From Archaeoglobus sp. (GTDB lineage: Archaea > Halobacteriota > Archaeoglobi > Archaeoglobales > Archaeoglobaceae), in contig JACDNU010000028.1 of assembly GCA_017656505.1 (NCBI GenBank), positions 1-35,167 on the forward strand: DNA of 35,167 bases. The letters are read 5' to 3'. The notes beneath the pieces were generated by a model, which made no database searches, was not told where the DNA came from, and worked only from the letters and a program-made list of their open reading frames with translations. Below, piece by piece: positions 1 through 35,167 of the stretch. A program made the translations under genes and the position numbers. Position 1 is the first letter of the stretch, and every line of letters starts with the position of its first letter.

Positions 1-53
1 AAGGGCTGAAGGCCTTTCTTGAGAAAAGGGAGCCGGAGTTCAAGGGGAAATGA
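1..53 (+). CDS. Enoyl-CoA hydratase-like protein, C-terminal end only
   Basis: An open frame enters from the left edge and stops with TGA at 51-53. The readable tail is GLKAFLEKREPEFKGK. An (E)G-x-x-AFLEKR-x-PxFxG ending is typical of crotonase-superfamily enoyl-CoA hydratases and of the hydratase part of some 3-hydroxyacyl-CoA dehydrogenases. It would hydrate enoyl-CoA intermediates in beta-oxidation-like pathways. Only 16 residues are visible, so no catalytic residue can be checked. It fits the acyl-CoA chemistry suggested by the CoA-transferases at 4.8-7.5 kb, although an insertion sequence and several genes lie between. Confidence 0.5.
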   Translation, partial: GLKAFLEKREPEFKGK

Positions 54-152
54 TTCGGAATTCTGAGAGTTTGAGGATTTGAAATAAATGCAGGATGAAA
101 GCCTAACACCCGAATCGACTTTAACTTCCGAGTTTCTTAACTTATGTTGAAA

Positions 153-164
153 CATTTATATTTA
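153..164 (+). promoter_or_regulatory. TATA-like element for the gene at 183
   Basis: The AT-rich block CATTTATATTTA lies 19-30 nt before the GTG at 183. This is the spacing expected of an archaeal TATA box for a leaderless or nearly leaderless mRNA. No BRE was defined. Confidence 0.4.
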
Positions 165-182
165 TGAGTCGTACTATAATAT

Positions 183-587
183 GTGAGCAAAGTTGAGGTA
201 TTTGGTGTAGCATCAATTTCATTCAGTGTTGGAATAGGTAGCAGCCTAATCATTCCGAATTTTTACAAGACATTGAACCAGCTCATGCTGGCGGTGATAA
301 ATCAGATAATTCTTCCCTATTATTTAGTTTGGTTGGTAGTTTCCATACTCTTTATCCTTTTCTTTGCCCTTGCTATCTTGTACTACGAAGAGCAAGTTGC
401 GACGCTCTACAGAATATTCTGGATATGGGGGACTGCAGCAGCTTTTAGCTGGTTTGGGGGAGTTATAGTGCTATATGATGTTTTCATGGGACTCCTTCTA
501 TGGGGTTTAGGCTTTCTTCTTGGCCTGTTTTTCAGATGGGTAGCTCCTCCTCTCACGAAATTTCTCCTCTGGCGAGAAGTCAGCTAA
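183..587 (+). CDS. Small integral membrane protein, unknown function
   Basis: The 134-residue product is almost entirely hydrophobic. Membrane segments are likely near residues 8-28, 43-68, 78-98 and 101-120, with a short charged stretch (YYEEQ) after the second. No enzymatic motif or recognised family is visible. The GTG start is supported by a TATA-like element at 153-164, 19-30 nt upstream, which fits leaderless transcription; there is no Shine-Dalgarno sequence. The gene is a single unit between the crotonase remnant and a tRNA gene. I do not recognise the protein. Confidence 0.6.
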   Translation: MSKVEVFGVASISFSVGIGSSLIIPNFYKTLNQLMLAVINQIILPYYLVWLVVSILFILFFALAILYYEEQVATLYRIFWIWGTAAAFSWFGGVIVLYDVFMGLLLWGLGFLLGLFFRWVAPPLTKFLLWREVS

Positions 588-714
588 AATGCGAATCCAT
601 CTGCGAATCCACTTGAATTCACTGGAAAACTTTAAGTTTTGTGCAGCATGAAGGTAGGTGAGGTATTAACAAATGAGTATTAACCGATGGGGAATTAACC
701 CAAGTTAACTTAAA

Positions 715-786
715 GCTCTGGTGGGGTAGAGGATATCCTGGGGGGCTGCGGACTCCCCGACCCGGGTTCAATTCCCGGCCAGAGCA
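715..786 (+). tRNA. tRNA-Arg (anticodon GCG)
   Basis: A 72-nt cloverleaf folds by eye. The acceptor stem is GCTCTGG/CCAGAGC with discriminator A786. The D arm has A14, G15, G18, G19 and A20, A20 being a known arginine identity element. The anticodon stem GGGGG/CTCCC encloses the loop CTGCGGA, giving anticodon GCG, which reads CGC. The T arm is CCGGG-TTCAATT-CCCGG and the variable loop has four bases. CCA is not encoded and there is no intron. AT-rich sequence at 626-640 may hold the promoter. Arg is assigned from the anticodon and A20. Confidence 0.93.
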
Positions 787-903
787 TTTATTATTGGTTT
801 TGAAGCAGCTAATACGAATTTTAATGCGAAATTGACTTTAAAAGTATAGGATATTCTCATGCCAAATTAGTATTCTGGGATCGTAAAGAGCGGAGTCAAA
901 AAA

Positions 904-913
904 TCATATAAAT
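904..913 (+). promoter_or_regulatory. TATA-like element for the gene at 934
   Basis: TCATATAAAT lies 21-30 nt before the ATG at 934. No Shine-Dalgarno sequence precedes that ATG, so the transcript is probably leaderless. Confidence 0.4.
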
Positions 914-933
914 TTTATTCGAAAAAACAAAGT

Positions 934-1227
934 ATGGACCCGGAATTGGAGGAATACCTAGATGGACAATTTGAAAACTTGAGAGAATATATCGATTCAA
1001 AATTTAAGGAGTCTGAGCGTGTGTCAACTGCGAATACTATCAGTTTTACATCTTTCTCTATAGGTCTCGGATTTTTGGCGGTCTCATATACATTGGGGAC
1101 ATCATCTGATTGGCTAATCTTCTTTGGATATGGTCTTCTGTTGATTTTCTTTGGAATTGGACTTTTAATTATACCACCCATTGGAAGATTCATTAAATCC
1201 GCTATCAAGGGAAAGAATAAAAACTAG
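934..1227 (+). CDS. Small two-helix membrane protein with an N-terminal charged helix
   Basis: The protein has 97 residues. Residues 1-32 are acidic and amphipathic (MDPELEEYLDGQF...), probably helical or coiled-coil. Two hydrophobic segments follow (about 36-54 and 61-82), then a basic tail ending GKNKN, which suggests a cytoplasmic C-terminus. No catalytic motif is present and the family is unknown. The start is supported by the TATA-like element at 904-913. The reverse-strand reading of the same interval is also open but low-complexity and lacks a promoter, so the plus strand is preferred. Confidence 0.55.
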   Translation: MDPELEEYLDGQFENLREYIDSKFKESERVSTANTISFTSFSIGLGFLAVSYTLGTSSDWLIFFGYGLLLIFFGIGLLIIPPIGRFIKSAIKGKNKN

Positions 1228-1344
1228 AATCATCAGCCGACACTGAGTGATTTTGTAATATTTACGGCTAGAGCTATAGCACATCCATCGCGGAAACCTT
1301 GTCAAAGCCTCTGTTTTAACTCAGGCAGCATAAACAAATCCTTG

Positions 1345-1533
1345 ATGATGCACGGTAAAATCATCGAAGGAGAAATTAAGGCTTCTCCTGAAATTGATGA
1401 GCTTGTAAGGCAATTTTCTGAGATCAAAGCTAAAGTCAAAAAGCTAAAAACAAAGCCAAACCTTAAGGTAGAACGAGAGAAGAGGCATTGCCAGTACGGT
1501 TCTGGCAACGGATGCTTACACATCCTCAATTAA
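1345..1533 (+). CDS. Small hypothetical protein
   Basis: This is a 62-residue frame. Its first two thirds are charged and helix-prone (IDELVRQFSEIKAKVKKLK), and it has a Cys-containing tail (CQYGSGNGCLHILN). A weak TATA-like stretch (GTTTTAACT, about 1313-1321) lies near 27 nt upstream, and TTG ATG ATG offers three possible starts. No family is recognised. It could be a real small gene or a chance frame next to the insertion sequence; the tail looks less protein-like than the front. Confidence 0.3.
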   Translation: MMHGKIIEGEIKASPEIDELVRQFSEIKAKVKKLKTKPNLKVEREKRHCQYGSGNGCLHILN

Positions 1534-1677
1534 GCTCTAGGCAATCCGTAAACTGCCTAAGGCCTAATCTTCGCCTCTGAATTTAAGTGTATGGCGCACT
1601 ATATAACACTTCTGACAGTTTAATCTTACATTTTTGTCAATAATACCTGATCAAGCCGATTTTGTGAACGTTCTAAT

Positions 1678-1692
1678 TTTCCAAGTTTAGCC
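1678..1692 (+). repeat. Left copy of 15-bp target-site duplication
   Basis: TTTCCAAGTTTAGCC at 1678-1692 is repeated exactly and in the same orientation at 2654-2668, immediately outside the two ends of the insertion sequence. IS481-family elements are known to make target duplications up to about this length. Confidence 0.85.
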
Positions 1693-1714
1693 TGTCTTAT
1701 CCCAAAATTATTTC
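1693..1714 (+). repeat. Left terminal inverted repeat of the IS
   Basis: This 22-bp end begins TGTCTTATCCC and pairs with the end at 2632-2653, with mismatches at positions 4, 5, 12 and 17. Confidence 0.8.
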
Positions 1715-1735
1715 ACCAACCTTAGTCCAACTCTT

Positions 1736-2633
1736 GTGAGAAAGCTAACGAACAAGAAGATCAGATGGATAATCAGACAGCTTAACAAGAACACACCAAT
1801 CAAGGAAATAGCTGCCGTAATGAGAGTAACGGAAAGAAGGATCTACCAAATACAAAAACAATACAGAGAAACAGGCAAACCACCTGAATTAAAGCGAGCT
1901 GGAAGGAAACCAAAACCAATAGAAAGGAAAACAGAACAAATCATCCTTAATGCCTATAAAACTTACAAACTAAGCCCAATAATCTTGGAAAAGCTGATAG
2001 AAAGAGATTACATCATTCACATACCTCATAACACCATCTACAAAGTTCTGTTAAAACACAGCTTGGTGGAGGAGAACATGAATAAGAAGAAGCGAAGAAA
2101 ATGGGGTTCGTTATGAAAGAACCCATTCCATGAGTTTATGGCAGGGAGACTGGAAAAGACTCGATGAAAAATGGATTATAGCCTTCATGGACGATTCATC
2201 AAGGCTGATTACATGCTATGGAGTATTCGATAATGCAACTACAGAAAATACAATCAAAGTTCTAAAAGAAGGATTTGCTGAATATGGCATTCCAGATGAA
2301 ATATTAACAGATCATGGAACTCAATTCGTTGCCGCTAAAAACAGAGAAAAGGCTAAGCACTCGTTTAAGGAGTTTCTTGAGAAGAATGGAGTTAAGCATA
2401 TCTTGGCGAGGATAAACCATCCTCAAACGAATGGAAAGATAGAAAGGTTCTTCGGCCTGATGGAGCAAAAGCTGTTTGAGTTCAATTCTATTGATGAGTT
2501 TGTTGATTGGTACAATTTTGTAAAGCCACACATGAGTCTGAATTTTGATGAGCTTGAAACTCCCTACCAAGCGTTTTTAAGGAAGTTGCCTGCTGAAAGA
2601 GTTCTCTGTTATGGGAGGTGGTTGATTGACTGA
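1736..2633 (+). pseudogene. IS481-like transposase, interrupted by a single-base frameshift
   Basis: The first frame (1736-2116) has a homeodomain-like helix-turn-helix (about residues 8-60, including IKEIAAVMRVTERRIYQIQ) for end binding, then ends KKRRKWGSL-stop. The second frame (open from before 2130 to 2633) carries the rve core with the three expected acids: AFMDDSSR, TDHGTQF and KIERFFG. Reading TGGG instead of TGGGG at about 2101-2105 joins them as RRKWVRYERTHSMSLWQGDW. One extra G therefore breaks the gene. Restoring it requires a +1 shift, whereas known programmed IS frameshifts are usually -1, so a mutation or homopolymer error is likelier. The stop overlaps the right inverted repeat. 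Confidence 0.8.
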
Positions 2634-2653
2634 AATTATTTCGGGATACCACA
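2632..2653 (-). repeat. Right terminal inverted repeat of the IS
   Basis: On the minus strand it begins TGTGGTATCCC and matches the left end at 18 of 22 positions. The transposase stop codon lies at its inner edge. Confidence 0.8.
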
Positions 2654-2668
2654 TTTCCAAGTTTAGCC
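2654..2668 (+). repeat. Right copy of 15-bp target-site duplication
   Basis: Exact copy of 1678-1692, directly adjoining the right IS end. One copy and the intervening IS are presumed absent from the ancestral site. Confidence 0.85.
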
Positions 2669-2845
2669 CGAAATTAGTTTAAAGAAGTAGCGTAAGGTTG
2701 TGTAATCTTAACTTTAGGATCACAAAAGAAAATGAATTGATAAAATTGATAAAATTAGTCAATAAAATAAAAATAGTTTTAGAAGTTTTAGAATTTTAGA
2801 TCATCAACGAATTACGCGTCAACGAATTCGCATCAAACAACCCAA

Positions 2846-4747
2846 CTAAATCCCAAGCTTTTTCCTCTTCTCCTCGATTACCTTCTCCAGAGTTTCAGCG
2901 GCTTTAACGACATCTGTTTCAACGTTAAGCAAACCGCCAGTGATATCTTTGAGATCCTCAAGCAACAGCTTTACGAGATTCGGAGCTCCTGTGACTGTTG
3001 GGACCGGGTTGACGTAGGTATACAGCCCGAAAGCCAGGGCGAATATCGCATCAATCGTAGCCTTCTGCTCCATGTACTCAGGCGCAACGGCAACTATCGG
3101 GAGATCCGTGACAGGGGCGTTTAAAGCGCTGGAAATTGCTGCGATCAAATCAGCACATCTACCTGTGTCTGTACAGGTTCCAAAGCTTAAAACCGGAGGA
3201 ATGTTCAACGCCTTGCAAACTTTCTTCAATCCCTCTCCGGCATACTCAATCGCATCGAGGCTGCAGAGTCCAGCAACCTGCAAAGCTGCGTTTCCACAAC
3301 CCATTGAGAGGATCAGAATGTCCCTCTTAATCAGCTCTTTGGCCATTGCAACCGTATGCACATCCTGTCCGTTATCTCTCAGGCTCGTGCAGGAAACAAG
3401 GCCAGCGATGCCCTTTATCGAACCATCTTTTATTGCCTCAAGCAAGGGATCGAGCTTTCCGCCTAAAGCATCCAGAATACTCTCCGTTGAAAATCCAACG
3501 ATAGCTTCCTTGACAGGCAGTCCTGTAATCGCTTCCACACTCTTCCTCCTCTCCTTAAAGTTCTCTATTCCCATTTCCAGCAGCTTCTCTGCTTGCTCTC
3601 TTACTTTTTCAGGAATGTAATCTAATCTCTCATCAACGCCTTCAAAGGCAACAACCTCGCTGACAGGGATTAACTTGAATTTGTACTTCTCCGCATACAT
3701 CGGATCCATGGGTAGAGAACAGTTCATGTCTGCTGCAAAGACGTCAACGCAACCACTCGCAAGAACCGCTTCCTGCATAATCCAGTTTCCGGTGTAGCCG
3801 TAGAATATGTCGTCCATCTCCCATCTCTGGATCATCTCTTGGCCGGTTTCGATGTTTGCAATTATCCTCAGGCCTTTTGCGCCGGCAGCCTTTGCTTTCT
3901 CCTGCCATTCCTTCTCCCTTGCAACCTGAACGAGGGCGAAGCCAACAAAGGGTTCATGTCCGTTAACCAGAACGTTTACGTAGTCAGGATCCAGAACGCC
4001 GAGATCGACTCTCATCTTGTGCGGCCTTGCAATTCCAAAAAGGATGTCCTGACAGTTTTCGAGCACTATCTGGGTTTGGTAGGCCATTGCTATCGACAAT
4101 CGCATGGCCTTCAAAGCAAGGCTGACGTAATATCCATCGACGTTTGTAAGGCAGGAGCTTGTTGAGAGCATCATCTCAGCATAGATTCCACCAGGGAAAA
4201 TATCCAGTTTTCTCCACACCTCTTTTCGCTCTTCGGGAGCTAAAATCTCTACAATCTTACTTGGCTCGTAGTATTTCCTTCTCCAATCCTCCTCAACAAA
4301 ATCGCAGAGCCTTATAGCAACCTCCTCAATCGAACCGCTTGTATCGATACCAAGCCTTTCGGCAAAATTCTTTAATCTCTCTTTCTCCTTTATCTCGAAT
4401 GGTGTTTTGCCTTCAGCGGTGGCTCTCAAAGTCCTTATCGTCTGATCTGCATGATACTGATAGGTTGATGTCCCCATGATATTTCTGAGAAGCATCATCC
4501 TCATTGCCATTCCATCTGCTGTGATTCCACAAACACCTCTCTTATCCTTAGCTGCATCAGCCCTGCAAGGGCCGTTAGAGCAGAGATCACACCTTACACC
4601 ACCCATACAGTAGGGGCATCTCTTATCTGGATCCTTTCCAATTCCCTGTGCTTCATACCTGTCCCATACATTCGACATTCCATCTTTTTTCAATCTCTCA
4701 TACATTTTCAGAACAGATTCGTGGTAAGATACTCTCTCATCTTCCAT
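2846..4747 (-). CDS. cooS: Divergent CooS-type nickel carbon monoxide dehydrogenase
   Basis: The 633-residue length is normal for the catalytic subunit of monofunctional Ni-CODH, which oxidises CO to CO2 and passes electrons to ferredoxin. B-cluster cysteines C53, C56, C61 and C73 are present. Possible D-cluster cysteines C44 and C47 are in a CX2C arrangement. For the C-cluster I see H264, C343, C453, C484 and C525. The position matching C295 of the Carboxydothermus enzyme, normally in a CC-TGNE context, reads N-I-E-TGQE here, so that cysteine is missing. The histidine ladder after residue 90 is reduced to H99; K562 is kept. The fold is clear but CO oxidation is uncertain. A good GAGGTGA site precedes the ATG. 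It is the last gene after two CoA-transferases, 76 bp downstream. T-rich minus-strand sequence at about 2761-2776 could terminate it. Confidence 0.85.
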   Translation of the reverse strand: MEDERVSYHESVLKMYERLKKDGMSNVWDRYEAQGIGKDPDKRCPYCMGGVRCDLCSNGPCRADAAKDKRGVCGITADGMAMRMMLLRNIMGTSTYQYHADQTIRTLRATAEGKTPFEIKEKERLKNFAERLGIDTSGSIEEVAIRLCDFVEEDWRRKYYEPSKIVEILAPEERKEVWRKLDIFPGGIYAEMMLSTSSCLTNVDGYYVSLALKAMRLSIAMAYQTQIVLENCQDILFGIARPHKMRVDLGVLDPDYVNVLVNGHEPFVGFALVQVAREKEWQEKAKAAGAKGLRIIANIETGQEMIQRWEMDDIFYGYTGNWIMQEAVLASGCVDVFAADMNCSLPMDPMYAEKYKFKLIPVSEVVAFEGVDERLDYIPEKVREQAEKLLEMGIENFKERRKSVEAITGLPVKEAIVGFSTESILDALGGKLDPLLEAIKDGSIKGIAGLVSCTSLRDNGQDVHTVAMAKELIKRDILILSMGCGNAALQVAGLCSLDAIEYAGEGLKKVCKALNIPPVLSFGTCTDTGRCADLIAAISSALNAPVTDLPIVAVAPEYMEQKATIDAIFALAFGLYTYVNPVPTVTGAPNLVKLLLEDLKDITGGLLNVETDVVKAAETLEKVIEEKRKKLGI

Positions 4748-4823
4748 AATTTCACCTCTTTTTAAAACAATTAATGAAAAATAAGGGAGGTATTTTACCT
4801 TATCTCCTAAAATTTTAGATGAT

Positions 4824-6146
4824 CTAGATAATGTTATCTTTCTTTAGATCTTCCAGATCCTCCCGTCTGAATCCAAGTAACTCCTTGTATACTTGGTAAT
4901 TGTTCTCTCCAACTTCCTTTCCAATCCATTTCAAGCGGAAAGGAGTCTCACTCAATCTCCACGGGGTGGTGGGTAAAAGCAAGCTCAGTTTTTTGTCCTT
5001 GTAGATCACGAAATCTCCCTTATCCCACCAGAATCTGTCCTCGAGCACTTCTTTTGGTGTCTGAACCTTTGCATAAATCGCGACACCCTCCTTTCCTTCC
5101 TCCTTCCATTTTACCATCCTTTCTGCGAGTTCTCTGAACGTGAATTTCTTTATTGCCTCTTGAATATCCTTGTATGCATGTTTTTGCTTTTCGATGGGAA
5201 TTCTATCGAAAACTGTTGGATATTTCTCCATGAGATGCTCCGCTTCTAGCTGAGTAACCAAAGCCTTGAAGTTTGCATCGGTGTAGCCAGAGGCGAATGC
5301 ATATCCATCTTTGATCTCGTAGAATGAATAGCTGAAAACAGCCGAATCCAAGGGAAGGACTCCAACCTCTAAAGGCTCGCCGAAAGCATGACTCCAGATC
5401 AGCTGCTGAGTGATCTTGCTTACAGCTTCCGTTGAGGTTACATCGATCATTTGGCCTTCTCCGCTCTTCTCTCGGTGAATTAGGGAAAGCAGAACTCCAC
5501 AAACACCCCATATAGCAGCTAAATAGGAACCCATCCAGAAACCTGGGGCGGTTGGAAGATTGTATGGCTCGCCTGCTTCAGGTAGTTCTTTCGTTGCATA
5601 CATGAAGCCCGAGTTTGCTAGACCAAGCAAATTCGAATCAGGAATCTTTGAAAGCTCCTTCGCCCTCGGACCGAAGTGTCCGTAGGCTGAGAAGGCCAGG
5701 TAAATCAGATCAGGCTTAATTTGGCTCAACTGTCTGTAACCAATGCCGACAGAATCCATCCATCCGGGTTGGAAACTCTCTATAACAACATCGCACCGCA
5801 TTATCATTCTTTTGAAAATCTCTCTTCCTTCCTCTTTTTTCAAGTTGAGAGTAATGAATTTCTTATTTCTGCTCTCCACAAGAAAATCCAACCCCATTCC
5901 ATTCAAATAGAACTCTCCAAACGGTGAAATCTCTCTTAGCTCATCGCCTTCTGGAGGTTCTACTTTTATCACCTCTGCACCAAGCTCGGCCAGAAGAGAT
6001 GAAGCGATATGGGCTGAAAGGCTAGCAATACCGACATCTAGAACCCTTATTCCATCTAGAGCCTCAGGCTTAAATTTTGGGTTAGAAGCAAGCTCTTTCG
6101 CGTACTCCCACCATTCCTTTTCTGCATTTTCCGATTTTCCAACCAT
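4824..6146 (-). CDS. CaiB/BaiF family (class III) CoA-transferase
   Basis: At 440 residues it matches the usual class III CoA-transferase length. These enzymes move CoA between carboxylic acids through an aspartyl-CoA intermediate. The N-terminal Rossmann part has VLDVGIASLSAHIASSLLAE and LGAEVIKVEPP. The YGHFGP segment is followed by KIPDSNLLGLANSG, placing the likely catalytic aspartate at D170, close to D169 of formyl-CoA transferase. The start is 9 bp after the stop of the upstream paralogue, with GAGGTGAG overlapping that stop, so the two are co-transcribed and may form a heteromer, as in benzylsuccinate or succinyl-CoA:malate CoA-transferases. The substrate is unknown. Confidence 0.88.
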   Translation of the reverse strand: MVGKSENAEKEWWEYAKELASNPKFKPEALDGIRVLDVGIASLSAHIASSLLAELGAEVIKVEPPEGDELREISPFGEFYLNGMGLDFLVESRNKKFITLNLKKEEGREIFKRMIMRCDVVIESFQPGWMDSVGIGYRQLSQIKPDLIYLAFSAYGHFGPRAKELSKIPDSNLLGLANSGFMYATKELPEAGEPYNLPTAPGFWMGSYLAAIWGVCGVLLSLIHREKSGEGQMIDVTSTEAVSKITQQLIWSHAFGEPLEVGVLPLDSAVFSYSFYEIKDGYAFASGYTDANFKALVTQLEAEHLMEKYPTVFDRIPIEKQKHAYKDIQEAIKKFTFRELAERMVKWKEEGKEGVAIYAKVQTPKEVLEDRFWWDKGDFVIYKDKKLSLLLPTTPWRLSETPFRLKWIGKEVGENNYQVYKELLGFRREDLEDLKKDNII

Positions 6147-6155
6147 TTTCTCACC

Positions 6156-7502
6156 TCACCAGTTGTACATCGGATCTTTTTCGTAGTCAAGGTCTTTTGG
6201 TGGTTTTCTACCGAGAAAATCTGCCCAGTAAACAACTACTCCCTCTCTAACCAGTTCTTCAATCTCCTCTTCGGTTAGACCAAGAAGTTTTTTCAAAACG
6301 TATCGATTGTGGTAGCCTACAGGAGCGCCTGTCCATTTTATCCTTCCTGGCGTTCTACTAAGCTTTGCAGGACTGCCAGCTGCCACCATACTACCGAAAA
6401 TAGGATCATCGTAAAGCCATACGCTCCTTCTCCCCCTTAAATGGATATCTTCATACACCTCGAGACTGTTCCTGACAGGCGATACTGAAAATCCATATTT
6501 CTTTGCGAGTTCAATTATGTCCTTATAACAGCTTTTCGAAACCCATTCGGCAACGATCCTATCAATTTCGTCAGCATTCTCTTTTTTCAGCCTTGAGGAC
6601 GTTCTCGCAAACCTTTCATCTTGGAGTAGATCCTCTCTTCTCATCGCTTTGCAGAGTCTTCTGAATTCATCTTGCGTTAGCGTTGAGATTACGATCAGCT
6701 TTTCATCGAGGGTTTGGTACATGTTTGATGGGGCAATGCTCGGGTCTCTGTTCCCCATTCTCTTCCTGTCCTCGCCTTTAAGGTGGACATAACTAAAAAT
6801 TGAACCCATTATTCTGGGAAACGTCTCAACTTGAGAAACGTCAATATACTGTCCCTTCCCAGTTTTCTCCCTGTAGTATAAGGCTGCAAGGGTGCACATG
6901 AAGCCGGCAGTCGCGGCAATCAGGTCTCCAGGATAGAATGGAAGTTTAAGAGGAATCCTGCCCTCATATCCACTTACTGCTGAAGCCCCGCTCATAGCTT
7001 GGCCACTGGCATCGAAACTGGGCCAATTCCATCTCTCCCCCCACTGTCCATAACCGCTTAAAGAAAGATATATCAGCTTAGGATTTATCTCCTTCAGATA
7101 TCGATAGCTTAACCCCAGCCTGTCCATTGTGCCCGGAACAAAGTTTTCCAGCACGACATCGCTTTTTTTCACAAGTTTAAGAAAGAGGTCCCTTCCCTTC
7201 GGATGTCGAAGATTTATAGAGGTGAAGTACTTGTTCCTTTGGCACCATATTAAGGCTTGGGAAGTCTCCTTCCAGAATCTTGCGTAAATGTCAACGCTTC
7301 TAACAAAATCTCCCATTCCTGGTGGCTCGCCAGGCGGCTCTATTCGTATAACTTCCGCCCCAAACTCTGCAAGCAGAGATCCAGCTTCGGGCCCGAACAG
7401 AACAACGGTCGTATCGAGAACTCTTACGCCCTCCAAAGCCTCGGGTTTTTCAAAGATCTTTTCGAAATCGAAGAGTTCTTCCACCCACTCAAAATAGTTC
7501 AT
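6156..7502 (-). CDS. CaiB/BaiF family (class III) CoA-transferase, first gene of the operon
   Basis: It resembles its downstream neighbour: VRVLDTTVVLFGPEAGSLLA and FGAEVIRIEPPGEPPGMGDF near the N-terminus, then SGYGQWGE and PSFDASGQAMSGA. The likely catalytic aspartate is in FDASGQ (residue 164 from the start chosen here). A longer frame runs back to 7556, but a TATA-like element at 7526-7534 lies 24-32 nt before the ATG at 7502 (MNYFEWVEELF), so the shorter 448-residue leaderless form is preferred. Both paralogues keep the aspartate, unlike benzylsuccinate CoA-transferase, where I recall only one subunit does. A BASS-type transporter is divergent and cooS is downstream, suggesting activation of an imported organic acid. 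The substrate cannot be read from sequence. Confidence 0.87.
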   Translation of the reverse strand: MNYFEWVEELFDFEKIFEKPEALEGVRVLDTTVVLFGPEAGSLLAEFGAEVIRIEPPGEPPGMGDFVRSVDIYARFWKETSQALIWCQRNKYFTSINLRHPKGRDLFLKLVKKSDVVLENFVPGTMDRLGLSYRYLKEINPKLIYLSLSGYGQWGERWNWPSFDASGQAMSGASAVSGYEGRIPLKLPFYPGDLIAATAGFMCTLAALYYREKTGKGQYIDVSQVETFPRIMGSIFSYVHLKGEDRKRMGNRDPSIAPSNMYQTLDEKLIVISTLTQDEFRRLCKAMRREDLLQDERFARTSSRLKKENADEIDRIVAEWVSKSCYKDIIELAKKYGFSVSPVRNSLEVYEDIHLRGRRSVWLYDDPIFGSMVAAGSPAKLSRTPGRIKWTGAPVGYHNRYVLKKLLGLTEEEIEELVREGVVVYWADFLGRKPPKDLDYEKDPMYNW

Positions 7503-7525
7503 GATTTGAAATTTATTTTTAGAAA

Positions 7526-7534
7526 GATATAAAC
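7526..7534 (-). promoter_or_regulatory. TATA-like element of the CoA-transferase/cooS operon
   Basis: On the minus strand GTTTATATC lies 24-32 nt before the ATG at 7502. It supports that start and implies a leaderless transcript. It shares a 119-bp intergenic region with the divergent transporter promoter. Confidence 0.45.
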
Positions 7535-7590
7535 TTAACGAGTTCTCTTCAACCACGATTTTTAAGCTCGGTTAACTTAGACAATCAGCA

Positions 7591-7600
7591 AATTTATTTT
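7591..7600 (+). promoter_or_regulatory. TATA-like element of the transporter gene
   Basis: AATTTATTTT ends 22 nt before the ATG at 7622. It forms a divergent pair with the minus-strand element at 7526-7534, so one regulator could control both directions. Confidence 0.4.
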
Positions 7601-7621
7601 AAGCTGAACGCTATTTCGATT

Positions 7622-8497
7622 ATGAATATTCTACGTAGCTCTCCTGCCGTATTTCTCATCGCAATGATCGCCGGCATACTCTTCCCCTCTTTTGCATCCT
7701 TCTCAAAGGATCTGGTGATTCCAGCTCTGGCGTTCGTAATGACTCTATCTCTAGGGGATCTTAAGTTAGGGGGTCTTGAACTCAAAAAGGGAGTTTTCAA
7801 CCTGATCCTTAACTATGCCTTCCTGAGCGGGCTGATACTCCTCCTTTCCTCGTTTTTAGCAGATGAGGAACTTAGGCTTGGATTCGTAGTGATGGCAGCA
7901 GCCCCTCCGGCTGTTGCAATCGTTCCATTTTCAAAGCTTCTTGGGGGAGATGTGGCTGAAAGTACGTTTTCCAACGGAATTATCTATTTAGCATCTCTCC
8001 TTCTGACACCGGTGATAATCCTATTATTCACGGGCGAGGTTGTTGGAATCTACGAGATCTTAAAGGCCCTTGTAATCCTAATTTTAGTCCCTCTCATCAT
8101 TTCTAGATTCTTCAAAGTAAAAGATAGCGCTCCTTGGATAAATATAGGGTTTGCTATCGTGATATACACCGTCGTCGGTTTAAACGTTGATGTCATCTCA
8201 CGAAATTTTCTAATTTTGTCTGAGGTCCTTTTTATAGGACTTGTAAGAACGTTCGGCTCTGGTAGTTTGATATTCTTCGCTTTTAGGCAGAGGGGTTTTC
8301 CTTTTGCAATTACAAAGGCCCTCTTCTCCTCCTACAAAAATCTGGGGTTTACTGCTGGCGTTTCTTTAATCCTATTTGGCGAGAGAGCATCCATTCCGGC
8401 AGCAATCTGCATATTCCTTGAGATATTACTTTTCAACTACTACTATTTTCTAAAGAAAAATTTTTATGAATCTAAATTAATCTCATCATCACCATAA
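7622..8497 (+). CDS. BASS-type (bile acid:sodium symporter-like) membrane transporter
   Basis: The 291-residue protein has about nine or ten hydrophobic segments. The stretch AAAPPAVAIVPFSKLLGGDV followed by AESTFSN resembles the conserved crossover region of the BASS/SBF family (usually AAPGG...SN...GGDVALS), which imports organic anions with sodium. Segments such as LVIPALAFVMTLSLGDLKL also fit. The auxin-efflux-carrier fold is related and is the main alternative. The gene is divergent from the CoA-transferase operon with a shared promoter region, so it may import the carboxylate that those enzymes activate. The ATG is placed by the TATA element at 7591-7600. Confidence 0.65.
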   Translation: MNILRSSPAVFLIAMIAGILFPSFASFSKDLVIPALAFVMTLSLGDLKLGGLELKKGVFNLILNYAFLSGLILLLSSFLADEELRLGFVVMAAAPPAVAIVPFSKLLGGDVAESTFSNGIIYLASLLLTPVIILLFTGEVVGIYEILKALVILILVPLIISRFFKVKDSAPWINIGFAIVIYTVVGLNVDVISRNFLILSEVLFIGLVRTFGSGSLIFFAFRQRGFPFAITKALFSSYKNLGFTAGVSLILFGERASIPAAICIFLEILLFNYYYFLKKNFYESKLISSSP

Positions 8498-8538
8498 TTA
8501 CAAAAATTAATATACTTCCTCCTGCTACTTCCTTTAGC

Positions 8539-8910
8539 ATGAGCTGGGTGGACATTGTCACCGATTCAAAGAAAGTTATGATTGTTGATGACGATCCTTC
8601 GGTTAGAGAGGTTCTTAAAATGATGTTAAAGGATTTCAACGTTCTTGAGGCAGCGAATGGCGAAGAAGCGATCGAAAAGTTCATGGTTGAAAGGCCGAGG
8701 ATCGTGCTGATGGACATCATGATGCCCAAAGTGGATGGTGTCGAGGCGACAAAACGAATTAAGGAAATTGAGCCAGAGACGGTAGTTGTAGGTATTACAG
8801 CTTTCGACCAGTCCAGAAAAGAAGACCTGATAAAGGCTGGAGCAAAAGATGTTCTTACAAAGCCTGTCACAAAGAAAAAACTTTTGAAAATAATCGGGGC
8901 TGAGTCCTAG
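8539..8910 (+). CDS. Stand-alone response regulator receiver (CheY-like)
   Basis: This is a single receiver domain of 123 residues with no output domain. Acidic pocket residues D17-D19 lie in VMIVDDDPS, the phosphoacceptor is D59 in VLMDIMMPKVDG, the switch threonine is T87 in GITA, and K108 sits in the TKP motif. All catalytic residues are present, so it should accept phosphate from a histidine kinase; none is encoded in this window. TATA-like sequence around 8503-8516 lies about 25-35 nt before the ATG. It could act in chemotaxis or as a phosphorelay intermediate. Confidence 0.9.
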   Translation: MSWVDIVTDSKKVMIVDDDPSVREVLKMMLKDFNVLEAANGEEAIEKFMVERPRIVLMDIMMPKVDGVEATKRIKEIEPETVVVGITAFDQSRKEDLIKAGAKDVLTKPVTKKKLLKIIGAES

Positions 8911-8917
8911 CTAAATT

Positions 8918-9184
8918 TTAGCTGTAGTAGTTTTCAAGCGTTTGTATTTCCCAAGCTTTGATTCTCTCTTTTCTCCTCTTCTCCTTGGTCTCCCTTAACC
9001 ACATGGCGATCTTATCAATTCCCTTCGTCAGAATTATCAAAGCAAAGATTAGAACCAAAATGTAGGAGTAGAATATAACTTTTAAGACAAGTGAAACCTG
9101 ATACGGATAAATAATGTAAAGCCCTGGGGTAAGGAGTGCAATAAAAGCTACTCCCAGAAACATCAATGCCTTTCCCAATCCCAT
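8918..9184 (-). CDS. Small two-helix membrane protein
   Basis: The protein has 88 residues with two hydrophobic segments (about 3-24 and 30-53), followed by a strongly basic tail (LRETKEKRRKERIKAW) expected in the cytoplasm by the positive-inside rule. There is no motif and no recognised family. It is convergent with the receiver gene, ending 8 bp past its stop. On the minus strand, TATA-like TATTTAAATA near 9203-9213 lies about 20-30 nt before the ATG, supporting the start. Confidence 0.55.
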   Translation of the reverse strand: MGLGKALMFLGVAFIALLTPGLYIIYPYQVSLVLKVIFYSYILVLIFALIILTKGIDKIAMWLRETKEKRRKERIKAWEIQTLENYYS

Positions 9185-9318
9185 GCAGAAAAATATTCTG
9201 AAGTATTTAAATATTTTTCTGGTGTAAAATTTATCTATAATAGTTATTATGATGAGAGAATTGAAGAATTTGTCAAGAGCCCTTAAATTACTTATATGGA
9301 GTTTTCCAAGATTTAATC

Positions 9319-9948
9319 ATGACATCGAGATTTAGGTATAAAAATGTGGAGATAGTATTTTTGAAGCATGCAGGTTTTCAGATAAAGGGTAGCAAGATTG
9401 TATACATTGATCCCTATGATATTCCAAAGGATTCTGGGCTGGAGAAAGCAGATTACGTCTTAGTAACCCATGATCACTTCGATCATTTGGATTTAAAATC
9501 AATTCAGAGACTTTCTACTCCTGAAACAACAGTCATAGTCCCATGTGGATGCTTGGTTGAGGGTTTTAGGACTTGTGAGCTTGAACCCGGTCAGGAGAAT
9601 AAGTTGGATGGGATTGTGGTGAGGTGTGTTCCTGCTTACAACATCGGCAAGGATTTTCATCCTCCGGGCAAGGGAGTTGGATGGGTTTTGGAGCTTGATG
9701 GGGTTAAGATCTATCACGCTGGCGACACAGATTACATCCCAGAAATGAAGGAAGTTGAAGCAGATGTTGCTCTAATTCCGGTTGGTGGTACGTATACCAT
9801 GGATATTGAAGACGCGAAAAAGGCGATTGAGGAGCTAAAAGCTGAAGTGATAATTCCAATGCACTACGGCACCCTGCCTGAAACAAAGGTTGATGTAAGC
9901 GTGCTTAAATCAGACAAGGTCGTAATCCTCGAACCGATGTTTAAATAG
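9319..9948 (+). CDS. Metallo-beta-lactamase-fold metal-dependent hydrolase (UPF0173/UlaG-like)
   Basis: This 209-residue compact MBL-fold enzyme has metal ligands H51, H53, D55 and H56 in VTHDHFDHLD, H133 and D136 in YHAGDTDYIPEM, and H182 in PMHYGT. This short form without extra domains is the UPF0173/UlaG-like group, whose members hydrolyse lactones or phosphodiesters; the natural substrate is usually unknown. TATA-like ACTTATATGG at about 9290-9299 precedes the ATG by 20-29 nt, suggesting a leaderless transcript. It converges with the DUF22 gene at 9969, and no functional link between them is evident. Confidence 0.88.
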   Translation: MTSRFRYKNVEIVFLKHAGFQIKGSKIVYIDPYDIPKDSGLEKADYVLVTHDHFDHLDLKSIQRLSTPETTVIVPCGCLVEGFRTCELEPGQENKLDGIVVRCVPAYNIGKDFHPPGKGVGWVLELDGVKIYHAGDTDYIPEMKEVEADVALIPVGGTYTMDIEDAKKAIEELKAEVIIPMHYGTLPETKVDVSVLKSDKVVILEPMFK

Positions 9949-9968
9949 ATAATGTGAGCTTTTCCCAA

Positions 9969-11258
9969 TTATTTGATCTCATTTATTCTATAGCCTATGA
10001 AATCTTTCCAACTTTCCAGCTTCGTTACGAAGGATTCGAAGCTCATGGACTCGACTCTGTAAACGTTTATAACGCCAAGTAAATCTCCCTTTCTTATCTC
10101 TCCATCCGTTACTGGAAGAAAGAGAGCATGAGAAATGAATTTCTCGTCTGTAATCTCGGGAGGTATGCCTGGTTGGTAAACTCCAAGCGTTGTACCAATA
10201 TCATTCCTCATTACATATAGCGGAGTTACAATTGAATTTTCAGGTATCACGATCTCTCTGATCTTGATAAAAGCGGGCTTGCCTCTCTCAACCTTTCGCT
10301 TCTCGTCTGATACGATTATATCCCATCTTGCCTTATCTTTCCTTTTGAAACAGGCGGGGTGGATGTACTTCAATTTTTTATCCTTGATGTCGTCCTCCGT
10401 GTATTTGATGTATGCCTTTGAAATTCTTCTCTCTTTAAGCTTTATCTCAGGTTTTCGGGTTGCTACGAAATAAACGTTAACATGGCCTAGAAGTTCACCT
10501 TTCCTAACTTCGCAATCCTCTATCCCAATGACCGATGCTTTTGAGACAACTCTCTCCTCTTCGATGTACGCTTTTCCCTCTCCAAAGATCTCAACGGGAT
10601 AAACATCAACGTTCTCCACCATTCCCCAGCTTACGGTAACCGTGTAGGGTGGCAGGATTATCTCCCTTATCTTTATGTTCCTGACTTCCCCTCGCTTGAG
10701 CTTGAAGTCCTCATCAGAAATTATTGTCTCTGTGTAGGCGAGATTGCTTCTCCAGTAGCCGTGGGTTGACTTCTTAGTTCTAATCGATTTGAGTATTGAG
10801 CCCTCTACATATTTCACTGTAAATTCAATTGTTTCATCACCGTACTCCACCTTCGGGATTTCCACGGTTTTGAGATTGACTATAAGCCCGATACCAATGA
10901 AGATGATCTTAACACTCCCAAGCAGATCGCCCTCTTCAATTTCGTTACTTTCCGTTGCCAGAAATAGTACTTTGTCAACCACTTTTTCTTTCTCCAGTTC
11001 AACATTGTCACCCACAACATCGAGAACGGAGCCATAAGGATGCTTCACACCTCCAATAGAGGATATCATAGTATTCGCGGGAAGTTTGAGGGGTTTTATT
11101 TTAAGCAGAACAATCTCGTTTTTTTCAATCTCTCTCTTCTCATCCGAGACGAGGTACCCCCACCTAACGTAATCTGACATTTTAAAGCCGAAGGGCGTAA
11201 TTTCTCTTGTTTGTCTCTTTAGTTGAGAATCGATTTTTTTTACGAAGTTAACTTCCAT
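9969..11258 (-). CDS. Triple DUF22-domain protein
   Basis: The 429-residue protein is three copies of a roughly 125-residue domain (about 15-130, 145-272 and 285-405) plus a short amphipathic tail. Each copy follows one pattern: a W/Y plus L-V-S-DE segment, a K/R-rich I-K-I-R-E-I strand, a P-x-N/Y-T/S turn, V-D-V, an E-E-E/K acidic stretch and a closing KGELLG or KGDLLGVINVY. This is DUF22, found in one to three copies in archaeal proteins of unknown function. No signal peptide or membrane segment is seen, so it is probably cytoplasmic. The middle copy has lost several positions. It lies 52 bp downstream of an RHH regulator on the same strand and is likely controlled with it. Confidence 0.8.
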   Translation of the reverse strand: MEVNFVKKIDSQLKRQTREITPFGFKMSDYVRWGYLVSDEKREIEKNEIVLLKIKPLKLPANTMISSIGGVKHPYGSVLDVVGDNVELEKEKVVDKVLFLATESNEIEEGDLLGSVKIIFIGIGLIVNLKTVEIPKVEYGDETIEFTVKYVEGSILKSIRTKKSTHGYWRSNLAYTETIISDEDFKLKRGEVRNIKIREIILPPYTVTVSWGMVENVDVYPVEIFGEGKAYIEEERVVSKASVIGIEDCEVRKGELLGHVNVYFVATRKPEIKLKERRISKAYIKYTEDDIKDKKLKYIHPACFKRKDKARWDIIVSDEKRKVERGKPAFIKIREIVIPENSIVTPLYVMRNDIGTTLGVYQPGIPPEITDEKFISHALFLPVTDGEIRKGDLLGVINVYRVESMSFESFVTKLESWKDFIGYRINEIK

Positions 11259-11310
11259 ACCTTATAAATAAATTTAAAAAGTTAATTAATTTATCTGGGT
11301 TTAGTTAGGT

Positions 11311-11844
11311 CTAGATCTCCTCGGTAATCATTATCTTTCTTAGCCCCTCGATGATTTTTACTTTGTAACCGAGGTTTTTAAGAAGTGCTTCGAGATATGT
11401 TTTGAGGAATTTTTGCTCATTTCTCGAGGAGAGAACTAGTGTTACGTTCTTCTCCCCATTTAATTTAACTCTGAATAGGTTCTCATATTCCAGATACTTC
11501 ATTACTTCTACTAAGTCTTTGAGGCCTTTATTTCTTATCTGCCAAGAATGAGCTTCTGCCAATTTCCTTACATTTTCCCAAAATCTGTCTGAAGCTTTTT
11601 CATTTAATTCGTCAAGCATTGCGATCCATAGTTCTATGTCTAGTATTATGTACTCTCTACCGTATAATAATTCTGAATAAATTTTGATTGATTCTGGTGA
11701 AATGTCTTTGAAGTAGTAGTATTGATTAATAGCATGTCTTATAATCTCAGATGCAGTTCTGTTTTCTTTGTGTACGAGTTCTTCTAGTATTCTATTTGTC
11801 TCTTCATCAATGGCAACTGACAGCCTTCTTAGTTTTCCAGCCAT
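11311..11844 (-). CDS. Ribbon-helix-helix transcriptional regulator with unknown C-terminal domain
   Basis: Residues 4-45 form a CopG/MetJ-type ribbon-helix-helix: strand RRLSVAIDEE, helix NRILEELVHKE, then the second helix TASEIIRHAINQYY. A C-terminal domain of about 125 residues follows (IYSELLYGREYIILDIELW...), which I do not recognise. The same two-domain layout and many identical positions recur in the gene at 19248, so they are paralogues bracketing the DUF22/TauE block. The C-terminal domain may sense a ligand. The gene leads into the triple DUF22 gene and faces away from the TauE operon across 343 bp of AT-rich DNA, a natural place for its operator. Confidence 0.85.
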   Translation of the reverse strand: MAGKLRRLSVAIDEETNRILEELVHKENRTASEIIRHAINQYYYFKDISPESIKIYSELLYGREYIILDIELWIAMLDELNEKASDRFWENVRKLAEAHSWQIRNKGLKDLVEVMKYLEYENLFRVKLNGEKNVTLVLSSRNEQKFLKTYLEALLKNLGYKVKIIEGLRKIMITEEI

Positions 11845-12187
11845 AATTAACGGATAACACGTATAATTAATAAACCTTATTGTTAAAGAATATATAGTTA
11901 TACCAAATAGTATTTAATATTATGTTTTATTACACTTTTTTATTGATAAATATTAAAAGTTATTAAATTATGTTAAGTTAGGAGATAGAATCTCGGTAAA
12001 ATCTCCAATCGAACTGGAAAATTCTCCTTAATTTTTTTAAGAGAATAGAAAAGAATTGAAAACATAACCTATTAAAATCCTATTTCGACATAAATGTTAG
12101 TGTTTAGTAGTGATTAGTAAGTTAATTGATTAATTAAAAATAAACATACACAAAAACATTTATTTTCAGGTAAAATTTGTATAAGTT
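11845..12187. promoter_or_regulatory. AT-rich divergent control region with a small palindrome
   Basis: No convincing gene lies in these 343 bp. The region separates the minus-strand RHH gene from the plus-strand microprotein/TauE operon. It contains GAGAT-AGA-ATCTC (11982-11994), an exact inverted repeat with a wider partner in GGAGAT...ATCTCC at 11981-12006. TATA-like CATTTATTTT at 12158-12167 lies 21-30 nt before the small gene at 12188. Ribbon-helix-helix proteins bind short palindromic operators, so this is a candidate binding region. That is inference from layout only. Confidence 0.4.
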
Positions 12188-12325
12188 ATGGTATTTGGAA
12201 AAATATTTGGAACTTGGTATGAAAAGGTAATGAATAATCCTGAACGATTAGAGAAGTTTAGTAATCCAGGGGGCAAGAATGGACTGGAAATGTTCGTTTC
12301 CCTTTTAATAGCAGAGAGGAGGTGA
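12188..12325 (+). CDS. 45-residue microprotein ahead of a TauE/SafE gene
   Basis: The ATG at 12188 opens MVFGKIFGTWYEKVMNNPER and the frame ends LLIAERR-stop at 12325. The stop TGA lies inside the GGAGGTGAT ribosome site of the permease at 12333, which implies translational coupling. A TATA-like element 21-30 nt upstream supports leaderless transcription from this ATG. It would be the first gene of the permease operon. The sequence is amphipathic rather than clearly transmembrane, and no family is recognised. It could be a regulatory subunit or a leader peptide. Confidence 0.5.
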   Translation: MVFGKIFGTWYEKVMNNPERLEKFSNPGGKNGLEMFVSLLIAERR

Positions 12326-12332
12326 TTTTGGA

Positions 12333-13766
12333 ATGGGGGGTTTTGCTGCAGGTGGGGCAGTAATGACGCCGGATATGTTCATCCACATCGGCGTCAATGA
12401 GATAATATTTCTGCTCGCCCTCGGGTTCTTTGGAGGAATGCTTAGCGGTTTCATAGGGAGCGGTGGAGCGTTCGTACTTACGCCGGGTATGATGTCTATA
12501 GGGGTTTACGGCCCAATTGCCGTTGCAAGCAACATGTGCCACAAGTTCCCCAAGGCGATGATAGGTGCATGGAGAAGAAAGAAGGTTGGACATTTGGATG
12601 TTAAACTGGCAGTTCTCATGGCTGTTTCTGCTATCGCAGGTGTGCAAGTAGGAATTCAGGTGCAAAAAAGAATTTTAGAGGCTTTTGGACCAGTTGGTAC
12701 GAACCTTTATGTAAGTATCGCCTTCCTGATAATCCTTCCAAGTGTGGCAGCCATGCTGCTAAGGGATGTGTACAAGTCTAGAAAGTATGGAATTGAGGAC
12801 ACCGAGCCAGAATTCGCAAAGAAGCTTGAGAAGAAGTTCAGATTACCACCGATGATCAAGTTCGATGTTGCTGGAAGAACTCAATCTCTCTGGCTCACAG
12901 TTCCTACTGGATTTGCAACAGGATTTTTAGCTGCTACGATTGCCGTTGGTGGTTTTATTGGTGTCCCGTCAATGATATATGTTATTGGCGCATCTAGTGC
13001 GGTTGCTAGCGGAACTGAGCTTGGAATAGCTTTTGTTATGGGAGCCACGGGGACATTTACTTGGGCATACTTGATGGGAGCTGTTGACTTCAGACTCACA
13101 ACCTTAATTCTCGCTGCCTCGCTGATTGGAGTTCAAATCGGAGCGGTTGGAACGACCTACGTAAGGCAGTATTACATAAAGCTCGCGATGGCCGTTGTTA
13201 TGCTTATCGTGACTGTTAGCAGGGCTCTTGCAGTTCCCGGTTACCTAGTTAAGCTGAATTGGATAACTCTGGATCCCGGATTGGTTTCGCTGTTTGATTC
13301 GCTGGTATTTCCAATCATGGTCGTTGCAATGGTCTCAGTCACTCCAATAGTTCTAGTTCCAATTCTTAACGTCAGAAAAGAGCTGAAAAACATGGGTTTG
13401 CTCGAAAGAGCAGTTACATCGGCTGAACATGAGAGGTCATCCCTCCTAAAGAGGATGGTCATATTTGGAATTCTGACCGGAATAAACTACTATCTGCTTT
13501 TCAGAGACCCGAATTGGTGGCCACAATTCGTTACCACGATCCCGCATGCCGGTCCGTTAATGTCGATCGCGCTCGCAATTGGAGTCATTGGGATAGCGAT
13601 TTACTGGTCAATTATCCACGGCAGTTTTGCCCACAACTTCCTTGACTTTGTGAACATCACGGCTCTGAAGGATGATCTTGCCAAGAGGATAAGTCAAGAA
13701 GGCTATGAGGGAATTAAAACTTGGGCAGCGAGTGTAAGAGGCACTTCGGCCTCGGAATCTTCCTGA
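12333..13766 (+). CDS. TauE/SafE-family membrane permease, long form
   Basis: The 477-residue polytopic protein carries two TauE/SafE half-repeats. The first begins LGFFGGMLSGFIGSGGAFVL then TPGMMSIGV...ASNMCHKFPK. The second begins GFATGFLAATIAVGGFIGVP followed by ASSAVASGTELG. The family (usually about 250-300 residues) exports sulfite, sulfoacetate and other small anions. This member is longer: a charged loop of about 50 residues separates the halves, and a further membrane segment near residue 405 and a soluble tail follow. A strong GGAGGTGAT ribosome site sits 8 nt before ATG 12333, overlapping the stop of the 45-residue gene. DUF22 genes follow. A sulfur-anion substrate fits the family but is unproven. 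Confidence 0.85.
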   Translation: MGGFAAGGAVMTPDMFIHIGVNEIIFLLALGFFGGMLSGFIGSGGAFVLTPGMMSIGVYGPIAVASNMCHKFPKAMIGAWRRKKVGHLDVKLAVLMAVSAIAGVQVGIQVQKRILEAFGPVGTNLYVSIAFLIILPSVAAMLLRDVYKSRKYGIEDTEPEFAKKLEKKFRLPPMIKFDVAGRTQSLWLTVPTGFATGFLAATIAVGGFIGVPSMIYVIGASSAVASGTELGIAFVMGATGTFTWAYLMGAVDFRLTTLILAASLIGVQIGAVGTTYVRQYYIKLAMAVVMLIVTVSRALAVPGYLVKLNWITLDPGLVSLFDSLVFPIMVVAMVSVTPIVLVPILNVRKELKNMGLLERAVTSAEHERSSLLKRMVIFGILTGINYYLLFRDPNWWPQFVTTIPHAGPLMSIALAIGVIGIAIYWSIIHGSFAHNFLDFVNITALKDDLAKRISQEGYEGIKTWAASVRGTSASESS

Positions 13767-13925
13767 AATTGCTAAATTTTTTTAATTATTTTAATATTTT
13801 TGGATGGTTTTGGAATCAATTTCATAATTTATTTTGTGTGGTTATAGTATTGTACTTGAATTTGAACAGAGCTTTTAAGGAAAATATTTATAATAGTTAA
13901 TCATTGTAATATCTGTGGTGGTGGA

Positions 13926-15242
13926 ATGGAAGCCAGCATGGTTTACTGGGTGGATGGTGTGGGTGGCAGAATAGAGATGTTCCGGATAGAATTGAAACCC
14001 TTTGGATATAGAATGGGTTCAATAACACAGTGGAAAACTTTGGTTGCCGATGAAAACGTTTTCGTCGAGAGAGGCAAACCTGCCATAATCAAGGTGAAGA
14101 CCATAAGAACCCCTAAGAATACGATGGTCGGCCCTCTCCACATCATGAGGCATGCCCTTGGCACTGTTGTGGATGTTATCGAATGTGGTATTCCTACAAG
14201 GGTCGAGGAGGAGAAATGCATAAGCCAAGTTCTCTTTGTTTCTGTAGAGAGTGGAGAAGTTAAAAAGGGAGATCTTATTGGTGTTTTGAAAGTAATTTTC
14301 TTGAGAACCGGACTGCTCAGCAGGTTGATGAGCGTCAGCACGCCTGAGATTGAGCTGAAGGAGGAGCCTCTTGAGGCAAATCTAACTTGGAGGGATGACG
14401 GGAATGTTTACAGAGAACCAATAAGAACCAAAGTTCTAGGCTATACGAGCAGCTCCATAGGCGTGTGGAAAGCCCTCGTGGCAGATGAAAACGTGGAGTT
14501 GAGGAAGGGAGAAGTGGTGAGGATCAGGGTTAAAGATGTGAATCTGCCACCTAACACTCTGGTAGTGCCCCTCGCGATAATGAGGAATGCTCACGGCTCA
14601 GTGATCGATGTGGTTCAGCTGGGTAAGCCGAAAAAGCTTGAGGAAGAAAAGGTCATTCATCAGGCTGTTTTCCTTCCTATCGATGACGGAATCGTGGAAA
14701 AAGGTGATTTGATTGGAGTACTGAACGTTTTCTACGTTGGAAATAGCGATTTAACTGCAGTTTTAAAGGAAGCGGAAGTTGAGAAAGTCAATGTGGTTTA
14801 CAGAAGCGGAAAGGGAGTAATAAAAGAGGAGGTGAAGGTTGAACCCTTCGGTTACAGAAGATCCTTGGTGGCATCTTGGGAAGTTTTAATTGCCAACGAG
14901 CACAAAAAGGTGAGGTTTGGAGAGCCATGTATAGTTGAGATAAAGAGTATAGAGATTCCAAAGAACACCATCACCTATCCGCTAAGCATAATGAGGTACG
15001 CGTATGGAACATTCATCGATCTTGTGCCTGAAGGGCCGCCAAAGAAAATTGAGGAGGAGAGAATAATAAATAAAATTCTTTTCCTACCGATCTCGAATGG
15101 AGAGATAAGAGAAGGCCAACTTCTTGGAGTTATAAATCTATACCCAATTGAGATAGGGACTCTGGCCAAGGTTAGACAGTGGTTGGACAGCTGGCTCGAT
15201 GAGATGGGAAGGAGACTTGGAGAACCAGACTGGCCGATATAA
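13926..15242 (+). CDS. Triple DUF22-domain protein
   Basis: The 438-residue protein has three well-preserved DUF22 copies (about 17-135, 150-278 and 290-415). Copies share WKTLVADE-type segments, ERGKPAIIKVK-type strands, PKNT turns, IMR-H/N-A-x-GT/S-V/F-x-D and KKGDLIGVL endings. No signal peptide or membrane segment is visible, so it should be cytoplasmic. A C-terminal amphipathic helix with tryptophans (RQWLDSWLDEM) ends DWPI, echoing the DWPYLW tails of the next two genes. A TATA-like element at about 13884-13893 and a GTGGTGGTGG site just before the ATG support the start. It is better conserved internally than the triple protein at 9969. Confidence 0.83.
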   Translation: MEASMVYWVDGVGGRIEMFRIELKPFGYRMGSITQWKTLVADENVFVERGKPAIIKVKTIRTPKNTMVGPLHIMRHALGTVVDVIECGIPTRVEEEKCISQVLFVSVESGEVKKGDLIGVLKVIFLRTGLLSRLMSVSTPEIELKEEPLEANLTWRDDGNVYREPIRTKVLGYTSSSIGVWKALVADENVELRKGEVVRIRVKDVNLPPNTLVVPLAIMRNAHGSVIDVVQLGKPKKLEEEKVIHQAVFLPIDDGIVEKGDLIGVLNVFYVGNSDLTAVLKEAEVEKVNVVYRSGKGVIKEEVKVEPFGYRRSLVASWEVLIANEHKKVRFGEPCIVEIKSIEIPKNTITYPLSIMRYAYGTFIDLVPEGPPKKIEEERIINKILFLPISNGEIREGQLLGVINLYPIEIGTLAKVRQWLDSWLDEMGRRLGEPDWPI

Positions 15243-15302
15243 TTTATCCTTTTTTATCCTTGAAAGCAGAAAATTTTATAATTTAAGAAACTTATTGAGC
15301 TT

Positions 15303-15794
15303 ATGGAAGTCAAAATAACCTACAAAAATAGAGTACGTGACGAGTCTTACATTTCGGAAGAAGTTGATGTGGAAGAATACGGTTATTTTCTGGGGCCGGG
15401 GGCTTATTTTGAGCCTTTCATTTGTGATGAGGATACTGAGGTTGACGTAAACTCTGTTAGGATAATCAAAGTAAGGGAAGTGGAAATTCCTGAAAATGGT
15501 ATATTAACCCTCCTCGATAGATTTAGACATGCTTTGGGTTTTCTGATTGCTGTAGTTGAAGAAGGGAAATTTGAAAGGATCGAATCCCCCAGAAAGATAA
15601 ACCACGTTGTTTTTCTCCCTCTTGAGAGCGGGAAAATTAAAAAGGGAGAGCTATTGGGTGTGGGGTGCGTTAGAATTGTGGTAGAAAAGCCAAAACCGGT
15701 TTTACTCGAAAAACTTCAGGAATTCGATAGGGCGGTATCAATAGACCCTGAGGTTTTCATCAAGTCAGATTGGCCATATCTCTGGAAAAAGTGA
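15303..15794 (+). CDS. Single DUF22-domain protein with DWPYLW tail
   Basis: The 163-residue protein is one DUF22 domain (about residues 5-130, including GYFLGPGAYFEPFICDED, IPENGIL, RFRHALGFLIAVVEEGK and KKGELLGVG) plus a 30-residue tail ending SDWPYLWKK. It lies 60 bp after the triple-domain gene but has its own TATA-like element (about 15273-15285, ATTTTATAATTTA) 18-30 nt before the ATG, so it may be transcribed separately and leaderless. Its last 15 codons are repeated exactly in the small gene at 15945. The function is unknown. Confidence 0.8.
   Translation: MEVKITYKNRVRDESYISEEVDVEEYGYFLGPGAYFEPFICDEDTEVDVNSVRIIKVREVEIPENGILTLLDRFRHALGFLIAVVEEGKFERIESPRKINHVVFLPLESGKIKKGELLGVGCVRIVVEKPKPVLLEKLQEFDRAVSIDPEVFIKSDWPYLWKK
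15747..15791 (+). repeat. 45-bp direct repeat, copy 1 (inside a DUF22 gene)
   Basis: These 45 bases, starting CCTGAGGTTTTCATCAAG and ending CTCTGGAAAAAG, recur without a mismatch at 16047-16091, exactly 300 bp downstream and in the same reading frame. They encode PEVFIKSDWPYLWKK, the end of the single-domain protein. Confidence 0.95.
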
Positions 15795-15944
15795 TAGGAA
15801 GTGATTACTTAAATTTAATCGGTTTTTATCATTTTTTGTCACAAATCATACATACTACTACCTTTTGTTATCTCAAAATTTGAGTTAGTGCATCTCTTTA
15901 AAATATCATAACAATATTAATATAATAAATTCGCATAACAATAA

Positions 15945-16097
15945 ATGGTGGTAAAGATGCTTGAATACAAATACAAAACAACACAATCCGCGTTAAGGAA
16001 AATGGTGAGCGTATTGAAACGAATCGATAAGGCTATCTCTATCGATCCTGAGGTTTTCATCAAGTCAGATTGGCCATATCTCTGGAAAAAGAATTGA
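15945..16097 (+). CDS. 50-residue microprotein: free-standing DUF22 C-terminal tail
   Basis: The frame MVVKMLEYKYKTTQSALRKM continues to RIDKAISIDPEVF and ends IKSDWPYLWKKN. From residue 27 on it matches the tail of the 163-residue DUF22 protein (RAVSIDPEVFIKSDWPYLWKK), with 45 identical bases, but it lacks the DUF22 domain. ATG 15945 fits a leaderless transcript from AATATTAATATAATAAA (about 15913-15929). The in-frame ATG at 15957 has a GGTGGT site before it, giving 46 residues. Either it is an expressed tail peptide or the scar of a deleted DUF22 gene. Its own promoter, start, diverged N-terminus and intact frame favour expression. Confidence 0.5.
   Translation: MVVKMLEYKYKTTQSALRKMVSVLKRIDKAISIDPEVFIKSDWPYLWKKN
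16047..16091 (+). repeat. 45-bp direct repeat, copy 2 (inside the microprotein gene)
   Basis: Exact copy of 15747-15791. Bases just upstream also match partly (ATCTCTATCGAT against GTATCAATAGAC) but have diverged, so the exact block has sharp limits. This suggests recent gene conversion or strong constraint. Confidence 0.95.
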
Positions 16098-16256
16098 AAG
16101 TATCTTTATATCCTTCAACACAACAACTATATTTTTGTTCGGTCGAGAATTAAGCTTCTAATTATTAACAATTTATCATTAACCTCTATCGGTTTAAATA
16201 GGCCCTCTACATCTTTAGTATTAAGTTTTAATCAATTTTAGTTTAGATTCATAAAA

Positions 16257-16264
16257 TTTATATA
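16257..16264 (+). promoter_or_regulatory. TATA box of the second TauE/SafE operon
   Basis: TTTATATA lies 20-27 nt before ATG 16284. That distance would allow leaderless use of ATG 16284 or a very short leader to TTG 16299. Confidence 0.5.
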
Positions 16265-16283
16265 GTGAAACTAAGAGATAGTT

Positions 16284-17327
16284 ATGGGGGTGGTGGTATT
16301 GAAATCTCATATCTCAGGATCATCTATTTCAAGAGTATCTATAGTCTTAGACGGCTCTCATCGGAGTAAATTGTTTGTACTGACTCTTGCTCTTTTTATT
16401 TTCATAGGAATCTCAGGAACAGCAGCTGCTGAAGAATCAGCAAGTATGGGTCTCTCCCCTGCAGAATTTTTTATACTTTTTTTGGTGATAAGCATTTTTA
16501 TCGGGATGGTGGCGGTTCTGGCGGGGGTAGGGGGAGGTGTAATCTTCACCCCGCTTATGATGGGTTTTACACCCATCGACGGATTAATCATAAGAGGAAC
16601 GGGCCTTTTCGTCGCAATGGCTGGAGCATTGGTTGCGGCAAGACCGTTCCTTAAGAGAGGTTTGGCAAACATAAGATTGCTTTATTTTGCTGCTGTTCCA
16701 TATTCCGCATCTGCGGTTGCCGGAGCGTTACTTGCTGTTTATATCAAGCAAACAATGGGTGTAACCGGGGAAGCTTTCGTCAGATTAGCGCTCGGAAGCT
16801 TAGTAATAATTATTGCAATGCTTTTTGTCTTCGCTGGTGGTAGAATAGAGTACCCAGAAGTGAGAAAGGTTGACAGATTCACCCAAAGGGTTGGACTTGC
16901 GATGGCGTACTGGGAGGAATCTATCGGATCTGTTGTGCAGTATCAGGTTACGAGGTCTTGGTTAGGCTTGCTGATGTTTTCTGGTGTTGGTTTGATCTCA
17001 GGACTGTTTGGGCTTGGTGCAGGATGGGCAATGGTGCCGGTGTTAAATCTCGTCATGATGGCTCCCTTGAAAGTAGCAGCTGCGAGCAGCAAGGTGCTTA
17101 TCGGAATAGGTGATACTGCTGCGATATGGCCTTACATAATGCAGGGAACGATATTTCCCCTCTTCGCAGTTCCATGCATGATCGGCTTGATAGTGGGCAC
17201 GATACTTGGTGCAAAAATAATGATTAGAGTTAGGGCAGGTTTTGTAAGGTATCTAATCATTGGAATAATGTTTATTTCAGGAATAAGGTTGGTTCAGCAG
17301 TCCTTATCCATGTTGGGATATATTTGA
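16284..17327 (+). CDS. TauE/SafE-family membrane permease with N-terminal extension
   Basis: The 347-residue protein starts with a serine-rich stretch and a signal-like hydrophobic segment (about 31-48, then GTAAAEESA), followed by a TauE/SafE body with two half-repeats: VLAGVGGGVIFTPLMMGF and GLFGLGAGWAMVPVLNLV. It is shorter than the permease at 12333 and not a close copy. The start is ambiguous: ATG 16284 follows the TATA box at leaderless distance, while in-frame TTG 16299 sits just after GGGGGTGGTGG, a ribosome-site-like run. The stop overlaps the GAGGTGAT site of the next gene, so the two are co-translated. Small-anion (sulfite or related) transport is inferred from the family only. Confidence 0.83.
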   Translation: MGVVVLKSHISGSSISRVSIVLDGSHRSKLFVLTLALFIFIGISGTAAAEESASMGLSPAEFFILFLVISIFIGMVAVLAGVGGGVIFTPLMMGFTPIDGLIIRGTGLFVAMAGALVAARPFLKRGLANIRLLYFAAVPYSASAVAGALLAVYIKQTMGVTGEAFVRLALGSLVIIIAMLFVFAGGRIEYPEVRKVDRFTQRVGLAMAYWEESIGSVVQYQVTRSWLGLLMFSGVGLISGLFGLGAGWAMVPVLNLVMMAPLKVAAASSKVLIGIGDTAAIWPYIMQGTIFPLFAVPCMIGLIVGTILGAKIMIRVRAGFVRYLIIGIMFISGIRLVQQSLSMLGYI

Positions 17328-17338
17328 GGTGATTTTGT

Positions 17339-17788
17339 ATGCAAGAGATAAGAGGCAAGTTTAGTTCAGAATCAAGACCAAAACCACCCCTCTCCGGGGT
17401 TATTTACGGAGAATTGGCTTACTGGGTAGTTTTGATTGGAATGGTCGTATCTATAATTGGAGTCTCACTTATCCTAACGACGGATAAAAATTACATCGAT
17501 TCGTCATGCCTGTTGAACAATCTCTGGGCTGGCGATAATCCTTCAGAGATCTGGGAAAGATGTGCAGGAACACATCCAGAGGGTCACTGGTATCTGGAAA
17601 AGCTTGGAACAGGAGATGGTATTGCAATGCTGGGTATAGCTTTCGCCTGTTTGGCAGCTGTTCTCGGGGTATGGGCATCAATATTCGCTCTAATCAAAGA
17701 CAGAGAACACTTGTTTGTTGTTTTCGCTTTCATCGTTGCGATAATTCTAACGGCCAGTGCATTGGGAATTATTCAGGCAGGACATTAG
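17339..17788 (+). CDS. Three-helix membrane partner of the TauE/SafE permease
   Basis: The 149-residue protein has membrane segments at about 27-47, 94-113 and 121-145. Between the first two is an exposed loop of about 45 residues with C57, C75, H79 and H83, which could form a disulfide or bind metal. The layout and the GDGIAMLGIAFACL region recall DUF1634, a small protein often encoded beside TauE/SafE permeases, but I cannot confirm membership. The gene starts 11 bp after the permease stop behind GAGGTGAT, so the two products probably form one complex. A long T-rich tract follows the stop. Confidence 0.6.
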   Translation: MQEIRGKFSSESRPKPPLSGVIYGELAYWVVLIGMVVSIIGVSLILTTDKNYIDSSCLLNNLWAGDNPSEIWERCAGTHPEGHWYLEKLGTGDGIAMLGIAFACLAAVLGVWASIFALIKDREHLFVVFAFIVAIILTASALGIIQAGH

Positions 17789-17795
17789 ATGCTCA

Positions 17796-17833
17796 TTTTT
17801 TTATTTATTTTATTTTTCCTTTTTTATTTTTTT
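17796..17833 (+). terminator. T-rich terminator of the TauE2 operon
   Basis: Almost uninterrupted runs of T (TTTTTTTATTTATTTTATTTTT and onwards) start 8 bp after the stop at 17788. They fill the gap before the convergent DUF22 gene ending at 17842. Archaeal transcription ends at such oligo-T tracts without needing a hairpin. Confidence 0.6.
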
Positions 17834-17841
17834 AGAATCTC

Positions 17842-18324
17842 TCAGTCAAGTCTTATACCACCCACATCCTCCGCCCATTTAGCTCCCTCTACCCATTTCG
17901 ATATCATTTCTGAAATCTTGCTGAGTGCGCTCGTTTTTACGTATTGCACATTAATTACACCTATTAATTCACCTTTTTTAACAGTGCCATTGGAGATTGG
18001 AAGAAACACTGTTTGACTGATCTTTTTTTCTTCCTCTATTTTCTTCAAACCATCTGGGCCAAAAACATCGAGAACGAGTCCCAGTGCATGTCTCATAACC
18101 GGTAAGATGGATATTATGGCATTTTTGGGGATAGCTGTCTCTTGAACATCAATCACACAAACCTTGCTCTCCACAACCTCAACGTCTTTGGCTGATATCA
18201 ACATCTTCCATTCCGCGATAGAACTCAATTGAAATCCAAAAGGTTCAATCTCAATCGTTTTTCTTTCCAGTTCGCCCTTAATTTTGTCTTTCCAGTAAAC
18301 AATATCAATTTTTTCAGACGGCAT
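17842..18324 (-). CDS. Single DUF22-domain protein
   Basis: The 160-residue protein has one clear DUF22 domain at about residues 18-135 (EPFGFQLSSIAEWKMLISAK, IPKNAIISILPVMRHALGLV, EEEKKISQTVFLPISNGTV, KKGELIGVINVQY) and an amphipathic tail with tryptophans (MISKWVEGAKWAEDVGG). It is closest by eye to the copies in the 438-residue protein. It is cytoplasmic by composition. It is convergent with the TauE2 operon and divergent from the small gene at 18440. A TATA-like ATATTTTAAC element on the minus strand (about 18340-18352) fits a leaderless start at 18324. Confidence 0.8.
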   Translation of the reverse strand: MPSEKIDIVYWKDKIKGELERKTIEIEPFGFQLSSIAEWKMLISAKDVEVVESKVCVIDVQETAIPKNAIISILPVMRHALGLVLDVFGPDGLKKIEEEKKISQTVFLPISNGTVKKGELIGVINVQYVKTSALSKISEMISKWVEGAKWAEDVGGIRLD

Positions 18325-18439
18325 ATTACTACTTATTCTAACAGTTAAAATATTTTTTCGTCAAATTTTTTAGATTTAGGAAAATTTAAATATTACTTTA
18401 TACTAAATTTTAATACTAGATAGGGGGGTGTAGTGACAA

Positions 18440-18625
18440 ATGATAAAATTTAGTGAGTTAAGAAGTTTGATTGGAAAGATAATTGATTTCGAATCCTTGG
18501 CTGAGTTTGTCGATCCACCCACCATGGGGGAGCTTTTTAATCCACTAGATGATCCTTCAATCGAGCAACTGGAGGAGAAGTATCTCAGAATACCCGGAAA
18601 GTTTCCGAACTCAAATTTAGCTTGA
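18440..18625 (+). CDS. 61-residue acidic microprotein
   Basis: MIKFSELRSLIGKIIDFESL opens a short helical N-terminus. A proline-rich acidic middle (DPPTMGELFNPLDDPSIEQLEEKY) and the end GKFPNSNLA follow. GGGGGGTGTAGTG precedes the ATG and TATA-like CTTTATACTAAA lies upstream, so it has both promoter and ribosome-site signals. T-rich sequence at about 18627-18660 could terminate it. It is not homologous by eye to the other microproteins here, but like the DUF22 tails it is short, charged and soluble. No family is recognised. Confidence 0.5.
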   Translation: MIKFSELRSLIGKIIDFESLAEFVDPPTMGELFNPLDDPSIEQLEEKYLRIPGKFPNSNLA

Positions 18626-18797
18626 GATTTTATTTTATTTTATAAATTTAATTTATTTTTGAATACAATACTGATTCATATAGCTTATTAAATCTAATGA
18701 TTAATCACTAAGAATTTTATCACAAAAAATAAATAATATGAAATACACATAAATAAGAATAAAAGGAGATATACATTATTAAAAGAGGGTGGTGGGT

Positions 18798-19106
18798 ATG
18801 GATAAAACTAAAGCTGAATGCGAACAAATGCTTTGTGATGAAGAAGGGTGCTGGATCAAGGTTTACATTCCTAAGAGGTGGATCGAGTTTATAAATGAAT
18901 ATACAGAATATATTGGCAAGAAAGATCCCAAAGAAAAGGAGAAGTACATTTTAATCGAGCTGCAATCCAGCATCCGGGACTTCATCTTCGCGGTTCTTGA
19001 TTCTATGAAAAGCACGGACCCAGAAATGAGGGACCATTTTGTGGAGAAATACAGATTACACGAGGATATAAAAATAAGTTACGAGAAGGTGTACCTTCCG
19101 CAATAA
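18798..19106 (+). CDS. Hypothetical 102-residue soluble protein in the DUF22 cluster
   Basis: The ATG at 18798 directly follows GGGTGGTGGG and is chosen over the upstream GTG codons that overlap that site. The product is charged and mostly helical by composition, with three cysteines near the N-terminus (C8, C13 and C19, in MDKTKAECEQMLCDEEGC). The core is IKVYIPKRWIEFINEYTEYI, and a later helix is IELQSSIRDFIFAVLDSM. It has no membrane segment and no recognised domain. It lies between the 61-residue gene and the second RHH regulator on the same strand, so it may be a further component of the module. Confidence 0.6.
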   Translation: MDKTKAECEQMLCDEEGCWIKVYIPKRWIEFINEYTEYIGKKDPKEKEKYILIELQSSIRDFIFAVLDSMKSTDPEMRDHFVEKYRLHEDIKISYEKVYLPQ

Positions 19107-19247
19107 TCTTTTAATTTCCCATTTTTTAGTCAATCGAGCGATCACTAGATTCTCTTGCTCTCTCTTAGCGATATTAAACAATGTTATTTTTTAATTTGTA
19201 GTATTGTTTGGGAAAAATTTTTATTAAATGAGACATTGTGTTAATCA

Positions 19248-19790
19248 ATGACACTAAAAACGAGGAGACTTTCTGTTGCAGTAGATCCCTCAACATACCG
19301 AATACTCGAGAGACTGGTTGAGAAGGAAAAGAAGTCCATCTCCGAAATTGTTAGAAGATCGATAAATGTTCTTGCAAAGATGTCCGAGGACAGCGATCTT
19401 AAGTCACTGGAGGAGGCAATGATTTATTCGGAGCTCTTGTCTGGGGAAGAGCATGTAATAGTTGACATAGAAATTTGGGCCGCAATTCTTGAAATGATCG
19501 ATGAAGATAAAAGGGATGAGTTTCTGGAGATCGTTAGGAATGTTGGTTTTGAGCACGGTATACAATTTCGCAAGCGTGGATTGAACTCCATACAGGATGT
19601 CTTGAGATACCTTGAGCACGAGAAGTGGTTCAGGCTGAAACTTAACTCGGGCAAGGCGTTCACACTGGTGCTATCGGTGAAAGACGAGCTTAAGATTTTG
19701 GAGGAGTTCTTGAAGGGAATGTTTGAAGCAATGAGGTTCAAGGTAGAAATAAAAGAGTGTTACAAGAAGCTGATTATTTTGGAAAATTAG
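19248..19790 (+). CDS. Ribbon-helix-helix regulator, paralogue of the gene at 11311
   Basis: The 180-residue protein has an N-terminal ribbon-helix-helix (TRRLSVAVDPSTYRILERLV then SISEIVRRSINVLAKM) and the same C-terminal domain of about 125 residues as the regulator at 11311. Shared positions include IYSELL-x-G-x-E, DIE-x-W-x-A, YLE-x-E and TLVLS. The last third (FKVEIKECYKKLIILEN) aligns with the end of its paralogue. It is probably a dimeric DNA-binding protein with an unknown input domain. TTTTTATTA at about 19217-19226 lies about 25 nt before the ATG, so a leaderless transcript is likely. With its paralogue it brackets the DUF22/TauE genes. Confidence 0.85.
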   Translation: MTLKTRRLSVAVDPSTYRILERLVEKEKKSISEIVRRSINVLAKMSEDSDLKSLEEAMIYSELLSGEEHVIVDIEIWAAILEMIDEDKRDEFLEIVRNVGFEHGIQFRKRGLNSIQDVLRYLEHEKWFRLKLNSGKAFTLVLSVKDELKILEEFLKGMFEAMRFKVEIKECYKKLIILEN

Positions 19791-19849
19791 GTTGCTAATT
19801 CTTTTTTAATGCCATAATACTTTTAAAATGAAATTTGAACAGACATTCC

Positions 19850-20989
19850 ATGCAGTTGGGGTTGAGAGGTTATGCTTTGTTTGCCATTCTTGGCATGGTC
19901 TCCGCCTTACTTGGAATTTTCGTTCTTCCCGCATTCATCAGGCTTGAAGGGCCCCTCTACGTCCATGCAATATTCTTGCTGGGGATGGTGTTTGCTGCAT
20001 TAGCTTTCTGGCAGCTTAGCAGATCTCCTTCGGCTATTCTGAAAGGATTGGTGATTTATGCGACTTTTTTCCTCCTGTGGTATCTCGAAATTTCCGCATA
20101 CTTGCAGCTTACCCTTATCTTTCTCATTTCGCTTATCGTTGTTCTCGTGCTCTCTGGAATTAAGAAAACCGAAAATTTCAGGATTGCCGGGTTTGTTGCA
20201 GTTGCAATACTGGTTTCTTACCTCGTCTTCATGGCCTTTCTGGGCTTCGCAGCCTACCAGCATTACAATGCGCGTTACATCCACGTGGAAAAGCTCGAGT
20301 TGCCGAGCTATTATGCCGATCTCTCCGAGAGTGACTTCCCGTTTATTCAGAACGTAAGCGATAGGGCGAGAATTGACATAGCGCCAGCTGAAATGGCAAA
20401 ATTTGAAAGGATCGCCCTGCAGTATACGAAACCTGGAGACACCTTCTTTTTTGCGAAGTTTGGTGAAGACTACTACAAAATCATTCCGCTCACTCTGATA
20501 GAGGTTGAGCTTGCAGAACCTGAGCCAGATTACACTAAGATCAGCGAAAAAGAGCTGGAATGCTGTCCCACGCTGGTAGAGCTCATGAATAAAGCAAAGG
20601 AGGTTGGTGAAAGAAAGGATTCAAGACACTTCTCGAAGGTATCGTTAAAGGAGCTTGGTGAAGTGAGGAAGCTGATAGAGGAAAAAGGGCATAATCTGGA
20701 ATACAAAGGAGGGTACTACAACGTCTTCCTTTGCTGTTCCGTCTGGATAGAAAAGGTAGTAATTCCAAAATGTGAGGAAGTCAGCCAGAAAGAGCTTGAA
20801 ATCTATCCTGCCTTAAAGAAAGCGTTGGTCGCTGCCGATAAGGAGGGTAGAGCAATTATAAAAGTTTCTCCGGAGGAGTGGAGTGGGATTCAAAACTTTA
20901 TACAAGAAAAGGATGCATCGGCTTTAATCGGAGTAGCTTCACCGTGCATTTTATGCTGGCATGAAACTGAGCTTAATCCATCACTTTAA
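19850..20989 (+). CDS. Five-helix membrane protein with three degenerate soluble repeats
   Basis: From ATG 19850 the protein has 379 residues. ATACTTTTAAAATG lies about 20-30 nt upstream and favours this start over TTG 19835. Membrane segments lie near 8-30, 37-56, 65-81, 84-103 and 111-134. The rest is soluble and appears to be three diverged copies of about 70 residues, starting near 148 (YYADLSESDFPFIQNV), 225 (YTKISEKELECCPTLVEL) and 305 (CEEVSQKELEIYPALKKAL). Each continues with a helix pattern such as VSPEEWSGIQNFIQEK. Cys pairs occur at ELECCP, FLCCS and PCILCW. I do not recognise the family. It may be a membrane sensor or adaptor. Confidence 0.6.
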   Translation: MQLGLRGYALFAILGMVSALLGIFVLPAFIRLEGPLYVHAIFLLGMVFAALAFWQLSRSPSAILKGLVIYATFFLLWYLEISAYLQLTLIFLISLIVVLVLSGIKKTENFRIAGFVAVAILVSYLVFMAFLGFAAYQHYNARYIHVEKLELPSYYADLSESDFPFIQNVSDRARIDIAPAEMAKFERIALQYTKPGDTFFFAKFGEDYYKIIPLTLIEVELAEPEPDYTKISEKELECCPTLVELMNKAKEVGERKDSRHFSKVSLKELGEVRKLIEEKGHNLEYKGGYYNVFLCCSVWIEKVVIPKCEEVSQKELEIYPALKKALVAADKEGRAIIKVSPEEWSGIQNFIQEKDASALIGVASPCILCWHETELNPSL

Positions 20990-21036
20990 CATCAAAATGC
21001 AATGAGCTTTATATATTCGCTTATCAAGATTTCTCC

Positions 21037-21378
21037 ATGAAATTCGACTTCGAAAGCTCATCTTGGGTTGAGAGAGACGGATACAGAACAAAGAAGGTTT
21101 TCGATATTGCCGAGGATTCTTTCGTTCAAATTGTTGAGATAAAGCCGAAAGCAGAGGTTAAGAAGCACTATCACGTTCAACAGACAGAAGTTTTTTACAT
21201 CATGGATGGGAAAGCTAAGTTGGGTTTGGGTGAGAAGGAGTATGCTGCTGAAAAAGGAGACATATTTCTTTGCAGGCCGAAAACGGTTCACTGGGTTGTG
21301 AACGACTCTGAAAATCCATTTAGGGTTCTTGTATTCAAATATGGCTGGAAGGAGAACGACACCGTATGGTTAAGCTAA
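21037..21378 (+). CDS. Small cupin-domain protein
   Basis: The 113-residue protein is a single double-stranded beta-helix cupin. Motif 1 is KKHYHVQQTEVFYIMDGKA, giving probable metal ligands H44, H46 and E51. Motif 2 is GDIFLCRPKTVHWVVND with H85 as the fourth ligand. Intermotif spacing is that of small mononuclear cupins, which act as isomerases, dioxygenases or sugar-binding proteins; the substrate is not evident. TATA-like CTTTATATATTCG (about 21007-21019) lies 18-30 nt before the ATG. It appears to be a single gene. Confidence 0.88.
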   Translation: MKFDFESSSWVERDGYRTKKVFDIAEDSFVQIVEIKPKAEVKKHYHVQQTEVFYIMDGKAKLGLGEKEYAAEKGDIFLCRPKTVHWVVNDSENPFRVLVFKYGWKENDTVWLS

Positions 21379-21454
21379 CTTATTGGGGCACACGTTATGG
21401 AAGTTAGAGTATTTCACCGAAAATATAATTTATAAAAGGGAGAAAAATTTAGCG

Positions 21455-21871
21455 ATGAACATAGGAGAAATCGAAAGATTTGCCAGGGAGGTATTCTCCA
21501 ATCGTAGAGAAGTTGTAGCCTCCTATCTTTACGGTTCCTTCTTGAAAGGTACTCGCTATAGGGATGTAGATATCGGTATAGTTGTAGATGAAAATTTCAA
21601 ACCTGGTGTGTTTTATGAAGTGAGAATTGCAAAGGAGTTTGAACAAAAGTTTCAGGGTTCCGGGGATAATAGGGTAAGTTTCGATGTAAGAATTCTGAAC
21701 AAACGCCCCTTAAGATTTCTTTTTAATGTGCTAAAAGAATCAAAGTTAATCTATGTTGGTGATGAGAGCAAGAGGATTGAGTTCGAGAGTAGAGTTATGA
21801 AAGAGTATCTTGACTTCAAACCACACTACGAGTTGTATGATAAAATGAGGAGGCTCAGACATGTCAAATGA
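21455..21871 (+). CDS. mntA: MntA-like nucleotidyltransferase antitoxin
   Basis: A minimal nucleotidyltransferase of 138 residues. An upstream extension to 21383 is rejected because AAATATAATTTATAAAAGG (21421-21439) lies just before ATG 21455 at leaderless distance. The active site has G27-S28 in YGSFLKGTRYRDVDIGIVV with D37 and D39; D77 in VSFDVRIL is the likely third acid. GS-x8-DxD is two residues shorter than the GS-x10-DxD usually quoted for MntA. Family members AMPylate the HEPN toxin on tyrosine and neutralise it. It overlaps the hepT-like gene by 11 bp, as expected for a co-translated pair. Confidence 0.8.
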   Translation: MNIGEIERFAREVFSNRREVVASYLYGSFLKGTRYRDVDIGIVVDENFKPGVFYEVRIAKEFEQKFQGSGDNRVSFDVRILNKRPLRFLFNVLKESKLIYVGDESKRIEFESRVMKEYLDFKPHYELYDKMRRLRHVK

Positions 21872-22277
21872 GGTAATAGAAGGGAAAATTGACATAATCC
21901 TGAGAAATTTAGAGTTTTTGAGAGAATATGCAGACATCGACGAACAAGAGTTTTTAGATAGCTACAAAGATCTTCAGGCAGTTAAATATTCTTTGCTCGA
22001 AACGATCGAGGCATGCATCGATATTGCTTCGCACATAATTTCAGCCAGAGGATTGGAAAGAGCAGAAAGTTACGCAGAGATGTTTGAAATTTTGGGAAAA
22101 AGAGGTGTAATTGAGAAAGGTCTTGCAGATAAGCTGTCAGATATGGCAAGATTCAGAAATATTCTTGTTCATGGTTATGCAAAGGTTGACAATCTTAAAG
22201 TGTTGGAGATTGTTAAAGAAGAATTGCAAGATGTGGAAAGATTTGTAAAAGAAATTCTAAGAAAATTTAACGCCTAA
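21861..22277 (+). CDS. hepT: HepT-like HEPN toxin
   Basis: The 138-residue all-helical protein is of the HepT/DUF86 group. The RNase motif RX4-6HXY is R99-NILV-H104-G-Y106 in MARFRNILVHGYAKVD. Y106 is the residue that the partner nucleotidyltransferase would AMPylate. Upstream helices (VKYSLLETIEACIDIASHII) match the HepT fold and length. The gene starts inside the end of the mntA-like gene (11-bp overlap). The pair is probably a type VII toxin-antitoxin system, possibly for genome maintenance or phage defence. The catalytic motif is intact. Confidence 0.85.
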   Translation: MSNEVIEGKIDIILRNLEFLREYADIDEQEFLDSYKDLQAVKYSLLETIEACIDIASHIISARGLERAESYAEMFEILGKRGVIEKGLADKLSDMARFRNILVHGYAKVDNLKVLEIVKEELQDVERFVKEILRKFNA

Positions 22278-22348
22278 TTTGATTACTCAATCTATAGTAA
22301 TTGAAAATATCTTGTGTAAAATTTTTAATAGGAAAGTTCTATATCTAA

Positions 22349-24091
22349 ATGATGGGAAAGCCACGAGCAATCTTTCTGGCAGCAATCTCGATTTTGTTTC
22401 TAATTTTGGTTTTGATTTTAGCCCTAAACTTTTCTCCATCTAATAAGGAGTCCAATGTTGGTAATATCGAAGCTGGTAAAGAGATCGTGCTATACCCTTC
22501 AAAGCTGAATACTTCCTTAAATACTTCCTCTGACTTTAAACTGTCGAATGAATCAACGTTTGAGGCAAGCTTGAAAGTTGAAATGTTCGTGAATGAGAAC
22601 AGATCTATGAACGCCACCAAAACAATTTTTCTGAAAAACGTTGGAAAAAGCGATAAAGGTTTGTTAGCCATCTATTATCTTTATCCAGCAATAAAAATTG
22701 ATAAAATCGTTTTGAAAGGAATAAAACTTGAAAATGCCTCGACAACTCGGGGAAAAGACGTAGTTTTCTTGGTTTTCGAACTCCCCATCGGTGAAACTGG
22801 TAAGGTTGAAATCCATTACGAATCTCCTACGGTTCTTTTTCGTGATTTTGGGTGGTTTACTTCTATTTTCCGGAATTACACTGTAAACGATAAACAAACA
22901 GAGATCAGTCCAATCTACTTTTTAGATGAGAGGTTTAACGGCACCACTTCCAACTACACCATCTTGCTCAACATACCACCGGCATGGAATGGCACGATTC
23001 TGGATTCACGACGCATGGAGGGATACTGGAGTTCGATGGGAGTGGAAGAGGGAGGAGGGAGAAAAGTTCTGGCGTTTGCTTCAAACTCCTCAAAATCACC
23101 TTTTGCCATACTGGGGCTTTTCGATTGGGTTACAAGCGATATCGACTTTAACGGAAAGCAAGTTAGAATCACTCTGCTGTTACCCAGAGAACTTGAGGGA
23201 AAGAATGAAGTAATAAAAACTGTCGAGGACATCCTGAGGACTTACTCGGAATGGTATGGAGAGTATCCCTTTTCTTTCCTCCAGATTGTTGTGTCGAGAA
23301 CCGTCGCTCCTCATGCGGGCATGAATGGTATCTATGGCGTTGTTTTAATCTCCGACACCTTCGATGAGTGGCTGCTCTCCCATGAGTTAGCTCATTTCTG
23401 GTTCGGGAGTAAGGCACGGTTTGGAAAAATGTTTGAAATCGATGAATCACTGGCCAGCTACTCTTCCGTTAATTATTTCGTACAACTCTCGCAAAAGAAG
23501 GGAGAACCTTTTGCTCACAGCTTGGATTTTCTCGAGAATCAAAGTTTGAAGTACAACATCTCTCTCAGGAAGGCTTATTCGACTTACACAAAAAGCTTAA
23601 CTTGGGATGAGATCTACGCGATCATTTACCGCAAGGGTGCGATGGTGTTTAGATCGTTGCAATTTGTCGTGGGCGACGAGATGTTCTTCAAAAGCATGAA
23701 AGAACTTCTGAAAGAATGCAGGGCGTGTGGTTTAAACGACATCCAGGAGGTTTTTGAAAGAATTTCGGGTGAGGATCTGAACTGGTTTTTCGAGGAATGG
23801 TTTAACTCGCCAAAAGCCCCGAATTGGGTTGTTGATAATCTGAGTTTTGAAAATCACAGCCTGAGCTTCGAAATTTGGGATGAGAACGACCTCAAAATGC
23901 CCGTGGAAATAGAGGTTATAACGCCGGCGGAGGTTATTAGCGAACTGGTATGGGTGGATGGAGTGAATAAGACGCATGTAACTTTCAATATTGAGAAAAA
24001 GCCGGAGAGAATAGTAATCGATCCAAATGAGTGGATGGTGAACTGGAATAGGAAATATTCATTGGGTGGGATTGAAATTGTTATTAACTGA
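22349..24091 (+). CDS. Membrane-anchored M1-like zinc metallopeptidase
   Basis: The 580-residue protein has an N-terminal membrane anchor (about 7-27, AIFLAAISILFLILVLILAL) and an exported body with many N-x-S/T sites. The zinc site is H345-ELA-H349, with E366 in EIDESLASY as the likely third ligand. This gives 16 residues between H349 and E366, against 18 in typical M1 enzymes. Y in IIYRKGAM matches the catalytic tyrosine region. The GAMEN-like segment reads HAGMNGIYG, without the usual exopeptidase glutamate, so aminopeptidase activity is doubtful. It may be an endopeptidase or surface protein-processing enzyme. AATTTTTAATAG upstream (about 22320-22331) supports the start. Confidence 0.78.
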   Translation: MMGKPRAIFLAAISILFLILVLILALNFSPSNKESNVGNIEAGKEIVLYPSKLNTSLNTSSDFKLSNESTFEASLKVEMFVNENRSMNATKTIFLKNVGKSDKGLLAIYYLYPAIKIDKIVLKGIKLENASTTRGKDVVFLVFELPIGETGKVEIHYESPTVLFRDFGWFTSIFRNYTVNDKQTEISPIYFLDERFNGTTSNYTILLNIPPAWNGTILDSRRMEGYWSSMGVEEGGGRKVLAFASNSSKSPFAILGLFDWVTSDIDFNGKQVRITLLLPRELEGKNEVIKTVEDILRTYSEWYGEYPFSFLQIVVSRTVAPHAGMNGIYGVVLISDTFDEWLLSHELAHFWFGSKARFGKMFEIDESLASYSSVNYFVQLSQKKGEPFAHSLDFLENQSLKYNISLRKAYSTYTKSLTWDEIYAIIYRKGAMVFRSLQFVVGDEMFFKSMKELLKECRACGLNDIQEVFERISGEDLNWFFEEWFNSPKAPNWVVDNLSFENHSLSFEIWDENDLKMPVEIEVITPAEVISELVWVDGVNKTHVTFNIEKKPERIVIDPNEWMVNWNRKYSLGGIEIVIN

Positions 24092-24144
24092 CCTAAATCC
24101 ATTGAACTCAGGTGAAATTTATCACGATAAAGTTGGTGATTTAT

Positions 24145-24276
24145 ATGGTGGAGTTGATCAAGAAAGAATCGGGCGTTTCCAAGTACTTCAATTTGAAAGA
24201 GATAGAAGAGGAAGTATTAAATGAAATTGAAGAATACTCAAGGAAATTCAGAACATCAGCGAAATTTAGAGTTTGA
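24145..24276 (+). CDS. 43-residue small protein, possibly antitoxin-like
   Basis: ATG 24145 follows GGTGATTTAT, a fair ribosome site. The product MVELIKKESGVSKYFNLKEI continues as an acidic helix (EEEVLNEIEEYSRKF) and ends with a basic tail (RTSAKFRV). Length and charge resemble small antitoxins or ribbon-helix-helix-free VapB remnants, but no toxin gene follows. It lies in the 269-bp gap between the metallopeptidase and arvC, convergent to the latter. It could be the remnant of a lost pair or a free-standing small gene. Confidence 0.35.
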   Translation: MVELIKKESGVSKYFNLKEIEEEVLNEIEEYSRKFRTSAKFRV

Positions 24277-24360
24277 ATGGCAAATTTATACTCTCGACTA
24301 AAAAAATCTGAGGAAAATCTGAGAAGTAAGTCATTTGGTTAATTTACTAAATTTGGGGGA

Positions 24361-24741
24361 TTATCTTTTCTTTACCCTTTTCCCCTTCTTCTCCTTCTTA
24401 CTTTTCAAAAGAGAGGGGAGGTGGATTATATACTTCCCGTCCTCCTGCAGTGCAATAACAATCTCATCTGACGTAAAAAGCCTGTCGAGGTTGAGCTCAT
24501 ACTTGCCTGGAGCTATTATCTTCACGCTCGCTATGCCCATGTCGGTGAGCTGCCTCTCTATCCTTTTAACTGGCTCCTCCTCAGCATCTGCGGCTTTTGC
24601 AACCCCTTCCGCAACTTTCGCAACCTCAGCCTTTGCTTTAGGCACGTACAAAAATTTGTTGTTTCCGCACTCGCAACCCTTGAGTATGCGCATGTCGCCA
24701 TCAGGATATTCCTTGCCGCATTTTGTACATCGATGGGGCAT
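24361..24741 (-). CDS. arvC: ArvC/OapC-like zinc-ribbon protein (DUF2072)
   Basis: From the ATG at 24741 the product has 126 residues. The N-terminal zinc ribbon (CTKCG...CECG, four cysteines near 5, 8, 23 and 25) is followed by an Ala/Glu-rich linker and a C-terminal domain (RIERQLTDMGIASVKIIAPG...KYIIHLPSLL) with a Lys-rich end. An upstream ATG at 24762 adds MGYRVGL; the start MPHRCTKCG is chosen because family members begin MPH-x-CT-x-CG. DUF2072, DUF2073 and an Era-like GTPase are encoded together in euryarchaea and have been linked to extracellular vesicle formation. It is the last gene of the trio. Confidence 0.85.
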   Translation of the reverse strand: MPHRCTKCGKEYPDGDMRILKGCECGNNKFLYVPKAKAEVAKVAEGVAKAADAEEEPVKRIERQLTDMGIASVKIIAPGKYELNLDRLFTSDEIVIALQEDGKYIIHLPSLLKSKKEKKGKRVKKR

Positions 24742-24765
24742 AAGACCAACCCGATAACCCAAACT

Positions 24766-25119
24766 TCAACCAAACTGCACCAAAGCTCTTATCTGATCCT
24801 CATGCTTTTCAATCGTCTTCAAACGGTTTGCTGGGCCTATGAGCATGAGTTTTCCTTCCTTGCCGCCGAAAAATCTCTTGAAGAAGGACTTCACAACCTT
24901 CTTTGGATAAGTCTCAACCTCTATGCCGACAAAATTCTCGTGATCTATTTCCAGCATCGTCATTTCGATGAGCTTTGCCTCTTCCTCAGGAGTTAAACCT
25001 GATTCAAGCACGACTATCTTACCATCCTTAACTTCATCCAGAATCATCTTGAGCTTCTCCATTGTCGCCATCTTGTCAAGTCGATCCTTGGATATGAGAT
25101 TGAGCTGGACTCCTTCCAT
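24766..25119 (-). CDS. arvB: ArvB/OapB-like protein (DUF2073)
   Basis: The 117-residue protein matches DUF2073: MEGVQLNLISKDRLDKM start, KLKMILDEVKDGKIVVLESG, LTPEEEAKLIEMTMLEID, VGIEVETYP and a final KLMLIGPANRLKTIEKH. It is encoded 8 bp after the Era-like GTPase and 24 bp before the zinc-ribbon gene, with a GGTGAT site before its ATG. In haloarchaea the three-gene set is tied to extracellular vesicle production through the GTPase. The molecular role of DUF2073 is not established; it is presumed to be a partner of the GTPase. Confidence 0.85.
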   Translation of the reverse strand: MEGVQLNLISKDRLDKMATMEKLKMILDEVKDGKIVVLESGLTPEEEAKLIEMTMLEIDHENFVGIEVETYPKKVVKSFFKRFFGGKEGKLMLIGPANRLKTIEKHEDQIRALVQFG

Positions 25120-25127
25120 CCTATCAC

Positions 25128-25763
25128 CTATCCGAACTTCTCGGCAAGCATTTTGTAGAGATTGTCCACGTTAAGCCCCTTTAAAGCTGAAATCGGCACA
25201 ACAGGATGCTGCGGAAAGGCAGATTTGATTCTTGCTGGCGAAGCGTTCGGCAAGTCGATCTTGTTTGCGGCGATAAGTAAAGGCAGGCCTCGGGCTTCGA
25301 TGTTTCCGACTATCGTGACGTTTATCTGAGTGAAGGGATCTTCTGCCGAATCCATAACGAGCAGAACCCCATCCAGATCATCCAACCACTTTATAGCCTC
25401 GATAACACCCTCCGTTGCCTCCTTAGCCCTTCTCTTTGCCTCTTCCTCATCCATTCCATACCTCAGAAAATCCTGAAAGTCAATTTTGGTTGCAAGCCCG
25501 GGCGTGTCGACGATGTCAATCGTCAAGGAGCGTCCATCAACCTCTATCTTCACACCCTCTCTTAGCCTAGCCCTCCTCGTTTCATGCGGCACGTCGCTTG
25601 CGGAGCCCATTATATCTCCAGTCCAGTCGCGAAGAATTCTGTTTGCGAGCGTCGTCTTTCCGGCATTTGGAGGGCCGTAGATGCCTATTCTCATCTTGTC
25701 CTTCTTGAATATCCACTTAAAAAGGAAGCCAAATCTTTTTCTTAATCTGATCATCCATCCCAT
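25128..25763 (-). CDS. arvA: ArvA/OapA-like Era-type small GTPase
   Basis: The 211-residue GTPase has all main motifs: P-loop G30PPNAGKTT38, D86TPG89, N167KID170 and S192ALK195. A basic hydrophobic N-terminus (IRLRKRFGFLFKWIFKK) precedes the G domain and could contact membrane. Switch I is near SASDVPHETRRARLREGV. In Haloferax the homologous GTPase drives extracellular vesicle formation. It leads the minus-strand arvA-arvB-arvC operon. ATG 25763 is kept; internal ATGs at 25754 and 25697 are possible alternatives, but the latter would remove the N-terminal extension. Confidence 0.88.
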   Translation of the reverse strand: MGWMIRLRKRFGFLFKWIFKKDKMRIGIYGPPNAGKTTLANRILRDWTGDIMGSASDVPHETRRARLREGVKIEVDGRSLTIDIVDTPGLATKIDFQDFLRYGMDEEEAKRRAKEATEGVIEAIKWLDDLDGVLLVMDSAEDPFTQINVTIVGNIEARGLPLLIAANKIDLPNASPARIKSAFPQHPVVPISALKGLNVDNLYKMLAEKFG

Positions 25764-25963
25764 ACATACCCCTCTGCCCTTTAAACATCTTAATATGATT
25801 TTAATCCCGCTTTCTTGCCTTCAGCTCTATTCATGCCAAATTTTCTTAACTCTCCTCAACTTTCCTCAGCTGAATCCAGTTTTGCACTTATGAAATATAT
25901 AATTTTAGGATTAGCGTGAAACTGAAAAAGCAAAACTTGCCAGCTTTATTGCCTGACTACTGA

Positions 25964-26134
25964 CTATTCCATGACTATCGCATCTCTAGGGCATACATCG
26001 ATGCAGCTCCCACACTCGGTGCAGATCTCCTCATCCACAAAAGCCTTGTCGTTTAATTCTATAGCACCCATAGGACATTCCTCCACGCAAATCCCGCAGC
26101 CATCGCAAAGCTCTTCATCAACAACCGCCGGCAT
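25964..26134 (-). CDS. 2x[4Fe-4S] ferredoxin
   Basis: From ATG 26134 the protein has 56 residues: a compact bacterial-type ferredoxin with CDGCGICVEECP and CTECGSCIDVCP, eight cysteines in two CX2CX2CX3CP motifs. It carries low-potential electrons in the cytoplasm. Upstream TTG 26149 would add MNCTF; the shorter MPAVVDEELC start is typical. It is a single gene about 200 bp upstream of arvA on the same strand. It could serve any of the cell's oxidoreductases, and a link to CooS is possible but not shown. Confidence 0.92.
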   Translation of the reverse strand: MPAVVDEELCDGCGICVEECPMGAIELNDKAFVDEEICTECGSCIDVCPRDAIVME

Positions 26135-26378
26135 GAAGGTACAGTTCAAGCAGAGGAGTTAAAAGATTTTCCTTACCAGATAGTTTCGAATATTAATTTT
26201 TTGAAAGTAATTTTCACTTCATAATAAAATTTTCGGTTATCAGACTAAAAATTTTCAACTATCTCCATCTGGTTTAGGACTTCTAAATTTATCGTTCTTT
26301 TTCGTCAAAATTCGATAAAAAAAGAAAAAGTTATATTTTTGCATTTTTGATTTTTACCAATTCCAGAGGTGGTGAAAC

Positions 26379-29300
26379 TTGAAGGGACATAGATATTTGA
26401 AATCCACCTTCGTTTTGATTGTTCTAATTATTGTCGCTCTTTCAGCGGTTGTAGATGCTGTAGATGTAAGCTCATGCACAAGAATTGACCAGCCTGGAAA
26501 TTACCAGCTGAGGGTCGATTTAACCGATAGAAATGAAAATCCGTGTATTGAGATCACTGCAACCAATGTTGTTTTCGACGGAATGGGTCATGTTTTGGAT
26601 GGCTCCGGTAGTGGGACGGGTGTGAGAGTTAGGTCATCAGCTGTGATAGTGAGAAATTTAACTCTAACTGACTGGTATTACGGAATCCAAATCGACTCCC
26701 CCTCAAATACTGTTACGGGGTGCAGATTGGAGAATAACACTTTTGGTGGAAAGCTCGCAAGCGGCATCAACTTCACAGATAACATCGTGAGGAATAACGA
26801 GAACGAGGGATTAATCATTGTGTTCTCCTCGGGAGGTGTGGTCTCCTCGAATGTGTTTGAGAGCAACGGCGGCTACGGTTTGAAGCTTTACAATTCCAGA
26901 AATGTGGATGTGAAAAACAACGTCTTTGTTAAAGATGGTATTTACATAGGAGATGGGAACAGTGAGGCGTATCACTTTCACAACTTTTCCAACAATACCG
27001 TAAACGGTCGTTCGCTGTGCTACATAAACAACTCAAAAAACCTTTCGGCAACATGTGGCTCTGTAATCGCGGTCAGCTCCAACAACATTTCCATCGTAAA
27101 TTCGAATTTAAGTTATGCTGATGTGGGGGTTTTCATTTTCAACGTGACGAATTTCAGGCTTGAGAACTCGAGTGTAAAAGGAGATACATACGGTCTTTAC
27201 GCGAAGTACTCGTCGAAAGTTCTCATAAATGAGAGCGATTTCGAAAGCTGTGATAAAGCTGTGTATCAGGATTACAACTCGATGAACTTCACACTAAACG
27301 ATTCACTTTTTAACTCCTTCTCGGAAATCAGATTGCTGGGCGATGGTAATCTGATTTACAATTCCAGCTTTAACGGTGACTCCGTTTGGATTCAATCGGA
27401 TTTCAACACCCTATCTAAGTCCTCATTTACCGACCTTACATCTGGATTATACATTTCCGGCCAGAAGAACTCAATTCTGGAATGCAGGATAAATGACTCT
27501 TACAAGCTCTCGGCTCATGGAAACGATCTTTTGATAAAAGACAGCTACCTACTCAATAACGATTATGGGATTGAAATAGATGGTGAGAACGTCAGCATCC
27601 TGAACAACACTCTTGTGAGGAACAATCACTGGGCAATTCACGTTTTTTCGTCTTCCAACGTTTATCTGGAAAACAACACCGCCCATGACCACCTGATCGG
27701 AGTTCAGATAAAATATTCGGATAACGTAACCGTCGAATCAAATGAAATTCTCTTAGGTAGCTACTACGGAATAAATCTGGATAGATCGGATGATATCCTG
27801 ATAGATAATACAACGGTCAGCAATTTTGAGAGATGCATTAACTCATTCAGGTCTGAGTTAAACATCTCCAGTTCACGGCTAACCAACTGCGATTATGGTC
27901 TTTATCTGGAAGAGACCGAAACCACTCTATCAAACAGCCAGGTAAACAATAACGAGATCGGAATTTACTCCGAAAGCTCGAATCTCTCCGCCTATGAGAA
28001 CGTTGTATGCAACGTTGAGAGTGACTTCAACAGCACGGACTGGCTTTCCAGCTATGGAAAGAACAATTCATGCAGCATTCCAGACGGCTGGAGTGATGAT
28101 GGATGTGAAGGATGCACGTATGCATGTTTCGACTGTAGCAGAGATGACGCCACCTACATAAGACTTTATGAGGTTAGCAGAAAAAGCAACATTTATCCAG
28201 TTACTGTAGAAACTGTGAACTACAGCCTTAGCGATTCCTATTTTACTGGTGGGATTGCGAGATTTTACAATTTTACACTACTTTTCTACGATCGGCAACA
28301 TGCAATAGCCGTGGGTTCTTTAAACATCGAGCTCAACAGTACCACATACAACGTAACTCTTAGGGGTATTGCTACAAGAACTGAAAGCGGAATTACGGAT
28401 TTGTACGCAGTTTTATCTGGAGATCTGACAGGAAAGATTCTCGGTGGAATGAAGAACGGGAGATACACGTTCTATCTAATCGTGACGATGATAGGAGAAA
28501 ACCACGTTTACGAAAATGTCACCCTCAACTCAACTTACAGTATCGGTGGCTCAACTGCGACGTCCGGTAAAATCCTGACCACCATCCTGAAATTCAACGG
28601 AAGTCTATGCGGTGCAATTGATGGCGAAGTAAAACTCAATGAAACCAGAATCCAGCTCTCGTATCCCAGTAAGTTCAACATGAGCGGTTACGGAAGTGGA
28701 AGTTATTCAATAAATTCAGGGACTAAAAAATATCGCTTTAACTGGATCATTGACGGACAGGATATTTCTGGAGCGTTTTTCGGGAGGCTTTCAGAAATCA
28801 TGATCGGAAAAATGAAAAAGAGTAATCCCGCTTATATCGATGGGGTGATATACAGGGAAGGTATTCCCGGCCAGGACATCGCAAATCTCGCTCTCAAAAT
28901 TGACGGACCTAAACACGCTAGTGGCGGTTCAAAGATCGCATACGACATCACGATATCGAATTTGGGATTTATACCTGTCTATAACGTGAGTCTGGATTTT
29001 GTGCTGGATGGTTTGCTATCGTTTGCAGGTTACAGAGTAGAAAAAGATACTACCTGCAATGTAGAAAAAAGTAATACAGAGAATATAGTAAACTGCAAGG
29101 TTAAGAAGATCGAAGCGGGCATGGAAAAGGTTATTACAGTATACGCTGGCACACCGAGCCAACCACCTATGCCAGACATTACGAATTTAACTGTAACATC
29201 AAAAGCCTATGCCGCTGTTTCAGCCGAGACTTTAAACGAGAGGATATGGGGTGAAAGAAATTATCTGGTTCCATCCTATTCCCCACCTGAACCTATATAT

Positions 29301-31778
29301 GCTTATGCCATCAATTTCTCAGATTCCGATTTGAAAAACGATAGCAGATTTGCAGAGCTATCGGAATGGTTATCGAGCATGGGTTACCACCTCCTCCCCT
29401 TCGCGGTTGTTCAGGTCTACTCAGACGGTAACTACGGGAATCTGGCTGTTTTCGCAAAAGATGGAGATGCTATAATCGCCTTCAAGCTGAACGGTACGCC
29501 CCCACTTTTGATCAACATGAGCGGAAATACGCTCCGTATTTTTGATGATAAAGGGGGCTACAGGGTTGAATTTCTAGGCTACGAGGCTGAATACTACGGT
29601 GAGTGGAATGTTAGCCACAGTCCAACTACGGGTGATTGTATAGAAAACTGCTATCTCGGAAAAGTACCCGGTTACATTCTCAGCACCCTTTTTAAGGCAA
29701 TGTTCAAAGAGGTGGCGCTTGTTGAGCAAACCGTGGAAACGCTGGGAAAGGTCTGGGGTGCGATTACGAACATGAACACCTGCTGGCAGTGTTATAAAAA
29801 ATGGAATAATGAATCGAACACTCCGGGAGAATGCAATGATTGTTTGAACGGTGTGCTTGGAGTTGTTCCGGGACCGATTTACGATTTTATTAAGTGTTAC
29901 AATGATTGTTCACAAAACCCGTGGTCTCACTCTTGTGTGGAGGGCACGTTCATGTACAGGTGCTCGAAAGGTAACTATATTGATGCCACGCAAACCTTGA
30001 TTTGGGAGGACGTTTACGATAATTACATCCTCAGCTTCTACTGCAAAGATGGAGAGTGGGAGTACAAAGGTGCTGAAAGCTGTGTTAACATGATGTACAT
30101 GTCAAATGCGATTTGTGTGGAAGAAAAATCACCTTTAGGCCCCACTCTCGCCAGATGTGATATTAAAGTACCTAAAACACCCTCTTTCTTCACCAAAGGT
30201 GGACTTCACGACTCCATTACAACTTACATAACCTTTGCCCACGATCCTAATGCAAAGTACGTAAACAGAAAGGCTGCGCATCCGGGCGATTACATCAATT
30301 TTACAATTGAATTTGAAAATGTGGGAAATGGTTCGGCATACGGTGTTTACATTGAAGACAGGCTCGATCCACTACTTGATATCTCGTCTCTAACCATAGG
30401 AGACATGTACGACTACAACGGGACAAAAATAGCTTCTGGAACCCTTGATCAGGCTACTAGGACTATAAGGTGGGATGTCGGGGAGGTAAAGCCTAAACAC
30501 GGTGGTAAAGCCTGGGTTAAAGTGAAAATCACGGACAATATTTCAGAACCGACAGAGATCAGGAATAACGCAATTGTCTTTTTCCCTTCGGCTCTTGAAA
30601 TTACATGGACGAACACAACTGTTACAGAAGTCTGCGTTAAGCCGTTGCCCTATATATTCAACAACACCTGTGTCAACTGCACATCCGATAGCGACTGTAT
30701 GCAGGGATGGTTCTGCAATGAATCCCACATGTGTGAGAAAATAAACTCTCCACCAGTAGCAATTGTTGATTTTAAAGATACCGCCTATGTGAACGAAGAA
30801 ATCGAATTCAACGCAAGCAAAAGCTACGATCCGGATAGAGATGAACTGACTTTCTTCTGGTCCTTTGGAGACGGGTCATCTGGCGTAGGAAATGTAGTAA
30901 CACACTCCTTCAGCTCAGCGGGCACTTACAACGTGACTCTTTCCGTCTTCGACTCGAAGGGTGCAAACAACAGCACAACCAGAGAAATCACGATCCTCTC
31001 AAGATCTCAGCTTACTCCAACCCCAACACCCACACCCTCGCAGACGCCCTCACAAACTCCCCAACCAAGATCGCAAACATCTCCATCTGCATCGTCTCGG
31101 GTATTGCCAAAACTAGATTCTCCGTTCGTCTACTCCTTCATTCATTCTGGTTACTTAGATGCTCCAAGTTGGTTGATACTAACTCTAAGTGAGAGTGAAA
31201 TCGAGCTAACTAACTTAACCAAATTGGGATTCAGATTTGATGAGAGGGCATATATAGATGTCAGATTTTCAAAAGCAATTCCAGCTGAGGGTATAAAATG
31301 GCCGGATGTTAAAGTTTATCAGTTTAACGAGATCGCTACAGCGAAACACGGCTCCGGTGAGGGAGTTTCTCCTGTAGAGTCCTTTATTGAGTTCAGAGTT
31401 AATAAGTCGTGGTTGGATCAGTATGACATTGAAAGCGTTTCAGTACTGCTGTGGAGCATGGAAAAAGAGGAGTGGAAAGCAATAAAAACTGAATGCGTCG
31501 GAAGTGACCAGAACTTCAAGTATTTCAAAGCTTATCTCGAGGAATTAGGTTTAATTGCGATTGGAGGTGAAAAATCTCAAGTCTTTTCTCCAGTCACTCT
31601 CCAACCGACAAAGCCTACTGTAACTCCAGAAGAGAAAGCAGAAAAAATGGTAGAAGAAAAGGAAGTTAAAGAGAGGCATGTAGAATCAATAGCAGAAAAA
31701 TCTCCAGGTCTCGAATCAATTCTTTTGGTAATAGTTTTGAGCTTCATGGCGTATTCACTGAAAAGAAGAGCTAGGTAG
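26379..31778 (+). CDS. Giant surface protein: beta-helix, DUF11-like, PKD, PGF-CTERM-like anchor
   Basis: The 1799-residue exported protein starts with a signal peptide (about 1-27, ending VVDA). A right-handed beta-helix region follows (about 40-565, NosD/PbH1-like repeats such as NNNEIGIYSESSN). Then come an unidentified region (570-820), a DUF11-like domain (830-930), a Cys-rich segment near 1115-1260, a second DUF11-like domain (1288-1408), a short Cys-rich knot (1415-1455), a PKD domain (1457-1540, FWSFGDGSSG), a Thr/Pro linker (about 1543-1580), a PGF-pre-PGF-like domain (1580-1728) and a final SPG, hydrophobic helix and KRRAR. This end fits an archaeosortase-processed anchor. The TTG start follows GAGGTGGTG. 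Many N-x-S/T sites suggest glycosylation. Adhesion or carbohydrate contact is likely. Confidence 0.83.
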   Translation: MKGHRYLKSTFVLIVLIIVALSAVVDAVDVSSCTRIDQPGNYQLRVDLTDRNENPCIEITATNVVFDGMGHVLDGSGSGTGVRVRSSAVIVRNLTLTDWYYGIQIDSPSNTVTGCRLENNTFGGKLASGINFTDNIVRNNENEGLIIVFSSGGVVSSNVFESNGGYGLKLYNSRNVDVKNNVFVKDGIYIGDGNSEAYHFHNFSNNTVNGRSLCYINNSKNLSATCGSVIAVSSNNISIVNSNLSYADVGVFIFNVTNFRLENSSVKGDTYGLYAKYSSKVLINESDFESCDKAVYQDYNSMNFTLNDSLFNSFSEIRLLGDGNLIYNSSFNGDSVWIQSDFNTLSKSSFTDLTSGLYISGQKNSILECRINDSYKLSAHGNDLLIKDSYLLNNDYGIEIDGENVSILNNTLVRNNHWAIHVFSSSNVYLENNTAHDHLIGVQIKYSDNVTVESNEILLGSYYGINLDRSDDILIDNTTVSNFERCINSFRSELNISSSRLTNCDYGLYLEETETTLSNSQVNNNEIGIYSESSNLSAYENVVCNVESDFNSTDWLSSYGKNNSCSIPDGWSDDGCEGCTYACFDCSRDDATYIRLYEVSRKSNIYPVTVETVNYSLSDSYFTGGIARFYNFTLLFYDRQHAIAVGSLNIELNSTTYNVTLRGIATRTESGITDLYAVLSGDLTGKILGGMKNGRYTFYLIVTMIGENHVYENVTLNSTYSIGGSTATSGKILTTILKFNGSLCGAIDGEVKLNETRIQLSYPSKFNMSGYGSGSYSINSGTKKYRFNWIIDGQDISGAFFGRLSEIMIGKMKKSNPAYIDGVIYREGIPGQDIANLALKIDGPKHASGGSKIAYDITISNLGFIPVYNVSLDFVLDGLLSFAGYRVEKDTTCNVEKSNTENIVNCKVKKIEAGMEKVITVYAGTPSQPPMPDITNLTVTSKAYAAVSAETLNERIWGERNYLVPSYSPPEPIYAYAINFSDSDLKNDSRFAELSEWLSSMGYHLLPFAVVQVYSDGNYGNLAVFAKDGDAIIAFKLNGTPPLLINMSGNTLRIFDDKGGYRVEFLGYEAEYYGEWNVSHSPTTGDCIENCYLGKVPGYILSTLFKAMFKEVALVEQTVETLGKVWGAITNMNTCWQCYKKWNNESNTPGECNDCLNGVLGVVPGPIYDFIKCYNDCSQNPWSHSCVEGTFMYRCSKGNYIDATQTLIWEDVYDNYILSFYCKDGEWEYKGAESCVNMMYMSNAICVEEKSPLGPTLARCDIKVPKTPSFFTKGGLHDSITTYITFAHDPNAKYVNRKAAHPGDYINFTIEFENVGNGSAYGVYIEDRLDPLLDISSLTIGDMYDYNGTKIASGTLDQATRTIRWDVGEVKPKHGGKAWVKVKITDNISEPTEIRNNAIVFFPSALEITWTNTTVTEVCVKPLPYIFNNTCVNCTSDSDCMQGWFCNESHMCEKINSPPVAIVDFKDTAYVNEEIEFNASKSYDPDRDELTFFWSFGDGSSGVGNVVTHSFSSAGTYNVTLSVFDSKGANNSTTREITILSRSQLTPTPTPTPSQTPSQTPQPRSQTSPSASSRVLPKLDSPFVYSFIHSGYLDAPSWLILTLSESEIELTNLTKLGFRFDERAYIDVRFSKAIPAEGIKWPDVKVYQFNEIATAKHGSGEGVSPVESFIEFRVNKSWLDQYDIESVSVLLWSMEKEEWKAIKTECVGSDQNFKYFKAYLEELGLIAIGGEKSQVFSPVTLQPTKPTVTPEEKAEKMVEEKEVKERHVESIAEKSPGLESILLVIVLSFMAYSLKRRAR

Positions 31779-32156
31779 GCATGACTTCTACTGCTAGACA
31801 TTCAAAGCGGGAGGTTGAAGAGTAAGGTGGGTAAAAGCCATACGCAGAGCTTTGGATGTGGCTAGGAATCTCTTTGCCTGCACGTTGGAAGCTCAGTTAC
31901 TAAAGCCCAATCACTTTCAAAAAGTAGGCGCATTTGGGAATCTAGGCACATTATCTAAATCTTAAAGAAAAGTTAATGTTATATTTCTAATATTCTAATC
32001 AATCTATCATTTCATCCTAGTCAATTTACAAATTTTCGAATCTAAAACTCTCAAATGAGTATAATTATGTAATAAAACCGAAAGATTTATAAAAATTAAA
32101 TATTTTCAATAACTGACCAAATCAATAATCAAAACTGGGGCCAAGGAGGTGCATTA
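31779..32156. other. Intergenic region with a possible decayed coding fragment and a promoter
   Basis: No intact gene fits these 378 bp. An open plus-strand stretch at 31819-31965 reads VRWVKAIRRALDVARNLFAC and later KPNHFQKVGAFGNLGTL before a stop. It has no start codon and may be the worn end of a transposase or other gene; I cannot assign it. TATA-like GATTTATAAAAATTA at about 32083-32097 is the likely promoter of the gene at 32157, giving a leader of roughly 45 nt. Confidence 0.35.
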
Positions 32157-34157
32157 ATGCACAGGTGGGTAGGTATACTAGCTTTGCTTGTTTTAGCATG
32201 TTCAGTCACCCCAGTTTCGGCTGGATGGAGTAAAGAAGTTCTGCTGGAAAGCGATTACTACCTTCAGGTTGTGGGAGTTAGCGATGACGGGAACAGGATT
32301 GTATACATCGCCGACACCGACAACAATGATGCCACTACATGGGATTGGGAAGTTTTCATGATGGATCTGGAAACGGGAGAGGTTACGAGGATAACGAGGA
32401 ATGTTGATCAGGAAGTGCAGGCAGGGATTTCCGGGGATGGGAATGTTATTGTTTACGGAACAAAGGTGGTGGAGAACGGGGAGACGGTCTATAAGTATTA
32501 CACGTACACTGTGAGTTCAGGCTCGGTAAGATTTTTACGTGATTTTCACAAGGATGTTCTTGATGAACACTATACACCGAGTCACAGTTCGATATTGGTT
32601 AATACTAATGGACGACTAATCTCGATACCATACAACAGGTACTCAGATTACTATAATTTGTATTGCACATATGATTTTAGGATCTATAGAGATTCAGGTT
32701 TAAGTTTTTGGAGAGATGATGCTGCTGGTTTGCCCATCCCAGAAATTAAGGGGAATCACAAAGTAGAAGAGGATTTAACCTCAGATAATCAGCAGACCCT
32801 CTACTTGAGAGTGATTGATGAACTAAATCTTGAAACGATCTTCACAACAAATCCAGGGGAGAAGCTGTACATAGTGTACTGTGGTGCTTGGGTAGGCTGT
32901 AGACTTGGTACTCCGTTGCCTTTCTCAGTATCATTCGATGGAAAAAGGGTAGTTTTCGTTGTTTATCCAGATCCATATGCTGAGACTGCTGAAAATATAA
33001 GAAAAGGAATATTTCTGTATGAGAATGGAGCGATTACCCAAATATCTCAAAAAACACCTCCTTTTATCAGGATTAGCGGTGACGGATCAAAGATATTTTA
33101 TGTAGAGAGATTGGGGAGGTATAGTTACAAGCTGTTCACGATGAACTCCGATGGGAGCGGAGAAATGGCTATTGATCATAATGGTGTAGGATTAAGTTTC
33201 ATCACCGAATCGATGTTTACGAACTATGACGGCTCCATCGTAGTCTTAAGCGGCGAGGATGGAGATTTTGAGGGCTACAAAATACTCTTATACAGGGATA
33301 CTGGAACCGATACTGGAACTGTACTTTCAGATATCACTGGCAAGATACCAGCCATCAATCAGCAGTTTCATTCAAATAGCGTTGTTTTTATGCCCCTCGA
33401 TCAAACTGTAATCGAATTCGGTTCTGTAGAAGCATTGCCCGGAAGTGAGGTGCAGATCCCAGTCAAAGTTAGATATGCGGATAAAATAGGAGCAATAAGT
33501 CTGCTGTTGAACTATCCGTCGGATGTACTGGATGTGGAAGATGTCATTGCGGGATCACTCACCCAGAACTCCATGTTGGAATACAATGTGGAGGGAGACA
33601 ATATAAGCATCGGCATAGTAGACTCAGAGGGGATAAGCGGTAATGGATCGCTTTTGTACATCAGGTTCAGGGTTCTCAGCGAAGAAGAATTAGCAAATAA
33701 GGGCGGAAAGGGTAACGAAAAAGAAGATACTTCAAAATTGTCCCTGAAACCTGAACAAATTGCTCCCGTGAAAAACGAGTTCGATTTGATAATCCTAGAA
33801 GCAACGGTCACCAATGTTGATGAGGAGGAAGTGGAAGTCGTAACTATAGATGGAAACCTGAGATTGATAACTGAGGAGGAAGCAAACAAAGGAGATGTCA
33901 ACGGAGATGGTGAGATAACCAGCGTCGATGCCTTGCTTGCGTTGCAGATGTCAGTAGGAAAGCTTGAACCGAATATGATCGCAGATATGAATGACGACGG
34001 GAAGGTGAAGCCAGATGATGCATTGAAAATCCTGAAGATTGCAAACGAACAGATGGTTGGCCAGCTCGTGAAGCAGAAATTCAGGGTCGGTATAGGAACA
34101 AGTGTGGGGGTAAATGTTGGGGTTTCTCAGGCAGGAAAGATTGGTCAATCTGGATAG
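32157..34157 (+). CDS. Secreted propeller-cohesin-dockerin protein
   Basis: The 666-residue protein begins with a signal peptide (1-22, ending PVSA). It is followed by a TolB/WD40-like beta-propeller region (about 25-410, repeated GVSDDGNRIVYIAD, GISGDGNVIVYG and RISGDGSKIFYVE blades). A cohesin domain comes next (about 417-555, including PGSEVQIPVKVRYADKIGAI and DNISIGIVDSEGISGNGSLL), then a dockerin (579-634) with two EF-hand-like calcium loops, GDVNGDGEITSVDAL and ADMNDDGKVKPDDAL. AAGGAGGTG precedes the ATG. Having both cohesin and dockerin, it can act as an adaptor or self-assemble. A. fulgidus carries a related cohesin/dockerin locus. The anchored cohesin gene follows 10 bp later. Confidence 0.87.
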   Translation: MHRWVGILALLVLACSVTPVSAGWSKEVLLESDYYLQVVGVSDDGNRIVYIADTDNNDATTWDWEVFMMDLETGEVTRITRNVDQEVQAGISGDGNVIVYGTKVVENGETVYKYYTYTVSSGSVRFLRDFHKDVLDEHYTPSHSSILVNTNGRLISIPYNRYSDYYNLYCTYDFRIYRDSGLSFWRDDAAGLPIPEIKGNHKVEEDLTSDNQQTLYLRVIDELNLETIFTTNPGEKLYIVYCGAWVGCRLGTPLPFSVSFDGKRVVFVVYPDPYAETAENIRKGIFLYENGAITQISQKTPPFIRISGDGSKIFYVERLGRYSYKLFTMNSDGSGEMAIDHNGVGLSFITESMFTNYDGSIVVLSGEDGDFEGYKILLYRDTGTDTGTVLSDITGKIPAINQQFHSNSVVFMPLDQTVIEFGSVEALPGSEVQIPVKVRYADKIGAISLLLNYPSDVLDVEDVIAGSLTQNSMLEYNVEGDNISIGIVDSEGISGNGSLLYIRFRVLSEEELANKGGKGNEKEDTSKLSLKPEQIAPVKNEFDLIILEATVTNVDEEEVEVVTIDGNLRLITEEEANKGDVNGDGEITSVDALLALQMSVGKLEPNMIADMNDDGKVKPDDALKILKIANEQMVGQLVKQKFRVGIGTSVGVNVGVSQAGKIGQSG

Positions 34158-34167
34158 GGGGTGTTTT

Positions 34168-34764
34168 ATGAAACCTACAAATAGGATTGGATTGAACGTA
34201 CTTTTATGTCTTACTTTGTTTTTCCTCCTGCTCACCACAGCATCCGCTTTAACGGTAAAAATCCAGGGCGGCTCGGGAGCTGTGGGGAGCGAGGCGAGCT
34301 TGGCAATTAGCGTGAAGGATGCAAAGAATCTTGGGAGCATGGACCTCGTTATAGCTTACGATCCAGAAATTCTGAAAGTCAAGAAGGTTGAGAAGGGGAG
34401 CCTTGTCAAAGGACTCTTCTCATCCAACACCGAGAAGGCTGGAGTTATAGCGATAGGCATAGTCGACTCCAAAGGTATCAATGGGGATGGTGAGATAGCA
34501 AAGATAACATTCGAAGTTCTCAAGGCTGGAGAGAGCTCGCTGGAAGTTGCCAATGTAAAAGCCTACGATGTTGAAAGTCATGTGGATATCCAAGTGACAG
34601 CTGAGAATGGAGTTTTCAAGGCTGAAAAGGCTGAAGAGGCTTCGACTCAAACACCAACGCCAACTCCAACCCCAGAAGAGAAGAAGAGTCCAGGATTTGA
34701 GATTGGTATTGCGGTAGCTGGCTTAGTGCTTGCTTTGTTTTGGAGAAAAGGTGGGTTGAGGTAG
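34168..34764 (+). CDS. Cell-surface anchored cohesin protein
   Basis: The 198-residue protein has a signal peptide (about 1-27, ending TTASA) and one cohesin domain (28-150, GAVGSEASLAISVKDAKNLG, SMDLVIAYDPEILKVKKVEK, VIAIGIVDSKGINGDGEIAK). A Thr/Pro linker (TQTPTPTPTPEEKK) leads to a PGF-CTERM-like tail, SPGFEIGIAVAGLVLALFWR followed by KGGLR. The ATG 34168 follows GGGGGTG and starts a normal signal peptide; an upstream extension overlapping the previous gene is not needed. Archaeosortase would replace the tail with lipid. It can thus display a cohesin that binds dockerin proteins such as its neighbours. Confidence 0.88.
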   Translation: MKPTNRIGLNVLLCLTLFFLLLTTASALTVKIQGGSGAVGSEASLAISVKDAKNLGSMDLVIAYDPEILKVKKVEKGSLVKGLFSSNTEKAGVIAIGIVDSKGINGDGEIAKITFEVLKAGESSLEVANVKAYDVESHVDIQVTAENGVFKAEKAEEASTQTPTPTPTPEEKKSPGFEIGIAVAGLVLALFWRKGGLR

Positions 34765-34815
34765 CTGAGGTGAGTTTGAAGCCAAATTGAAAAGCTGAAA
34801 ATCAGAGGGGAGAGA

Positions 34816-35167
34816 ATGTTCAAAAGGCATAAACTTTCAATTTTTTACATCTTTGTTGTGGCTCTAATTATTGCAAGCACAACTGCAATAGCTCAGAACT
34901 GTGATGACGGCAATCCATGCACAATCGACACCGTAGATCCTAATACCGGAGAATGCATTCATCAGCCAAAGAACTGTGATGACGGCAATCCCAATACCAT
35001 AGACTCCTGTGATGTTAGTACCGGAGAATGCATTCATCAGCCAAAGAACTGTGATGACGGCAATCCCAATACCATAGACTCCTGTGATGTTAGTACCGGA
35101 GAATGTACTCACACAGCTCAAGAAGTCCAGGAAATCAAAGGAGATGTTAACGGTGATGGGAATATAA
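34816..35167 (+). CDS. Secreted Cys-repeat protein with dockerin, runs off the window
   Basis: ATG 34816 follows GAGGGGAGAGA and opens a signal peptide (MFKRHKLSIFYIFVVALIIA, ending TTAIA). Three 25-residue repeats follow, each starting NCDDGNP and having C-x-H/T near the end (TGECIHQPK). After them comes QEIKGDVNGDGNI, the first calcium loop of a dockerin, cut off at the window end. It would be exported and could bind the anchored cohesin just upstream. The NCDDGNPCT pattern resembles short Cys-rich repeats found on other prokaryotic surface proteins. The remainder is unknown. Confidence 0.8.
   Translation, partial: MFKRHKLSIFYIFVVALIIASTTAIAQNCDDGNPCTIDTVDPNTGECIHQPKNCDDGNPNTIDSCDVSTGECIHQPKNCDDGNPNTIDSCDVSTGECTHTAQEVQEIKGDVNGDGNI
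34897..35121 (+). repeat. Three tandem 75-bp repeats within the last gene
   Basis: Units start at 34897, 34972 and 35047 with AACTGTGATGACGGCAATCC. The second and third are identical over the first 59 bases; the first differs in the middle and the third has a diverged end. They encode 25-residue units. The first keeps an extra Cys (NPCTID) where the others have NPNTID and a later DSCD. Confidence 0.93.

Follow-up and report, generated by a model that had tools for sequence, protein, structure and literature searches.

The locus raises the question of why a heat-loving sulfate-reducing archaeon keeps four proteins of the DUF22 family (PF01629), for which we know of no described function, among two TauE/SafE (TSUP) permeases and two RHH regulators. 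The window, that is, the whole stretch of 35,167 nucleotides that was analysed, holds these genes between positions 9969 and 19790; among RNA families, a search of the window found one tRNA and no other. Our tentative answer, at a little under an even chance, is that the block serves sulfite/sulfate-reducing Archaeoglobaceae as a module that transports sulfur oxyanions and responds to them, in which DUF22 is accessory and a C-terminal tail serves as a docking peptide. A literature search returned no relevant mention of DUF22 and none of DUF1634, another family in the block.

Composition of the block

Pfam searches bear out most of the inventory given in the original prediction. The four DUF22 proteins, with three, three, one and one domains (eight in total), match PF01629 with 98.6 to 381.6 bits, all over the curated cut-off of 25 bits. 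The two permeases match PF01925 over the whole model (119.7 and 114.9 bits, above its curated cut-off), and the membrane partner that had been described as three-helix is a DUF1634 protein (PF07843). The two regulators, said to be paralogous, match RHH_1 (PF01402) with 31 and 28.4 bits against a cut-off of 20.5 bits and are 45% identical to each other. Four small proteins had also been claimed, three of which (15957–16097, 18440–18625 and 18789–19106) are backed by conservation, but the fourth has no support. The features of the block are as follows.

9969..11258, minus strand: D22a, three DUF22 domains, 429 aa, without the DWP tail (PF01629 in three stretches, E 5e-72)
11311..11844, minus strand: RHH24, RHH regulator with a predicted C-terminal V4R/TRAPP/H-NOX-like domain (RHH_1 E 2e-7; fold taken from the model of its paralogue)
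12333..13766, plus strand: TauE_A, TSUP (TauE/SafE) permease, 477 aa (PF01925 E 2e-34)
13926..15242, plus strand: D22b, three DUF22 domains, 438 aa, C-terminus VRQWLDSWLDEMGRRLGEPDWPI (PF01629 E 2e-116)
15303..15794, plus strand: D22s, one DUF22 domain, C-terminus SIDPEVFIKSDWPYLWKK (PF01629 E 2e-28)
15957..16097, plus strand: conserved micro-ORF, 46 aa counted from the given ATG, C-terminus SIDPEVFIKSDWPYLWKKN (conservation; 68-nt repeat)
16284..17327, plus strand: TauE_B, TSUP permease, 347 aa (PF01925 E 6e-33)
17339..17788, plus strand: DUF1634, small membrane partner of TauE_B (PF07843 E 7e-9)
17842..18324, minus strand: D22s, one DUF22 domain, on the opposite strand (PF01629 E 5e-33)
18440..18625, plus strand: 61-aa protein (kept in L054, L061 and L091; alignment to cluster c77)
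18789..19106, plus strand: 105-aa protein (conserved in L048, L051 and L054)
19248..19790, plus strand: RHH23, RHH regulator with a predicted C-terminal V4R/TRAPP/H-NOX-like domain (RHH_1 E 1.5e-6)

Across the whole source genome there are 15 matches to DUF22, spread over four places, and seven to TauE, of which the block holds two. The 105-aa protein gave no match in a Pfam search. The 61-aa protein is similar to the N-terminal part of cluster c77, which is the other small membrane partner of TauE.

Recurrence in relatives

The neighbourhoods of about 80 DUF22 loci from one archaeal phylum were fetched and their genes clustered. The cluster proposed from this window is a conserved layout: it is found again, in the same order, in four further genomes of this genus (L048, L051, L054 with L055, and L061), and some of it also in a second genus (L094, L096). 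The recurring block consists of TauE_A, a DUF22 protein with three domains or one, TauE_B, DUF1634, a single-domain DUF22 protein, small proteins and an RHH regulator, with a second three-domain DUF22 protein and RHH regulator at the opposite end. Most of the relatives of this type have the DUF1634 gene directly 3′ of TauE_B. The block as such is missing from a congener, G254 (L060), where the flanks are found together, accompanied by a single DUF22 gene and by none of the other members.

The original prediction had named a lack of TauE enrichment near DUF22 as one result that would speak against it. Enrichment was found: across 10 genomes, 20 of 58 TauE genes lie no more than 5 kb from DUF22, against 1.15 expected, although the genomes are related and the 20 cases are hence not independent events. 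Conservation shows the core of the block to be TauE_A, TauE_B with its DUF1634 partner, and the RHH regulators with their predicted V4R/H-NOX-like ligand domain.

A probable sulfur link for the permease core

Of 32 genomes with a dsrA match over the cut-off, 16 have an orthologue of TauE_A (62–94% identity); of the 23 other genomes, 2 do (p=0.001 with kinship ignored, p=0.02 at genus level). Half of the dsrA-positive genomes, including that of the congener G254, are without TauE_A. In one locus (L127), TauE_A adjoins qmoABC and aprA. This neighbourhood, together with the near confinement of TauE_A to dsrA-positive genomes, favours the sulfur-oxyanion link suggested at the outset.

In four loci from genomes without a DUF22 match (L125, L126, L127 and L128), universal stress proteins (PF00582) flank TauE_A in the position of DUF22, and an RHH regulator of the same kind adjoins TauE without DUF22 in these and in L138. 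Because RHH thus flanks TauE_A or TauE_B in genomes without a DUF22 match, the regulators go with the permease module and not with DUF22. Taken together, the association of TauE_A with dsrA and with qmoABC–aprA, and the universal stress proteins in the place of DUF22, lead us to interpret the core as a module for sulfur oxyanions, with DUF22 as its accessory. The DUF22 proteins would then be cytoplasmic accessories of the core, a role suggested by the position that universal stress proteins occupy in relatives, and the likely cargo would be sulfite, thiosulfate or sulfate. Counting against the module are the genomes, several in number, that have TauE_A and RHH without DUF22, and the DUF22 loci without TauE, which are the majority.

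Published expression data come from an Archaeoglobus fulgidus microarray, in which the permeases AF0121m and AF0123–AF0124 and the universal stress protein AF1526 are up on H2/CO2 with thiosulfate, and in which sulfite import is assigned, only tentatively, to another TauE, AF1562 (PMC3949148). By interpolated position, AF0121m, AF0123–AF0124 and AF1526 would fall near the DUF22/TauE loci of genome G117.

Improbable, in our judgement, is that the module handles another anion or a stress, with the co-occurrence of TauE_A and dsrA reflecting common ancestry and nothing more. TSUP proteins are poorly characterised, with substrates not predictable from sequence (PMC5840216), the clusters of G249 and G244 lie near a PiT phosphate transporter-like gene (named by eye from sequence), and the kinship-corrected support from dsrA, the genus-level p of 0.02, is weak. 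The qmoABC–aprA neighbourhood of TauE_A argues for sulfur oxyanions instead, as does the fact that no genus without dsrA has a TauE_A orthologue.

DUF22 beyond the permeases

DUF22 matches occur in 142 of 394 genomes searched in one archaeal phylum; a scan of genome contigs with one DUF22 domain as query found no relative. As a family, DUF22 is not a TauE accessory. TauE lies within 5 genes in 16 of the 75 loci with a called DUF22 gene (the case at L088 being a fragment), and 15 of the 75, across three families, adjoin an fpoP-type gene of the F420H2-dehydrogenase operon. The tie to anion permeases claimed for DUF22 thus stands as an enrichment of TauE beside it, but not across the family.

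Methanosarcina-like genomes have DUF22 followed by the fpoP-type gene and then fpoA, B, C, D and H, with the subunits named by eye and by order; the published order of the operon is fpoPABCDHIJJKLMNO (PMC2838876). The small zinc-ribbon protein beside DUF22, for which the label FpoO was dropped, is called fpoP-type because it lies directly upstream of fpoA and its two clusters match each other by profile. Elsewhere, a triple DUF22 lies beside qmoABC (L067, L070 and L078, with QmoC confirmed for L078), DUF22 copies face Mo-oxidoreductase genes (L072, L076), and further neighbours are aldehyde-ferredoxin-oxidoreductase-like.

These contexts suit another explanation, possible if rather unlikely, in which DUF22 generally assists or regulates complexes of anaerobic respiration and energy conversion (Fpo/Fqo, Qmo, Mo-oxidoreductases), its function is unrelated to anions, and its recruitment to the TauE clusters is one instance of many. 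The fpoP-linked loci and the Qmo, Mo-oxidoreductase and aldehyde-ferredoxin-oxidoreductase-like neighbours speak for it, whereas TauE proximity is strong inside Archaeoglobaceae, and the DWP tail described below is carried by the DUF22 proteins that accompany TauE and by a few more, and by none of those linked to fpoP.

Predicted folds of DUF22 and the regulators

The model of a single DUF22 domain (17842..18324, residues 1–125) is an all-beta fold with a pLDDT of 94.5. Nearly all of its top 50 fold matches in the PDB are dUTPases or dCTP deaminases, with Foldseek E values of at least 0.13 and TM scores mostly of 0.3–0.47. Alignment to dUTPase profiles (hhalign) gave probabilities of 0.6% and 0.3%, no better than controls, and phmmer and profile searches against PDB sequences gave no significant match; homology to dUTPase by profile, at a probability below 1%, thus found no support. 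The modelled domain looks like a dUTPase-type beta barrel at the level of fold only, without sequence support, and the triple DUF22 protein may form a pseudo-trimer of this barrel.

The AF2 model of RHH23 (19248–19790; pLDDT 80) has a C-terminal domain that matches TRAPP Bet3/TPC6 and H-NOX, with Foldseek E values of 2.8e-4 to TRAPP Bet3–Trs33 and 1.6e-2 to H-NOX and TM scores of about 0.34–0.41. We take these TRAPP subunits and H-NOX domains to belong to the V4R superfamily. Heme binding by the regulators was considered and dropped, no suitable His being conserved across the whole set. Upstream, alignment of the RHH24/TauE_A intergenic region (11845–12332) with three relatives shows conserved A+T-rich stretches, from which no operator could be assigned.

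A C-terminal tail on several module proteins

Comparison of C-termini suggests a new feature, a tail (DWPxW or SDWPYLWKK) that DUF22 proteins have in common with RHH regulators and, with less certainty, with TauE_A paralogues and conserved micro-ORFs, including the one at 15957–16097. The TauE-adjoining triple DUF22 proteins end in WLDEMGxxFxExDWPxW (GEPDWPI in the window), single-domain DUF22 proteins end in SDWPYLWKK, and a second class of TauE-linked triple DUF22 ends in YVEGLQ instead. RHH regulators end in SDWPMW (G117) or SDWPVW (G268), TauE_A paralogues in KWPVW (G117), EWPLW (G170) or RWPLW (G268), and short frames overlapping the TauE_A stop codon in TEWPYW (G117, G102 and G268) or TPWPYW (G170). 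The window's own RHH and TauE proteins are without the tail.

Among 58,882 frames, a set enriched in module loci, a profile built solely from DUF22 tails picks out the RHH regulator in each of two species, exactly at the C-terminus (E 5.9e-7 and 2.6e-5). TauE_A paralogues and micro-ORFs reach E 1–10 with this profile, each match ending exactly at the C-terminus. In a whole-genome search with a tail profile that included RHH and TauE_A rows, all matches up to E 0.1 are module genes. The pattern TGGCCNNNNTGGTRR has five matches in G117, all in module genes; the reversed pattern, taken as background, matches about twice per genome.

Matches to the pattern DWPYL also fall nearly all in module genes. 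All five module-bearing genomes of the genus have two neighbouring copies, 274–304 bp apart, and a pattern search of G254 found none. The second copy is the end of the micro-ORF (15957–16097 in the window), which carries a 68-nt repeat of the D22s 3′ end and has a counterpart in each of these five genomes. To judge from this conservation, the micro-ORF is a module part, new here.

The tail might be no docking tag at all. It could have spread as DNA through 3′-end recombination, or be a degradation signal or a membrane anchor, and we regard this as unlikely, though not markedly so. Within a species, the tails of D22s and the micro-ORF have been homogenised: they share 78 of 90 synonymous codons, whereas between species the figure is about half. 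Gene conversion hence plays a part in them; the tail helices are also amphipathic and Trp-rich. However, RHH and DUF22 tails within one genome have only 58–65% of nucleotides in common, so recent copying does not explain them, and the micro-ORFs of G117 differ from those of G102 or G268 more often at the synonymous than at the amino-acid level.

As a docking peptide, the tail would let a single receptor bring together DUF22 and the micro-protein, joined in some species by the regulator and a permease, and one signal would then govern both transport and gene expression. In a bolder form, one docking peptide may join the unrelated DUF22 proteins, RHH transcription factor, TSUP permease and stand-alone micro-proteins, perhaps with the DUF22 pseudo-trimer as receptor, by analogy with the dUTPase C-terminal arm, which closes over a neighbouring subunit. 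We consider this proposal distinctly doubtful; if true, anion flux and transcription would be physically coupled.

Comparison with known systems

DUF22 gains three contexts, namely a TSUP permease, fpoP/F420H2 dehydrogenase, and Qmo/Mo-oxidoreductase, in addition to a model fold, and the C-terminal tail, which it has in common with regulators and, with less certainty, with permeases and the micro-protein, offers a testable handle on it. The DUF22/TauE clusters are direct candidates for sulfite or thiosulfate movement across the membrane in sulfate-reducing archaea.

The PDB matches of the DUF22 model, weak in their E values, point to the dUTPase/dCTP deaminase beta-clip fold, and a chain of three such domains would fit the trimer of dUTPase, but DUF22 has no profile similarity to these enzymes and their catalytic motifs are not recognised. 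The regulators resemble RHH (CopG/Arc-type) repressors with V4R/H-NOX sensor domains in their RHH_1 N-terminus and perhaps in their C-terminal domain, whose model, of moderate confidence, matches TRAPP/H-NOX; no heme-suited His is conserved throughout the set. Universal stress proteins adjoining permeases take a comparable place, beside TauE_A where DUF22 is missing, and are an unrelated family. In layout the block parallels TSUP operons (PF01925; for example, the TauE sulfite exporter of Cupriavidus), with its two TauE-family permeases, the small membrane protein that accompanies them and a regulator linked to them. To our knowledge, described TSUP operons are without DUF22 accessories, RHH–V4R-type regulators or a common C-terminal tail.

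Genomic surroundings of DUF22 genes

Upstream of the DUF22/TauE module, the window carries two groups of genes, both named by eye:

window 1736–2633, two neighbouring frames resembling both parts of an IS-type transposase/integrase, a helix-turn-helix part followed by an rve-like core
window 2846–7556, a cooS-like CO dehydrogenase gene, then two CaiB-like CoA-transferase genes

The order cooS-like gene, then two CaiB-like genes, is also present next to DUF22 in L060, a locus of a congener. On contig C20 of the window's own genome, a 35-amino-acid frame (L204:7182–7289) has the C-terminal end ESKDWPYLFK, resembling the DUF22 tails of genomes G249, G244 and G004. No open DUF22 domain lies in frame with this tail, and the frame looks like a remnant.

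Two TldD/PmbA-looking genes and a Lon-like protease gene adjoin a triple DUF22 gene in four neighbourhoods (L045, L049, L052 and L057), with a comparable layout recurring in L120, from a different family. Single-domain DUF22 genes have another setting. In three families they adjoin the zinc-ribbon gene of fpoP type that heads the F420H2 dehydrogenase operon:

L107:1–19501, single-domain DUF22 with the fpoP-type gene; also in L108, L109, L114 and L047

Single-domain DUF22 proteins may possibly act in or near the F420H2 dehydrogenase complex.
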